Shown in pieces: positions 1 through 64,000 of a stretch of 64,000 nt of DNA. Position 1 is the stretch's first letter, and each line of letters starts with the position of its first letter. The translations under genes were made by a program, and so were the position numbers. Under the pieces are notes generated by a model. The model made no database searches. It was not told where the DNA came from and saw only the letters and a list, made by a program, of their open reading frames with translations. This stretch comes from Muribaculaceae bacterium. Lineage in GTDB: Bacteria; Bacteroidota; Bacteroidia; Bacteroidales; Muribaculaceae. The stretch lies in the NCBI GenBank assembly GCA_022509085.1, contig JAFLTW010000001.1, positions 1-64,000 on the forward strand. The letters are read 5' to 3'.

Positions 1-256
1 CTAATTTTCCTCTAAAAAGTGTATGCGAAATTCCCTGTTATTATGACCAATATGATAATTTTCACAAACTTAGGTGCATAGATATCCTTTCCACGGTCAT
101 TATTCACACATGGAGGCAGATAAAAGTTTGTTATTTTCCTCTACAAGCTTGGATAGCTTATACCGGTGTCCAACTCTTCCCGGCAATTGAGTAAATTTGT
201 AGTACGGGCTCTATGGCACCACAAAATTATTTACCTTCTGCCGAGAAGTATATTTT
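1..256 (-). ncRNA. Candidate IS1111-type bridge RNA region, downstream of the transposase
   Basis: This non-coding stretch follows the transposase stop on the minus strand and is rich in nested hairpins. Hairpin A: an outer 10-bp stem (176-185 with 239-248, one G-U), then GTAAAT/ATTTAC (191-196 with 229-234), then TTGTAGT/ACCACAA (197-203 with 218-224), closing a 14-base loop at 204-217. Hairpin B: AAGTTTGT/ACAAACTT (124-131 with 64-71), an inner CCT..CCA/TGGAGG stem, and a 17-base loop at 94-110. A small hairpin lies at 145-159. The loop of A nearly repeats, in inverted orientation, a sequence at the other IS end (1500-1512). IS1111-group elements are known to carry their bridge RNA in the end downstream of the transposase, so two loop-bearing hairpins fit a donor-loop/target-loop guide RNA. 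That role is inferred; the RNA may extend past the window edge. Confidence 0.5.
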
Positions 257-1514
257 TTAGGTATTGACTTTAGTGACTTTGGCTTCCATTTCCTTTTCTT
301 TCTTTAGTTTCTCAAGATAGAAATCAATGAAGTCCTCTTTTTTTGTCAGCATGTGCCAGATGGCTACCAGTATTTTTCTTGCTATGGCAACCTGTATTTT
401 CATTTTGCTCTTATGCTTGACTGTCACCTGGGTATAGCTGAAGTTTGAAAAGAAACAGTTTCTGGTCCTTGATGCAGACCATGCAATTTCAATCAGCATC
501 TGTCGCAGATATTTGTTGCCGTGCGTTATTTTCCTGCTCTTGTAACGGCCGTTGCTCACATCATTTCTGGGTTTTAGTCCGCACCATCCCACCAGCATTG
601 CAGAGGTGGCGAAGGTCTTCATGTCCACTCCGGTTTCCGCAATTATGGCTGTGGCGGCGCGTTCCTTGACACCGGGTATGGTCTGAAGACGTTTGAATTC
701 GGTAGGGAAATGTTCCTGGCATAGTGCCGTGAGCTTGGTCTGGCAGTCTTGAATCTGTCGTTCTATGATGTCAAGCATCTCGATTGTCTGCCTTATGACG
801 GTGATATCCGTGTCGGAAAAGTTCCCGGTCAGTGAAGCCTTGATAGTATCTTCCCCATGTTTGTTGCGTGTGCGACTATGAACAAATTTGATTAGCATTT
901 CCGGATTCGTTTCTCCGTTGGAAATGGCTCTTACTACCGACTGATAGCTTTTACCGCCTATGGTCGACACATAGTTGCTCAGACGGAAGCCGCATCTCTG
1001 CAGGGCTGCGTCAAGCTTGTTTTTGTTGTAGACCGCATCATGGTTCAAATCGAATATCCTGCGGTTGAGCTTGCGCATGTCCTGCACTATGGGAGAGGGA
1101 ACGAAACTTGCCTTGATGAGATTCTTCAGCACACACTCCGCTATCCACTGGGCATCCTTGATATCGCTCTTGCGTCCGGGAAGCTGCTTGATGAAATACG
1201 GGTTGACAAGTTTGAGATCCATGTAGTCAAACAACTCGTTCCACACCGGTATCCAGTAGACGCCGGTACTTTCCATGGCGGTCTCGGACACACCATACAT
1301 AACCATGTCATCACGCATCTGACGTAACTCGGGGATAAGGGTCCCGTATTTTTTTTCAAGAATAATTTGGCCTGACTCTTCCATAATACAAAGATAAACG
1401 CTATCTTTGTGGACGTCAAGGCCGGCTACGACTCTGTGATTGTCCATAATGAGGAAATTTAAATTAATATTATCACCTCAAAATTAAGTAAAATTGTGAC
1501 ATAGAGCACGTAAT
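200..1514. repeat. Subterminal inverted repeats of the IS element
   Basis: The plus-strand sequence at 1500-1512 (catagagcacgta) matches 12 of 13 bases of the reverse complement of 203-215 (tacgggctctatg). A flanking TTGTG also matches if a 2-base gap is allowed. Subterminal inverted repeats of this size are a hallmark of the IS1111 group of IS110 elements. The coordinates span from one arm to the other, not the exact IS ends; the tips cannot be fixed from one copy. Confidence 0.6.
257..1447 (-). CDS. IS110-family transposase (DEDD recombinase)
   Basis: Transposase of 396 aa, a normal length for IS110/IS1111 elements. The N-terminal RuvC-like DEDD domain starts at 'AGLDVHKDSVYLCIM' with the first catalytic Asp, and continues through 'ESTGVYW' and 'DIKDAQWIAE', which hold the next acidic residues. 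The C-terminal Transposase_20 domain is visible as 'LQTIPGVKERAATAIIAETG' and 'GWCGLKPRNDVSNG', with the serine-bearing end region. These enzymes cut and rejoin DNA under guidance of a bridge RNA encoded in the element. The reading frame is intact, so the copy may be active. It sits upstream of and divergent from the amylase gene. Confidence 0.93.
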   Translation of the reverse strand: MDNHRVVAGLDVHKDSVYLCIMEESGQIILEKKYGTLIPELRQMRDDMVMYGVSETAMESTGVYWIPVWNELFDYMDLKLVNPYFIKQLPGRKSDIKDAQWIAECVLKNLIKASFVPSPIVQDMRKLNRRIFDLNHDAVYNKNKLDAALQRCGFRLSNYVSTIGGKSYQSVVRAISNGETNPEMLIKFVHSRTRNKHGEDTIKASLTGNFSDTDITVIRQTIEMLDIIERQIQDCQTKLTALCQEHFPTEFKRLQTIPGVKERAATAIIAETGVDMKTFATSAMLVGWCGLKPRNDVSNGRYKSRKITHGNKYLRQMLIEIAWSASRTRNCFFSNFSYTQVTVKHKSKMKIQVAIARKILVAIWHMLTKKEDFIDFYLEKLKKEKEMEAKVTKVNT

Positions 1515-1581
1515 TATGGAATTAGAGCGCGTCGGCTTTGATTTTTTTATGCTGCCGGTGTAAAAACTTGCGGTTTTTATA

Positions 1582-1589
1582 TAAATTTG
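1582..1589 (+). promoter_or_regulatory. Bacteroidetes-type -7 box for the amylase gene
   Basis: TAAATTTG matches the TAnnTTTG -7 consensus about 50 bp before the amylase start. No clear TTTG -33 element sits at the usual 19-bp spacing, so this is a modest call. The IS element ends less than 100 bp upstream. Confidence 0.4.
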
Positions 1590-1640
1590 TAGAAAATTTC
1601 TCTATAATATACTCTTTAGATAATGGCATATATAAATAGA

Positions 1641-4600
1641 ATGAAGCGACTTCTTTCCTTGGTTGCATTTTTCTCGGTATTATTAGGTGTAAAAGGCGCA
1701 ACATTCGTTGGAGACAGGGATGATTTCCGCGATGAGACAATCTATTTCGTGATAACCACACGCTTCTACGACGGCGACCCGAAAAACAACGTATTGTCGT
1801 GGGACAAACAGGATGTGCAGATTGCCAACAACGACCCGGACTGGCGAGGAGACTTCGCCGGCCTGATAGAAAAACTCGATTATATAAAGGCTCTTGGATT
1901 CACAGCCGTCTGGATAACGCCCGTGACCCAGAACGCCTCGGGCGAAGACTATCACGGCTACCACTCCATGGACTTCAGCTCCGTAGACCTCCGCTATGAG
2001 AGCCGAAAGGAGTGGGGAGCCTCAAAAGACGTGAAATTCCAGGATCTCATCGACGCCGCCCATGCAAAAGGGATGAAGGTGATACTCGACGTTGTGCTCA
2101 ACCACACCTCCAACTTCGGGGAGGCAACCCTCAACCCACTCTTCAAAAGAGACCAGAACATCCGGAACCAGGCCACACCGGCCGGTTCGCTGGTGCCAAA
2201 TTCAGAAAGGCTTTCTGCAAATTATTTCAGCCAGGACGGCAACGCGCAATATCAGGAGAGATTCAAATTTTTCAAGAATCCCCAATACGACACCCACAAC
2301 TACTACCATCACTACGGAACCGGATGGAACTGGGACCTCCCCAACCGTTGGTGGGGACAGATAGCAGGCGACTGCGTAGACCTCAATACTGAAAACGACC
2401 ATGTGGCTGAATATCTGGTGAAATGTTACGGTAAATTCATAGAGATGGGCGTAGACGGTTTCCGTATCGACACCACAGGCCACATCGCCAGGCTCACATT
2501 CAACACCCAGTTTATACCCCAATTTACTGCCCTCGCGGAAAAATATAAATCCAAGAGAAACGGCGGACCCTTCTTCATGTTCGGAGAATGCTGCGCACGC
2601 TACAGCAGTGTGATCTATCGCGACCAGCACAATCTCTCAAGCCATTTCTACACGTGGAAATCTGACCAGAGCCTGATCAACACCTATAAATCTCACAGCA
2701 GCCAGGCTTGGTGGGACACCCAAAAACTAAATGAAGGACACGACTCGCCCGTAGGACCGATGGTAGACTGCGAGAGCGAGAAAACATTCAGTAAAAGCTC
2801 CACCAACGCCATGATGCAGGGCGGAGCATGGCATCAGCCGGACTATTCGCAATATTCCGGATTCAGCGTGATTGACTTCCCGATGCATTACAACTTCAAC
2901 AATGCAGGCAATGCCATCCGAATTGCCAAGGAGGGAGACAAGTATTATAATGACGCCACCTACAACGTGGTGTACGTGGACTCTCACGACTACAGTCCAC
3001 AGCCCAACGACGGTATCCGCTTCAACGGGGGTACGGCGCAATGGGCAGAAAACCTCTCGCTTATGTTCACATTCCGTGGAATTCCCTGCATATTTTACGG
3101 ATCGGAAGTAGAGTTCCAAAAAGGAAAACCGATAGACGTGGGAGGCTCCAATAACAAGACTCCGCGCAAGGAGTCGGGCAGGGCATACTTCGGCCATTAT
3201 CTAACGGGCAATGTAAGCGCAAGCGACTTCGGAGTTTACTCTGCAAGTGGGAATGCCGCCACCACGCTCAACGGTGACCTCGCACAGCATATCCGGCGTC
3301 TTAACCAGATACGTGCAGCCGTTCCGGCCCTCCGCAAGGGTCAATATACATTCGATGGTTGCTCGGCCAACGGCGGATGGGCCTTCAAACGGGCCTACAA
3401 AGACAGTTATGCACTGGTGGCTGTAAACGGGGGTGCAACCTTCAGCAGTCTGCCTGCGGGTACATATACGGATATAGTCACGGGGCAGAAATATACTGCA
3501 ACACAGGGAGGATCGATAACGGTAAGCGCTCCCACCAATAAGGGGCAGCTGCGCGTTCTTGTGAAGGACTGGACCGGTGGTAAAGTTGGTGATGACGGTA
3601 AGTTTATCTATACCACCAACGCAGTAGCCAAAGGGGGCAATCCATCGTTTTCAGACCCGGGAACCACACAATATTACACGGCTTCCGACGTGGTAGGTCG
3701 TCCAGCGGTAAAACTTTCGCCCGACGGAGGTCGCTTCAAGACCGAGACACTGAACGTGACGGCAAGTCTCAATGAATCAGCCACTTCGGGATGGTATCGT
3801 GTCGGGAATGGTGCGCAGGTTGCTCTCAAAGCGGGAGCGACAGCTTCCTTTACAATCGGCGCCGACATGAAATATGATGAATCCGTAACCGTGACATGGA
3901 GTGCAACTGACGGTACAGACACCTACACCGGCTCGGCAATCTATAAGAAAGTGGATCCCAATGCACCTGAAGGGTTCGTTTATCTGAATAATACGTCAAA
4001 GTGGAGCAGTCCGAAGGTATGGGCGTGGACAAGCAGTGAAAACTGCACGAAGACCGGCACATGGCCGGGAGATGCCATGACAAAAGTGGAGGGAGACCTA
4101 TGGATGTGGGAACTTCCCGCCGGCAAACCGATGCCTCAGATGATAATATTCAGCAATAACGGCAGTCCACAAACGGCAGATCTGGTCTACGTAGATGGCT
4201 CAACCTACAACTGCAGCGGAACAATTATAGACGGCGGTGACACAGGAGGTTCCACTCCGGAACCCACAGAAGGGTTTACTGTCTATTTCGACGACTCCCA
4301 GTCAAACTGGGGCACGGTATATGTACACTATTGGGGTGGAGTATCCTCGAGCAGCTGGCCCGGAACAGTGATGAGCTACAACGGGGAGCAATCCCTCTAT
4401 TTCTATATCGTACCTGCCGGGACGACGGGCCTTGTGTTCAACAACGGTAGCGGCACCCAGACGGCAGACTTCAGTGCGGCAGCCGACCATGTCTATAATC
4501 GTAACGGCGACACAGGACGGACTGTAGACAAAGGCACCCTCGGCATGATTGAGGTAAACTATGGCGAGACACCCGAAGTGCATTATTACAACCTCCAGGG

Positions 4601-4679
4601 CATTGAGATAAAGAATCCCACCCATGGCATCTACATAATGCGCGTGGGCACCACCGCCCGTAGAATCTTCCTGCCGTAG
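1641..4679 (+). CDS. Secreted alpha-amylase (GH13) with C-terminal starch-binding-type modules
   Basis: Cleaves alpha-1,4-glucans outside the cytoplasm. The start is set at the second Met, where 'MKRLLSLVAFFSVLLGVKG' forms a signal peptide; the ORF track adds six residues. All GH13 motifs are present: region I 'DVVLNH', region II 'GVDGFRID' (nucleophile Asp, codon 283 of the track ORF), region III 'FGE' (acid/base Glu322) and region IV 'VDSHD' (Asp456). After the barrel and a beta-sandwich come two aromatic-rich repeats near 790-870 and 900-980 ('VWAWTSSENCTKTGTWPGDA', 'YVHYWGGVSSSSWPG') that look like CBM26-type starch-binding modules. The end, 'YYNLQGIEIKNPTHGIYIMR', resembles Por/T9SS-type C-terminal sorting tails. 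No susCD genes are adjacent, so it is not in an obvious PUL here. Confidence 0.9.
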   Translation: MKRLLSLVAFFSVLLGVKGATFVGDRDDFRDETIYFVITTRFYDGDPKNNVLSWDKQDVQIANNDPDWRGDFAGLIEKLDYIKALGFTAVWITPVTQNASGEDYHGYHSMDFSSVDLRYESRKEWGASKDVKFQDLIDAAHAKGMKVILDVVLNHTSNFGEATLNPLFKRDQNIRNQATPAGSLVPNSERLSANYFSQDGNAQYQERFKFFKNPQYDTHNYYHHYGTGWNWDLPNRWWGQIAGDCVDLNTENDHVAEYLVKCYGKFIEMGVDGFRIDTTGHIARLTFNTQFIPQFTALAEKYKSKRNGGPFFMFGECCARYSSVIYRDQHNLSSHFYTWKSDQSLINTYKSHSSQAWWDTQKLNEGHDSPVGPMVDCESEKTFSKSSTNAMMQGGAWHQPDYSQYSGFSVIDFPMHYNFNNAGNAIRIAKEGDKYYNDATYNVVYVDSHDYSPQPNDGIRFNGGTAQWAENLSLMFTFRGIPCIFYGSEVEFQKGKPIDVGGSNNKTPRKESGRAYFGHYLTGNVSASDFGVYSASGNAATTLNGDLAQHIRRLNQIRAAVPALRKGQYTFDGCSANGGWAFKRAYKDSYALVAVNGGATFSSLPAGTYTDIVTGQKYTATQGGSITVSAPTNKGQLRVLVKDWTGGKVGDDGKFIYTTNAVAKGGNPSFSDPGTTQYYTASDVVGRPAVKLSPDGGRFKTETLNVTASLNESATSGWYRVGNGAQVALKAGATASFTIGADMKYDESVTVTWSATDGTDTYTGSAIYKKVDPNAPEGFVYLNNTSKWSSPKVWAWTSSENCTKTGTWPGDAMTKVEGDLWMWELPAGKPMPQMIIFSNNGSPQTADLVYVDGSTYNCSGTIIDGGDTGGSTPEPTEGFTVYFDDSQSNWGTVYVHYWGGVSSSSWPGTVMSYNGEQSLYFYIVPAGTTGLVFNNGSGTQTADFSAAADHVYNRNGDTGRTVDKGTLGMIEVNYGETPEVHYYNLQGIEIKNPTHGIYIMRVGTTARRIFLP

Positions 4680-4707
4680 TCAGCCTATTGAACTTAACAA
4701 ATAAAGG

Positions 4708-4738
4708 AAAAGCCTTCCCCGCGATAAGGAAGGCTTTT
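4708..4738. terminator. Bidirectional terminator between amylase and AEC permease
   Basis: An 11-bp perfect stem (AAAAGCCTTCC with GGAAGGCTTTT) around a 9-base loop, with A and T runs at both sides. It lies between two convergent genes and can serve both. Confidence 0.88.
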
Positions 4739-4767
4739 CGATATAATACACACTTAATCCCTTACGT

Positions 4768-5808
4768 TTACCATGTGGCGTGAGCCAGACAGGCCTCTGT
4801 GATCCATATCCATAGCGGACAGAAACCCATAAAAAGAATCACACTCAACGCCAGTGAAGAGGTGCCGGTGGCGACATATGTGTCGCGTTCGTCTGCGATG
4901 ATGATACCTGAGAAAGCGGGAGGAAGAACACCTGCCACAACAAGCATCTTGAGGTTGAGCGGATCCATTTTGAAAATGATACCGACGATAAGAAGAAGAG
5001 CGGGCATCATTATAAGTTTGAGGATTGAGCCCAGGATAGCCTGCCAGTTGATTACAATCTTTACTGAAGAGAGAGTTACACCGGCTGAGAAAACGGCCAT
5101 AGATGCATTGGCACCCTTAATAAGGTCGAAAGAGGGACTTGCCCATTTAGGCCAGGGAATACCGATTACAACCCAAATTACGGCCAGGATAGGAGCCCAA
5201 GCCACGGGCTGAGCAAGTGCATGGAGCACCGGTTTCCAGAAACTTTCGTGCACTACGGGTTTGGCAGGAGTACCGGATCCTCCGGCAGTCGCCGTAGCCG
5301 TGCCACCCTGTGCTGCAAGTTGTGCTGCTTCCTTTTCCTTGGCTGCATTCAGAAGCGACAGACCTACCGGAATACCCACGGCATTAACCACGATACCGAC
5401 GATGGCAACCACGAGGGCTACATAAGGGGTTGTGCCAAAGATAGGTTCAAGGACTGCAAAACCGAGGAACCCGATTGTCGGCGAACCGCTGATAAGAGCC
5501 ATTACCGCTGCCGAACCCGGAGGATTCTTCCGGAAACACCATTTATAGATGAAATAAACGGTCATGAAGCAGAACATGATCACCACCAGAGATATGATGG
5601 AAAGTTTGATGTCTTTCACAAGCATCTCGCGGCTTGCGTCGACGATTGAGACAAAGAGGGCAGCCGGCAAGGCGTAAACGAGCACAACCTTATTGAACTT
5701 CTTTGAGTCCTCTCCGGTAAAAGCACCTCTTTTCCCTGCGATGTAGCCCACGAGCATCACGACGATGATAGGCACAATCGCATAGAGGATTACATGAACA
5801 ATATTCAT
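4768..5808 (-). CDS. AEC-family permease, likely oxalate/formate transport
   Basis: Inner-membrane protein of 346 aa with about ten hydrophobic segments and a long Ala/Thr/Gly-rich cytoplasmic loop near 160-190, the usual AEC (auxin efflux carrier) layout. It starts at 'MNIVHVILYAIVPIIVVMLV'. It is the last gene of frc-oxc-AEC, the same order as E. coli yfdW-yfdU-yfdV, where YfdV is also an AEC permease. The genomic link makes oxalate import or oxalate/formate exchange the likely job, in place of the unrelated MFS antiporter OxlT of Oxalobacter. The substrate is inferred; AEC proteins also carry malate, malonate and other acids. Confidence 0.85.
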   Translation of the reverse strand: MNIVHVILYAIVPIIVVMLVGYIAGKRGAFTGEDSKKFNKVVLVYALPAALFVSIVDASREMLVKDIKLSIISLVVIMFCFMTVYFIYKWCFRKNPPGSAAVMALISGSPTIGFLGFAVLEPIFGTTPYVALVVAIVGIVVNAVGIPVGLSLLNAAKEKEAAQLAAQGGTATATAGGSGTPAKPVVHESFWKPVLHALAQPVAWAPILAVIWVVIGIPWPKWASPSFDLIKGANASMAVFSAGVTLSSVKIVINWQAILGSILKLIMMPALLLIVGIIFKMDPLNLKMLVVAGVLPPAFSGIIIADERDTYVATGTSSLALSVILFMGFCPLWIWITEACLAHATW

Positions 5809-5852
5809 AGCAGATAGGGTTTTAAGTTAATTGTTAAAGTGGATTTACGACA

Positions 5853-5880
5853 GGTGATGTCTTGTGCTACAGGCATCACC
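5853..5880 (-). other. Intercistronic hairpin between oxc and the AEC permease gene
   Basis: GGTGATG/CATCACC (7 bp) continues after a one-base bulge into CTTGT/ACAGG (5 bp, one G-U) with a 3-base loop. No T tract follows on the minus strand, so it looks like an mRNA stability or processing element, or a weak terminator that lowers permease expression. Confidence 0.55.
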
Positions 5881-5906
5881 CGCCGCTTTTTGTCTGAAAT
5901 ATACCG

Positions 5907-7673
5907 TTATACTACAACGTCTTGGAGAGATGGGGGATTGAGGTAACCGATATGTCCGCTCTCCTTGCCGGAATCAGCGGCCAGCTGCACGTTGATAATT
6001 GCCGGTTTTTTGGAGGCGATGGCTTCAGTGAGAGCTGATGACAGCTCGGCGGGAGTACTTACGTAATATCCCTTGGCGCCACCGAAAGCATCGGCCATCA
6101 GGTCGTAACGGGCGTTGATGTCCAGGGTAGTAGGAGCAGGTTCTCCGAAAGAGGGTTCACCTTTGGTTGCCATATTCACGCCCACATTGTTGTAGATACC
6201 GCCATTGTTGAAGATAACGACAGTAACGGGGAGCTGGAAGCGGCAAATTGTTTCGAAGTCCATACCTGAGAAACCGAAAGCACTGTCGCCTTCAATGGCC
6301 ACTACGCTGTTGCCGGTGGCCTGCGCGGCTCCGATACAGGATCCCATACCCATACCCATTATGGCCCAGGTTGCGCAGTCGATACGCTTGCGGGGTTCGC
6401 GGAGGGTGATGGTGTCGCGGGTGTCATCGAGAGTGTTGGCGCCTTCATTTACGAGAATAACGTCGGGATTTGCCTCGAGAACCGGCTTGATGGCAGCCAA
6501 TGCAGTCCAGTGGTTCATCGGTGAGGCGGCGGCATTCTGCTGCAGTCTCTCGGCAAACTTCGCATCCTTCACCTTGGTGATGTTCTGAAGATAGGGAACC
6601 CACGTGGGGTCGATGCTCAACTTGTAGTTTGGCAGACTTGCCAGAATCATATCAAGCGAGGAGGCGAGGTCGCCTACTACGGGCGCATCAATCTTTCTGT
6701 TACAGTCAATCTCGACGGGGTCGATGTCAAGTTGGATAAACTTGGTAGTATCGCTCCAGGGTTTATGGCCGCGGCTGAGGAGCCAGTTGAGACGGGCTCC
6801 GATGAGAACCACTACATCGGCCTCTTCCATAACCTCCTTACGGCAGGATAGGGCGCTGAGCGGTCCGTCGTCGGGAAGGAACCCCTTTGCCATCGACATT
6901 GGATAGTAGGGAATTCCAGTCTTGTCTACGAGTTCTTTCACCTTGTCTTCCACCTGTGCATAAGCTGCTCCTTTACCGATTACGAAGGCAGGTTTTTTGG
7001 CGCTGGCAAGAAGTGTGAGCGCACGGTCAACCGCTTCTTGCGAGGGCGAGACGGGTTGTGCGGGATCGACAAGAGGGAATGTGGCTGCAAGAAGTTTTTC
7101 ACATTCTGCAGCGGGAAGCACCTCACCCATACACGGGGTGGTGACATCGAGATAAACGCCTCCGGGGCGTCCTGAAACGGCGGCGCGATAAGCGCGGGCA
7201 ACCGCAGTGGGGATATCTTCAGCCTTATTCACTCGGTAGGCTTCCTTTACGAGACCTCGGGCTACGGCAAGCTGATCGAGCCCCTCATATGTGCCTTGCT
7301 GAAGGTCGATGGGTTCGCGGACACTGCTGCCTGAAATCTGGATCATCGGGTAGCAGTTGACTGTGGCATTGATGGTTGCCGTCAAACCGTTGAGAAAACC
7401 GAGAGAAGATACTGTAAGGAGTACGCCGGGAGTCTTGGTGAGATAGCCATAAGTCTGAGCGGCCATACCGGCTTGTTGCTCAAAGCGGAAACCGGTGAAT
7501 TTGATGCCTATTTCCTGAGCGAGATATGAGAATTCTGTCACAGGGATACCAACCAGACCAAACATCTGGCTGATACCGGCGGCCTGCAGCGACTTGGCCA
7601 GCAGGAACTGGCCGGTCCAATCCGTAGGATAGGACGGAGCTGCGGAAGGCGTATTGTTTGCGGGAGTTGCCAT
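5907..7673 (-). CDS. oxc: Oxalyl-CoA decarboxylase
   Basis: Thiamine-diphosphate enzyme that converts oxalyl-CoA to formyl-CoA and CO2 in the cytoplasm. At 588 aa it is slightly longer than the Oxalobacter enzyme because of a short N-terminal tail. The catalytic TPP glutamate lies in 'FRFEQQAGMAAQ' (Glu65). 'LQQGTYEGLDQ' carries the Tyr-Glu pair (129/130) matching the active-site Tyr120/Glu121 of Oxalobacter OXC. The TPP motif runs from 'GDSAFGFSGMDFE' to 'NNGG'. The C-terminal 'ESGHIGYLNPP' matches the OXC-specific tail that closes over the substrate. These details separate it from acetolactate synthase and other relatives. It lies 91 bp after frc and before the AEC permease. Confidence 0.96.
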   Translation of the reverse strand: MATPANNTPSAAPSYPTDWTGQFLLAKSLQAAGISQMFGLVGIPVTEFSYLAQEIGIKFTGFRFEQQAGMAAQTYGYLTKTPGVLLTVSSLGFLNGLTATINATVNCYPMIQISGSSVREPIDLQQGTYEGLDQLAVARGLVKEAYRVNKAEDIPTAVARAYRAAVSGRPGGVYLDVTTPCMGEVLPAAECEKLLAATFPLVDPAQPVSPSQEAVDRALTLLASAKKPAFVIGKGAAYAQVEDKVKELVDKTGIPYYPMSMAKGFLPDDGPLSALSCRKEVMEEADVVVLIGARLNWLLSRGHKPWSDTTKFIQLDIDPVEIDCNRKIDAPVVGDLASSLDMILASLPNYKLSIDPTWVPYLQNITKVKDAKFAERLQQNAAASPMNHWTALAAIKPVLEANPDVILVNEGANTLDDTRDTITLREPRKRIDCATWAIMGMGMGSCIGAAQATGNSVVAIEGDSAFGFSGMDFETICRFQLPVTVVIFNNGGIYNNVGVNMATKGEPSFGEPAPTTLDINARYDLMADAFGGAKGYYVSTPAELSSALTEAIASKKPAIINVQLAADSGKESGHIGYLNPPSLQDVVV

Positions 7674-7691
7674 AATTATTTGTCTTGATAC

Positions 7692-7720
7692 AGGGAGACC
7701 GGTTTGGGAACGGTCTCCCT
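7692..7720 (-). other. Intercistronic hairpin between frc and oxc
   Basis: A 10-bp perfect stem (AGGGAGACCG with CGGTCTCCCT) and a 9-base loop in the 91-bp gap between frc and oxc. No T tract follows, so an mRNA-processing or attenuating role is more likely than full termination. Confidence 0.6.
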
Positions 7721-7764
7721 TGAATGTATGTTAATAGTAACTGACTTAAAGCCTGAATGGAGAA

Positions 7765-9057
7765 TTACATATGGCCGTCTACCGGTGCTGTGGTTCCGTT
7801 TTTGGCAAACGCTGCTATCTGGTCGGCCGTATAACCGAGCGATGTCAGGATTTCCTCGGTGTTTCCGCCGAGCTCAGGAGCCGGGCCATAATTGGGCGTG
7901 AAGTTGGAGAAGGTGCAGGGGCAACCTACGGTTACGTATTCGCCTACATTTCCACCCTGTTGGATCTTAACCAGAGTCTTATTCTCGTAAAGCGACTGGT
8001 CGTTCATAATCTCCTTCATATTGAGGACGGGGCCACAAGGAATTCCATTTGTGCCCAGGGCTTCCGTTACCTCATATTTAGTCTTGGTGATGGTATATTC
8101 CTGGATACGCTGCCAGATTTCCGTCTTATGTTTGTCGCGGGCATCGGCCGTGTTGAAGTCCGGATTGGTGAGCCAGTCTTCAAATCCAATAACCTTGCAG
8201 AAGTTTTCGAACTGCTTCTCACCGCGTTCTACGATTACGTAAACGTAGTCGTTGGGATCTGTAGCCCAGTTCTTACACTTGTAGGTCCAGCCGAGCACGC
8301 CGCCGCCTTCTATATTACCGGAGCGGGGCACATAGTCGGGGAACTTCTCGTTGGGATACTGAGGATACTGTACGAGATAGCCCAACTTATCGAGAGTCAG
8401 CTGGTCGCGCGTCTTGATACGGCAGAGGTTGAGGCAGGCATTGTGCATCGACTGATATACGAAACAGCCTTCACCTGTCCTTTCACGCTGTGCGAGTGCA
8501 GCAAGCAGACCAATAAGGAGGTGCATACCGGTGTTGGAGTCTCCGAGAGCGGCACCGCTCTGAGTTGGGATATTGTCGTCGCCGCTATACCAACCTGTGG
8601 TGGTGGCGGCACCGCCGGTTACCTGTGCAATGGGCTCGTAAGCCTTCAGGTGAGCGTAGGGGGAACCCTGCGGAAAACCTTTGATTGTACCGTAGATGCA
8701 TCGCGGATTGAGAGCGTGGACTGCGTCCCAGCCGAAGCCAAGCTTGTCCATAGCTCCCGGGTGAAGATTTTCTACGAATATATCGCATTCCTTGATGAGC
8801 TTTGTGAGAATCTCCTTACCGTCAGGAGTAGCCGCATCAAGTGTTAGAGACTTCTTGTCGGAATTCAGCTGAAGATAATAGTAGGATGGGGCATCCTTGC
8901 TAAACTGAAGCTCGGTACGTGTAGGATCACCTACACCGGGACGTTCGATTTTGATTACCTCGGCGCCGAACCATGCGAGCATCTGAGTGCATGAAGGGCC
9001 AGACTGTACATTAGTGAAATCAACTACCTTGATTCCTTGTAATGGTGCTGTGTTCAT
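7765..9057 (-). CDS. frc: Formyl-CoA:oxalate CoA-transferase (class III)
   Basis: Moves CoA from formyl-CoA to oxalate, giving oxalyl-CoA for OXC and releasing formate. The length (430 aa) matches the 428-aa Oxalobacter FRC and the two align along their whole length. The catalytic Asp is in 'GAALGDSNTGMHLLIG' (Asp173, equivalent to Asp169); 'FTNVQSGP' holds the conserved Gln (18, equivalent to Gln17); the glycine-rich lid loop is 'EGGGVLGW'. 'YGTIKGFPQG' and 'TGGAATTTG' are further FRC-type matches. It is the first gene of frc-oxc-AEC and is divergent from the PFOR gene. The related UctC and CaiB transferases lack this set of residues. Confidence 0.95.
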   Translation of the reverse strand: MNTAPLQGIKVVDFTNVQSGPSCTQMLAWFGAEVIKIERPGVGDPTRTELQFSKDAPSYYYLQLNSDKKSLTLDAATPDGKEILTKLIKECDIFVENLHPGAMDKLGFGWDAVHALNPRCIYGTIKGFPQGSPYAHLKAYEPIAQVTGGAATTTGWYSGDDNIPTQSGAALGDSNTGMHLLIGLLAALAQRERTGEGCFVYQSMHNACLNLCRIKTRDQLTLDKLGYLVQYPQYPNEKFPDYVPRSGNIEGGGVLGWTYKCKNWATDPNDYVYVIVERGEKQFENFCKVIGFEDWLTNPDFNTADARDKHKTEIWQRIQEYTITKTKYEVTEALGTNGIPCGPVLNMKEIMNDQSLYENKTLVKIQQGGNVGEYVTVGCPCTFSNFTPNYGPAPELGGNTEEILTSLGYTADQIAAFAKNGTTAPVDGHM

Positions 9058-9317
9058 AATATTGAAAATTAAGTTAAGAAAAATATTTTTTATCTTTAAA
9101 ACATATGTAAGGGGTATTTAGTTTAAAAGTTGGATTGATAAAATGTTTACGTGTTTACCATTAATTACATATTAAAGTCAATAATACAGCTGTTTAACAC
9201 ATAACTATAGTTTAAATTAATTGTAAATATATAAACAATTTGCTTTTAAAATCATTTATTTATATAGAGGACAAATTTTTCTATGAAAAACCCACAAATA
9301 AAGAAATTATCACGCAT
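9058..9317. promoter_or_regulatory. Divergent control region between frc and the PFOR gene
   Basis: AT-rich 260-bp region that must hold promoters for frc (minus) and PFOR (plus). It has no strong TAnnTTTG box. Two elements stand out: aaaatgtttacgtgtttac at 9140-9158, which recurs almost unchanged before the marR gene, and atatataaacaatt at 9227-9240, which recurs exactly before the porin gene. Confidence 0.6.
9140..9158. promoter_or_regulatory. Candidate MarR operator, copy 1 (frc/PFOR)
   Basis: aaaatgtttacgtgtttac matches the marR upstream element at 13116-13134 at 16 of 19 bases. It contains a GTTTAC repeat and lies in the divergent control region. Binding by the nearby MarR protein is inferred from the shared site only. 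Confidence 0.4.
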
Positions 9318-12300
9318 ATGCCAATAAAAAAGATAGTAGACGGTTGCACTGCAGCCACGTACGTGGCCTATGCTTTCAGCGAGGTTGCCACAATATATCC
9401 AATCACACCTATTGCCTCCATGGGAGAAACGGCCGACAAATGGAATGTAGCCGGCGTAAAAAATCTGCTGGGAAGCCCGATGCAGGTAAGAGAGATGGAA
9501 TCCGAGTTGGGAGCCGCGGGCGCCACCCACGGAGCTTTGGCAGCCGGTGCACTGGCGACCACCTTTACGGCTTCGCAGGGCCTGATGCTGATGATTCCCA
9601 ACATGTACAAGATCTCCGGTGAACTTTTGCCGGGTGTATTCCATGTAGGTTGCAGGTCGCTCGCCACACAGGCGTTGAGTATATTTGGCGACCATCAGGA
9701 TGTGATGGCATGTAGAGCCACAGGGTTTTCTCTTCTGGCCTCAGCATCCGTGCAGGATGCACACGATCTTGCTATAGTGGCTCATCTCTCCGCTCTGGAG
9801 GGTTCACTACCTGTTCTGCACTTCTTTGACGGCTGGCGTACATCCAATGAGATGTCGACAATAGAGATGCTCTCTTACGAAGAAATGTTGCCATTGCTTC
9901 CTTCAGACAAGATAAAAGCCTTCAGGAGGAGAGCCATGAATCCGGAACATCCTGACCTTCGGGGCTCGGCGCAGAACTCGGACGTCTACTTCCAGAACCG
10001 CGAGGCTCCCAATCGTTTTTATAATGCGTTTCCCTCCATAGTTCAGGAACAGATGGATCGAATTGCACCGCTTCTCGGACGGAGCTATCATCTCTTCGAC
10101 TATGTGGGAGCTCCGGATGCCGACAGGGTCATCATCACGATGGGCTCGAGTTGCGATGTGGTGGAAGAGACTGTCAAATACCTTAACGGCAAGGGGGAGA
10201 AGGTGGGTTTGATAAAGGTAAGGTTGTACAGGCCATTTTCGGCAGAGCACCTTCTAAAGGCATTACCTGACACGGTAAAGGCAGTAGCGGCACTCGACAG
10301 GACAAAGGAGCCCGGCAGTGAGGGGGAGCCTCTATATCTTGATGTGGCCACGGCTCTCTTCAAGGCAGGGAGAAACGTAACTTTGATAGGGGGACGATAC
10401 GGGCTTAGCAGCAAGGAGTTTGATCCCTCTATGGCAGCGCGAATTTTTGAGGAACTCGCAAAGCCGAATCCAAAAGACGGTTTCACAATAGGCATAACCG
10501 ATGACCTTACTCATACCTCGCTCCCTGTAGAAACCCATATCTACTCCTTGCCCAAGAAAATTTCACAGGCCATATTCTACGGGATGGGTTCCGACGGTAC
10601 GGTGGGTGCAACAAAAATGGCAGCGCAGATAGTTGGAGACGCGGAAAATCTCTTTGCCCAGGCTTACTTCCACTATTCAGCCAAAAAATCAGGTGGCTAT
10701 ACCATCTCAGAATTGCGGATCGGACCGGAACAGATACATTCAGCGTATGGGATAGAAGATGCTGACATCGTCGTAAACAACAAAGACACCTACGTAAGGA
10801 GATTCGATATCGTAAAGAACCTCAAGGAGGGTGGCATACTGCTTCTCAATTCAGGCTGGACGAGCGAGGATATGGAGACTCAGTTGCCGGCTGAATTGAA
10901 AAGAAAAATTGCTGAAAAGAAAATCAGGCTCTATAATCTTGACGCCTTTGGAATAGCGGCTAAACATGGTCTTGGGGTACGAATCAACACAATAATGCTT
11001 ACGGCTTATCTCAAACTATCGCCCGTAGTGCCGTTTGAAGAAGCTTTTGCCCAACTTGAGAACCTTATTTCAACCACCTACAAGCATGAGGGAAACTCAG
11101 TGGTTGAGACCAACTTGGCTGCAATAGAAGAAGCAGTGGGAGGAATAGAGGAGATTAAATATCCCGCTTCGTGGCTCACGGCTATGGAAATAGGTCAGAC
11201 CGACGAAAAAGTGCCCGCATATATTTCTGAAATTGCAAAACCCTGCATGGATCTGGAGGGAGACAATCTGCCTGTCTCACTCTTCTCGCCCGACGGCACG
11301 ATGCCCATGGGCACCACGGCATACGAAAAAAGGGCCATTGCACTCAACGTGCCCCAATGGGATGTGGACAAATGTGTGGAATGTACCCTCTGTTCATTGG
11401 TTTGCGCGCATGCCTCTATCCGTCCCGTGCTGATAAATGCCGAGGAGAAAGCCAAGGCTCCTGAAGAAATGATCTCAAAGGCAGCTGAGGAACCGGCTTT
11501 AAAGGGACTGCAATATAGAATCCAGGTGTATCCCGAAGACTGTACGGGTTGCAGTTCGTGTGCCGTAATATGTCCGGGCCATGCCTTGACAATGGAGCCG
11601 ATCTCTACGCAATTGGAGGATCAGAAGAAGCTTTTGACATATGTCCGGGAGAACATTACCATAAAAGACGGTCTGCAACCACGCAATACGATTGACGGTT
11701 CTCAATTTTATGAACCGATGTTGGAATTCTCCGGGGCATGTGCCGGCTGCGGAGAGACTCCCTATGTAAAACTCCTCACTCAGTTGATGGGGGAGAGGAT
11801 GCTGATTGCCAACGCAACAGGTTGCAGTTCAATCTGGGGAGCCAACTTCCCCAGCAACGCTTACTGTACCAACCGTTTCGGTCAGGGTCCGGCATGGGGT
11901 AACTCCCTGTTTGAAGACAATGCGGAATATGGTTTCGGAATGGCTGTGGCAATCTCCCATAGAAGGGAAAGAATAATTGAAGTAGCACAGACGGTTTGTA
12001 ATGCGCAGGACACCCCCGCTGATTTGAAGACGGCGCTAGAGGATTGGCTGCAAAATAAGGATGACAAGGAGAAGTCGACTACTACGGGAAAGAATGCCCT
12101 TGCGGTCTTAAAGAAATATCCCTCGGTAAATGGGGTAACGGAAATTTTAGATGGTGCAGACCTTCTGGCCAAGAAGAGTATCTGGATAATCGGAGGCGAC
12201 GGATGGGCTTATGATATCGGTTTTGGTGGCTTGGATCATGTACTGGCACAGAATATCGACGTGAACATCCTTGTGATGGATACAGAGTGCTATTCCAACA

Positions 12301-12842
12301 CAGGAGGACAGACCTCTAAAGCCACTCCGTTGGGTGCCGTGATGAAGTATGCTTCGGATGGAAAGCGCACATTTAAGAAAGATCTTGGCAGAATGATGAT
12401 GAGTTATGGAAATGTCTATGTGGCCTCCGTAGCTCTTGGAGCCCATTATAAACAGACTCTTGACGCTTTCCTTGAGGCCGATGCCTACAATGGTCCGTCG
12501 TTGGTAATTGCCTATTGCCCATGTATCGAGCATGGCATCAGGATACCGGATGGAGTTGCGGGTATGTCTCACAGCATTGTGGAAGAGAAGAGGGCGGTGC
12601 TGGCCGGTTATTGGCAGCTTTACAGATTTGATCCTGCGGCTCCGGAAGGTACGCCCCAACTCACTGTAGATTATGCTAAACCGGATGGCTCGATGTCTGC
12701 TTTCCTCGACGGTGAAGACCGTTATGCCGACCTAAAGATGTTGGATCCGAAGGAAGCCGCCATATTGAGACCCGAACTTGAAACCCGATGCGACGACCTT
12801 TATGACCTGCTTAATTATGATGCCTCATCTCCGAGGTTATAA
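9318..12842 (+). CDS. nifJ: Pyruvate:ferredoxin (flavodoxin) oxidoreductase, single chain
   Basis: Oxidises pyruvate to acetyl-CoA and CO2 and passes electrons to ferredoxin or flavodoxin. The start chosen at 9318 gives 1174 aa and the usual N-terminus 'DGCTAATYVAYAFSEVATIY'; the track's extra 26 residues are untranslated leader. Pyruvate-site residues are present: Thr30 in 'YPITP' and the Arg before 'ALSIFGDHQDV'. Two ferredoxin-type [4Fe-4S] motifs, 'CVECTLCSLVC' and 'CTGCSSCAVIC', precede the TPP domain with the proximal-cluster cysteines in 'CAGCGETPYV' and 'ATGCSSIWG' and the TPP motif 'GGDGWAYDIGFGGLDHV'. It diverges from frc; both PFOR and OXC use TPP. The residues favour pyruvate over oxalate as substrate. 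Confidence 0.95.
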   Translation: MPIKKIVDGCTAATYVAYAFSEVATIYPITPIASMGETADKWNVAGVKNLLGSPMQVREMESELGAAGATHGALAAGALATTFTASQGLMLMIPNMYKISGELLPGVFHVGCRSLATQALSIFGDHQDVMACRATGFSLLASASVQDAHDLAIVAHLSALEGSLPVLHFFDGWRTSNEMSTIEMLSYEEMLPLLPSDKIKAFRRRAMNPEHPDLRGSAQNSDVYFQNREAPNRFYNAFPSIVQEQMDRIAPLLGRSYHLFDYVGAPDADRVIITMGSSCDVVEETVKYLNGKGEKVGLIKVRLYRPFSAEHLLKALPDTVKAVAALDRTKEPGSEGEPLYLDVATALFKAGRNVTLIGGRYGLSSKEFDPSMAARIFEELAKPNPKDGFTIGITDDLTHTSLPVETHIYSLPKKISQAIFYGMGSDGTVGATKMAAQIVGDAENLFAQAYFHYSAKKSGGYTISELRIGPEQIHSAYGIEDADIVVNNKDTYVRRFDIVKNLKEGGILLLNSGWTSEDMETQLPAELKRKIAEKKIRLYNLDAFGIAAKHGLGVRINTIMLTAYLKLSPVVPFEEAFAQLENLISTTYKHEGNSVVETNLAAIEEAVGGIEEIKYPASWLTAMEIGQTDEKVPAYISEIAKPCMDLEGDNLPVSLFSPDGTMPMGTTAYEKRAIALNVPQWDVDKCVECTLCSLVCAHASIRPVLINAEEKAKAPEEMISKAAEEPALKGLQYRIQVYPEDCTGCSSCAVICPGHALTMEPISTQLEDQKKLLTYVRENITIKDGLQPRNTIDGSQFYEPMLEFSGACAGCGETPYVKLLTQLMGERMLIANATGCSSIWGANFPSNAYCTNRFGQGPAWGNSLFEDNAEYGFGMAVAISHRRERIIEVAQTVCNAQDTPADLKTALEDWLQNKDDKEKSTTTGKNALAVLKKYPSVNGVTEILDGADLLAKKSIWIIGGDGWAYDIGFGGLDHVLAQNIDVNILVMDTECYSNTGGQTSKATPLGAVMKYASDGKRTFKKDLGRMMMSYGNVYVASVALGAHYKQTLDAFLEADAYNGPSLVIAYCPCIEHGIRIPDGVAGMSHSIVEEKRAVLAGYWQLYRFDPAAPEGTPQLTVDYAKPDGSMSAFLDGEDRYADLKMLDPKEAAILRPELETRCDDLYDLLNYDASSPRL

Positions 12843-12880
12843 TCTGCAGGGGTGTCTGAAAAATTTAATCACAAATAAAA

Positions 12881-12909
12881 AAAAGCTCTCTCATCGCGAG
12901 GGAGCTTTT
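12881..12909 (+). terminator. Terminator after the PFOR gene
   Basis: A 12-bp stem (aaaagctctctc with gagggagctttt, one G-U) with a 5-base loop and a T run, 38 bp after the stop codon. Confidence 0.9.
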
Positions 12910-12915
12910 TTATAA

Positions 12916-12993
12916 AAGGAAGGAAATTCTTAGGCATTCACACTTCATCCCTTTATGCATTTTACCTTTTATTTATTCAGAATTTCCTTCCTT
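12916..12993. repeat. 15-bp perfect inverted repeat between PFOR and marR
   Basis: AAGGAAGGAAATTCT at 12916-12930 is exactly reverse-complementary to 12979-12993 with a 48-base spacer. It lies after the PFOR terminator and just before the marR -7 box. It has no T tract, so its role is unknown; it could be a remnant of a small mobile repeat or a long-range RNA stem. The rest of the 310-bp gap holds the terminator and the marR promoter. Confidence 0.6.
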
Positions 12994-13006
12994 AAAGTAG
13001 TTTTAT

Positions 13007-13014
13007 TAATTTTG
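13007..13014 (+). promoter_or_regulatory. -7 box upstream of marR
   Basis: TAATTTTG, followed by C, fits the Bacteroidetes -7 consensus. It is part of ATTAATTTTGCA, which recurs inverted as TGCAAAATTAAT at 13074-13085, giving back-to-back -7-like boxes. Transcription from it would leave a leader of about 130 nt before marR. Confidence 0.45.
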
Positions 13015-13115
13015 CAAAAAGAATTTAATTTTAATAATGATTATTTATCAAACAGAATTAAAAAACGATGCAAAATTAATTAAAGTTTTATAATTCACCT
13101 AATAAAACGCTATAA

Positions 13116-13142
13116 AAATGTTTACCTGTGAACGTATTTACT
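13116..13142. promoter_or_regulatory. Candidate MarR operator, copy 2 (autoregulation)
   Basis: aaaatgtttacctgtgaac has an imperfect dyad (GTTTAC-CT-GTGAAC) and lies 10-20 bp before the marR start codon. It repeats the element at 9140-9158. MarR proteins commonly bind such dyads near their own promoters. Confidence 0.42.
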
Positions 13143-13152
13143 GTATATTACT

Positions 13153-13605
13153 ATGAAAAGAAAACTTCGTCCCTTTGAAATTGATATCGATGCACTTGGT
13201 TTTTACATTAATCGGGCTTTTTTTGCTATGGTGAAACACCTGAATCAAGAATTAAGCGATAGTAACCTTAATCTTCAGCATTCTGATTTTACTATTCTAA
13301 AGATTTTAAATCAAATTAAAGGTGGCAGCCAGTCTGAAATATCAGCTATTTTAGGTAAAGAAAGATCAGGAATAAGCCGCTCCCTTGCAAATTTGGAGAA
13401 AAACGGATATGTAAAAAGAGAGGCTAAGAACGGTTCAACAAATTATGTTTCTCTTACACCAAAAGGAGAAGAGGTTATACCGAAAATCAATGCTATCACA
13501 GACAAAGTGACAGAGAAGGCCTTTAAAGGCTTCTCTCAGAAGAGCCGTGAGGCAATGATTAAAAATCTCAACAAGATATATTTCAATTCACTCGAAAAAA
13601 ATTGA
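13153..13605 (+). CDS. MarR-family transcription regulator
   Basis: Regulator of 150 aa with the MarR winged helix-turn-helix: 'LQHSDFTILKILNQ' leads into the HTH 'SQSEISAILGKERSGISRSL' and the wing 'KNGYVKREAKNGSTNYVSLT'. Flanking helices at both ends would form the dimer. Members bind palindromic DNA as dimers and often respond to organic acids or phenolics. It sits between the PFOR gene and the convergent DcaP-like porin, and a near-identical motif lies before both marR and frc/PFOR. Control of the oxalate cluster is therefore a reasonable inference, and the ligand is unknown. The gene is more AT-rich than the enzymes around it. Confidence 0.88.
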   Translation: MKRKLRPFEIDIDALGFYINRAFFAMVKHLNQELSDSNLNLQHSDFTILKILNQIKGGSQSEISAILGKERSGISRSLANLEKNGYVKREAKNGSTNYVSLTPKGEEVIPKINAITDKVTEKAFKGFSQKSREAMIKNLNKIYFNSLEKN

Positions 13606-13630
13606 GACTCAAAAATCGAGTCTCAATTTT
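13598..13630. terminator. Bidirectional terminator between marR and the porin gene
   Basis: A 13-bp perfect stem (AAAATTGAGACTC with GAGTCTCAATTTT) and a 7-base loop. It overlaps the marR stop codon and separates two convergent genes. Confidence 0.9.
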
Positions 13631-13648
13631 AGGGGTTTCAATTTAAAT

Positions 13649-14938
13649 TCAGATACTTACTTTAAGCATCAAGGAGAGGCGGTTGTCATGGGCCTGCATG
13701 CCGTTATGATCCATTTTGCGTCCGTAGAGATACTCCACTCCAAACATTGTAAAACTGTTTATTTTCCAGAAGCAGTTGGCCGTCACATACTGCGCCCATT
13801 TATAAGTTTCGCCCCAGGCAGTCGTGTTCCAGTCTTTCGCATAGGTGCGAACTTGACTGTAGGTTGCGTTTAGGAACACTTTAGGGCATATCTGATATTG
13901 GAGCGTGCCGTAAGCTCCCCAAGCCGGAACGGCCTTAAGTTTGCCATTTTCGTCTGGATCGGGCATAAGGTCCATCCCTTTTCCGGAAAGATCCTGGATA
14001 TAACTGGAAACACCTTGACCGTATACTCCCTCCCACATGGCTGACATTCCGCAGCAGATGGGGGTCTTTCCACTCAGTTTTACACCCCAGCCCAAAACAT
14101 TGTGGTTCTTGTTAAGGATCTGGTCGCGATAAGTCAGCGTGCGGAAAATAGCGGAAGCTCTTAGCCATCCCTTGCCATCCAACCAGGAACGCTGGAGATA
14201 GAGGGGTATGTCGGGTATCCTTTGTGTCGCCTTTCCGGTAAAGGCAGTCTCCTTACCTCCGACAAGACCGGAAGAATATGTGGCTGAAAACTCCGGAAGA
14301 TCAAGACCGATGGCGGCACTCCATGCCTTATTTCTGCCGAACTTCCCGGTATAGGAGATATTGGGGTGCCCCATAAAGGTAAGGGCATTCGGACCCTGAT
14401 AATCGATAGAGGCCGGTTTTGCACCTATATCGGTGAAGATAGAAATGGTGTGTCCGGCCGTTATTCCACGGTATTTCAGGTAGGCATGATGGAGAGCGGG
14501 AGAATGGTTTCCAGCCATAAAATTGACATCGATAAAAATACCGATTTGGTTTGCAGAACCGGGTAGCGCAACAAAATTCAGGTAGAAATCAGTCTGCGCC
14601 GCCGAGAGGAGGAACTGGCCGCCGCTTCCGGGTTCAATAGTCATCGGGATGTCGCCGGGAATAAACTTATTGGCATTGTCGAGTGGATGCCCCCAGTCGA
14701 AATCTCCCACCAACATTGCATTTGCACCGAGTCCGGCGTAAAACTTATGGTCTTTTCCAATGAGAGCAAAACGGGGAACGTCTTTAAGCACGGCATCACC
14801 GGGAGCATTAGACTGCATCACGTCATACACCTCCGATGATTTTTCCGTGTTGATGAAATGCATTTTTTCGACATCCTGGGCTGATGCTGCCATGGCAAAG
14901 CCAAGAATGCCAAGCAGAAATAAAATTTGGTTTTTCAT
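13649..14938 (-). CDS. DcaP-like outer-membrane porin
   Basis: Beta-barrel protein of 429 aa with signal peptide 'MKNQILFLLGILGFAMAASA'. A short periplasmic segment precedes 'VPRFALIGKDHKFYAGLGAN', the usual opening of DcaP-type porins, and alternating strands continue to the terminal 'LSLMLKVSI', which ends in a hydrophobic beta-signal. DcaP porins take up negatively charged small molecules, including dicarboxylates, in Acinetobacter. Next to an oxalate operon this makes it a candidate outer-membrane entry point for oxalate. A 14-base element before this gene also occurs before PFOR. The family call is by pattern; the substrate is inference. Confidence 0.72.
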   Translation of the reverse strand: MKNQILFLLGILGFAMAASAQDVEKMHFINTEKSSEVYDVMQSNAPGDAVLKDVPRFALIGKDHKFYAGLGANAMLVGDFDWGHPLDNANKFIPGDIPMTIEPGSGGQFLLSAAQTDFYLNFVALPGSANQIGIFIDVNFMAGNHSPALHHAYLKYRGITAGHTISIFTDIGAKPASIDYQGPNALTFMGHPNISYTGKFGRNKAWSAAIGLDLPEFSATYSSGLVGGKETAFTGKATQRIPDIPLYLQRSWLDGKGWLRASAIFRTLTYRDQILNKNHNVLGWGVKLSGKTPICCGMSAMWEGVYGQGVSSYIQDLSGKGMDLMPDPDENGKLKAVPAWGAYGTLQYQICPKVFLNATYSQVRTYAKDWNTTAWGETYKWAQYVTANCFWKINSFTMFGVEYLYGRKMDHNGMQAHDNRLSLMLKVSI

Positions 14939-14970
14939 AGATTGAAAGATTGTTTTATTGTGGATTGTTG

Positions 14971-14984
14971 ATATATAAACAATT
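14971..14984. promoter_or_regulatory. Shared AT-rich element upstream of the porin gene
   Basis: atatataaacaatt is identical to 9227-9240 in the frc/PFOR control region. It could be a shared regulator site. It is AT-rich, so chance is a real alternative. Confidence 0.3.
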
Positions 14985-14999
14985 ATTCACAAGGTATTG

Positions 15000-15028
15000 T
15001 TTGCATTGATTAAATTTTGTTAATTTTG
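15000..15028 (+). promoter_or_regulatory. Promoter of the DUF3737-patB-MATE operon
   Basis: TTTG at 15000-15003 and TAATTTTG at 15021-15028, spaced 17 bp (the consensus is about 19), 33 bp before the DUF3737 start. Confidence 0.5.
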
Positions 15029-15060
15029 CAGTAAGTTTCTAAGGTTTATACAGGTTAATT

Positions 15061-15906
15061 ATGGAATTGATAAAGGATAAGGAATTCGGAGGCGAACGTC
15101 CACTGTTTGCTGCCCGTAATCTGCGCCTCGAGAATGTGACTATTCATGCCGGAGAATCGGCACTGAAAGCTTGCGCCAACATTGAGGCCGACAGTTGCAC
15201 GTTTGAAGGGAAGTATCCGTTCTGGCACGTTGACGGGTTCCGCATAAACCGCTGTCTCTTCACTCCAGGAGCAAGGGCAGCTCTCTGGTATTCACGCAAC
15301 TGTGTGATGACGGACACACAGGTAGACGCTCCAAAGATGTTTCGCGAGATGGACGGGATCACTCTCCGGGGCGTTGATATTCCTGACGCACAGGAGACAC
15401 TCTGGCACTGCTCCAACGTAGACATTGAGAAGGCAAGAATAGAGAACGCCGACTATCTCTTTATGCACAGCAGCAACATCAGAATAAAAGACTATCTGCA
15501 GAAAGGTAACTATTCATTCCAGTATTGCAGGAATGTGGAGATAAGAGATGCCCATATCGACTCAAAAGATGCATTCTGGGGCACGGAAAACGTAACAATC
15601 TACGACTCCGAAATCAACGGCGAATATCTCGGATGGCATTCCCGACGTTTGAGATTGGTGAGATGCAGAATTTCGGGGACACAGCCCCTCTGCTACTGTA
15701 AAGACCTTGTGATGGAAGACTGCACGATGGCACCGGACTGCGACCTTGCCTTCGAAGACACCGAGGTGGAGGCTACGATATTGTCGGCCATTACCAGCAT
15801 CAAGAATCCCCAGAAGGGCGTGATAAGATGCAAGAGTGTAGGTGAGGTGATAATAGATGAGAACAGCAAGGCGAAAGACCCTGTGAAAATAGTGACTGAG
15901 GAATGA
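15061..15906 (+). CDS. DUF3737 right-handed beta-helix protein
   Basis: Predicted cytoplasmic protein of 281 aa with no signal peptide. The sequence is a run of short repeats of about 20 residues ('NLRLENVTIHAGESALKACA', 'NVEIRDAHIDSKDAFWG', 'NVTIYDSEINGEYLGWHS') with regular Asn, Asp and aromatic positions, the pattern of a parallel beta-helix. This matches family DUF3737, whose function is not known. It overlaps the PatB-type lyase start by four bases (ATGA), so the two are translationally coupled. That pairing suggests a shared role, but no reaction can be assigned. Confidence 0.82.
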   Translation: MELIKDKEFGGERPLFAARNLRLENVTIHAGESALKACANIEADSCTFEGKYPFWHVDGFRINRCLFTPGARAALWYSRNCVMTDTQVDAPKMFREMDGITLRGVDIPDAQETLWHCSNVDIEKARIENADYLFMHSSNIRIKDYLQKGNYSFQYCRNVEIRDAHIDSKDAFWGTENVTIYDSEINGEYLGWHSRRLRLVRCRISGTQPLCYCKDLVMEDCTMAPDCDLAFEDTEVEATILSAITSIKNPQKGVIRCKSVGEVIIDENSKAKDPVKIVTEE

Positions 15907-17048
15907 AATTCAACTTTGACGAGCTGACCGAAAGGAGAGGCACCGCATCTTATAAATGGGACAGTGACGCCGGCAGAGATATGATACCCCTCTGGGTGGC
16001 CGATATGGACTTCAAGACTGCCCCTTGCATCGTGGAAGCACTGCGTCAGCGGGTGGAACAGGGAATATTCGGATATGTCAAGGTACCGGGCAGTTATTAC
16101 GAAGCCCTCGACAACTGGTTTGAAAGTCGCCACGGCTGGACCATTGATCCCGATACCGTGATCTACACTTCGGGAGTGGTGCCGGCCATCTCAGCCATCA
16201 TCAAGGCCCTCGTAAAACCCGGGGAGGGAGTAATAGTGCATACACCCGCATACAACTGTTTTTTCTCATCCATACGCAACAATGGCTGTGAGGTGGTGGC
16301 CAATCCGCTTTTCCGCAAGGAGACCGAAGAAGGATTTACGTACAAGATTGACTTTGACGGCCTTGAGAGACTCGCGGCAAAAGAGGAAAACAGGATGCTG
16401 ATACTCTGCAATCCTCACAATCCCACCGGAAGAGTATGGACACGCGAGGAATTGGAAAGGATCAGGGATATATGCCGGAAAAACGGGGTGATTGTTGTGA
16501 GCGACGAGATACATTGCGAGCTTACCCACCCCGGATACAAATATACCCCATACCTCACTGTTGACCCCACGGCAATAGGCTGCTGCTCACCGAGCAAGGC
16601 ATTCAATCTCGCGGGACTGCAAATCGCCAATATCGTGGCTCCCAATGCCGAACAAAGAAAGAGGATAGATAAGGCCATCAACATAAATGAGGTGTGCGAC
16701 GTAAATCCTTTTGGTGTCATCGCCCTTCAGGAAGCCTATAGACACGGAGGGGAATGGCTTGAGGAGTTGAACGCCTATCTCTATTCCAATTATGAGTTTC
16801 TGCGCGATTTCCTGCGGAAGAGGATGCCGATGCTGAGAAAATGCTGCTCCGAATCCACTTATCTTGCATGGATAGATATACGCTCCCTGGGACTTACCGC
16901 AGACGAGGTGGAAGAGATCGGGAAGAATCATGGGGTATGGGTGAATGCAGGCACGCTGTATGGCGGCCAGGGGTACATCAGGATCAACTATGCATGCCCT
17001 CGCGAAAGACTGAAAGAGGGACTCGAACGGTTTACCCGTGGCTTCTGA
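15903..17048 (+). CDS. patB: PatB/MalY-type PLP-dependent C-S lyase
   Basis: Fold-type I PLP enzyme of 381 aa, likely a cystathionine beta-lyase or other cysteine-S-conjugate lyase. 'MIPLWVADMDF' is typical of the MalY/PatB group; 'CNPHNPTGRVW' and 'VVSDEIHCEL' bind the cofactor; the Schiff-base Lys is in 'SPSKAFNLAGLQ'. The C-terminal domain ends with 'YIRINYACPRERLKEGLERF'. It starts inside the DUF3737 stop (ATGA overlap) and its end overlaps the MATE start. The true substrate cannot be read from sequence. Confidence 0.88.
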   Translation: MKFNFDELTERRGTASYKWDSDAGRDMIPLWVADMDFKTAPCIVEALRQRVEQGIFGYVKVPGSYYEALDNWFESRHGWTIDPDTVIYTSGVVPAISAIIKALVKPGEGVIVHTPAYNCFFSSIRNNGCEVVANPLFRKETEEGFTYKIDFDGLERLAAKEENRMLILCNPHNPTGRVWTREELERIRDICRKNGVIVVSDEIHCELTHPGYKYTPYLTVDPTAIGCCSPSKAFNLAGLQIANIVAPNAEQRKRIDKAININEVCDVNPFGVIALQEAYRHGGEWLEELNAYLYSNYEFLRDFLRKRMPMLRKCCSESTYLAWIDIRSLGLTADEVEEIGKNHGVWVNAGTLYGGQGYIRINYACPRERLKEGLERFTRGF

Positions 17049-18477
17049 TATAAAGTTAATCAGAGAGGGGGGACACTTCAATTACCGCAGGCGGCTGCGT
17101 CTGACGGTGATGCTTTCGCTCCCAGCGATGCTTGCCCAGCTTTCGAGCATCCTAATGCAGTATATCGATGCCACGATGGTAGGCCGGCTCGGGGCTGACG
17201 ACTCTGCAGCTATAGGACTGGTGTCGACAACACTCTGGCTGTTCTGGGGTGTATGCTCGGCGATGACTTCGGGCTATTCCGTGCAGGTGGCTCACAAAAT
17301 CGGGGCGAAGGATTTCAGCGGTGCGAGAGACGTTTTGCGTCAGGGCATCACGTCCGCCCTCATATTCAGCATAGGGATTGCCATAATTGGTGTGGCGATA
17401 GCCATCCCACTGCCGTTTTGGCTTGGTGGCAAACCGCCGATATGCGCTCCGGCCTCGCTTTATTTCGTAGTTTTCGTGGCCGCATTGCCTCTTCTCACAC
17501 TCAATTATCTGGCCGGAGGAATGTTGAGATGCGCTGGAAACATGAAGGTGCCGAGCATAGTGAGCGGGCTCATGTGTTTTCTCGACCTTCTATTCAACTT
17601 CCTTCTTATTTTCCCGAGCCGAACAATGGAAATAGGCGGAACTGAGGTCTTCATACCGGGCGCAGGCCTTGGAGTGCTTGGTGCGGCTTTAGGTACGGTG
17701 GCCGCGGAGATAGTGTGCGCGGCTATCCTGATGTATTACGTCTGCTATGTCCAACCTGAGCTCCGCATCAAAGGGGAGAGTGGCAGTTATCGTCCCACCA
17801 AAGTCATCACAAGGGAGGCGGTCAAGATTTCCGCTCCGCTTACGGTAGAACACACCGTGATATGCGGTGCGCAGATAGCCATCACGATGATTGTGGCTCC
17901 GTTGGGTGTCATTGCCATAGCAGCGAATGCATTTGCCGTGACGGCAGAAAGTCTTTGTTACATGCCCGGTTACGGCATCGGAGATGCTGCCACGGCTCTC
18001 GTAGGTCAGTGTCACGGCGCGAAGCGTCCGGTGCTCATGCGTCAGTTTGGATATATGGCAGTTGGGTTGGGAATTGCCGTGATGACAGGAATGGGTGTCT
18101 TACTTTTTGCTTTCGCGCCCCAGATAATGGAATTCATCACCCCCGTGAAGGCCATAAGTAGCCTGGGCGCAGAGGTGTTGCGCATAGAGGCCTGGGCCGA
18201 ACCAATGTTTGCGGCCTCGATTGTGGCATATGGAGTTTTCATCGGGGTTGGAAAAACCACGGTGCCGGCCATTATGAACTTCGGAAGCATCTGGATTGTG
18301 AGGGTGCCCCTTGCATGGTGGCTCGCCAGGACTCTGGGCCTGCAAGGTGTCTGGATTGCTATGTGTGTCGAGCTTATGTTCAGGGGAATCATCTTCCTGT
18401 TGAGGCTGCTCTTCACCAAATGGTGGAGGGTGAAAGGGGAGGGTTCAGATGCTGAGACCGAGTTGCTGAGTATCTGA
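17038..18477 (+). CDS. MATE-family efflux transporter
   Basis: Inner-membrane exporter of 479 aa with about twelve hydrophobic segments and the two-fold MATE layout. 'VMLSLPAMLAQLSSILMQYI' followed by 'DATMVGRLG' is the usual first-helix signature. The start is a GTG at 17038, inside the last codons of patB, which indicates coupling. MATE proteins export drugs or metabolites using Na+ or H+ gradients. Its place after a C-S lyase and DUF3737 suggests export of a related thiol metabolite, but this is only inferred from context. Confidence 0.9.
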   Translation: MASDIKLIREGGHFNYRRRLRLTVMLSLPAMLAQLSSILMQYIDATMVGRLGADDSAAIGLVSTTLWLFWGVCSAMTSGYSVQVAHKIGAKDFSGARDVLRQGITSALIFSIGIAIIGVAIAIPLPFWLGGKPPICAPASLYFVVFVAALPLLTLNYLAGGMLRCAGNMKVPSIVSGLMCFLDLLFNFLLIFPSRTMEIGGTEVFIPGAGLGVLGAALGTVAAEIVCAAILMYYVCYVQPELRIKGESGSYRPTKVITREAVKISAPLTVEHTVICGAQIAITMIVAPLGVIAIAANAFAVTAESLCYMPGYGIGDAATALVGQCHGAKRPVLMRQFGYMAVGLGIAVMTGMGVLLFAFAPQIMEFITPVKAISSLGAEVLRIEAWAEPMFAASIVAYGVFIGVGKTTVPAIMNFGSIWIVRVPLAWWLARTLGLQGVWIAMCVELMFRGIIFLLRLLFTKWWRVKGEGSDAETELLSI

Positions 18478-18539
18478 TGGAGTAGGCGAGAGAAGAGATA
18501 AGGGAATGGAAAAAGAATTAAGAATTGCAAAAAATTGAT

Positions 18540-18547
18540 TAATTTTG
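18540..18547 (+). promoter_or_regulatory. -7 box of the RND efflux operon
   Basis: TAATTTTG followed by C. An ATTG at 18524-18527 is too close for a standard -33 element. About 100 nt of leader would precede the adaptor start. Confidence 0.42.
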
Positions 18548-18644
18548 CAGTGAAAACAATCAGGTCGATAATCAGGCTTTAAAATATAAAAACCCACATC
18601 TGAAGAGTAAATTTATTTTGCAAAATATACTGACAGGAAAAGAT

Positions 18645-19790
18645 ATGAAACTTATTAAGAATGTTGCCCTGCTAATCTGCGGCATAGGGATGATAGGACT
18701 TTCATCATGCAAGAAAGGAGACAGCACGCAGGGAACACAGCAACAGGCTCCGGAGTTGGCCGTAATGACTATCGGCGAGACAGATGCTAACCTTGAAACG
18801 TCGTTCCCGGCCACACTCGAGGGAGAGAACGACGTGGAGATCCGGCCTCAGGTTTCGGGATTTCTCACCAAGGTCCATGTCCAGGACGGACAGACGGTAA
18901 AGAAAGGTCAGGTGCTCTTCACCATCGACCAGGTGCAGCTTCAGGCAGCGGTAGAGCAGGCAGAGGCTGCCGTGAAGGTGGCTCAGGCAAACGTAAACAC
19001 CGCCCAGACCAATGTGACCAACAATAAAATCCTCCTCGACAGGAATATCATAAGCCAGTCGGCCTACCAGACATCGGTAGACGGTCTCAACTCCGCCAAG
19101 GCCCAGCTCAACCAGGCCCAGGCGGCGCTAACGTCTGCCCGCAAGAACCTGTCGTACACTTCGGTGACAGCCCCGGTTGACGGTATTGTCGGAACGATTC
19201 CCTATAAGGAAGGCACATTGGTAAGCCCCTCCACGCTTCTTACTGTTCTATCCAACAACAGCGCAATGCAAGCCTACTTCTCGATGAACGAGAAATACGT
19301 ACTCGACCTCACCGATGGCGGAAAGAGGAGTCTGCGCCAGGCTGTAGACTCTCTGCCAGAGGTTTCTCTCCGGCTCGCAAACGGCTCCGTTTATCCATAC
19401 AAGGGTAAGGTGGTATCTATTTCCGGTGTGATCGACCCCTCCACAGGGAGCGCCCAGGCGAAGGCTATCTTCCCGAACCCCGACGGAATGCTCCACAGCG
19501 GCAACACCGGCAACATCATGATGCCCGTAACATACAGCGCCACAATAGAAATTCCACAGAGTGCCACGTATGAGGTGCAGGACATGAAATTCGTTTACGT
19601 AGTGGGCGACTCGGCCATACTGCATTCGCGTCCCATCACCGTGGCAGCCGAAAACGACGGAAAGAATTATATCGTCACTTCCGGTCTGACCCCGGGAGAG
19701 ACTATCGTGACGGAAGGGGTGGGCATTTCAGCTGCCGACGGAATAACCATCCGCCCGAAAACCAACGTAAAGGCGTCACAAGGAGAATAA
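18645..19790 (+). CDS. RND efflux periplasmic adaptor (membrane fusion lipoprotein)
   Basis: The adaptor joins the RND pump to the outer-membrane channel. The start at 18645 follows an AGGAAAAG ribosome site and gives the lipoprotein signal '[20 protein letters not shown]' followed by 'SCKKG' (lipobox LSSC). The lipoyl/barrel-sandwich half-motif is '[20 protein letters not shown]', then a coiled-coil hairpin rich in Ala/Gln ('[19 protein letters not shown]'), then the second lipoyl half and the beta-barrel. It is first in a three-gene operon, 22 bp before the pump. It belongs to the AcrA/MexA type. Confidence 0.93.
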
Positions 19791-19812
19791 TTCCGGAAAA
19801 CAAAGCAGAGAA

Positions 19813-22800
19813 ATGAAACTTGACAGATTTATCAACAGACCGGTGCTGTCGACGGTAATCTCCGTCTTCATCGTCATATTCGGTCTGCTGGGATTGTTCT
19901 CGCTACCTATCGAACAGTATCCTGACATCGCACCTCCCACGGTGAGGGTCACCACGACCTATACAGGTGCAAATGCCCAGACTGTGCTCAACTCCGTGAT
20001 CGCTCCTCTGGAGGAACAGATTAACGGCGCCGAAAACATGGACTACATGATGTCTTCGGCCTCCAACAACGGCAGCGCATCGATTGAGGTACACTTCAAG
20101 CAGGGCACAGACCCTGACATCGCCGCTGTCGACGTGCAAAACCGTGTGGCCAAGGCCGCGGCATTCCTCCCTTCGGAGGTGAACCAGGTAGGCGTAATCA
20201 CGCAGAAACGCCAGACCTCGATGCTGATGGTAATCGGTATGTACGACCCCGAAGACCGTTATACCACACAGTTTATCGACAATTATATGTCGATAAATAT
20301 CCTGCCTCAGATAAAGCGTGTGCCCGGTGTGGGCGACGCCATGGCCTTCGGTGCCGACTACTCGATGCGCATCTGGCTCAAACCGGATGTCATGGCACAG
20401 TATAACCTGATGCCCTCCGACATCGCCGCCGCGCTTGCAGAGCAGAACATAGAGGCTGCCCCGGGCCAGTTTGGCGAGCAGGGCAACCAGAGCTTCCAGT
20501 ATGTGATCACATACAAGGGGCGCCTCCAGGAAGAGTCGGAATTCGAGGATATAGTGTTGCGTGCCACTGAAGACGGAGAAATGCTCCGCCTGAAAGACGT
20601 GGCCGACGTGGAACTCGGACGCCTTACCTACGGATTCAAAAACCTCAACGACGGCCATATCGGCTCCTCGGCAATCATATTCCAGGCTGCCGGATCCAAC
20701 GCCACGGCTGTTGTGGAAGAGGTTGAGAAACTTATGGACGAGGCAAGGAAAAGCCTTCCTACCGGCCTTGTGCTCAACACGACGATGAGTGTCAACGACT
20801 TCCTCTTCGCCTCGATCCATGAGGTGATAAAGACCCTCATCGAGGCCTTCATTCTGGTGTTTCTCGTAGTGTTTATCTTCCTGCAGGATTTCCGCTCCAC
20901 CATCATTCCTATGATTGCCATCCCGGTGGCACTAATCGGTACGTTCTTCCTGCTTAAAATTTTCGGGTTCACGCTCAACCTCCTCACGCTCTCAGCATTG
21001 GTGCTGGCTATCGCGATTGTGGTAGACGACGCCATAGTGGTGGTGGAAGCTGTGCATGCCAAGCTCGACCAGGGATATAAGTCGGGACGTAAGGCATCCA
21101 TCGATGCCATGAACGAGATTTCGGGTGCGCTGATCTCCATTACCCTCGTAATGATGCTCGTGTTTATTCCCGTATCATTCCTCGGAGGCACCTCGGGTAT
21201 CTTCTACAGGCAGTTCGGTTTGACAATGGCCATGGCCATCGGTCTGTCGGCCATCAACGCCCTCACTCTCTCGCCGGCCCTTTGTGCCATTTTCCTCAAG
21301 GGACACGACAAAAAGCCCCTCAAGGAGCGTATGAAAGAGGCTTACAGCGAGGCGGCTACAAGTATGGCGAGGAGCTACAGGAAGAGATTCTCATTCCCGC
21401 CTCTGGCCACATTGCTGCTCATAGTTGCAGCCATAGTGTTCCTCGTGCTGGGTTGGTATATGTTTGAAAACGTGGCTGAAGGAGTCATCGCCGTAGTCAC
21501 GGCAGTACTGGCTCTTATCGGAATATTTACCGAGAGGTTCAAGGAAGCATTCAACAAGAACTTCGAACGTCTGCTTTCGGTATACAGAAAAGCCGTAAAC
21601 TGGTTTTCACATCATAGAGCCATCAGTTTCGCAATAGTGGCAGCATCCGTCGGCGGTCTCGTGTGGCTCATGGCCATCACACCGACAGCACTTGTTCCGA
21701 CGGAAGACACGGGTACCATCATGGGAGCTGTGACGATGCCACCGGCTACATCACAGGAGCGTACCCAGAAGATAATGGACGAAGTGGACAGCATTATCGG
21801 CACCATTCCGGCAGTGATGAGCCGCACGGCCATCACGGGCTACAGTTTTGTGGGCGGACAGGGCAACACCTATGGCTCCTTCATCATTAAGCTCAAGCCA
21901 TGGGACCAAAGAGATGAGAACACCGAGAGCGCCGGAGCGATTCTCGGACAACTCTTTATGCTCACCGGGCAGATCAAAGACGCCCGCATCATGTTCTTCC
22001 AGCCCCCGATGATTACCGGATATTCTGCCACCAACGGTTTCGAAATAAAACTTCAGGATAAGACGGGCGGCGACCTCAACAAGTTTTTCGACGTCTACCA
22101 GCGCTTCATCGGAGCTCTGAACGCAGACCCGGCCATACAGATGGCATACTCTAACTTCAACCCCAACTTTCCGCAATATCTGGTAGAGATCGACGTAGCC
22201 AAAGTGAAGAAAGCCGGCCTTACTCAAAACGCCATACTCTCGGCGTTGCAGGGATATTACGGCGGTATGTATATCTCCAACTTCAACCGTTTTGGCAAGC
22301 TGTACCGAGTGATGATGCAGTCGTCGCCGGAGGCAAGGGTATCGCCCGAGACATTGAAGCAGATCAAGATACGCAACGGGCTTCAGATGGCGCCGATAGA
22401 CAACTTCGTGAAACTGACGCGAGTGTACGGACCCGATATGATCGACCGCTTCAATATGTTCACGGCCATCTCCATTACGGGTACGCCGACTCCGGGTGTT
22501 TCATCGGGCGAGGCCATCGAGACCATCAACCGCATAGCGCAAGACGTCTTGCCACAGGGCTACGGTTTCGAATATGCCGGCATGAGCAGGGAAGAGGCAA
22601 GCGGATCGAGCGGATCCACAGGTTATGTGTTCGCCCTCGTGCTTCTCTTCGTCTATCTGATCCTCTCCGCACAGTATGAAAGCTACATACTGCCTTGGGC
22701 CGTAATCCTTTCCGTGCCTTTTGGACTCATGGGTTCATTCGTGTTTGCAAGGATGATGGACATAGCCAACAACATCTACCTTCAGATTGCACTCATCATG

Positions 22801-23184
22801 CTTATCGGTCTGCTGGCCAAAAATGCCATCCTTATCGTCGAGTTCGCGCTCGACCGAAGGAAGACAGGCATGGGCATCGTCAAAGCCGCGATTTCCGGGG
22901 CCGTGGCCCGTCTGCGACCCATCCTCATGACATCGCTGGCCATGATCATCGGTCTGCTCCCCATGATGTTTGCTCATGGAGCAGGAAAGAACGGCAACCA
23001 GGCGCTCGGATCGGGAGCCATAGGCGGTATGCTCATCGGTATGGTGCTCCAGGTGCTCATCGTGCCCGCACTCTTCATAGCCTTCCAGGCTCTCCAGGAA
23101 AGAATCTCGCCACCGAAATGGAAAGACACCGACCATCGAGGCATATCCTCTGAGCTTGAACAGTATGTACCCGTTACAGATTAA
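19813..23184 (+). CDS. RND multidrug efflux permease, HAE1 type, with an extra central insert
   Basis: Proton-driven inner-membrane pump of the AcrB/MexB type. The N-terminus 'KLDRFINRPVLSTVISVFIV' and the proton-relay Asp pair in TM4 ('IAIVVDDAIVVVEAVH') are intact. At 1123 aa it is about 70-80 residues longer than AcrB. The excess lies near 525-580, where two added hydrophobic stretches ('FPPLATLLLIVAAIVFLVLG' and 'GVIAVVTAVLALIGIF') sit between the TM6 region and TM7. This would change the usual 12-helix layout. Substrates are not predictable. Confidence 0.93.
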   Translation: MKLDRFINRPVLSTVISVFIVIFGLLGLFSLPIEQYPDIAPPTVRVTTTYTGANAQTVLNSVIAPLEEQINGAENMDYMMSSASNNGSASIEVHFKQGTDPDIAAVDVQNRVAKAAAFLPSEVNQVGVITQKRQTSMLMVIGMYDPEDRYTTQFIDNYMSINILPQIKRVPGVGDAMAFGADYSMRIWLKPDVMAQYNLMPSDIAAALAEQNIEAAPGQFGEQGNQSFQYVITYKGRLQEESEFEDIVLRATEDGEMLRLKDVADVELGRLTYGFKNLNDGHIGSSAIIFQAAGSNATAVVEEVEKLMDEARKSLPTGLVLNTTMSVNDFLFASIHEVIKTLIEAFILVFLVVFIFLQDFRSTIIPMIAIPVALIGTFFLLKIFGFTLNLLTLSALVLAIAIVVDDAIVVVEAVHAKLDQGYKSGRKASIDAMNEISGALISITLVMMLVFIPVSFLGGTSGIFYRQFGLTMAMAIGLSAINALTLSPALCAIFLKGHDKKPLKERMKEAYSEAATSMARSYRKRFSFPPLATLLLIVAAIVFLVLGWYMFENVAEGVIAVVTAVLALIGIFTERFKEAFNKNFERLLSVYRKAVNWFSHHRAISFAIVAASVGGLVWLMAITPTALVPTEDTGTIMGAVTMPPATSQERTQKIMDEVDSIIGTIPAVMSRTAITGYSFVGGQGNTYGSFIIKLKPWDQRDENTESAGAILGQLFMLTGQIKDARIMFFQPPMITGYSATNGFEIKLQDKTGGDLNKFFDVYQRFIGALNADPAIQMAYSNFNPNFPQYLVEIDVAKVKKAGLTQNAILSALQGYYGGMYISNFNRFGKLYRVMMQSSPEARVSPETLKQIKIRNGLQMAPIDNFVKLTRVYGPDMIDRFNMFTAISITGTPTPGVSSGEAIETINRIAQDVLPQGYGFEYAGMSREEASGSSGSTGYVFALVLLFVYLILSAQYESYILPWAVILSVPFGLMGSFVFARMMDIANNIYLQIALIMLIGLLAKNAILIVEFALDRRKTGMGIVKAAISGAVARLRPILMTSLAMIIGLLPMMFAHGAGKNGNQALGSGAIGGMLIGMVLQVLIVPALFIAFQALQERISPPKWKDTDHRGISSELEQYVPVTD

Positions 23185-23187
23185 AAG

Positions 23188-24567
23188 ATGAAAAAGATTA
23201 TAGGTTATATAGCCATCGGTTTGGCCGTACTTCCTCTTACGGGATGCCATATCTACCGGAAATTTGAACTCCCGAAAGAAGATAGCGCTATAGTAGAGGA
23301 ATATACCAAAGCGCTTGAAATGCCAGCCGACTCCACCACGCTTCCCTATATGGGATGGCGTGAGGTGTTTACCGACACTATACTCCGGGGCTATATCGAG
23401 ACAGCTTTGGAAAACAACACCGACCTCCGGAACGCCCTGCTTAATGTTGACATAGCCAGGGCGCAGCTCAAGGGAGCCAAACTCAGTTATTTCCCCTCGC
23501 TTTCCCTGGGACCTAACGGAGGGACAGCCAGCTATGGCGGCAGCCATATGAACTGGTCGTACACCATTCCATTGGCAGCGCAATGGGAAATTGACGTATT
23601 CGGAAAAATCCTCAACCGCAAGAGGGGAGCGCAGACCCACCTCGAGATGATGGAAGACTATCGGCAGGCAGCGCAGTCGCAGATAGTTTGCGGTGTGGCA
23701 GGAGTCTACTATTCTCTGGTAATGCTTCAGCAGCAGCTGCAGCTCACCCAGCGTACGGCCCAGATTTGGAAAGAGCAGGTGGAGACCATGGAACTGCTCA
23801 AGAATGCAGGGCGCACCAACGAGGCTGCAGTGGTGCAGAGCCGTGCCAATTATTACAACATACTCGGCACGGTGCCCCAGTTGGAAAACTCGATCAACCA
23901 ACTCAACAACTCCCTCTCGCTACTTCTCAACACTTATCCGCAGGAGTGGACAGTGACGCAAGACCTCAATTTCTCTCTTCCTGAAGAGTTAGTGGAAGGT
24001 ATACCTCTGTCGTATCTCGCCACCCGGCCCGACGTAAGGGCAGCTGAAAGATCCCTGGCAAGCGCGTACTACGCCACCAACTCTGCCCGCGCCAATTTCT
24101 ATCCCAGTCTCGTGATTTCAGCCCAGGGAGGTTTCACCAACCTCTTGGGGTCTATAATCAAAAATCCAGGAGAGTGGTTTATCCAGCTTGCCGGTTCGCT
24201 TACGGCACCCATCTTCTCACGCGGACAGAACATTGCTACGCTTGAAGCAGCCAAGGCACAGCAGAAACAGGCGCTCAACACCTTTGAATACGCAGTACTG
24301 ACGGCCAGCGCTGATGTAAGTAATGCCCTGGTGAGCTATAACAAAAATCTTGAACAGAACGAATATCTCCAGCAGCAGGTAGACCAGCTGGAGAAGTCGG
24401 TAGACTACACCACCCAACTCTTTATGTACAACCAGTCGACCACCTATCTTGAAGTACTTACAGCCCGGTCTAGCCTGCTTCAGGCTCAACTCTCATGTAT
24501 CGCCAACTGGCATGAGAGAGCTGCGGCTTTGGTGAGCCTCTATCAGGCTGTAGGTGGTGGCAGATAA
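23188..24567 (+). CDS. RND outer-membrane factor lipoprotein (NodT/OprM type)
   Basis: TolC-like exit channel of 459 aa. The N-terminus 'MKKIIGYIAIGLAVLPLTGC' is a lipoprotein signal with lipobox LTGC. Two OEP repeats are visible, each opening in the manner of 'NNTDLRNALLNVDIARAQLK' and rich in Ala/Gln coiled coil. 'YLATRPDVRAAERSLASAYY' is typical of the NodT group. It begins 4 bp after the pump, so adaptor, pump and channel form a complete tripartite set. Confidence 0.93.
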   Translation: MKKIIGYIAIGLAVLPLTGCHIYRKFELPKEDSAIVEEYTKALEMPADSTTLPYMGWREVFTDTILRGYIETALENNTDLRNALLNVDIARAQLKGAKLSYFPSLSLGPNGGTASYGGSHMNWSYTIPLAAQWEIDVFGKILNRKRGAQTHLEMMEDYRQAAQSQIVCGVAGVYYSLVMLQQQLQLTQRTAQIWKEQVETMELLKNAGRTNEAAVVQSRANYYNILGTVPQLENSINQLNNSLSLLLNTYPQEWTVTQDLNFSLPEELVEGIPLSYLATRPDVRAAERSLASAYYATNSARANFYPSLVISAQGGFTNLLGSIIKNPGEWFIQLAGSLTAPIFSRGQNIATLEAAKAQQKQALNTFEYAVLTASADVSNALVSYNKNLEQNEYLQQQVDQLEKSVDYTTQLFMYNQSTTYLEVLTARSSLLQAQLSCIANWHERAAALVSLYQAVGGGR

Positions 24568-24578
24568 CTCTTGAAAGC

Positions 24579-25379
24579 ATGAAACAGATAGACAGCAGGG
24601 CCTACGTAGACCCAAAAGCTCAGATAGCCGACAACGTAAGAATCGATGCCTTCGCCTACATCGAGGGTGATGTGGAAATAGGCGAGGGTTGCCATATCCA
24701 TCCCTTTGCCTGCATCCGCGACGGTGCCCGGCTTGGAAAGAACAACGAGGTGTTTGAAAACGCCGTAATCGCCGCCACTCCCCAAGACTTCCGCTGGAAG
24801 GGAGAGGAGTCGTATGTAAGGATCGGTGACAATAACAAGATTCGAGAGCAGGTGATCATCAACCGAGGCGTGCGGAAGGGGAGCGCCACGGTGGTAGGCA
24901 ACAACTCTTTCATAATGGCTCAGACCCACATAGGGCACGACTCTGAGATAGGTGACGATTGTGTAATAGGAAATGCCGTTAAGATAGCGGGAGACGTAAA
25001 GATCGGCAACCGGACCATCCTCTCGTCAAACTCTCTCGTGCATGAGAAATGCCATATCGGCGACTTGGTGCTGATCAAGGGCGGATGCCGCGTCAACGGT
25101 CATGTGCCACCCTTTACGGTAATGGCCCATAATCCGATATCATACTTCGGAGTGAATGCCTTCATCCTCAAGTTGACCAAGAAGACGGAAGAGACCATAG
25201 AAGATATCGCCAAATGTTACCGCCATGTATATCAGACGGGTACATCGGTATTCAACGCGTTGAGACGTATAAAGGAAGACGTGGAAGAATCCGAGGAACG
25301 CAATCTGATCATCAGCTTCATTGAAGACCACGACCTCGTAATCGCAGCTATAGCGATGCACGAGAACGAGGAAGAATGA
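24579..25379 (+). CDS. lpxA: LpxA-type acyl-ACP:UDP-GlcNAc O-acyltransferase
   Basis: Left-handed beta-helix enzyme of 266 aa that starts lipid A synthesis. Hexapeptide repeats fill the first 190 residues ('IADNVRIDAFAYIEGDVEIG'). The catalytic His is in 'MAQTHIGHDSEIG'; 'VIAATPQDFRWKGEE' and 'NPISYFGVNAFILKL' are LpxA-specific, and the C-terminal helices match the family. It follows the efflux channel by 11 bp and may be read through from the RND operon. Bacteroidetes usually also have lpxA next to an lpxC-fabZ fusion, so this may be a second copy; that cannot be judged here. Confidence 0.9.
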   Translation: MKQIDSRAYVDPKAQIADNVRIDAFAYIEGDVEIGEGCHIHPFACIRDGARLGKNNEVFENAVIAATPQDFRWKGEESYVRIGDNNKIREQVIINRGVRKGSATVVGNNSFIMAQTHIGHDSEIGDDCVIGNAVKIAGDVKIGNRTILSSNSLVHEKCHIGDLVLIKGGCRVNGHVPPFTVMAHNPISYFGVNAFILKLTKKTEETIEDIAKCYRHVYQTGTSVFNALRRIKEDVEESEERNLIISFIEDHDLVIAAIAMHENEEE

Positions 25380-25405
25380 AACTTGGATTATAAAAAAGTA
25401 AGTAC

Positions 25406-25438
25406 AAAGAAAGACCCCGGCATTCGGGGTCTTTCTTT
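25406..25438. terminator. Terminator after lpxA
   Basis: A 14-bp perfect stem (AAAGAAAGACCCCG with CGGGGTCTTTCTTT) with a 5-base loop. It lies between two convergent genes and can act in both directions. Confidence 0.92.
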
Positions 25439-25447
25439 ATACCTACT

Positions 25448-26278
25448 TTATTTTATCAGCTCATACCAGTATGCTTTCTGCAACTCCTCTTCGTCTCCGT
25501 CGGGGAGGGTAAGGATTGGTGAACCGGAGGAAGGGTCGTCAGGAGAGATAATATAATCATTTCCTTCCCTGCCGTGGAAGATATAACTGACAACGTTGGC
25601 CGATCCTTCCACCGTCATATATCCGTTGATCATCTCATCGGGTATTCCCCCAAGCGAGGGCTTGTCGGAGGCGTGGTTATAGATGGAAAGGCGATAAACG
25701 GGAGCCTCCCGGGTTTCGGTTTTGATGTCGATACGATAGACTTTACCGTCTTCATTGGAAAGAAGCGTGAGAACAGGCTTCCAACCTTGACGAATCTGCT
25801 CGGGCAGACTGTTGGATTCCAGTAGGCTGAGGCTGTCAATCATTGCCTGCTCCTTAGCCGACACATAACCGATATCGTAAATATTTTCACCGATCCAGAG
25901 GTAAGAACCATCTTTCAGGCTGTAGCCCCTCCAACCGTACTCCTGCCAGTCGGCAGGGGAGGAGTCTGTGATGACGTTGCGCAAAGAGTCATCTACAAGA
26001 ACCGGATAATATGCCTTCATCTCATCCTCATTCAGAATGTCTTTAAGGGGATATGGGCGTTGGAGAGGATAGTCCACAACCTTCGCGAAACCTTCGGAAT
26101 CATTTTCATACACGGCTTTCACCACCGATTTGATCACGTCGGGGATAGAGTCGTTACTAAGAATTTTCTCATAGTTGGAGGCATCGCCGTTCTTGTCGGA
26201 AGAACAGGCGCTTACCATACATACGGCCATCAGAGAAGCCATACAGGTCAGGATATATCTTCGATATACTGTCTTCAT
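25448..26278 (-). CDS. Lipoprotein of unknown function
   Basis: A 276-aa protein with signal 'MKTVYRRYILTCMASLMAVC' followed by the lipobox in 'VSACSSD'. The mature part is acidic and shows no catalytic motif I recognise; a C-terminal segment ('GNDYIISPDDPSSGSPILTL') may be beta-rich. It starts 2 bp after the stop of the lysozyme-like gene, so the two are one transcription unit. A role at the cell envelope is the most that can be said. Confidence 0.78.
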   Translation of the reverse strand: MKTVYRRYILTCMASLMAVCMVSACSSDKNGDASNYEKILSNDSIPDVIKSVVKAVYENDSEGFAKVVDYPLQRPYPLKDILNEDEMKAYYPVLVDDSLRNVITDSSPADWQEYGWRGYSLKDGSYLWIGENIYDIGYVSAKEQAMIDSLSLLESNSLPEQIRQGWKPVLTLLSNEDGKVYRIDIKTETREAPVYRLSIYNHASDKPSLGGIPDEMINGYMTVEGSANVVSYIFHGREGNDYIISPDDPSSGSPILTLPDGDEEELQKAYWYELIK

Positions 26279-26280
26279 AT

Positions 26281-26877
26281 TTATTCTTCGGTTTTTACGG
26301 TTTGTGTTTCTTGAATTTCAATGTTGGGGTCGATTGAATTATTAGAGGGGAGTTCCTTGATAAAGAGCGACTCAAATTCCTCGATACGTCGTCGTTTCAA
26401 CTGACTGTTGGTTTTACCCTTATATTTTGAGTAAGAGACGTAGAGGTCGTAGAGGTCGCGTTCACCTTCCTTGAGTTTCTTTGCGACAGTACTTTTAAGG
26501 ACCTTTCCGCTTCCGATATTGTAGGCCAGGACGCCGAGTATAAGGGAGTCGGCACCGTAGGAACGGAAGACGGCACAGTTTTTAAGGAGATCCTTGCGCA
26601 GAATCTCCTCGGCCTTTTCCTGGCTCAGGGCTTTTGTGCGACTGAACGTCTCTCCCGGGAGTACTTTATGGCCGTAACCAACCAGGGGCCAATGTTTAGG
26701 CTGGTGCATACCTTCATATTTCTTTATGATTTGCACGGCTTTCTCGAAATCTGACAAATTTTCATCAATTCCGGGAGTGGCAATCGACATGGCTTGGCAG
26801 AGCATGCGATAGTTGGATCCGGAAACCAATCCGAGCAGCCCAAAAGATGCCAGCCATATATAAACCAATAGTTTCAT
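26281..26877 (-). CDS. GH24-type lysozyme-like protein
   Basis: A 198-aa protein with an N-terminal hydrophobic signal or anchor ('LLVYIWLASFGLLGLVSG'). 'IIKKYEGMHQPKHWPLVGYG' carries the GH24 catalytic Glu and the following beta-hairpin as in phage lysozymes, and 'LGVLAYNIGSGKVLKSTVAK' matches the helical lobe. It probably cuts peptidoglycan in the periplasm. No holin or phage genes are near, so a cell-wall remodelling or domesticated phage role is likely. It is cotranscribed with the lipoprotein gene downstream. Confidence 0.75.
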   Translation of the reverse strand: MKLLVYIWLASFGLLGLVSGSNYRMLCQAMSIATPGIDENLSDFEKAVQIIKKYEGMHQPKHWPLVGYGHKVLPGETFSRTKALSQEKAEEILRKDLLKNCAVFRSYGADSLILGVLAYNIGSGKVLKSTVAKKLKEGERDLYDLYVSYSKYKGKTNSQLKRRRIEEFESLFIKELPSNNSIDPNIEIQETQTVKTEE

Positions 26878-26945
26878 AGTATTAATGATTTCAAATTACA
26901 AAATTAAGTAAAAATGGAGAATCCGGATATAATATTAGGAATAAT

Positions 26946-26976
26946 TTTGTCGGATGGATGAAAAGTATTAAATTTG
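26946..26976 (+). promoter_or_regulatory. Consensus Bacteroidetes promoter of the 122-aa gene
   Basis: TTTG at 26946-26949, then exactly 19 bp, then TAAATTTG at 26969-26976, a full match to the Bacteroidetes -33/-7 consensus. It predicts a start near 26983 and a leader of about 160 nt. Confidence 0.7.
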
Positions 26977-26980
26977 CAGC

Positions 26981-27136
26981 GCTTTTGCGGGGAAACCCGG
27001 AAAGCATTTTCATACATTTTTGAGGAATACAGACAGAGTTGTAAGATCTCCTTTAGTTAATTAAAACTTTATATTCATTGCTGTAAGCCATTGTTGTACA
27101 CAATGGTTAGGCTTGAATTTTAATTAACTAAAAGTC
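26981..27136 (+). ncRNA. Structured 5' leader of the 122-aa gene
   Basis: The leader begins with a hairpin GCTTT-TG-CGGG-GAAA-CCCG-G-AAAGC (26981-27005) capped by a GAAA tetraloop. Further on, TTTAGTTAATTAAAA (27052-27066) pairs perfectly with TTTTAATTAACTAAA (27118-27132) and encloses CCATTGT-TGTAC-ACAATGG. Such a folded leader suggests RNA-level control. It fits no riboswitch class I know. Confidence 0.45.
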
Positions 27137-27143
27137 AAAATGT

Positions 27144-27512
27144 ATGAAAAGAAATTCTAATTCTAATTCCAAGACTCGCAACCGGATATGGGATGAAATT
27201 TCCCTAATCCTGGAGAGTATGAACACAACTCTCAGTTCAGAACTTGTAGCGGAGCGTGCTCGCGCACCCAAAAACTGTTCTTCATGCTGTGGACTCATTA
27301 GGGTCTTCAAAAAGGAGGACCTGCTTAGGCAGTCGCATGAAAATGAATTCAAAGCCATACCCGTAGAAACGTATGCCTTCTATGAAGACACTTTAGTGCC
27401 GGGTCGTCTTGGCTCTGTTGCCATCTATACCGCTACGGCTTACATTCGCAGCCTTATCCTTAAGAGGAAAGGAATTCTCTTCGGCCGCAGAATAAAGTCC
27501 GTCAATCTGTAA
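27144..27512 (+). CDS. Small basic protein of unknown function
   Basis: A 122-aa, Lys/Arg-rich protein with no signal peptide. It holds a Cys group 'NCSSCCGLIRVFKKED' that could bind metal, and ends in a basic segment 'LKRKGILFGRRIKSVNL'. I do not recognise a family. A perfect promoter upstream, a folded leader and a strong terminator downstream support a real transcript; the coding status is less sure. An out-of-frame ATG lies four bases upstream of the start. Confidence 0.5.
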   Translation: MKRNSNSNSKTRNRIWDEISLILESMNTTLSSELVAERARAPKNCSSCCGLIRVFKKEDLLRQSHENEFKAIPVETYAFYEDTLVPGRLGSVAIYTATAYIRSLILKRKGILFGRRIKSVNL

Positions 27513-27565
27513 TGTGGACGCCGTCCCTTCGTTGACGTCATATTCTGATGCAACCCGTTAAAAGA

Positions 27566-27594
27566 GGGAATGGAATATTTGATCTTCCATTCCC
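27566..27594 (+). terminator. Terminator after the 122-aa gene
   Basis: GGGAATGGAA pairs with TTCCATTCCC across a 9-base loop, and the stem can extend as AAAG/CTTT past one mismatch. It is followed by CCTTTTTG. Confidence 0.82.
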
Positions 27595-27680
27595 CCTTTT
27601 TGACGATATTTTTGTTCAAAACTAACAAAAATTGTTCGGGATGCGCCATAAATATAATTTACGGTCAAAGAGACGTGGCC

Positions 27681-28460
27681 TTAGCAGAGGAACTGGAGAT
27701 GGTCAGGATAAACGGGCGTGCCCTCACAGACATAGAGTTCGCTTGCGACACTACGGAGCTCGGAGGCTCCGGAAATACCTTCCGTCACAATTTGACGCAG
27801 GAGGCTCCCACGTAGAGCTTTAAGTCTTTCGGCAGTAGGTGTTTTCAAGACATTACTCTCCCTAACCTCCTGGAAATCTACTTTCCAGACATCGGCAAAC
27901 CGCTTTACCAACTTCCAGTCGACACACTTGGAGGCATCAGCCGGAAGCAGATTGATAATCTCCTTGTCTCCGGAGTCGTTAAGCATCTTCACTAGGGCTT
28001 TTGTAACGTGCAGTTTCCAGAATGTGTTCAAGGGTTTACCAGCCGACGGACCCTCCTCGAGTCGTGTGGTGAAGTCAAGACGATAGGGCTTTACAATATC
28101 TTGCGGTCGCAACCATCCGTAGAGTGAGGAAATGATCCGAACTTGGTTTTCACAACGGGATTTGGCTTCCGGTGAAAGTGTGGCGAAATCAAGTGCTTTA
28201 AAGACAACTCCTGTATAAGCTTCAATGGCCCTGTTGCCAGTAGATTTAAACGTAAACTCGTAGATCATTTTTTGCATCTTGGAGGCGAGAGTGCCGGAAA
28301 GCTTAAGTTGAGCGGTTATCTCACCAACCGTCAAATCTCTCAGGCTCGCCATTATCTCTGAAGCCGTATCTTCAAAACACGGCGTATTCGCCTCCAGCTC
28401 TGCCCGGGTTACTGACCTCTCAGTAGCCATCATCGTCTTAGATTCCGCTATCAGTATCAT
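27681..28460 (-). CDS. yaaA: YaaA-family peroxide stress protein
   Basis: A 259-aa cytoplasmic protein of the YaaA (DUF328) family, which limits damage from iron and hydrogen peroxide in E. coli. It opens with 'MILIAESKTMM' (the usual start is ILLSPAKT) and has the family core 'AYTGVVFKALDF', 'YGWLRPQDIVKPYRLDFTTR' and 'INLLPADASKCVDW'. The exact biochemical role of the family is still unclear. It stands alone, with the MNT/Fic cassette upstream on the same strand. Confidence 0.88.
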   Translation of the reverse strand: MILIAESKTMMATERSVTRAELEANTPCFEDTASEIMASLRDLTVGEITAQLKLSGTLASKMQKMIYEFTFKSTGNRAIEAYTGVVFKALDFATLSPEAKSRCENQVRIISSLYGWLRPQDIVKPYRLDFTTRLEEGPSAGKPLNTFWKLHVTKALVKMLNDSGDKEIINLLPADASKCVDWKLVKRFADVWKVDFQEVRESNVLKTPTAERLKALRGSLLRQIVTEGISGASELRSVASELYVCEGTPVYPDHLQFLC

Positions 28461-28502
28461 AGGTGAGTGTAAAATCTATCTGTAATAAGTTATTCTTAAA
28501 TT

Positions 28503-28655
28503 CTATTTAGCACATTCCACATAAAGATTCATGAAGTTTTCACCGGCAAATAATGGATCGTGCTCGGAGTAAAAGGTTGCGGAGAGATCCACGTCGCTAT
28601 TTCCATCGAAACGGGAAGTCTGAATAGAGCCGAATACACGGCATTTATTTATCAT
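28503..28655 (-). pseudogene. Truncated MNT-type nucleotidyltransferase
   Basis: A 50-aa ORF missing from the track: it starts [16 protein letters not shown] and stops after 'LFAGENFMNLYVECAK'. The nucleotidyltransferase motif GS...SDVD is kept ('VFGSIQ', 'GNSDVDLSATFY'), but the N-terminal helix and the last third are gone compared with the full gene at 29744-30046. Its ATG overlaps the Fic stop (ATGA). It is a diverged, shortened copy of that gene; it may be a remnant, or a tiny expressed protein. Confidence 0.75.
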
Positions 28656-29203
28656 TCAGGTTCGTAGCCTTCGTAGTAGTAGGATTGGTCGATACCATGG
28701 AAGATGACGTCGCGATTATCCGTTTCGGAGGTCAAAGCTGATTCTAACAAAACCCTCAACTCCAAATCATTGATAGGGGAACGCTCCATGGCTTGCATGT
28801 AAGCATCACGAGTTATCTTCTGCCAGTCAATCACTTTGCCTAACGCTTTTCGAAGCATCATGTCAAACCATATTCGGGTAACACGACCATTCCCTTCCAT
28901 GAAAGGATGGGCAATGTTCATCTCAACATATTTGGATATGATTTCCTCAAATGTAGTTTCCGGCATCTTTTCTATTGCGTCAAGGGCCGGGACAAGATAT
29001 AGCGAGTTGGCAAAGCGAAATCCTCCTTTTGATATATTGAGTTTTCTGATTTCTCCGGCAAAAGGGTAGAGTCCATCGAAAAGAGCGTGATGGATTTCTT
29101 GAAGTCCCTTGGTTGTTCCAACTTCAATATCATAAACTCGCCCGGAGGCAAAAAGCTCCTTTGCCTTTTCTATACTGAGTTTGTCTATTTCGTGCCGACT
29201 CAT
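28652..29203 (-). CDS. Fic-domain protein, class III (self-inhibited AMPylase)
   Basis: A 183-aa Fic enzyme that would transfer AMP or another nucleotide part to a protein. The Fic motif '[12 protein letters not shown]' (His99) is complete and the flap is '[20 protein letters not shown]'. The C-terminus '[11 protein letters not shown]' holds the [S/T]xxxE[G/N] inhibitory motif expected of class III Fic proteins, so activity is probably held off in cis. It follows a 73-aa gene and overlaps a truncated MNT gene, within a cassette of small toxin-antitoxin-like genes. Confidence 0.9.
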
Positions 29204-29252
29204 CCGATATCTTTTCGATTAAATTCTGCTTTTGGCAAAAACATAGACTTTC

Positions 29253-29474
29253 TTATGCTACTTTGCCTGTTTCAATCTCATTTTTGAGAAATTGGAAGAT
29301 ATATACTGGACCTTCGAAATAGAGACCGCATTCAGGATCATTGAGACGTTCGTAGGTTTGAGATGAATACAATTCATCAAACGCCCGCTTCATATCCCAT
29401 CCGTATTCTTCCATAAGAAGCAAAACGAGATCTGCAGACAAACACTCAATTTGAAATCTAATATCTTTATTCAT
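29253..29474 (-). CDS. Small acidic helical protein in the MNT/Fic cassette
   Basis: A 73-aa acidic protein, predicted helical, with 'VLLLMEEYGWDMKRAFDELY' and 'FEGPVYIFQFLKNEI'. It resembles the small partners commonly found beside DUF3791 or Fic genes in Bacteroidetes, but I cannot name the family. It lies 50 bp after the DUF3791 gene and 49 bp before fic on the same strand. It may be an antitoxin or adaptor; this is inferred only from size and position. Confidence 0.65.
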   Translation of the reverse strand: MNKDIRFQIECLSADLVLLLMEEYGWDMKRAFDELYSSQTYERLNDPECGLYFEGPVYIFQFLKNEIETGKVA

Positions 29475-29523
29475 ACCTTCCTCAACAGTTTAATGGCTTT
29501 TTCAGTTCCGTTGTATTATTTAA

Positions 29524-29751
29524 TCATTTTATCTTACCTCCATTATTAGCACAAAGTGTTTGTAAATCTTCTATGGCATTCTCTATTGAAAGAGTATGTT
29601 CTGCATCATAGCAATCGATAAGGAAATCAACGCCATGATATCGTTTTAAGTATTTATAAGCCTCTATATTGGTAAGCTTGAAATGCTCCCCAAAAGCACT
29701 GATACAAGTAGCCAAATACTCGATCCTGTTAAAAAGGTCCCTCTTATCCAT
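29524..29751 (-). CDS. DUF3791 family small protein
   Basis: A 75-aa protein that fits DUF3791: 'EYLATCISAFGEHFKLTNIE', 'AYKYLKRYHGVDFLIDCYD', then a His and 'LSIENAIEDLQTLCANNGG'. The function is unknown; members often sit in small two- or three-gene units that look like toxin-antitoxin or defence cassettes. It overlaps the end of the MNT gene by 8 bp, so the pair is translationally coupled. Confidence 0.78.
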   Translation of the reverse strand: MDKRDLFNRIEYLATCISAFGEHFKLTNIEAYKYLKRYHGVDFLIDCYDAEHTLSIENAIEDLQTLCANNGGKIK

Positions 29752-30046
29752 AAATTAATTGTTTGGTCTCTTCCAACTCTTCTATAAAATAGGGATTTTT
29801 GAGATTGTCTTCATCCACTAAATCAATCCTCCTCCCCATCAAATCCTCTAAATCTAAATATAGATTTAGAAAATTTTCTCCGGCGACTAGTGGGTCTTCC
29901 TCGGGATAGAAAGTGGCAGAGAAGTCTACGTCGCTTTTTTCATTGAAGCGAGGGGTAAGGATAGAACCAAAAACGCACAGAGTCTTGACCCCATACTTTC
30001 GGCAAAGGGCATAAATCTGCTCCAGGTTATCGGTAATTAAATGCAT
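29744..30046 (-). CDS. MNT-type minimal nucleotidyltransferase
   Basis: A 100-aa protein of the minimal nucleotidyltransferase type, with the active-site motif 'CVFGSILTPRFNEKSDVDFS' (GS then DxD) and a C-terminal helix. MntA-like enzymes AMPylate HEPN toxins to silence them. No HEPN partner is present; the coupled partner is DUF3791, followed by a 73-aa gene and Fic. It is the intact relative of the fragment at 28503-28655 and appears to lead the cassette. Confidence 0.85.
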   Translation of the reverse strand: MHLITDNLEQIYALCRKYGVKTLCVFGSILTPRFNEKSDVDFSATFYPEEDPLVAGENFLNLYLDLEDLMGRRIDLVDEDNLKNPYFIEELEETKQLIYG

Positions 30047-30128
30047 ATCGAAGAATACTCGAGTTAAATATTAAATACAAAAATAAATATTTTCTTTAAA
30101 ATATTGCCCCAAAATGACAGAAATTTCT

Positions 30129-30421
30129 TAATTTTGCATTTGAATCGTAGGTGAAGGACTAAAATCCGGAGATTGCAGAGGCAACAGACGATTCTAAAAT
30201 TTTAAGAAAGGTGTTATTGAAATTTTATCTTTAATCATCAAACTTGGCGGTTTGTAATCCTACAAAGATAAAGTTGGCAATAGCACTACATCAGATGCTT
30301 TGTGCTGAACACTATGCTCAGTATAGCATACCGGTGTGGGGCTATTGTTTTATCCGTAGGAGAGGCACGCCAAGGCCTGATGATTGGATAAAACAGAGAT
30401 ACTTTCCCTACACCTTTTTTA
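30129..30421 (+). ncRNA. Candidate structured RNA or attenuated leader with terminator
   Basis: A -7 box TAATTTTG (30129-30136) predicts a start near 30143. A first domain is closed by GAATCGT/ACGATTC (30142-30148 with 30188-30194) and holds hairpins GGA/TCC and TTGC/GCAA. A second domain can form a long rod: TCCTAC/GTAGGA, GATAAA/TTTATC and CAATAGC/GCTATTG (30258-30284 with 30341-30361). An alternative pairs GTTTTATCC (30347-30355) with GGATAAAAC (30386-30394). A 9-bp stem (30333-30341 with 30406-30414) then runs into six Ts, like an intrinsic terminator. Competing helices before a terminator suggest a riboswitch-like attenuator or a stand-alone ncRNA. No known class was recognised. This accounts for most of the 425-bp gap 30047-30471. 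Confidence 0.5.
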
Positions 30422-30471
30422 TTTCAAAACTTGAAGTTTCGATGAGGGATAAGAAACACTTAATATTTTTT

Positions 30472-30792
30472 ATGGAAAATTCTTGTATGAATTCCGAACA
30501 AGTTTTCTCACCGCAGGGTAATCCGTTCCCGAATCAACAGATTATTATCAATCAATCTGAAAAGAGAGGAAATGGGTTAGGGACAACGGGATTTGTTCTC
30601 GCTCTTTTGGGACTCGTGTTTTGTTGGGTGCCCGTATTAAATTGGATTTTATGGATTCTTGGATTGGTGTTTTCGGCAATAGGAGTTTTTAGAGCTCCAA
30701 GAGGTTTAGCCATCACAGGTTTGGTCCTTTCTTTTATCGGTGTCATATTACTGATAGCATTTGCCGCTGCATTCGTTGCGGCATTTGCATAA
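30472..30792 (+). CDS. Small DUF4190-like membrane protein
   Basis: A 106-aa membrane protein. The track ORF begins at a TTG 228 bp upstream within the structured RNA; the ATG at 30472 (or 30487) is preferred. A polar, Gln/Asn-rich N-terminus is followed by 'GLGTTGFVLALLGLVFCWVP' and two more hydrophobic stretches, as in DUF4190 proteins. The function is unknown. A lipoprotein gene follows 21 bp later and is probably cotranscribed. Confidence 0.7.
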   Translation: MENSCMNSEQVFSPQGNPFPNQQIIINQSEKRGNGLGTTGFVLALLGLVFCWVPVLNWILWILGLVFSAIGVFRAPRGLAITGLVLSFIGVILLIAFAAAFVAAFA

Positions 30793-30813
30793 AATTAATA
30801 AACTTCATAGATT

Positions 30814-31389
30814 ATGAAACAATTAATGCTTTTATCCTTGGTGTGCTTATTCCTTTTCTCTGCCTGCGTGAATTCTGAGAGAAAAGTTGACACTTCAGAT
30901 ACATGTAGTAATAAGAAAGAAAAGGTTGAGGAAAGTAAGGGCAAACTAGAGAAGGATAAAACTACCTGGAGGTACTCAGAGGTAGAAGATGAAATGAGTG
31001 ATAAGCCGATTTATTTTGCTTACATTGAGTCTCTAAATAAAGTGGATTTTGAATTTCCGTACGAAGGTGGGAGCAAGTTAATATTTGTCATTAGAGAAAG
31101 TCCTGAATACGGGCACGATATGTATATTAAGATTTCGAAAGGACAATTTAATACGAATTTTGATGGTGAAAAAATCCAAATGCGATTTGATGATGAAGAA
31201 GCATTTACTGTTAAATGCTTGGAGTCAAACGATATGAGCGGAGACCAACTGTATCTGAGGTCTAGCGATTTTGATAAAATTCTGAAGTTAATTTTAAATT
31301 CGAAAACAATGAAAATTAAAGCAGATTTTTTTGGGGAGGGTTCGAAAACCTTCAAATTCAATATTGAGGGGCTAGAATGGAAACATTAG
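30814..31389 (+). CDS. AT-rich lipoprotein of unknown function
   Basis: A 191-aa protein with signal 'MKQLMLLSLVCLFLFSAC' and lipobox FSAC. A Lys/Glu-rich linker leads to a beta-rich domain ('YFAYIESLNKVDFEFPYEGG', 'DMYIKISKGQFNTNFDG'). No enzyme motif is visible. It follows the DUF4190-like gene and is clearly richer in A/T than the chromosome around the island, which fits horizontal origin. The family was not recognised. Confidence 0.75.
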   Translation: MKQLMLLSLVCLFLFSACVNSERKVDTSDTCSNKKEKVEESKGKLEKDKTTWRYSEVEDEMSDKPIYFAYIESLNKVDFEFPYEGGSKLIFVIRESPEYGHDMYIKISKGQFNTNFDGEKIQMRFDDEEAFTVKCLESNDMSGDQLYLRSSDFDKILKLILNSKTMKIKADFFGEGSKTFKFNIEGLEWKH

Positions 31390-31427
31390 CAAACACATAA
31401 GAAAAACCAATGAAAACATAAAAATTT

Positions 31428-31459
31428 GCCTTCTGAAAATCATCCGATTCTCAGAAGGC
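31428..31459 (+). terminator. Terminator after the lipoprotein gene
   Basis: GCCTTCTGA pairs with TCAGAAGGC around 14 bases that add AATC/GATT pairing, followed by TCTCTTTTC. Confidence 0.75.
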
Positions 31460-31492
31460 TCTCTTTTCGGTGGGTGAGCTAAAGTGAATTAC

Positions 31493-31570
31493 TTAGTGAC
31501 GACCAACCCAGATGCAACCAAGGACAAAGACCCCTAATCCCATAATTAATGCAACTGTCTTCCTATTCAT
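31493..31570 (-). CDS. Possible 25-aa membrane miniprotein
   Basis: An ORF too short for the track, MNRKTVALIMGLGVFVLGC then IWVGRH. It has a basic N-terminus, one hydrophobic span and a Cys after 'VLG' that could be a membrane segment or minimal lipobox. No clear ribosome site precedes it. It lies between the lipoprotein gene and the AAA-ATPase gene. Confidence 0.35.
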   Translation of the reverse strand: MNRKTVALIMGLGVFVLGCIWVGRH

Positions 31571-31626
31571 CTATCAATAAATTAGTTGCTATGTTTCATT
31601 AAGTTCCTCAATAAAATATTCGTATT

Positions 31627-33201
31627 TCATTCCATTACTTGAATCTTGGTGTCGTCCACACGTCTCTTTTCCGTATTGAAATTCATACCGATAAGAAAGA
31701 TCTTTCTTTTGTTATTTTGATATTTCAAATAATATTCCTTTTCATTTATCTGAATAAGGGCCTTTTCGGCAGAAGAATTTATTTTGAACTCGATAATATA
31801 GGTGAAATCTGGAGTCACGATGCTCATATCGATTCTTCCGTCACTGGTTCTGTCTTCCGCTATCACATTAATATTCCTTGAAACGAGCAGTCGCGAGATA
31901 ATATAGATCATGTACTGAAAATGACGCTCCGACTCTACCTTTGGAATCAAATCATATTCTATTCCTGCTGTAATTGCTTTCAAGGTTTCTACAAAAGCAT
32001 TGCAATCCCCCATCAGAAGATATGATTTGAGTTCGTTGATGAGGGATTCAGAATCTAAATCCTTATTGCTGCTGAAAGAGGGCAGAAGGTATTCAAGAAA
32101 GGCATGTTCTACTTCCCGGTTAGGGTAATCCAGAATATACTCCTCAGTGGTTTCGTCGTATGACTTTATGGTAAGATAACCGGTATGATACAGTAGTGCT
32201 ATCGGATCTTCATACTGATTGTCTATTCTTGAAATTCTCCGTTCTGATACTCTTGTTCCCGGAATTCTTTCTATGTTGTATTTTTTAGATAAAAGAGCAT
32301 TTGCGAGCAATGCAGGAGTGCCGGATTGAGACCAATAAGAGCCTATTTTCTGCGAATATAATGCCTTTACCAAAGAATAGGGGTTGTAAATATCCGGACA
32401 GTCTTCATTAAAATGATAACCGTCATAATTCTCTTTTAAGAGCAATACAGCGCCATTGAAATCCGTTTTGTTCCTTTTCGCGAAATCTTCTATACCTTCG
32501 TAAAATGTTTCAGTCAGTTCCTTCTCCGTAATACCACAGACTGCGCCGAAACGAAAATCAAACGAAATATCAGTGATGTTGTTCAGCCCGGAGAAGACAC
32601 TCATCTGACCGAATTTAGTTACACCCGTCAGGAACACTAATTTAAGAAACTCATCAGATGATTTTAATACAGAATAAAAGCCCCTTAAAATATCTCGGTT
32701 AATTTTCATCAATTCCGGATTATCCAGAAGATCTACTACGGGTTTCTCATATTCATCAACCAACACTACCACTTGCCTCCCCGAGACGTGATATGCTTTT
32801 TTTATAAGCCTTGAAAGGCGGCTTTCGATATTCTTCCTGTTACCAGACAATTCCACCCCATATTTGACCTCGTAATCTTCAAGCACTTCATCTAGACGTT
32901 CGTAAATAGATTCCTCACTGCGATAATTCTTGGGTCCCAAATCTATATGGATTACGGGATATTCTTCCCAATTCCAATCGTAAGATGTAATATTCAATCC
33001 TTCAAATAACGCCCTTTCACCACGAAAGAAATATTCCATCGTGGAAAGGAAAAGGCTCTTCCCGAATCTTCTCGGGCGTCCTAAAAAGTAGAATTTACCG
33101 TTTTCTATTAGCGTCTTGATATACGCGGTTTTGTCGATATAATAATATCTATCCTGTCGGATACCCTTGAAGTCAGACAGGCCTAAGGGGTACTTAAGCA
33201 T
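31627..33201 (-). CDS. AAA-ATPase-like protein with C-terminal PDDEXK nuclease domain
   Basis: A 524-aa protein of the AAA-ATPase-like/DUF1703 type that is multicopy in many Bacteroidetes. The start is set at 33201 ('MLKYPLGLSDFKGIRQDRYY'), where the family begins; the track's first 31 residues are not typical. Walker A is 'GRPRRFGKSLFLSTM', Walker B is 'VVVLVDEYEKPV', and the C-terminal PDDEXK-like part has 'GRIDMSIV' and 'YIIEFKINSSAEKAL'. The function is unknown, with mobile or defence-related roles suggested. Confidence 0.88.
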   Translation of the reverse strand: MLKYPLGLSDFKGIRQDRYYYIDKTAYIKTLIENGKFYFLGRPRRFGKSLFLSTMEYFFRGERALFEGLNITSYDWNWEEYPVIHIDLGPKNYRSEESIYERLDEVLEDYEVKYGVELSGNRKNIESRLSRLIKKAYHVSGRQVVVLVDEYEKPVVDLLDNPELMKINRDILRGFYSVLKSSDEFLKLVFLTGVTKFGQMSVFSGLNNITDISFDFRFGAVCGITEKELTETFYEGIEDFAKRNKTDFNGAVLLLKENYDGYHFNEDCPDIYNPYSLVKALYSQKIGSYWSQSGTPALLANALLSKKYNIERIPGTRVSERRISRIDNQYEDPIALLYHTGYLTIKSYDETTEEYILDYPNREVEHAFLEYLLPSFSSNKDLDSESLINELKSYLLMGDCNAFVETLKAITAGIEYDLIPKVESERHFQYMIYIISRLLVSRNINVIAEDRTSDGRIDMSIVTPDFTYIIEFKINSSAEKALIQINEKEYYLKYQNNKRKIFLIGMNFNTEKRRVDDTKIQVME

Positions 33202-33253
33202 TAAGAAAAAATAAATATTAGGGGGATAAAAGAGGAAAAGAGGAGTAAAAAAA

Positions 33254-33294
33254 TTGTGTCGTAATGTCATAATAATATGAGCATTACGACACAA
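33254..33294 (-). terminator. Terminator of ppdK
   Basis: A 13-bp perfect inverted repeat (TTGTGTCGTAATG with CATTACGACACAA) with a 15-base spacer; on the minus strand it is followed by seven Ts. It lies 32 bp after the ppdK stop. Confidence 0.85.
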
Positions 33295-33325
33295 ATGATA
33301 GCAATATTCTAAATCAGAAGTTAGA

Positions 33326-36043
<2,718 letters not shown>

Positions 36044-36102
36044 TTTGAGGTTTGTTATTGAAATATATTTTAGTGTTTTAAACAGTACGTGTTAAGCAAC
36101 CG

Positions 36103-36110
36103 CAAAATTA
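36103..36110 (-). promoter_or_regulatory. -7 box of ppdK
   Basis: On the minus strand TAATTTTG, about 60 bp before the ppdK ATG. A partial -33 (CTTG) lies 20 bp further upstream. Confidence 0.5.
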
Positions 36111-36157
36111 ATAAAATCTTGGGTTATATGCAAGTTTTGAGGCCGTTACTTACAGCC

Positions 36158-36835
36158 TTACTTAAAGCGGAACCAGTAGCCAGCGTTGATGGCGATATAC
36201 ATCATGTTGCTGGCACGGAAAATATCCTGCCTTTTTGAGGAGAAAATATTGCCGAGCCCGAAATAATAACGGGCCTCGAGAGTCACCGAGTTGCGCGGAT
36301 TGATGCTGTATTCACACCCCAGTCCGGCCGAGATGCCGTAGTCTATCTTCTGCACAACTTTCTCCGTGAGCTGGTTGTTGCGCCGATTGTTGAGCGGAAA
36401 CCCCGGAGTATTGATGATGTCGTAGGGGTCAAAGTTGGCCGTCACGCTCTCTCCGAGGCGGAAGGCAATCTGCGGACCGGCATTCAGGAAAAACTTAAAC
36501 CGGTTGCCGAAATAAATATGGGCAAACACCGGAATATCGATATAATCAAGATCACGGCGATAATTGAATGGTTTACCTTCGAAATTCTCGCTCCAGCCCC
36601 TACGGACATAGTTGACTTCCGCTATAAGACCGAAATATTTCTCCTCCACATATCTGATGCCAACTCCCAGCATCGGGTTTACCGGCCATCCCTGCTTTAC
36701 GGAGGGTGTGAAAAACACCCTTGAGAGGTCGATGCCGCCATGGGCACCTACGCTCACCCGAGAGTCGTAGTGGGTTTGCGAGAACGCCTGCGAGAAGCAG
36801 AAAAGGAGAGTGAAAATTACGAGAATGCGTTTCAT
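36158..36835 (-). CDS. PorT-like outer-membrane beta-barrel protein
   Basis: A 225-aa barrel after start correction. The ATG at 36835 follows GGGGAG and gives the signal 'MKRILVIFTLLFCFSQAFSQ'. Strand-like alternation and typical turns are seen in 'YFGLIAEVNYVRRGWSENFE' and 'YIDIPVFAHIYFGNRFKFFL', and the last strand ends '...YWFRFK'. It belongs to the porin/PorT (OMP_b-brl) group seen in Bacteroidetes. PorT itself acts in T9SS, but many homologues have no known role, so no function is assigned. It follows the PBP1-like gene by 10 bp. Confidence 0.8.
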   Translation of the reverse strand: MKRILVIFTLLFCFSQAFSQTHYDSRVSVGAHGGIDLSRVFFTPSVKQGWPVNPMLGVGIRYVEEKYFGLIAEVNYVRRGWSENFEGKPFNYRRDLDYIDIPVFAHIYFGNRFKFFLNAGPQIAFRLGESVTANFDPYDIINTPGFPLNNRRNNQLTEKVVQKIDYGISAGLGCEYSINPRNSVTLEARYYFGLGNIFSSKRQDIFRASNMMYIAINAGYWFRFK

Positions 36836-36845
36836 CTCCCCGAAA

Positions 36846-38012
36846 TCAATATAGAAGGTCTTTTTGCATGAAGCCCCATGGTGTGAAATGAAGTATGTAG
36901 GCTCCATTATTATAGTAACCTCCATTGCCGCTCTTTCTCATGTCGAAGAACGACTGCAGAAGGTTACGGGTTTGCCAATTTATCTCATTTCCCTTACGCT
37001 CATCCACAAGCCGGGGAAGAAAATATTGAGCCACATCGTAGCCCATCACGGCAAAAACGGGGAAAGAACGGATAGGGGAATGACCATACTTGCCGTTATA
37101 GTCGGAGATAAACCGTTTGCCGGCAGCCGAGGTGGGTTCGAAATAAATTTTGGATGGTATGAAGACATCCATATTGGCGATATGGTTCGAGAGGTCGTTG
37201 AGGGAAATCCAACTCGGCCTTCCTATCACCCTGACGTCAGCAGTGGGAGTTTCGCCTATTAGGCGGAGTGTCTCGTTGAGCGCTGCCTTCACGTCGTCGT
37301 TGGAGGGGGAGACGGGATAGATGAGATAGCTGATATTGTCGTCGAGAGAGAATCTTCCGAGATCTTCCGGTGAAATCATCATCAGGTATTCCTCCGGCCA
37401 TGCCAGAATCAGTTCGCGGGTCAGCGTGTCGGAAGGGTCAAGGTCTCCTACTACCAGAAGCACATTTTCCGGATAACGCTGGAGAAAATAGTTTGCCGAA
37501 CTCGTGTTGAAATAAAGGGAGGGCGTAAGCAGCTGGTATACGTTGTTATTATAAAGATACTCGTCGCCCTTGGCATCAAACACATTGAAAAGCTTGTTGC
37601 CATGAGAGCGAGTGTAGTTAAGGAGAGGAAGAGGGCATTCTTTGTCGCTCGTGGAGAAGATAACATGGGGGTCGAAATTGTCAAGCTCGTAATGAAGCGA
37701 GTCTTCGGGAATCTCCCCGTTGATAAGTTTTAGAGATACCGAATTGGCAGGCAGTCCGCTTTGCTGCATCCCCAGAAGCAGACCGCGGGTGAACTCCATG
37801 TCTTTCTTCCCGTAGATATCCGACATCACTACCGCAGCACGAAGGATATCGTCGGTCTCCGCATATGAACTATAATAGTCTAAAGAATCGGGAGCAAGCA
37901 GCGTGGCCTCCTCTTCAACCACCATCTCGTATTCACCCTGCGCTTTAGCTCCTGAGTAGGCAAAGGCTAAGGCAGCGACAGCAACAAAACCTAAAATCTT
38001 TTTGAAATTCAT
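36846..38012 (-). CDS. Exported PBP1-fold ligand-binding-like protein
   Basis: A 388-aa protein with signal 'MNFKKILGFVAVAALAFAYS'. The mature part looks like a type-1 periplasmic-binding fold, with 'ILRAAVVMSDIYGKKDMEFT', 'VLLVVGDLDPSDTLTRELIL' and 'PVFAVMGYDVAQYFLPRLVD'. Related Bacteroidetes proteins often carry an N-terminal LysM domain; this one does not. It may sense or bind a cell-envelope component. It lies 6 bp after cdsA in an apparent rsfS-ftsH-cdsA operon. Confidence 0.65.
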   Translation of the reverse strand: MNFKKILGFVAVAALAFAYSGAKAQGEYEMVVEEEATLLAPDSLDYYSSYAETDDILRAAVVMSDIYGKKDMEFTRGLLLGMQQSGLPANSVSLKLINGEIPEDSLHYELDNFDPHVIFSTSDKECPLPLLNYTRSHGNKLFNVFDAKGDEYLYNNNVYQLLTPSLYFNTSSANYFLQRYPENVLLVVGDLDPSDTLTRELILAWPEEYLMMISPEDLGRFSLDDNISYLIYPVSPSNDDVKAALNETLRLIGETPTADVRVIGRPSWISLNDLSNHIANMDVFIPSKIYFEPTSAAGKRFISDYNGKYGHSPIRSFPVFAVMGYDVAQYFLPRLVDERKGNEINWQTRNLLQSFFDMRKSGNGGYYNNGAYILHFTPWGFMQKDLLY

Positions 38013-38018
38013 ATCGAA

Positions 38019-38876
38019 TTAATTTACCAGCACCCTGCAACCTACAATAACAGCAAAAATCACATAAGGCACAACGAAAAGCAGGGAATCGATGCGGTCG
38101 AGAATTCCACCGTGGCCCGGAATCAGCGTGCCGAAATCCTTAATGCCGATTGAGCGCTTCAGCATAGACTCGAAGAGGTCGCCGATAGTGGCGAATACAG
38201 AGACGCAAATGCCGATATAGATCCAGCCCACCACGGAGCCCAGGAACGGCTCCATGCGGAGGTCGAAGCAGTAATAATAGATGAATGCCGCTCCGACATT
38301 AAAGAGAAGTCCGCCCCAGAAACCTTCCCATGATTTTTTGGGGGAAAGACGGGGAAACATCTTATGGCGTCCGCAGGTGCAGCCTACCAGATAGGCACCC
38401 GTATCGTTGATCCATATCATAGCGATGGCGCATACCACAAACCAAGGGTTGGGGAAAAAGCCTGCAGCCACAACAAAAAGAGCCAGAGGCACCCCAAGAT
38501 AGAACTGCTCGAGAGCAAATATTCCGATTGACTTGAGCGGTTTCTGCTGGTTGATGAAAACCTGCACCACAAACCTTATGAAAATCATGAACACCCAGAG
38601 TACAAAACCATAGTGGGCATGCTCAAGATTTACCACAGGCATACAGAACACCAGGCAAATAAGAGCCACGGCATCGATTGCCCAGGTGACCACCCAGTTG
38701 GTAGGATTGTCTTTCCTTACCGTGTTGTTCTCAAGTTCGTAGGCACCAAGAGCCGCGAAAACTCCGGCCAGAATGGCGGCGGCAATTGGACCTATCACAA
38801 TGGCTCCTATAATCAGACCAATGTAGACCGCTCCGCTGAGGCTTCTTATTAAAAGATTCTTCTTCTCTAACGCCAT
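38019..38876 (-). CDS. cdsA: Phosphatidate cytidylyltransferase
   Basis: Makes CDP-diacylglycerol from phosphatidate and CTP for phospholipid synthesis. The 285-aa protein has about eight hydrophobic segments and the CdsA signature near the C-terminus, 'SIGIKDFGTLIPGHGGILDR' followed by IDS, plus 'SPKKSWEGFWGG'. It lies 8 bp after ftsH. Confidence 0.94.
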   Translation of the reverse strand: MALEKKNLLIRSLSGAVYIGLIIGAIVIGPIAAAILAGVFAALGAYELENNTVRKDNPTNWVVTWAIDAVALICLVFCMPVVNLEHAHYGFVLWVFMIFIRFVVQVFINQQKPLKSIGIFALEQFYLGVPLALFVVAAGFFPNPWFVVCAIAMIWINDTGAYLVGCTCGRHKMFPRLSPKKSWEGFWGGLLFNVGAAFIYYYCFDLRMEPFLGSVVGWIYIGICVSVFATIGDLFESMLKRSIGIKDFGTLIPGHGGILDRIDSLLFVVPYVIFAVIVGCRVLVN

Positions 38877-38884
38877 GTCTCCTG

Positions 38885-40873
38885 TCAGTTTTGTTCGGCA
38901 TCTTTTCCTTTACCGGAGAAGGGGGGAGGCGTGCCGGCTTCCTTACGGTTGAGCTCCATGATCTCGTCGGTGCGCGACTTCCACTTACGAGGCCCGAGGA
39001 TGGCCTGGACGTCATCGTGATAGATTACCTCACGTTCCACGAGGAGGTCGCGGATGCGGTTGTGTTCGGATGCATATTTGCGCAGGATTTCCTTTGCACG
39101 CTCATATTGCTCGTTGACGATACGCATCACTTCCTCATCAATAATCCTGGCGGTGTCTTCAGAGAAAGGCTTGGTAAAGCCGTATTCCTGACCGGTGGAG
39201 TCGTTGTAATTGAGGTTTGGCAACTTGTTGCTCATACCGTACATAATCACAAGAGAGCGGGCAATCTTGGTGCACTTCTCCAGGTCGTCGCTCGCACCTG
39301 TGCCAACCTGTCCGAGGAAAACCTCTTCAGCAGCACGCCCTGCCAACAGGCCGCACATCGTGTCGAGAAGAGCCTGGGTAGGAATTATCTGACGGGCCTC
39401 GGGGGCATACCATGCCGCTCCGAGTGCGCGGCCACGGGGCACAATTGTCACCTTGACAAGAGGATTTCCATACTGAGTCATCCAGGTGATGGTGGCATGG
39501 CCGGCCTCATGTGTGGCAATGGAGAATTTCTCGTCGTCGGTGATTACACGCGAGCGTTTCTCAAGGCCGCCGACTATCCTGTCGATCGCTCCCATAAAGT
39601 CGCTCCATTCCACAGTCTGCTTATTGTTTCGGGCTGCGATGAGTGCCGCCTCATTGCATACATTTGCGATGTCGGCACCCGAGAAACCCTGCGTTTGGCG
39701 CGCCAGCTGCTCAACATCCAGATTGGCGTCAACTTTAAGATTGCGCATATGCACGTGGAAAATCTCGATACGGTCTGTGAGTTCCGGAAGGTCAACATAA
39801 ATCTGGCGGTCGAAACGTCCCGGACGCAGCAGAGCCTTGTCGAGCATGTCAGCACGGTTGGTGGCAGCAAGCACAATCACACCGTTGTTGGTGCCGAAAC
39901 CGTCCATTTCTGTCAGCATCTGGTTGAGCGTGTTTTCGCGCTCGTCGTTAGAGCCCATATTGGGGTTCTTGCCGCGGGCACGACCCACAGCGTCTATCTC
40001 GTCTATGAATACGATACAGGGAGCCTTGTCTTTCGCCTGCTTGAAGAGGTCGCGTACACGTGCTGCACCGACACCCACAAACATCTCCACAAAGTCGGAA
40101 CCCGACATGGACAGGAAGGGAACATTAGCCTCGCCGGCCACGGCCTTGGCCAGGAGTGTTTTACCCGTGCCCGGAGGACCCACGAGAAGCGCTCCTTTGG
40201 GAATCTTGGCCCCGAGTTCGGTGTAGCGTTGGGGGTTTTTCAGGAACTCCACTATCTCCTCAATCTCTACCTTTGCCTCAGCAAGACCGGCAACGTCTTT
40301 AAACGTCACGTTGGTCTTGTTGTTCTTGTCGAAAAGAGTGGCTTTAGACTTTCCTACACTGAAGATACCCCCGCCTCCGCCGTTCTGGCCTGACATACGG
40401 CGCGACATAAATACCCAGAACAGTATGAGCAGAATAAACGGACCGAAATACCAGAACATCTTGGCAAGGTCGCTCCCTTCCTCATATTCTATTGTGATGG
40501 GTTTCAGATTGTTGGCTCCAAGCAGTGCATTCCAGCCCTCAATCTTCTCAGCCACGATATCAGGGGAGGGGATAATCGACTTCACCTTGATGTCGCCCTG
40601 GATGCCCTCCGTGTTGATATCGATGGCCTTGCGACCCTTATCGTTGAGTATACCCTCGGCGGTCTGGTTTTGTTTGTCTACGATAATCGTAGTGATACAC
40701 CCGTCTTGAGCCAGCTGTTCAAACTTGGTCCAGTTTACCTGTTCGGTGTGGGTGCCGTCTTGGAAATAATAAAGGGCAAAGAGGGACAGAATTATCAATG
40801 CGTACATCCAATACATATTGAACATCGGACGTCTTCCCTGATTGCCGGGTCGGTTGTTATTACGTGGAGGCAT
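38885..40873 (-). CDS. ftsH: ATP-dependent membrane zinc protease FtsH
   Basis: Membrane-anchored AAA+ protease of 662 aa. Two TM segments (near 20-38 and 130-150) flank the periplasmic domain. Walker A is '[18 protein letters not shown]', Walker B '[12 protein letters not shown]', the second region of homology '[20 protein letters not shown]', and the zinc site '[10 protein letters not shown]'. It degrades membrane and regulatory proteins. The arrangement rsfS-ftsH-cdsA is conserved in Bacteroidetes. Confidence 0.97.
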
Positions 40874-40923
40874 TCTTAAAATGTCTTAACTTGGTGTTCT
40901 TGTTTCGGTTTAAATTTTCTATC

Positions 40924-41280
40924 TCAGTCAAGGTCAGGAATCTGGTTTACCTCACCGTCGCTCCAGAGGTCTTCGAGATTATAGAACTCACGGAACTCGG
41001 GAGTGAAGACGTGAACCATCACCTCACCGAAATCCACGATGATCCACTGGCCGTTGCGGATGCCGTTGACCGAGTCGGGTTTTCTGCCGTTGATCTCGCG
41101 GGCCTTATCTATAATGCTGTCGGTGATAGCTGTGGTTTGCGTCGGGGTTTTCCCCTGGCAGATAATGAATTCCGATGCCGGAGCCGTGGCAATCCTGGAA
41201 AGGTCTATATGGCAAATCGAAGTGCCCTTCTTATCCTGAATTGCCTCTATTACGGTGGTTGAAAGTTTATTGGTTTTCAA
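40924..41280 (-). CDS. rsfS: Ribosomal silencing factor RsfS
   Basis: A 118-aa protein that binds uL14 and blocks subunit joining during starvation. The RsfS core is clear: 'IQDKKGTSICHIDLSRIATA', 'ASEFIICQGKTPTQTTAITD', 'NGQWIIVDFGEVMVHVFTPE' and 'FREFYNLEDLWSD'. It is the first gene of the rsfS-ftsH-cdsA unit. Confidence 0.94.
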   Translation of the reverse strand: MKTNKLSTTVIEAIQDKKGTSICHIDLSRIATAPASEFIICQGKTPTQTTAITDSIIDKAREINGRKPDSVNGIRNGQWIIVDFGEVMVHVFTPEFREFYNLEDLWSDGEVNQIPDLD

Positions 41281-41309
41281 TGTCGTAGACTGATGTATAT
41301 AATTATTTG

Positions 41310-41317
41310 CAAAGTTA
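41310..41317 (-). promoter_or_regulatory. -7 box of the rsfS-ftsH-cdsA operon
   Basis: On the minus strand TAACTTTG, about 30 bp before the rsfS ATG. No clear -33 element. Confidence 0.45.
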
Positions 41318-41375
41318 ATAAAAAATGTTGATAATTCGAACCTTTTCCATGCAAATCACTTGCCGATAAATTGCA

Positions 41376-41410
41376 GGAAGGGGGGCCTACCAGATGTAAA
41401 CCCCTCTTCC
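41376..41410 (-). terminator. GC-rich hairpin after sodB
   Basis: GGAAGGGGGG pairs with CCCCTCTTCC (10 bp, one G-U) across 15 bases. There is no T tract and it is about 70 bp after the sodB stop, so termination is only possible, not certain. Confidence 0.4.
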
Positions 41411-41479
41411 CATAGTCTCTATATTGTTTAAGGTTTCTTTGCGTGCTTATTCAAAAGCGTGTATCTATAGAGGTTTGTC

Positions 41480-42058
41480 TTATTCAAAGCGAGTCTCAAC
41501 TACGCTCCAGTCAACTATATCCCAAAGTTTTGCGAGATAGTCTTTTCTGCGGTTCTGGTAATCGAGGTAATATGCATGTTCCCAGACGTCGAACACCAGG
41601 ATAGGACGCAGACCGGAGGTGAGAGGGTTCTCTGCATTCTTGGCAGCCGTTATCACCAGGCCACCCTTATCATCTACCGAGAGCCATACCCAGCCGCTAC
41701 CGAAAATGGTTGCACCGGTGTCGACAAATTTCTCCTTGAAGGCATCAAAAGTACCAAACTGGCTCTCAATCTGTTTCAGAAGCGATCCGCCGGGAGTCTT
41801 CTTCCCTCCGGGAAGGAACTGCATGAAATAGAAGATATGGTTCCAGGCCTGCGAGGCGTTGTTGAATACTTTTCCGTCGCTCTTGACGATGATTTCTTCA
41901 AGCGGCATTTCCTGGAATTCCGTTCCTTCAATAAGACTGTTGAGAGTGTCAATATATGCCTGCTCATGTTTGCCCCAGTGGAAGCTGATGGTCTCGGCTG
42001 AGATTACAGGAGCCAACGCATCGGGTGCATACGGAAGTTCGGGTTTTGTGAAAATCAT
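41480..42058 (-). CDS. sodB: Superoxide dismutase (Fe/Mn type)
   Basis: Converts superoxide to oxygen and hydrogen peroxide. The 192-aa length and the metal ligands fit: His in 'SFHWGKHEQAYIDTLN', His in 'QAWNHIFYFMQF', and the Asp and His in 'VFDVWEHAYYLDYQNRR'. Bacteroides enzymes of this type can use Fe or Mn. It is monocistronic. Confidence 0.95.
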   Translation of the reverse strand: MIFTKPELPYAPDALAPVISAETISFHWGKHEQAYIDTLNSLIEGTEFQEMPLEEIIVKSDGKVFNNASQAWNHIFYFMQFLPGGKKTPGGSLLKQIESQFGTFDAFKEKFVDTGATIFGSGWVWLSVDDKGGLVITAAKNAENPLTSGLRPILVFDVWEHAYYLDYQNRRKDYLAKLWDIVDWSVVETRFE

Positions 42059-42126
42059 AATACTAAAGTTAAGCCAATGTTATAAGATTTACTTCAACTA
42101 TTATAACAATCGGATATTAAAATTGT

Positions 42127-45795
<3,669 letters not shown>

Positions 45796-45796
45796 C

Positions 45797-46429
45797 CTAC
45801 TCGTCGATGGGAAGCTCGGCTAAAAACTTCTTTGTTGCTTCCTTAATATCCGTTGCATTGGCAATGGAGCCACTCACGGCTATGCCATTCATGCCGATCT
45901 CAAGCAAGGGCTTCACATCCTCAAGTTTGATGCCGCCTACCGCCACACAGATGGTCTGTAACCCTTCATCTTTTGCCCTGAGCATAATCTCCGCAAGGCC
46001 TTCCAGCCCCAGAACGGGAGCAAGATCTTTTTTTGTGGCGGTATGGGCAAACGGACCGACTCCGACATAGTCGATGTCCATACCTTTATAGCCTGCCAAT
46101 TCATCGAAACTATGAGCCGTCACACCGATAATGGCACTCGGGCCCAGAATCTGCCGAGCCTCAAGCGGGCTCATATCCTTCAGCCCGAGATGGACGCCTG
46201 CAACTCCCTGCTCGCCGAGTTCCTTAACCAGGTTTACACGGTCGTTGATGATTATGGTGGTGTCCGTCTCCCTTGCTTTATCCTTTATTACATCAAAAAG
46301 TTTTCTGATATCGTCGTCGGAGGCCTCTTTAAGGCGAATCTGCACCCAACGGCATCCACCCTCTATGGCCTCAAGAATCTGCCTGGAGGGTGCCACTGAA
46401 GAATTTTCGTTAGTGATAAACTGTAACAT
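45797..46429 (-). CDS. thiE: Thiamine phosphate synthase ThiE
   Basis: Joins HMP-PP and thiazole phosphate to make thiamine phosphate. The 210-aa barrel has '[16 protein letters not shown]', '[20 protein letters not shown]' with the Asp site, 'VHLGLKDMS', '[20 protein letters not shown]' and '[11 protein letters not shown]'. All active-site segments are kept, unlike the neighbouring TenI-like gene. Confidence 0.95.
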
Positions 46430-46431
46430 AC

Positions 46432-47043
46432 TTATATGTAGTGCTTTATTGAGTTTCTTTCCAGTAAAATTTCATTAACCTTATCCTGAAGGCTTGAATT
46501 GGAACTCCAAAGGTAACCCAAAAGTGCGGCACCTGCAAATTTTGTGTCAAATAATTTTTTAAAAAATTGAGGTTTTACGCCTCCCAATGCTATTACCCTT
46601 CGCTTCCTGACCGCTGATCTCACTGAATCGTTATCGATATCAAAACTTGAGGCATAGCCGGGTTTTGAAATGGAGTCGAAGATGGGTGAGAGGAATGAAT
46701 ATTCAAGATTTTCTTCGTCGGTAGCAAGCAGTTCGTCAAGACTATGACAACTGCGGCTCACAGCGGGGGCAAAGATGGCGGTACTTTCTGTCTTGCGGTG
46801 CACCCCCCTAAGGCTAAACTCGCCAAAAAGATTGAAATGAGAATGAAGCATCAGGCGCCCGTGAAGTCGGGAAGGGATGGCTTTCAACAAACCTCTTACA
46901 TAAGACTCTTCGGCATCCGGTTTTCTGATATGGAAGATATCGATGGCTCCTGAATCGAAATATAGTTTTATTGCTTCGGCTTCCTCACCGGAAAGGGGGA
47001 GTGGACCCGGAAGTGTAAACCCTATGATGGAGAATTCAGCCAC
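46432..47043 (-). CDS. tenI: TenI-like, ThiE-related protein
   Basis: A 203-aa ThiE-fold protein. It keeps parts of the barrel ('IDIFHIRKPDAEESYVRGLL', 'LMLHSHFNLFGEFSLRGVHR', 'RVIALGGVKPQFFKKLF') but lacks several ThiE active-site segments, so it is better seen as TenI, the thiazole tautomerase, or as a degenerate paralogue. It overlaps thiS by 8 bp and precedes thiE by 2 bp. Confidence 0.75.
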   Translation of the reverse strand: MAEFSIIGFTLPGPLPLSGEEAEAIKLYFDSGAIDIFHIRKPDAEESYVRGLLKAIPSRLHGRLMLHSHFNLFGEFSLRGVHRKTESTAIFAPAVSRSCHSLDELLATDEENLEYSFLSPIFDSISKPGYASSFDIDNDSVRSAVRKRRVIALGGVKPQFFKKLFDTKFAGAALLGYLWSSNSSLQDKVNEILLERNSIKHYI

Positions 47044-47239
47044 CGTAAGCCGCAGAAATTATGGTAACCCTGTCGTCAGGCTGAAGGGATACCGAGTCCC
47101 AGTTGCGGGCAACTATCAGACGGTTGTTGACCCCCACGCCGGTGCCCGTGCGTTTTATGTCAAGATAATCGAGAAGGTTTCCGACTGTCCTGACATTGTC
47201 CGGGATTTCCCTGTATTCGGAATTAACGTAAATATTCAT
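47036..47239 (-). CDS. thiS: Sulfur carrier protein ThiS
   Basis: A 67-aa ubiquitin-like sulfur carrier. It ends in 'TIISAAYGG'; the Gly-Gly tail is adenylated by ThiF and converted to a thiocarboxylate. It overlaps the TenI-like gene. The cognate E1 is not in this run but a ThiF-like gene lies at 53561-54253. Confidence 0.93.
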   Translation of the reverse strand: MNIYVNSEYREIPDNVRTVGNLLDYLDIKRTGTGVGVNNRLIVARNWDSVSLQPDDRVTIISAAYGG

Positions 47240-47284
47240 AGACGGGATGTGAAGAAAATTGTAAAGTGGAGGGAAAAGTAAAAA

Positions 47285-48157
47285 TCATATTAAAGCCGGT
47301 CCGTAATTTCCGTTAGTCAACCGGTATCCGGCAGCTTCTTTCAAAGCCTCATGGGTAAAGTCTATGGCGTGGCGAACGGCTGACTGGATATCGGGGTTCT
47401 TCGCCAAATGGCATGCGATGGCCGATGAGAGTATGCATCCGGAGCCATGAGTGTTTCGGGTGTCGATTCTCTTGTTGCGGAACTCTTTGCAAGCCAGAAT
47501 TCCATCCTCTTCCGGTGGAGGCGGGAGAATGCCTGAATGGTCGAAAGTGGAGGAATGATTGAAGTTGATCGAAGGGAAAGCTGTAGAGGGTAAATGGTCG
47601 GCCGAGTTAAAGTTATGGAAGAATAGAGTGTCGACAGAATCTTTACCCTCTGCGTCGCCTCCTGTTACGAGCAATGCCTCGCAGAGCGACTGCAGCGGCA
47701 TGCAGGCTATACGTTCAAGAATTTCCTTTTCCCTGATATTGGGAGTGGCTATCGTGACGATGGGAAAGAGTAGCTCGAGTATATCCCTTACAAGATCCTC
47801 ATCTTCCTTCCCGGGAAGCAGAGTTGGACGGATCACAGGATCTAGCACTACGTTTTGGAGCTGGTAAGACTCCAGGACTTCGGCCACGGCCACAACAGCC
47901 TCTCTTGAGGCAAGCAGCCCGATTTTGACGGCATCCGGACGCAGGTCTTCAAGCACACTTCTGAGCTCGGCCCGGATTTGGTCGGCGGGAACAGGCCAGA
48001 TCCCCGTTACCTCCGAAGAGTTCTGCGCCGTGATGGCAGTGATAACGCTGCAGGGATAGAGCCCAAGCCTTATAGCCGTCTTGACATCGGCCTGGATTCC
48101 GGCGCCTCCACTCGGGTCGCTCCCCCCGATGGTAAGGAATACTTTCTTTTGCTTCAT
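47285..48157 (-). CDS. thiD: HMP/HMP-phosphate kinase ThiD
   Basis: Phosphorylates hydroxymethylpyrimidine twice. The start at 48157 overlaps the plsC stop as ATGA and gives 'MKQKKVFLTIGGSDPSGGAG', the normal ThiD N-terminus; the track's ten extra residues lie inside plsC. The catalytic region is 'RNTHGSGCILSSAIACHLAK'. At 290 aa it is longer than usual, because of an added segment rich in Ser, Phe, Asn and Pro near 190-235 ('LPSTAFPSINFNHSST'). Confidence 0.94.
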   Translation of the reverse strand: MKQKKVFLTIGGSDPSGGAGIQADVKTAIRLGLYPCSVITAITAQNSSEVTGIWPVPADQIRAELRSVLEDLRPDAVKIGLLASREAVVAVAEVLESYQLQNVVLDPVIRPTLLPGKEDEDLVRDILELLFPIVTIATPNIREKEILERIACMPLQSLCEALLVTGGDAEGKDSVDTLFFHNFNSADHLPSTAFPSINFNHSSTFDHSGILPPPPEEDGILACKEFRNKRIDTRNTHGSGCILSSAIACHLAKNPDIQSAVRHAIDFTHEALKEAAGYRLTNGNYGPALI

Positions 48158-48867
48158 GAAAGGTCGGAAGCTATGATGTCGTGACACTGTGAGAGGAGTT
48201 CGCGTGTGTTGAATCCCCGTTCTCCCGGCTCAATGGGCGTATGAATGGTCAGAATTATTTTCCCTGCTCGGGGAAAATACGTGTTTCGAGGCATGATGTT
48301 GTAGGCTCCCTGAATAGAGAGAGGCACGACTGGGAGCCGGAATTCACCGGCGAGCATGAAGGCACCTCTCTTGAAGCTCCCCAGCTCACCCGTCTTGGTG
48401 CGGGTGCCCTCCGGGAAGATCACCAGACTCATGCCGTCCTTAAGCTGGTGGCGGGCGTCTTCAATCGTCTCGCGGATAGACTGCAGCGAGTTGCTGTCGA
48501 CGAACACGTGACCCGAGCGGCGGCATGCATACCCTACGAAAGCAATCTTCTCGAGGCTCTTCTTCATGAGCCATTTGAAGTTATGGTTCAGATAGCCATA
48601 AATAGCCCAGATGTCGAACGCCCCCTGATGATTGGAAACGAAAATATAGCTCGTCTTGGGATCGATGTTCTCCCGGCCGCGCACCTCCACCTTCACCCAG
48701 GCGAGAGCGCAAACGATACGGCTCCAGATATGAGCCGGCCAGTAGCCCCAAAAACGATTACCCCCGAAAGCTGTGGCAATGATGGTCACTACAGCCGTCA
48801 GGAAAGTAATCAGTATGAATAGGGGAGCCGCTATGAAAATCAGATAGATTTTTCTGAGAAATCCCAT
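48154..48867 (-). CDS. plsC: 1-acyl-sn-glycerol-3-phosphate acyltransferase
   Basis: Adds the second acyl chain in phosphatidate synthesis at the inner membrane. The 237-aa protein has an N-terminal TM segment, the acyltransferase motif 'SNHQGAFDIWAIYG' (HxxxxD) and 'VIFPEGTRTKTGELGSFKRG'. It is 10 bp after the response-regulator gene and its stop overlaps the thiD start. Confidence 0.93.
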   Translation of the reverse strand: MGFLRKIYLIFIAAPLFILITFLTAVVTIIATAFGGNRFWGYWPAHIWSRIVCALAWVKVEVRGRENIDPKTSYIFVSNHQGAFDIWAIYGYLNHNFKWLMKKSLEKIAFVGYACRRSGHVFVDSNSLQSIRETIEDARHQLKDGMSLVIFPEGTRTKTGELGSFKRGAFMLAGEFRLPVVPLSIQGAYNIMPRNTYFPRAGKIILTIHTPIEPGERGFNTRELLSQCHDIIASDLS

Positions 48868-48877
48868 ATTTAAAATA

Positions 48878-49582
48878 TTATTCTGCGTCAGGAACCGGTG
48901 CTATAAGCTTATAGCCCTTTCCGTGGATATTGATGATTTCGATGTCGGGATCGTCTTTAAGAAGTTTGCGGAGCTTGGTGATATAGACGTCCATGCTCCG
49001 GGCATTGAAGTAGTTGTCGTCGGTCCAGATCGACTTCAGAGCGAAGTTGCGTTCCAGGATCTCGTTGACATGGCTGCAGAGAAGGGCCAGGAGCTCACAC
49101 TCCTTTGTGGTGAGTTTCTGCATCTTGCCATCGGCCACGAGCACCTGTTTCTGGGTGTCGAAGGTGTATTTGCCGATGCGGAACACTGTGACTTCCTTCT
49201 CCTTCTTGCCGTGAACACGGCGCAGGATGGCATGGATGCGTAGCACGAGTTCCTCCATGGCAAAGGGTTTGGTCAGATAGTCGTCGGCACCGATTTTGAA
49301 CCCTTCGTATACGTCGTCTTTCAGAGACTTTGCCGTAAGGAAAATGATGGGCACGTCGGCGCTCAGGTTCTTGATCTCCTGTGCCAGTGTGAAACCGTCT
49401 TTCTTCGGCATCATCACATCGAGCACACAAAGGTCGTACTGCCCTTTAAGAAAGGCGTCATATCCTTTTTCCCCGTCAGGGAAAAGGTCTGCGTCGAATC
49501 CCTTCGCCTGCAGGAATTCCCTCAGCAGCGTTCCGAGATTCTCGTCGTCTTCGCAGAGTAAGATTTTAAGTTTCTGTTCCAT
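48878..49582 (-). CDS. rprY: OmpR-family response regulator, RprY-like
   Basis: A 234-aa regulator after start correction to 49582 ('MEQKLKILLCEDDENLGTLL'). The receiver domain has the acidic pocket 'CEDDEN', phospho-acceptor Asp in 'YDLCVLDVMMPKKDG' and Lys in 'DDYLTKPF'. The C-terminal winged helix has 'KLTTKECELLALLCSHVNEI' and 'RSMDVYITKLRKLLKDDPDI'. Together with the kinase upstream it matches Bacteroides RprXY. Confidence 0.9.
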   Translation of the reverse strand: MEQKLKILLCEDDENLGTLLREFLQAKGFDADLFPDGEKGYDAFLKGQYDLCVLDVMMPKKDGFTLAQEIKNLSADVPIIFLTAKSLKDDVYEGFKIGADDYLTKPFAMEELVLRIHAILRRVHGKKEKEVTVFRIGKYTFDTQKQVLVADGKMQKLTTKECELLALLCSHVNEILERNFALKSIWTDDNYFNARSMDVYITKLRKLLKDDPDIEIINIHGKGYKLIAPVPDAE

Positions 49583-49620
49583 AACTTTATGCTTTTCATT
49601 ATTCAGATTTAAGTGCTGTC

Positions 49621-51108
49621 TTATCTTGGCAGAGAGGCTTCCGAAAGTGGGAAAATGAGTTTCAGTTCTGTCCATTTGCCTATCTCACTTTCTGCGGTCA
49701 CCTCCCCGTTGAAGAGAGACATCATCTTCTTGACATAAGCAAGACCCAGGCCGAAACCCTTTACGTCGTGGCGGTTGCCGGTATGCACTCGGTAAAACCT
49801 CTCGAAAATATGTTTCAAATCATCCTTTTTAATTCCTATACCATTGTCTTTGACTGAGATTTCCAGTCGGTTTTTCGAAAGGTCGCGTGTTGTAACAGTA
49901 AGAACCGGAGGCACATCTTCCTTCCTATACTTCAATGCATTTTCCAAAAGATTGTTGATAATATTTGTAAACTGCATCTCGTCTACATATATAACATCGT
50001 TTGAGGCATTAAGGTTGCAATCAAGCGTGCCTCCATCCTTGTTCAAACGTAGTTTGAAATTATTTGCAACGGATGAGATCACGCTGTTGGCATGCACCTC
50101 GCTAAACTTAAGGGCCGTCTCGGAGGTGGAGTCGTCGAATACCGAGAGCTGGAGCACCTTGTCTACCTGAAACTTCAATCGCTTTGACTCCTCAACGATG
50201 ACGTTGGCGATATGTTTGAGCATGGTCGGCGACTTCGTCACTGCCTCGTCTCCAAGCATTTGGCCGGCCAAAGAAATCGATGAAATGGGCGTTTTAAGCT
50301 CGTGTGTCATGTTGCTGATGAAGTCTGACTTCATTTCCGTAATCTTCTTTTGCCTCATGATCATCACGATGGTATAGATGAAAATGAAGAGAAGGATGAT
50401 ACTGAGCGCGAGCGTCGGGATAATGAAGCGCACCGAAGAGTAGATATATTTGTGTTTCGTGGGAAACATCACCAGCAGTTTATAGGTCTGGTTGGAGTTG
50501 GGGAAGAGTACGTCGGAATATACGTTTTCTCCGTTTTCCATCGAGAATCCTTCGTCGGCATAGATTATGTGGTTGGTATTGTCGGCGAGAGCAAATCTGA
50601 AGGGAAGTTCAATACCGTTTGCGGCCAGTTCCGCCTCAAGCGATGACGTGATAAGCGCGGAGTCGGCCCGTTCGAAAAGCGGTCGGCTACCGGCATCAGA
50701 CATGATGGTGAGCACGAGTTCCTCAAGCAGTCCTTTCTGATATAGATACTGTTCCCTGACGGCGTTCTGCAACTCCATGTATCGCTCGCTCATAGGCTGC
50801 ACAGGGTATGAGTCCGAACCGTAAAGGTTACGACGAGTCTTTACACGCAGGTCGAAGGTGGTAGAGGGTGAGGAAAGTGTCGGCTCCGTGCTGGCCTCGA
50901 TGATGCTTACGTCTTCCTCCAGGAATTGAAGCGCTTCCTGGCGTTCAAGGAAGCCGGATGTGGAATGAAGAGAACGCATCACACCCTCAGAGAATTGCCC
51001 CTCCCTCATCTTCACCATATTGTCCATATAAGAGATCTGGAAATATAGCAAAACGAAGAATGTGATGGACATCACAACAATCAAAAGGGTTATCAATGAT
51101 TTCTTCAT
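49621..51108 (-). CDS. rprX: Sensor histidine kinase, RprX-like
   Basis: A 495-aa membrane kinase. Two TM segments (about 7-25 and 225-250) bound a periplasmic sensor region. The phospho-His is in 'NMTHELKTPISSISLAGQML', the N box in 'FTNIINNLLENALKYRKEDV', and the G boxes in 'VKDNGIGIKKDDL' and 'GFGLGLAYVKKM'. It leads the ten-gene run that contains plsC and the thi genes. Confidence 0.92.
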   Translation of the reverse strand: MKKSLITLLIVVMSITFFVLLYFQISYMDNMVKMREGQFSEGVMRSLHSTSGFLERQEALQFLEEDVSIIEASTEPTLSSPSTTFDLRVKTRRNLYGSDSYPVQPMSERYMELQNAVREQYLYQKGLLEELVLTIMSDAGSRPLFERADSALITSSLEAELAANGIELPFRFALADNTNHIIYADEGFSMENGENVYSDVLFPNSNQTYKLLVMFPTKHKYIYSSVRFIIPTLALSIILLFIFIYTIVMIMRQKKITEMKSDFISNMTHELKTPISSISLAGQMLGDEAVTKSPTMLKHIANVIVEESKRLKFQVDKVLQLSVFDDSTSETALKFSEVHANSVISSVANNFKLRLNKDGGTLDCNLNASNDVIYVDEMQFTNIINNLLENALKYRKEDVPPVLTVTTRDLSKNRLEISVKDNGIGIKKDDLKHIFERFYRVHTGNRHDVKGFGLGLAYVKKMMSLFNGEVTAESEIGKWTELKLIFPLSEASLPR

Positions 51109-51141
51109 TTCCTACTATTCTTTAAGCTATAACAACTTTTA

Positions 51142-51170
51142 ACGCTCTTTAGTTTATTTTAAAAGAGCGT
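51142..51170. repeat. 9-bp inverted repeat in the rprX/C11 divergent region
   Basis: ACGCTCTTT at 51142-51150 pairs with AAAGAGCGT at 51162-51170 across 11 bases. It sits about 35 bp upstream of rprX and 70 bp upstream of the C11 peptidase gene, so an operator is possible. Confidence 0.4.
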
Positions 51171-51242
51171 AGCGGGTCTGATTATCGCTTGTATTTACAT
51201 AGTTTTATAATATCTCAGTGGATGGTTTCGTTTTATTTTAAT

Positions 51243-52427
51243 ATGAAATCTGTTGTTAAGATAGCTTTTTACTGCTTAAGTTTAATCCTGAGCGGTGTAT
51301 TCGTCTCATGTAGCAGCAGCGACGAACCCGATAAAAATCTCCCTGCCGAGAAGGAAAGGCTAATACTGCTCTACGCCATAGCCGCCAACAATCTGGAAAA
51401 CAACCTGAAATCAGATTTACGGGAGATCCTCGACTCAGCTTCGGTATATAATCTCCGCAACAACACACTTCTGGTTTATTCGGTAGTGAATACCGGAGAA
51501 TGTGTGCTCCAGCAACTGAAGAAAGACGGCAGTGGGAAGGCTTATTTCGAAACCATAAAGGAATATCCCGAGCTCCCTCTATCCACAGACCCTGAAAGGA
51601 TTAGGGAAGTGATGGAATATGTGGATGAAAACTTCGATTACAGCAACAAAGGCCTGATTTTATGGAGCCATTCCGACGCATGGCTTCCATGGTTTCTCGG
51701 TTCGAATCCCGACATGGACAAACGTCGTTCGTTCGGGCTTGACAACTTTGAGGGGGGTACTTACAAAACCAACATCGGCGAGCTGGCTGAGGCCATTCCG
51801 GCCGGTATGTTCGACTTCATATGGTTCGACTGCTGCTATATGGCGAATATCGAGACGCTATATCAGTTGAGAGACAAGACTAAGACCATTGTTGCATCAG
51901 TATTGGAGATTTATATGGACGGTATGCCATACGACATCACCATGCCCAAACTCCTCAGAAAGAATCCTGACCTTACCGCAGCGGCCCGAGCGTTCTTCGA
52001 CTATTACAATGCGCCCAACCGCTCCATAGCCGTGTCGATAAGTGTGATAGATACGAAATATCTTCAGGATCTCGCATATGCTGCAGGCGACATCGTAAAG
52101 AATGCGACACCACCCTCGTCGGTAAAGGATGTGCAGGATTATTCGCGTTGTACCGTCACTATGAACGGTATAAGGACGCACATGGGATTCTACGACATGA
52201 AGCAACTACTCGAGAGCTTTCAGGGAGTTGACCTTCAGATGAGCAGAAATCTCGATGAAGCCTTCAAAAAAGCCGTTACAGCCAAATGGATCTCCAACTA
52301 CGACTTCAGTCGCAAACCTATAAACCAGACCAACTATTCAGGCCTCAGCATGTCAGCCTTCTGGAGTCTCGACCAGACCTACGGTGACTTCTACGGCAGT
52401 TTGGAATGGGCTGAGGCAATAAATTGA
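51243..52427 (+). CDS. Clostripain-like (C11) cysteine peptidase lipoprotein
   Basis: A 394-aa exported protease after start correction to 51243, which gives the signal 'MKSVVKIAFYCLSLILSGVF' and lipobox VSC. The His of the catalytic dyad is in 'NKGLILWSHSDAWLPWF' and the Cys in 'FDFIWFDCCYMANIETLYQL', the pattern of family C11. Related enzymes cut after Arg or Lys and can self-activate. It is followed by an mscS gene at 4 bp. Confidence 0.88.
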   Translation: MKSVVKIAFYCLSLILSGVFVSCSSSDEPDKNLPAEKERLILLYAIAANNLENNLKSDLREILDSASVYNLRNNTLLVYSVVNTGECVLQQLKKDGSGKAYFETIKEYPELPLSTDPERIREVMEYVDENFDYSNKGLILWSHSDAWLPWFLGSNPDMDKRRSFGLDNFEGGTYKTNIGELAEAIPAGMFDFIWFDCCYMANIETLYQLRDKTKTIVASVLEIYMDGMPYDITMPKLLRKNPDLTAAARAFFDYYNAPNRSIAVSISVIDTKYLQDLAYAAGDIVKNATPPSSVKDVQDYSRCTVTMNGIRTHMGFYDMKQLLESFQGVDLQMSRNLDEAFKKAVTAKWISNYDFSRKPINQTNYSGLSMSAFWSLDQTYGDFYGSLEWAEAIN

Positions 52428-52431
52428 GAAA

Positions 52432-53541
52432 ATGTTTAGAATCCAGACCGACAACGTATTAATCCCCGACGATCAGGTCTCTACCGCGGAGGGTACATGG
52501 GATAGCCTTAAGGGACTGTCTTTCGACGACGCAATTGCAAAAATTGCCAACAGTCTTGTAGATTTCTCTTTCCGACTGCTCATTGCAATTCTGGTGCTTT
52601 ATGTCGGAAAATTCATCATCAAGCGTATCTATAAGACGATATCGCGGATAATGATTAACCGCAATATCGACTATTCTCTCGTCACGTTTATCCTCTCGCT
52701 CGTCAAGATAGTACTTTACTTTATCCTGATCGTCACCATTGTAGGCATCCTCGGAATTGAGACCAGCTCATTCCTGGCTTTGTTTGCTTCGGCGGGCGTT
52801 GCCATCGGTATGGCATTGAGCGGAACATTGCAGAATTTCGCCGGCGGAGTGCTGATTCTTCTCCTCAAGCCTTATAAGGTAGGCGACTTCATCGAGGCTC
52901 AGGGATACACCGGGAAAGTGAAAGCTATCCAGATATTCCATACGGTCATCAACACCACCGACAACAAGGCAATCATCATTCCTAACGGCTCACTATCCAC
53001 ATCTTCAATCAATAATTACTCACTCGAGTTTTACAGACGCGTCGACTGGACAATAGCCTTGGCCTACGGCACCGACCTCGAGGCCGCTTGCGACGCCATC
53101 AAACAGATTCTTTCAGAAGACAGCCGTATAGTGCAGGGTTTTCTCGCCGACGATTTCAAGCAGCGTTTAGCGGAAAAACAGGAGGAACAGATCTCAGACA
53201 TCATGGAGAGCAATCCTGAATGTGAGGAAGTTCCCGGCCAGAAAATGACATGGTGGCAGCGCTATAAATGCCGTCGAATGCTTAAAAAGCAGAAGCAGCA
53301 GATAGCACAGGTGAAACTTACCAACGAGGAAGCCTCCAACAGTCATATTGACGCCACACCCTTCGCTGAACTTGGAGAACTGGCCGACAGCAGTATAAAC
53401 ATCACCGTAAGGGCGTGGACACTGTCGGAGGATTATTGGGGTGTGTACTTTGATATGAACAAGCGGTTCTATATCGAATTGCCTAAACGTGGATTTGAAT
53501 TCCCCTTCCCGCAGATGGATGTGCATCTGAGCAAGGTGTGA
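52432..53541 (+). CDS. MscS-family mechanosensitive channel with C-terminal insert
   Basis: A 369-aa channel protein. Helices near 40-60, 75-100 and 100-130 include the pore-lining 'ALFASAGVAIGMALSGTLQN' and the beta domain 'YKVGDFIEAQGYTGKVKAIQ'. The C-terminal alpha/beta domain is split by about 75 charged residues near 240-315 ('MTWWQRYKCRRMLKKQKQQI'), which is unusual for short MscS proteins. It probably opens under membrane tension to protect from osmotic downshock. Confidence 0.92.
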   Translation: MFRIQTDNVLIPDDQVSTAEGTWDSLKGLSFDDAIAKIANSLVDFSFRLLIAILVLYVGKFIIKRIYKTISRIMINRNIDYSLVTFILSLVKIVLYFILIVTIVGILGIETSSFLALFASAGVAIGMALSGTLQNFAGGVLILLLKPYKVGDFIEAQGYTGKVKAIQIFHTVINTTDNKAIIIPNGSLSTSSINNYSLEFYRRVDWTIALAYGTDLEAACDAIKQILSEDSRIVQGFLADDFKQRLAEKQEEQISDIMESNPECEEVPGQKMTWWQRYKCRRMLKKQKQQIAQVKLTNEEASNSHIDATPFAELGELADSSINITVRAWTLSEDYWGVYFDMNKRFYIELPKRGFEFPFPQMDVHLSKV

Positions 53542-53560
53542 GTGCGACTCCCACTTATCC

Positions 53561-54253
53561 TCAGAACGTAAAAGTATCAAAGTTTCCTTTAAGCAGATCG
53601 GCTGTAAAAAGGGAACTTTCTTTGTTTCCGACTCCCACAAGGGTCTTGATAATATTCGAAGCTTGTAGCGAAGCGGCAAGAGCCGCAACCGGGCCTGCAA
53701 TGCCGGCCAAACTGCAAGGCATGAAATCCGAGTCAGTTGCCGGGGCAGGAAAAATGTCGGAATATGCAACGGAACCGGGAACATATTGAAACACCTGTGC
53801 CCTCCATTCAGTAACGCCTGCTATAGAGAGGGGAATTGCCCTGCGCTTACAATAGGAGTCGAGAAGATATGTGGTGGAAGGATTGTCTGCAGCATCGGCA
53901 ATCAGATCAAAATTCCCGTTGTTCTCTTCTAAAAAATCCTTTTTTATGAGTGATGGTATGCATTCAACCTTCACTTGAGAATTAAGCTCTATCATCCTAT
54001 TTGCCAGTAAGTCACATTTCAACTTTCCGGCATCTCCTTCTCGATAGAACACCTGCCTGTGGAGGTTGGAAATGTCTACTGTATCGAAGTCGGCAATGGT
54101 GATATTTCCTACGCCTGCACCGGCAAGACACATGGCTATCGGAGAACCCAAGGCACCGCATCCCACAATCAATACGCGGGCATCGAGAAGCCGCACCTGA
54201 CCTTCTTTCCCAATTTCAGGGAGTCGAATCTGGGGAATATATCGTGTGTCCAT
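53561..54253 (-). CDS. thiF: ThiF/MoeB-like E1 adenylyltransferase
   Basis: A 230-aa E1-type enzyme that adenylates the C-terminus of a small sulfur carrier. The nucleotide site is 'VLIVGCGALGSPIAMCLAGA', followed by 'DTVDISNLHRQVFYREGDAG' and 'FDLIADAADNPSTTYLLDSY'. It lacks the two CxxC zinc motifs usual in ThiF and MoeB; only one Cys remains in 'FMPCSLAGIAGP'. As thiS is 6.5 kb away with no other E1 in the window, ThiF is the best guess, with MoeB or HesA as alternatives. Confidence 0.75.
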   Translation of the reverse strand: MDTRYIPQIRLPEIGKEGQVRLLDARVLIVGCGALGSPIAMCLAGAGVGNITIADFDTVDISNLHRQVFYREGDAGKLKCDLLANRMIELNSQVKVECIPSLIKKDFLEENNGNFDLIADAADNPSTTYLLDSYCKRRAIPLSIAGVTEWRAQVFQYVPGSVAYSDIFPAPATDSDFMPCSLAGIAGPVAALAASLQASNIIKTLVGVGNKESSLFTADLLKGNFDTFTF

Positions 54254-54279
54254 AACTTACCGAAAGACCATAACTTGAG

Positions 54280-54309
54280 GCAAAATTAACGAAAAATTGT
54301 TAATTTTGC
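54280..54309. promoter_or_regulatory. Palindromic divergent promoter for thiF-like and GH35 genes
   Basis: GCAAAATTAAC and GTTAATTTTGC form an 11-bp perfect inverted repeat with an 8-base centre. Each arm is a -7 box (TAATTTTG) facing outward, one for each divergent gene. The plus-strand box is 54301-54308, 31 bp before the GH35 ATG. Confidence 0.6.
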
Positions 54310-54338
54310 GTTCTGTGAATTCAAAAATACGCAGATAT

Positions 54339-56672
54339 ATGAAAATCATAAAAGCTATTTTCATCATTATATTACTCGCTTTAAGCGTAAACTATGCAAC
54401 TGCTTCAACCCCGGGAAAGAGCAGTTTCAAGACCGGCAACGGACAGTTCTTGCTCAACGGCGAACCATTCATAATAAAAGCTGCTGAGCTACATTATCCC
54501 CGTATTCCAAAAGAATATTGGGATCACCGCATAAAGCTTACCAAGGCTTTGGGGATGAACACGGTGTGCCTTTATACCTTCTGGAATGCGCATGAACCCG
54601 TAGAGGGAGAGTTTGACTTCTCCGGACAGAACGATATCCGCGAATTCATTAAGCTTTGCGAGGCCAACGGGATGAACGTAATCTTGAGGCCCGGGCCATA
54701 TGTATGTGCGGAATGGGAGATGGGCGGACTGCCATGGTGGCTGCTCAAAAAGAAAGACATCCGCCTGAGAGAAAACGACCCCTATTTTCTTGAGAGAGTC
54801 GAGAAATTTCAGGAGGCGCTTGCCCGGGAGGTAGGCGATCTTACCATAGACAACGGCGGACCGATTCTGATGATTCAGGTCGAGAATGAATACGGAGCCT
54901 ACGGTGAAGACAAAGATTATATCCGAAATATAAGAGACATCTTGAGGAGGCATTATGGAGAAGACATTCTCATGTTTCAGTGCGACTGGTCTTCAAACTT
55001 TACAGCCAATGGGCTGGACGACCTTCTTTGGACCATGAATTTCGGCACGGGAGCCGACATCGACAGTCAGTTCAGTCAGCTTAAACAGTTGCGACCCGAC
55101 AGTCCGCTCATGTGTTCGGAATTCTGGAGCGGATGGTTCGACAAATGGGGAGCTGCCCACGAGACACGTGACGCTCAAGACATGATTGCCGGCATCGACG
55201 AGATGCTTTCCAAGGGTATTTCCTTCAGCCTGTATATGACACATGGAGGCACCAACTGGGGCCACTGGGCCGGTGCCAACTCACCCGGATATTCCCCGGA
55301 TGTTACATCGTATGATTATGACGCTCCAATCAATGAATCAGGCCAACCAACTGAGAAATACCGGCTTTTGAGAAACACGCTGGAGAAATATCTGAGCCCC
55401 GGAGATACGCTCCCCGGAATTCCGGAACTTATAAGTCCAATCTCAATCGAAAGATTTTCACTCAAAGAGGTGGCGCCGCTGGCTTACAATATGCCGGAAC
55501 CCTTAAAAGACAGCCTGATACATCCGATGGAGGATTACGATATGGGCTTCGGCAGCATACAATATTCCACACTTCTCCCCGCCGTGGAAGAGGGCACGAT
55601 ACTCGAAGTGTCAGAACCTCACGACTATGCACAGGTGTTTGTTGACGGCAAACTGATTGGTATGCTCGACAGAAGAAACGGTGATAAGGAAATTATACTA
55701 CCCGGTAATAGGGAGGGAGCCCGGCTCGACATACTCGTGGAAGCCACCGGCAGAATCAACTTCGGAAGGGCCATCAAAGACCATAAAGGAATAACAGAAT
55801 ATGTGGCTCTAAAAAATCAGAATGACAATAAGGTATCTGAAATCAACGACTGGGAAGTATATCTGATTCCCGACCAACTTTCTTTTTATGAGTCGTTGAA
55901 TTTCCTTCCGATAGCAGCACTCTCCGAAGTCTTCACCGACAGATTGCCTCGGGGAGCTTACATGGGCACGTTCGAAGTGGGTTCACCCTCCGACACCTTC
56001 ATCGATCTCTCATCATGGGGAAAAGGCCTTCTCTACATCAACGGCCATGCTATCGGAAGATTCTGGGAAATCGGTCCGCAGCAAACCCTTTACGTTCCCG
56101 GTCCATGGCTGAAAGAGGGGGAGAACGAGATTCTTATATTTGATATTCTTGGACCCCAAAAAGCAGAAGTGGAGGGACTCACTTATCCGATATTAGATAG
56201 CCTCAACATAAAAGGTAACGTCGCGAAAGAAACAAAAGACCTCACTGACCTTTCCTATGCTCTTTCCTTATCGTTCCCGGATGGAAACGGATGGAAGCGC
56301 CAGAAATTTGATAAAAGAATTGAAACGCGGTTCATAGCGATTGAACCGGTGGAGACCTTTGACGCTGAAGCTCCTGCAATAGCCGAAATCTACCTCCTTG
56401 ACGAGAACGGCAACCGCATAGACCGCGAGAAGATGACAGTGACGGCATCTTCAGAAGACTTCTCTACAGGCAACAATTCCGCAGCTAAAATCATTGACCT
56501 GCAGGAGTCTACATACTGGCGTCCTGACGACTACGACAAGTCTCCATTCGTTATTATAGATTTAGGGAGTGTCAAGACTGTAGGCGGCATCGAATATCTG
56601 CCAAGGATGGAGACGGGTGCTCCCGGAAGTGTGAAATCGCTAAAAATATACGGTTCTTCCGAGCTAAAATAG
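54339..56672 (+). CDS. Secreted beta-galactosidase, GH35
   Basis: A 777-aa exo-beta-galactosidase after start correction to 54339, with signal 'MKIIKAIFIIILLALSVNYA'. The GH35 barrel shows 'VILRPGPYVCAEWEMGGLPW', the acid/base Glu in 'MIQVENEYGAYG' (Glu184) and the nucleophile Glu in 'LMCSEFWSGWFDKWG'. 'YMTHGGTNWGHWAG' is another family motif. After beta-sandwich domains, the C-terminus ('STYWRPDDYDKSPFVIIDLG') looks like an F5/8-type carbohydrate-binding domain. It probably trims galactose from host or plant glycans. Confidence 0.93.
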   Translation: MKIIKAIFIIILLALSVNYATASTPGKSSFKTGNGQFLLNGEPFIIKAAELHYPRIPKEYWDHRIKLTKALGMNTVCLYTFWNAHEPVEGEFDFSGQNDIREFIKLCEANGMNVILRPGPYVCAEWEMGGLPWWLLKKKDIRLRENDPYFLERVEKFQEALAREVGDLTIDNGGPILMIQVENEYGAYGEDKDYIRNIRDILRRHYGEDILMFQCDWSSNFTANGLDDLLWTMNFGTGADIDSQFSQLKQLRPDSPLMCSEFWSGWFDKWGAAHETRDAQDMIAGIDEMLSKGISFSLYMTHGGTNWGHWAGANSPGYSPDVTSYDYDAPINESGQPTEKYRLLRNTLEKYLSPGDTLPGIPELISPISIERFSLKEVAPLAYNMPEPLKDSLIHPMEDYDMGFGSIQYSTLLPAVEEGTILEVSEPHDYAQVFVDGKLIGMLDRRNGDKEIILPGNREGARLDILVEATGRINFGRAIKDHKGITEYVALKNQNDNKVSEINDWEVYLIPDQLSFYESLNFLPIAALSEVFTDRLPRGAYMGTFEVGSPSDTFIDLSSWGKGLLYINGHAIGRFWEIGPQQTLYVPGPWLKEGENEILIFDILGPQKAEVEGLTYPILDSLNIKGNVAKETKDLTDLSYALSLSFPDGNGWKRQKFDKRIETRFIAIEPVETFDAEAPAIAEIYLLDENGNRIDREKMTVTASSEDFSTGNNSAAKIIDLQESTYWRPDDYDKSPFVIIDLGSVKTVGGIEYLPRMETGAPGSVKSLKIYGSSELK

Positions 56673-56769
56673 TCTCCGGTTTTTGTGTTATGGTTAATTT
56701 TAAGTAATTTTACCGAATATTTGGATAGGCAGCAAATACGATATGCGATCTATCCGCAGGAAGGTAGAG

Positions 56770-57948
56770 ATGCCAACTGAAGAAAAGAGATACGTAGGAA
56801 TATTTAACGACAGTTTCCCGCCGATTATCGACGGAGTGACTCAGACTATCCTCAACTATGTGGATTGGCTCCGATCCCATGGTTATGACCCTTGTGTGGT
56901 TACCCCTTACAATCCCGTAAAGACGGAGGTACCCTACAAGGTGATGCGTTATTTCTCCCTTCCCATCCGTTCGCGTCATCCCTATCGGTATGGATATCCT
57001 AAGCTTGACCCTTACATATGGGGGAAGATGCGAAACACGCCGTTCCGGCTTATCCATTCGCATTCTCCATTTGCTGCCGGCAGACTTGGGGTATATGCAA
57101 AGAAACATCAGGGAATGCCCCTGATCGGCACGTTCCACTCCAAGTATAAAAGCGACCTGAAGCATTCCTTCAAGTTGATGCCCTTCTGTGTGCCAATCAT
57201 CATGAAGCGTATCCTCAATTTCTACAACGCATGCGACGAGGTTTGGATACCGCAGGCATCGGTTGAGGAGACCGTAAGGGAATACGGGTACAAGGGAAAG
57301 CTGGAGGTGGTTGACAACGGGATTGACTATAAGGACAATCACGTGGCAGACATTCGTGCCTACAAGGCTGAGTCTCGGAAACTGTTCGGCATTCCCGACG
57401 ATACACTCACTTTGCTTTTTGTGGGCCAGCATATCTGGGAAAAAGGTATAGGTATCATTGTAGACGCACTGGCGCGCGTGAAACCCGATGTGAAGTTCCG
57501 TATGGAATTTATAGGGGAGGGGTATGCGAAAGCTGACCTTTTGAAGATGATAGATGAAAGAGGTCTTTCATCCCGGGTGGTGACCAACCATCTGATAATG
57601 GACAGGGAGGAACTTGGGCGCCATTATGCGGCTGCCGACCTGTTCCTTTTCCCGTCGCTCTACGACAATGCACCCCTCGTGGTGAGGGAGGCGGCAAGCC
57701 TTGGCACACCCTCCATCATTCCAAATGGTTCCACCACCTCCGAGGTGGTGACAGACGGCGTTAACGGTTTCCTGTCGCAACATTCCGCTGATGCCTACGC
57801 CCGAATGATAGAGCGGCTCTATGATAAAAGAGACGGACTTGTGGAGGTGGGCCTCAATGCCAGTGATTCCTTCGTAAGAGGTTGGAACGACGTGATGGAA
57901 GAGGTGGCCGACCGATATGAGAAACTGATAAAACGAACCACGAGGTGA
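56770..57948 (+). CDS. GT4-family glycosyltransferase
   Basis: A 392-aa glycosyltransferase. The start at 56770 follows an AGGAAGG ribosome site and opens 'MPTEEKRYVGIFNDSFPPII', normal for GT4 enzymes, with a 'DGVTQT' motif. The C-terminal nucleotide-sugar site is 'LFLFPSLYDNAPLVVREAAS' (ExxxxxxxE type) after 'FVGQHIWEKGIGIIVDALAR'. It may make a glycolipid such as a diglucosyl-diacylglycerol. Its stop overlaps the GTG start of the next gene, so the two are coupled. Confidence 0.88.
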   Translation: MPTEEKRYVGIFNDSFPPIIDGVTQTILNYVDWLRSHGYDPCVVTPYNPVKTEVPYKVMRYFSLPIRSRHPYRYGYPKLDPYIWGKMRNTPFRLIHSHSPFAAGRLGVYAKKHQGMPLIGTFHSKYKSDLKHSFKLMPFCVPIIMKRILNFYNACDEVWIPQASVEETVREYGYKGKLEVVDNGIDYKDNHVADIRAYKAESRKLFGIPDDTLTLLFVGQHIWEKGIGIIVDALARVKPDVKFRMEFIGEGYAKADLLKMIDERGLSSRVVTNHLIMDREELGRHYAAADLFLFPSLYDNAPLVVREAASLGTPSIIPNGSTTSEVVTDGVNGFLSQHSADAYARMIERLYDKRDGLVEVGLNASDSFVRGWNDVMEEVADRYEKLIKRTTR

Positions 57949-59144
57949 CAGAACCTGCTGAAGAAACGAAACCTGTAACTACCAACAGTCAACAAAACGG
58001 GGAACCTTCCGCCGACAGCAGTTCGTTTTCTGCGTGGAAGGTGATACTGCCTGTTGCCATCGGCATCACTGTGGTGGTGCTTCTGTTTATCCACGATGCC
58101 AGGAAAGAGAATCTTGAAGAGGTGTGGCGCAGTATCCACTTTGACGCAAGAGCAATTTTCTGCATCCTGCTTGGCTTTCTCTTCATGCTCGGAAGAGACT
58201 TCGGCATGAGCTGGAGGTTTCGGGCGCTAACCGACAGGGCGCTTCCCTGGAAGTCGGCATTCGAGGTAGACTTTCTTTGTGAATTCACTTCATGCATCAC
58301 GCCCTCAGCCGTCGGGGGAAGTTCAATGGGAATGGTGTTTCTCAACACTAAGGGGATAGAGTTCGGAAGGGCTACCACACTGATGATGACCACCCTCTTC
58401 CTCGACGAGCTTTTCTTCGTTGTGGCGTGCCCCATCATCGTGTTGCTCACCCCCGTCAACGAGCTTTTCAATTCCGGAGCAGGTGCATTTTCTCACGGCA
58501 TCAAGATCACTTTCTGGATAGTATACTCCATCCTTTTTGCCTGGACCCTCATCCTGTTCACGGGAATCATATGGAAACCCTTCTGGATCAAGAAGGTGTT
58601 GAACAAGGTGACCAGCCTCAAATGGTTGAGGAAATGGCACGACAAGGCTCTTGACCTTGCCGACAATATGGTGGATACCGGGAAGGAGCTTCGAACCAAG
58701 CCTTTCCGGTTCTGGCTTGAAGTTTTCTGCGGCACCGCGCTCTCATGGACATCACGCTACTTGGTGGTAAACGCGCTTTTCCTGGGGTTTGTAGCTACGG
58801 CCGACCCCTATCAATGGGTGATATTTGCCCGCGAATTCGTTTTGTGGGTGGTTCTCAATGTCTCGCCTACACCCGGAGGTTCCGGACTTAGCGAGTGGCT
58901 CTTCTCCGAATATTACGGCGACCTCGTGTCAAGCGCAGGACTGGCTCTTATTTTGGCCGTATTCTGGCGCATAATCTCCTACTATGTGTATCTGATTATC
59001 GGCGCTATAATCATACCCGGATGGCTTAAAAACTCCGTCAGGAAAATGCATCGGCGCATCGCGGGCACTAAAAAATCTGCAGAAATCACTCCAAACGCTG
59101 AAAATAAGGCTTCAGAAGGAGCCTCCAATACTACGGAAAGCTGA
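57945..59144 (+). CDS. LPG-synthase-like membrane protein (UPF0104 family)
   Basis: A 399-aa inner-membrane protein with about eight TM segments. It begins with GTG inside the stop of the glycosyltransferase gene (GTGA). 'DFLCEFTSCITPSAVGGSSM' and 'VSPTPGGSGLSEWLFSEYYG' match the flippase-like domain of lysylphosphatidylglycerol synthases, but there is no aminoacyl-transferase domain. The pairing with a GT4 enzyme suggests handling of a glycolipid made by it. Confidence 0.85.
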   Translation: MTEPAEETKPVTTNSQQNGEPSADSSSFSAWKVILPVAIGITVVVLLFIHDARKENLEEVWRSIHFDARAIFCILLGFLFMLGRDFGMSWRFRALTDRALPWKSAFEVDFLCEFTSCITPSAVGGSSMGMVFLNTKGIEFGRATTLMMTTLFLDELFFVVACPIIVLLTPVNELFNSGAGAFSHGIKITFWIVYSILFAWTLILFTGIIWKPFWIKKVLNKVTSLKWLRKWHDKALDLADNMVDTGKELRTKPFRFWLEVFCGTALSWTSRYLVVNALFLGFVATADPYQWVIFAREFVLWVVLNVSPTPGGSGLSEWLFSEYYGDLVSSAGLALILAVFWRIISYYVYLIIGAIIIPGWLKNSVRKMHRRIAGTKKSAEITPNAENKASEGASNTTES

Positions 59145-59162
59145 TTTTTGGAAATTTTTTAT

Positions 59163-59170
59163 TAACTTTG
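59163..59170 (+). promoter_or_regulatory. -7 box of the PPi-PFK gene
   Basis: TAACTTTG followed by C, about 60 bp before the start codon. The nearest upstream TTTG is only 12 bp away, so the -33 element is unclear. Confidence 0.45.
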
Positions 59171-59231
59171 CACAAAAGACCAGACAGAAGTTTGAATTCT
59201 GCAACATAAAACAATTTTAAGGTAAAAGAAT

Positions 59232-60887
59232 ATGAAAAAGAGTGCCCTTCAGAGAGTAAGAGCAGAGTACCAGCCCAAATTGCCCAAGTCGCTTCAGGGT
59301 CCCGTGAAACTTAAAGTAGGCAAGGCAACGGAATCTGTTGCCAATCAGGAAGATATCAAGAATCTCTTCCCCCATACCTATGGAATGCCGGTTGTGGAAT
59401 TCGAACGCGATGAGAACCCCAGCCGACTGGAGGAACCCTTTAATGTAGGTATCATACTCTCCGGTGGCCAGGCTCCAGGCGGCCACAATGTGGTGAGCGG
59501 TATATTCGACGGTATCAAGTCTCTCAACCGTGAGTCTCGTCTCTACGGCTTCCTGATGGGTCCCTCCGGGTTCATCAAGCATCAGTATATGGAGCTGACA
59601 GCCGGCTACATCAAGGAATACCGCAACACTGGCGGTTTCGACATAATAGGTAGCGGCCGCACAAAACTTGAGACTCCCGAGCAGTTCGAGTCAGGTCTCA
59701 AGATTCTTAAAGAACTCGACATCAAGGCACTCGTAATTATCGGCGGAGACGACTCCAACACAAATGCAGCAGTCCTTGCTGAATATTACAAAAGCAAGGG
59801 TGAGGATATTCAGGTGATCGGAGTGCCCAAGACCATAGACGGTGACCTGAAAAATGAATGGATCGAGGCGTCCTTCGGTTTCGACACTGCTTGCAAGGTA
59901 TACAGCGAGGTGATCGGCAATATCCAGCGTGACTGCAATTCGGCCAAGAAATACTATCATTTCATCAAACTTATGGGTAGGTCGGCAAGCCATATCGCAC
60001 TTGAATGCGCGCTCCAGACTCAGCCCAACTACTGCATCATATCCGAAGAGGTGCAGGCAAAGAGGATGACCCTTGACAATATAGTAAGCGCTCTCTGCTA
60101 CATGATAGCCGAAAGGGCCAAACTTGGATGGAATTTCGGCACAGTGCTCGTGCCGGAGGGCCTCATCGAGTTTATCCCCTCAATGAAGAAGCTGATACAG
60201 GAAATGAACGATGTGCTTGTAGAGTATGCCGCCGAACTTGAAGGCCTTGAGGAACTCGACAAACTGCGCGCCATCCATTCCCACCTCAGCGAGGGCAACA
60301 AGGAACTCTTCAAGAGTCTGCCGAAAGACATCGCCCTTCAGCTCAGCCTCGACCGCGACAGCCATGGCAACGTGCAGGTGTCGCTCATCGACACTGAAAG
60401 CCTCATTTCACGTATGGTAGCCAAGCGTCTCGAGGAGATGGAGGAAGAGGGTCAGTATTCGGGCAAATTTGCCACCCAGCACCACTTCTTCGGCTACGAA
60501 GGCCGTTGCGCTGACCCCTCCAACTTTGACGCCGACTATACGTATTCTCTCGGTTTCAACGCAGCCATGCTCATCAATGCAGGTCTTACGGGCTATATGT
60601 CAAGCGTCCGCAACCTCACCGACAAACCTGAAAATTGGATTGCAGGGGGTATACCCATCACTATGATGATGAACATGGAGAAGCGCCACGGCGAGATGAA
60701 GCCTGTGATTCAGAAAGCGCTGGTGAACCTCAACGGCAAACCTTATCTGAAATTTGCCTCCATGCGCGACACACTCATGCTTAATACTCTTTACCAATAC
60801 CCGGGCCCCATCCAGTATTTCGGCCCGGCAGAGGTGTGCGACCGTCCCTCGATGACGCTGCTCCTCGAGCATGGGAAAGAGGTATAA
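59232..60887 (+). CDS. pfp: Pyrophosphate-dependent 6-phosphofructokinase
   Basis: Reversibly phosphorylates fructose-6-phosphate with PPi instead of ATP. At 551 aa it is the long plant/Bacteroidetes PFP type. 'IILSGGQAPGGHNVVSGIFD' and 'VIIGGDDSNTNAAVLAEYYK' form the phosphate site, where the Asp pair marks PPi use. 'VPKTIDGDLKN' holds the catalytic TIDGD and 'LMGRSASHIALECALQTQPN' binds substrate. It stands first in a cluster with a thioredoxin-like lipoprotein gene and an MFS gene. Confidence 0.95.
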   Translation: MKKSALQRVRAEYQPKLPKSLQGPVKLKVGKATESVANQEDIKNLFPHTYGMPVVEFERDENPSRLEEPFNVGIILSGGQAPGGHNVVSGIFDGIKSLNRESRLYGFLMGPSGFIKHQYMELTAGYIKEYRNTGGFDIIGSGRTKLETPEQFESGLKILKELDIKALVIIGGDDSNTNAAVLAEYYKSKGEDIQVIGVPKTIDGDLKNEWIEASFGFDTACKVYSEVIGNIQRDCNSAKKYYHFIKLMGRSASHIALECALQTQPNYCIISEEVQAKRMTLDNIVSALCYMIAERAKLGWNFGTVLVPEGLIEFIPSMKKLIQEMNDVLVEYAAELEGLEELDKLRAIHSHLSEGNKELFKSLPKDIALQLSLDRDSHGNVQVSLIDTESLISRMVAKRLEEMEEEGQYSGKFATQHHFFGYEGRCADPSNFDADYTYSLGFNAAMLINAGLTGYMSSVRNLTDKPENWIAGGIPITMMMNMEKRHGEMKPVIQKALVNLNGKPYLKFASMRDTLMLNTLYQYPGPIQYFGPAEVCDRPSMTLLLEHGKEV

Positions 60888-60909
60888 TCTATAAAATTGA
60901 CATAACAGA

Positions 60910-61416
60910 ATGAAAATCTTAAAGTTATTCGCCTTTACAATAATTACTGTGGCTCTGACTGCCTGTGGAGGCAAAAAATCAGAGCAGGAAACTGCCACCG
61001 ACCAGAAAGATGGTACGGAAATTGTGGAAAATACCGACGGACATAAGTCTCCACTTCCTGAGAGCACTCTGTCCAACCCCAATTTCATTGTGAAAGACCA
61101 TCTTCTCATATCGGAAAACCTCCCCATCGTGGTTGATTTCTACGCCGACTGGTGCCCTCCCTGCAAGGCTTATGCACCTGTTTTCGAGGAAGTGAGCCGG
61201 AAATATGCGAATTCTGCCGTATTCGTAAGTATCAATGTGGAGGAATACCCGGAAATAACCAAAGCCTACGGTGTACAGTCCATACCAACCACGGCCTTCA
61301 TCTATGCCGGCGGAGCTCTTTTGGGTACCCAGAAAGGCAAGATGGAAGCTCCTCAACTGGAGGAATATGTGAATCAGCTCATTGCCACGAATGCAGGCAG
61401 CAATATGAGCATATAA
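60910..61416 (+). CDS. Thioredoxin-fold lipoprotein
   Basis: A 168-aa exported protein with signal 'MKILKLFAFTIITVALTACG' (lipobox LTAC) and a thioredoxin domain with active site 'DFYADWCPPCKAYAPVFEEV' (CPPC) and the cis-Pro loop 'VQSIPTTAFIYAGGALLGTQ'. It probably reduces or isomerises disulfides in the periplasm. It lies 22 bp after the PFP gene. Confidence 0.9.
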   Translation: MKILKLFAFTIITVALTACGGKKSEQETATDQKDGTEIVENTDGHKSPLPESTLSNPNFIVKDHLLISENLPIVVDFYADWCPPCKAYAPVFEEVSRKYANSAVFVSINVEEYPEITKAYGVQSIPTTAFIYAGGALLGTQKGKMEAPQLEEYVNQLIATNAGSNMSI

Positions 61417-61446
61417 TTGATAAACTACTAACCTAACGAAATAATA

Positions 61447-62925
61447 ATGGGAATAGAAACAGCAACTAATCGTATAGAGAGTCTGAAAGACAAGGCTTGG
61501 GCACGCTGGACTGCACTCGTTCTTCTGGCCGGGGCAATGTTTTTCTCCTACATCTTTATGGATGTGCTCTCGCCACTGCAACAGTATCTGCAAGACCAGG
61601 CAGGATGGGATCCGCAGGCTTACGGACGCTTTGCCGGTTCGGAAACGTTCCTCAACGTCTTCGTTTTCTTCCTTATCTTCGCGGGTATCATTCTCGACAA
61701 GATGGGTGTCCGCTTCACAGCAATCCTGTCGGGCAGCGTGATGTTTGTGGGTGGATTCATCAACTATTATGCGCTCACCGACTCTTTCCAGACGAGTTCG
61801 CTCGCCACATTCATGGACCATTTCATCAACCTTCCTGACACGTGGTGGAACATAACGCCGTTCTATGCCGGCATGCCGGCGTCAGCCAAGCTCTCCGCCA
61901 TCGGTTTCATGGTGTTCGGTTGCGGTGTGGAAATGGCCGGTATCACAGTGTCACGTGGTATCGTGAAATGGTTCCAGGGTAAGGAGATGGCTCTTGCTAT
62001 GGGTGCAGAGATGGCTCTTGCACGTGTAGGTGTGGCCGTAGTGGTGCTCGGTTCGCCGTTCCTTGCAGAACTCGGCGGCAACATCAGTGTGTCACGCCCC
62101 ATCGCGGTGGCCATGCTGCTGCTCCTTGTAGGTCTGATTTCCTTTATCGTCTATGCCTTTATGGACAAGAAACTTGAGAAGGAGATCGGCAATACGGAAG
62201 AAAAGGACGATCCCTTCAAGGTTTCCGACCTTAAATACATATTCTCCTCGAAGGTATTCTGGATTGTTGCCCTCCTCTGTGTGCTCTATTACTCGGCAAT
62301 ATTCCCGTTCCAGAAATACGCCATCAATATGCTTCAGTGCAACCTTGGCATCTCCGCACAGGATGCTGGGTTCGTATTCTTCGTGTTCCCGCTTGGAGCA
62401 GCTGCCATCACGCCTGTGCTCGGCAATTTCCTCGACCGCAAGGGTAAGGGTGCCACGATGCTGATTTTCGGAGCCTTGCTGATGATAGTATGCCACCTTA
62501 CGTTTGCTTTCGTGCTTCCGGCTACAGGTTCAACACTGATTGCCTATGGTGCTATTATCCTGCTCGGCATAAGCTTCTCTCTCGTTCCGGCATCTCTCTG
62601 GCCCTCGGTTCCCAAGCTGGTAGATGGTAAACTTCTTGGTTCTGCATACGCTGTTATCTTCTGGATTCAGAACATAGGCCTTTACGCCTTCCCGATGATT
62701 ATCGGTGCCGTTCTGGCAGCCACAAACCCCGGCATAGAGAATCCTCTCGAGTATAATTACACCATTCCGATGGTAGTGTTTGCCGGTCTTGGAGTCCTTG
62801 CCCTTGTTCTCGGCATCGCTCTCAAGGCACTCGATGCCAAACATCATTACGGACTCGAAGAGCCCAATATCAAGGGTGAGGCTGAAGAGGCCATCACTCC
62901 CGAAGTGCTTGAGGCTGAAATGTAA
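61447..62925 (+). CDS. MFS transporter
   Basis: A 492-aa inner-membrane transporter with about twelve TM segments in two halves. 'DVLSPLQQYLQDQAGWDPQA' follows TM1, and 'FAGIILDKMGVRF' and 'GNFLDRKGKGATMLIFGALL' are the MFS loop motifs. It resembles the peptide/oligosaccharide-like MFS group rather than drug exporters, but the substrate is unknown. It sits after the PFP and thioredoxin genes and before a very strong terminator. Confidence 0.88.
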   Translation: MGIETATNRIESLKDKAWARWTALVLLAGAMFFSYIFMDVLSPLQQYLQDQAGWDPQAYGRFAGSETFLNVFVFFLIFAGIILDKMGVRFTAILSGSVMFVGGFINYYALTDSFQTSSLATFMDHFINLPDTWWNITPFYAGMPASAKLSAIGFMVFGCGVEMAGITVSRGIVKWFQGKEMALAMGAEMALARVGVAVVVLGSPFLAELGGNISVSRPIAVAMLLLLVGLISFIVYAFMDKKLEKEIGNTEEKDDPFKVSDLKYIFSSKVFWIVALLCVLYYSAIFPFQKYAINMLQCNLGISAQDAGFVFFVFPLGAAAITPVLGNFLDRKGKGATMLIFGALLMIVCHLTFAFVLPATGSTLIAYGAIILLGISFSLVPASLWPSVPKLVDGKLLGSAYAVIFWIQNIGLYAFPMIIGAVLAATNPGIENPLEYNYTIPMVVFAGLGVLALVLGIALKALDAKHHYGLEEPNIKGEAEEAITPEVLEAEM

Positions 62926-62940
62926 TTATTTTCTTATGCG

Positions 62941-62976
62941 ATAAATAAAAACGCCTGAACAGGCGTTTTTATTTAT
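62941..62976. terminator. Strong terminator after the MFS gene
   Basis: A 17-bp perfect inverted repeat (ATAAATAAAAACGCCTG with CAGGCGTTTTTATTTAT) with a very tight loop and T-rich tail. Confidence 0.95.
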
Positions 62977-62999
62977 ATAGCAAGGAATAGAGATAATAT

Positions 63000-64000
63000 A
63001 TGAAGAGATATCTTTCGGTTTTGTTGGTTTCACTTCTATGGCTTTCCGGTTTTGGAGAAACAGTAAGCCAGAAGGAGGCTTCCCGGATTGCCCATATGTT
63101 TTTTAACGAGGCAGCCGGGAAAGTGACTGCGCCGCCAAAACTGGTCTACAACGGGAGGAAACTGACCACCGGAAGACTCTTTACACCCTTTTACGTCTAT
63201 AACACGCCTATGGGAGGATTCGTGATCGTTTCGGCCGACAACAAGGCCTTTCCGATTATCGGATTCAGCCTTAAGGACAGTTTTGACCCCGAGAAATTGG
63301 GAGAGACAGAACTGGCGCTGCTGAAGACTTATGCTCTGGAGGTGGAATATATCCGCTATGACTCTCAACCGGTGGAAGAGACAGTATGGGCCTGGCAGAA
63401 TATCGGCAGCTATATAAACGGAGTTCTTGGAAGCAAGTATGAAGCCACTGATCCTAATATATCTATAGAGGAAGCCGTTACTCTCATCGAGAAGGCCATA
63501 GACAAGGATAATGCCGTCTATTCCGATATCTTTACCCCTGCTCAATGGCAAGATATGGTTGACGAGGAACTGCAGCAGAAGCAATCGGTGGCTCTGGCAA
63601 TAATAGGCAACGATAATCTTTACCCTATCGTGGTGTATGGCAGGCAAGGGAACTTCTACCGTCTGGAGATGACCACACGCAACAGCTGGCTGATGCGTCT
63701 CAATGCCACGGAGATTATCCCTGCCAATATGGTGGCCGTTTCCGGTAGGGTAGAGGTTGCGGAAGAGGAGGATGAGGCAGACGTTCCGTTTGCCGACCTT
63801 GACACCTTCCTGACGGAAGTCTCGCAGATTGAGAGCGAACGCCGGGAATTGCCATCGATTGTAGAACCGCGTCTGAGTCTTGACCCGATAGTCAGATATA
63901 ACGGTTCGGGACACACAGAGATTCTCCTTCCGGAGAGCGCCTTCCTGGCCAGAGTATATAATCTGTCGGGGAGCTTGGTGAGGAGCTTTACGTATTCCGA
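63000..64000 (+). CDS. Spi/streptopain pro-domain protein, partial
   Basis: An ORF open to the window edge and missing from the track. The ATG at 63000 gives a signal 'MKRYLSVLLVSLLWLSGFGE'. 'ASRIAHMFFNEAAGK' and 'FYVYNTPMGGFVIVSADNKA' match the Spi inhibitor/pro-domain of C10 (streptopain) peptidases. No C10 catalytic domain follows in the 333 codons seen. Instead 'FLARVYNLSGSLVRSF' near the end looks like the start of a Por/T9SS sorting tail. It may be a stand-alone protease inhibitor or a receptor-like surface protein. The C-terminus is cut off. Confidence 0.75.
   Translation, partial: MKRYLSVLLVSLLWLSGFGETVSQKEASRIAHMFFNEAAGKVTAPPKLVYNGRKLTTGRLFTPFYVYNTPMGGFVIVSADNKAFPIIGFSLKDSFDPEKLGETELALLKTYALEVEYIRYDSQPVEETVWAWQNIGSYINGVLGSKYEATDPNISIEEAVTLIEKAIDKDNAVYSDIFTPAQWQDMVDEELQQKQSVALAIIGNDNLYPIVVYGRQGNFYRLEMTTRNSWLMRLNATEIIPANMVAVSGRVEVAEEEDEADVPFADLDTFLTEVSQIESERRELPSIVEPRLSLDPIVRYNGSGHTEILLPESAFLARVYNLSGSLVRSFTYS

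What the first reader, a model, noticed from the sequence alone, without database searches (positions are those of the whole stretch)
1..256. Putative IS1111-type bridge RNA with two loop-bearing hairpins
The end downstream of an intact IS110-family transposase holds two large nested hairpins and a small one in about 250 bases. The loop of the first hairpin matches, inverted, 12 of 13 bases at the opposite IS end, so it could pair with donor DNA. That is what a bridge-RNA donor loop would do. The second hairpin (loop 94-110) would then be the target loop. This would be a programmable recombinase pair from a gut Bacteroidales.
Basis: partly seen in the sequence, partly recalled or inferred. Interest (0 to 1): 0.72.

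Follow-up and report, generated by a model that had tools for sequence, protein, structure and literature searches.

The report
Jumping gene guided to host promoters
A small mobile DNA element from gut Bacteroidales carries a guide RNA whose sequence tracks its insertion sites, and that guide points it at the core "-7" motif with which these bacteria start many of their genes.

Summary
The window begins at the right end of an IS110-family element (about 6-1585, minus strand; 396-aa transposase). A covariance model finds the RNA (129-259) just downstream of the transposase in 28 loci of Bacteroidota, with compensatory changes in its stems. Hairpin 1 is the target loop. Its 5' strand UA-NN-UUUG (222-229) predicts the two bases at the right insertion junction in 25 of 31 elements (5.7 expected); its 3' strand nCAAAN (195-202) predicts the left junction. 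Empty sites in relatives show insertion inside the AAA of CAAA-NN-TA, the reverse complement of TAnnTTTG, the Bacteroidota -7 promoter box. Insertions sit just upstream of start codons (median 27 nt), apparently including tsaB and guaA. A strand of hairpin 2 matches, in nearly every element, an internal donor-like site 27-30 nt inside the left end; I found no published model for this. There are no expression or activity data.

The parts
6..1585 (-). The IS element, counted with one copy of the AAA core (about 1580 bp)
   Evidence: Ends from copies at different sites and empty sites in relatives
257..1447 (-). IS110-family RNA-guided transposase, 396 aa; conserved D11, E59, D95, D98 and the P-x4-S motif (S298)
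   Evidence: predicted fold best matches IS621 and ISCro4
129..259 (-). Bridge RNA core
   Evidence: Covariance model hit, 114 bits; covariation in stems
239..248 (-). Outer stem, 5' arm (pairs with 176-186)
   Evidence: covarying helix 1
176..186 (-). Outer stem, 3' arm
222..229 (-). Right target guide UAAUUUUG; [quoted passage not shown]
   Evidence: NN equals the right junction in 25 of 31 elements
195..202 (-). Left target guide CUACAAA plus one handshake-like base (U)
   Evidence: base -1 15/21, base N1 20/21
205..219 (-).
134..142 (-). Left donor guide AGAGGAAA plus one base; same sequence as the right tip
   Evidence: Direct repeat with the right tip; following base tracks the right junction in 22/31
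161..169 (-). Hairpin 2, 5' strand ACACCGGTA; matches the inner left-end site
1553..1561 (-). Inner left-end site ACACCGGCA, 28 nt inside the left tip
1586..1589 (-). CAAA at the left junction (target-derived C plus core AAA)
2..13 (-). Right tip AGAGG-AAA followed by target bases ATTA
   Evidence: C5 and C32 diverge right after it
1574..1580 (-). Short subterminal inverted repeat, left (ATAAAAA); right partner TTTTTA at 13-18
   Evidence: Sequence
1479..1486 (-). Promoter-like box TAATTTTG upstream of the transposase gene
   Evidence: Sequence; promoter function inferred

Best explanation
This is an IS110-family mobile element whose downstream end encodes a bridge RNA (seekRNA) that the transposase uses as a guide. 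Hairpin 1 reads the target: its 5' strand (UANNUUUG) pairs with the core and right half on the top strand, and its 3' strand (nCAAA plus one base) pairs with the left half on the bottom strand. Hairpin 2 reads the element's own right tip (AGAGGAAA). The circular element recombines into CAAA-NN-TA at the shared AAA core. That target is the -7 promoter box TAnnTTTG read on the other strand, so the element lands directly upstream of a gene that points away from its left end. Because the left end supplies NN-TA after CAAA, each insertion rebuilds a TAnnTTTG box for that gene. Shown here: conservation and covariation of the RNA, tracking of the junctions by the guides, empty sites, and position upstream of genes. 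Inferred: transcription of the RNA, protein binding, strand exchange, and that the rebuilt box helps keep the gene expressed.
For: RNA: 90% of pair cells paired (75.9% in shuffles), 13 of 20 pairs with changes on both sides; model hits downstream of the transposase in 28 loci, 11 of them not used to build it. Right guide vs right junction 25/31, p < 5e-5; control against the left junction 1/21; 10 of 12 among representatives below 60% identity. Left guide 15/21 and 20/21. Natural reprogramming between sisters: L070/L071 (92% identical transposases) and L087/L088 (93%). Empty sites read CAAA-GTTA without interruption. Gene start within 60 nt of the left junction in 25/40 sites against 4/33 right flanks, p = 1e-5. 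The -7 consensus TAnnTTTG is from PMC7366714. Fold matches IS621 and ISCro4.
Against: No RNA or activity data. Six of 31 right junctions differ from the guide by a base or more, and hold-outs gave one full and one half match. No terminal right-donor guide was found. Promoter function of the target sites is inferred from motif and position; insertions inside genes may be lost by selection, which would also enrich promoters.
Confidence: 0.88

Rival explanations
1. One reading: the apical loop 203-219 is the donor guide pairing with 1496-1512, and the hairpin at 94-110 is the target loop.
For: 15 of 17 inverted match in this copy, above shuffles.
Against: The site is about 75-90 nt inside the left end; no comparable pairing in 19 relatives; the 94-110 hairpin is outside the conserved RNA and varies in sequence.
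Confidence: 0.03
2. The structured region is real, but its UANNUUUG and CAAA motifs are only promoter elements or stem-pairing constraints, not guides.
For: UUUG and CAAA pair with each other in hairpin 1, and TAnnTTTG is itself a promoter consensus.
Against: The NN bases track the right junction 25/31 but not the left junction (1/21). L070/L071 switch guides and junctions together. A promoter box or an internal pair would not follow flanking DNA.
Confidence: 0.05
3. About the inner left-end site: the hairpin 2 strand that matches 1553-1561 lets the RNA-protein complex bind upstream of the transposase gene and repress it, and is not part of donor recognition.
For: The site lies between the left tip and the promoter-like box of the transposase, at constant spacing, flanked by inverted repeats like a donor site.
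Against: No direct evidence. A displaced right-donor guide explains the same covariation, and no terminal right-donor guide was found.
Confidence: 0.35

Closest known systems
IS1111-group elements with seekRNA (ISEc11, ISPa11, ISKpn4; PMC11187229)
   Same: Guide RNA in the downstream non-coding end; top-strand match lies 5' of the bottom-strand match; the two matches overlap in the target.
   Different: Transposase 396 aa rather than 330-350; subterminal repeats only 5-7 bp and imperfect; target is a promoter box; an inner left-end match not described there.
IS621 bridge RNA system (IS110 group; PMC11208160, PMC11208158)
   Same: DEDD plus Ser recombinase with matching predicted fold; target and donor loops with left guides read as sense and right guides as antisense; bases that behave like handshake guides.
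   Different: RNA at the right rather than the left end; guide order reversed; handshake-like bases sit on the left guides; no terminal right-donor guide found.
TAnnTTTG promoter motif of Bacteroidota (PMC7366714)
   Same: The target CAAANNTA is exactly its reverse complement.
   Different: That motif is the known -7 element of the primary sigma factor; no paper found links it to RNA-guided insertion.

Membership tests
IS110 family (broad) | DEDD transposase with Transposase_20 C-terminal domain and conserved catalytic residues | tested here: met
IS110 family (broad) | Structured non-coding end with guides to target and donor | tested here: met
   the right-donor guide is not resolved
IS110 family (broad) | Circular intermediate and RNA bound by transposase | not testable with these tools
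   Needs experiments
IS1111 group | Long non-coding end downstream of the transposase gene | tested here: met
   About 250 nt downstream, holding the RNA; the left end is also longish (about 140 nt)
IS1111 group | Top-strand match 5' of bottom-strand match in the RNA | tested here: met
   222-229 precedes 195-202 on the minus strand
IS1111 group | Subterminal inverted repeats of 7-17 bp | tested here: not met
   ATAAAAA against TTTTTA, 5-7 bp, imperfect
IS1111 group | Transposase of 330-350 aa with GL-P----S(T)G motif | tested here: not met
   396 aa; GLKPRNDVSN, so the Ser is present but the following Gly is not
IS110 group (IS621-like) | Bridge RNA in the left (upstream) end, left guide before right guide | tested here: not met
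   RNA is downstream and the order is reversed
IS1111 / IS110 groups | Position in a transposase phylogeny with named ISfinder references | not tested
   Named reference sequences could not be collected

The most novel reading that the evidence does not exclude
The RNA carries an extra guide strand that pairs with a second, internal donor-like site 27-30 nt inside the left end. Donor recognition would then be split between the tip and an inner site (or the complex would control its own gene there), an architecture not described for IS621 or IS1111 elements in the papers read. Together with promoter-box targeting this would be a transposon lineage with RNA-guided access to host promoters.
Probability: 0.4. 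Interest if true: 0.77.

Novelty: new variant of a known kind. Interest (0 to 1): 0.66.

Why it matters
IS110 elements are known to choose targets by RNA; targets named in the papers read are integron attC sites, REP repeats and parts of other mobile elements. Here a whole lineage in Bacteroidota appears aimed at the sigma-factor -7 box, which offers a site upstream of very many genes, and its left end rebuilds that box. That gives a testable explanation for how an insertion sequence can sit directly in front of genes such as tsaB and guaA. It also provides natural pairs of close relatives with switched targets, a recombinase set native to gut Bacteroidales, and an unexplained inner donor match to dissect.

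Tried and rejected
Rfam gave no hit. Single-protein scans of genome and viral contigs found nothing; an alignment query worked. A TA-core model, with the left NN taken from the target, was rejected by the empty sites. The hairpin at 94-110 showed no conserved sequence and mixed fold z-scores. A terminal right-donor guide was sought; N2 and later positions of the left end show no covariation. Pairing this genome's own left and right flanks through relatives failed. Named IS110/IS1111 reference transposases for a tree could not be collected, so group placement rests on features. A hold-out search by RNA model gave three new loci: one fits fully, one half, one lacks its right end. No paper found ties IS110-family targeting to TAnnTTTG; preprint servers were not searchable.

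Full report
WHAT IS IN THE WINDOW. The window is the start of contig C1 of a 36-contig genome. Its family is that of Duncaniella muris, since G090's contig of 191,710 bases equals the D. muris record. The minus strand of 257-1447 encodes a 396-aa IS110-family transposase. Its predicted fold best matches the IS621 and ISCro4 recombinases solved with bridge RNA. The contig begins one base beyond the element's right junction because several copies collapse in the assembly: C1, C5 and C32 share the last 127 bases or so and C23 shares the left end.

ELEMENT ENDS. Three copies in a complete relative (G092) and the copies here show a left junction CAAA|NN-TA-N-ATAAAA and a right junction AGAGGAAA|NN-TA. 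Which bases belong to the target was settled by empty sites. In G119 two homologous loci read TGTCAAAGTTAGC and TGCAAAGTTAGT without interruption; in G155 two read ATGCAAAGGTAC and CCGCAAAGTTAGC. So the target is CAAA-NN-TA and the exchange lies in the shared AAA. In this window the core is at 6-8 and 1586-1588.

THE RNA. Just downstream of the transposase, elements from Bacteroidales and more distant Bacteroidota share a block in this order: outer stem, UANNUUUG, a variable loop, CCCG, nCAAAN, outer stem, a short hairpin, AGAGGAAA. On 21 sequences 90% of pair cells form standard pairs (75.9% in shuffles, 38-50% when slid), and 13 of 20 pairs show changes on both sides. A covariance model finds 28 loci with E of 1e-9 or better, all just downstream of the transposase, 11 of them not used to build it. 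Weaker partial hits occur in Sphingobacterium-type elements.

GUIDES. The two variable bases of UANNUUUG, reverse-complemented, equal the two bases at the right junction in 25 of 31 elements (5.7 expected, p < 5e-5). With representatives below 60% identity it is 10 of 12 (p = 5e-5). Compared with the left junction the match is 1 of 21. The base before CAAA in the RNA matches the left flank in 15 of 21 (p = 0.001), and the base after it matches the element's first left base in 20 of 21 (p < 5e-5). The base after AGAGGAAA in the RNA matches the right-junction base in 22 of 31 (p < 5e-5). The last two resemble the handshake bases of IS621. Sister elements show natural reprogramming: L070 and L071 (92% identical transposases) differ as TAAA/CAAA and TA/TT in RNA and junctions alike, and L087/L088 (93%) as GA/CA. 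The guide order is that of IS1111 seekRNAs (PMC11187229); sense left guides and antisense right guides are as in IS621 (PMC11208160).

TARGET MEANING. CAAANNTA is the reverse complement of TAnnTTTG, the -7 consensus of the Bacteroidota primary sigma factor (PMC7366714). If it acts as a promoter, genes should point away from the left end close by. An ATG opening 100 or more codons lies within 60 nt of the left junction in 25 of 40 sites, against 4 of 33 right flanks (p = 1e-5) and 9 of 43 TANNTTTG motifs of the window (p = 1.5e-4) (sites deduplicated by hand, solo left ends included). My reading of the flanks, from sequence and general knowledge: tsaB, guaA and a glyoxalase-like gene in G092, an amylase and a RhuM-like gene here. 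At each left junction the element supplies NN-TA, so TAnnTTTG is rebuilt. That this preserves expression is inference; no -33 element is evident in the left end.

THE INNER SITE. Hairpin 2's 5' strand is identical in sense to a sequence 27-30 nt inside the left end (ACACCGGC, ACGCCCGTT, ATGCCAGTG, ACACATACG, ACACAGACA in different elements; permutation p = 2e-4). It is flanked by inverted AT-rich repeats that resemble the donor junction. No RNA segment was found that tracks the terminal right-donor bases beyond the first. I read it as either a displaced right-donor guide or an operator for the RNA-protein complex; I cannot decide.

The inverted match 203-219/1496-1512 is real here (15 of 17) but lies deep in the left end and has no counterpart in 19 relatives. 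The 94-110 loop is outside the RNA core. The general idea stands; the loop assignments do not.

LIMITS. Everything is sequence inference. Left ends were mostly found with a pattern that requires CAAANNTA, so only the N positions and the left flank are independent there; right ends were found without requiring TA, which appears in 29 of 31. Permutations do not fully remove shared ancestry, hence the clustered tests. Formal IS1111 membership fails on repeat length and transposase size. I call it an IS110-family element with an IS1111-like RNA layout.

Noticed in passing
window 203-219 and 1496-1512: In this copy the RNA's variable loop is antisense (15 of 17) to DNA just upstream of the transposase promoter-like box; the second copy (C23) matches 16 of 17. 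Not conserved in relatives; could be recent local regulation or chance built on a conserved motif.
   Followed up: partly
L171-L185, e.g. L178, L182, L185 (Muribaculaceae relatives): Many genomes hold only the left end plus a piece of the transposase gene, and some hold MITE-like mini elements of about 80-280 bp with both tips. Their left junctions are again CAAANNTA, mostly in front of a gene start.
   Followed up: partly
window 1479-1486 and 222-229: The element carries its own target sequence CAAAATTA twice, in the transposase promoter-like box and in the RNA gene; how self-insertion is avoided is unclear.
   Followed up: no
window 95-117; spacers in L055, L064, L068, L079, L170: A hairpin of varying sequence often sits 10-25 nt after the RNA core; it may mark the RNA's 3' end.
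   Followed up: partly
window 1496-1512 and left ends of relatives: A motif GTGCTCTnnGTCACAATTTT is conserved upstream of the transposase start in close relatives; possible operator.
   Followed up: no
own genome C12:246053 and C36:82687 (L248, L249): Probable decayed left ends of related elements in the same genome, again with TTTGCA and a gene start on the outer side.
   Followed up: partly
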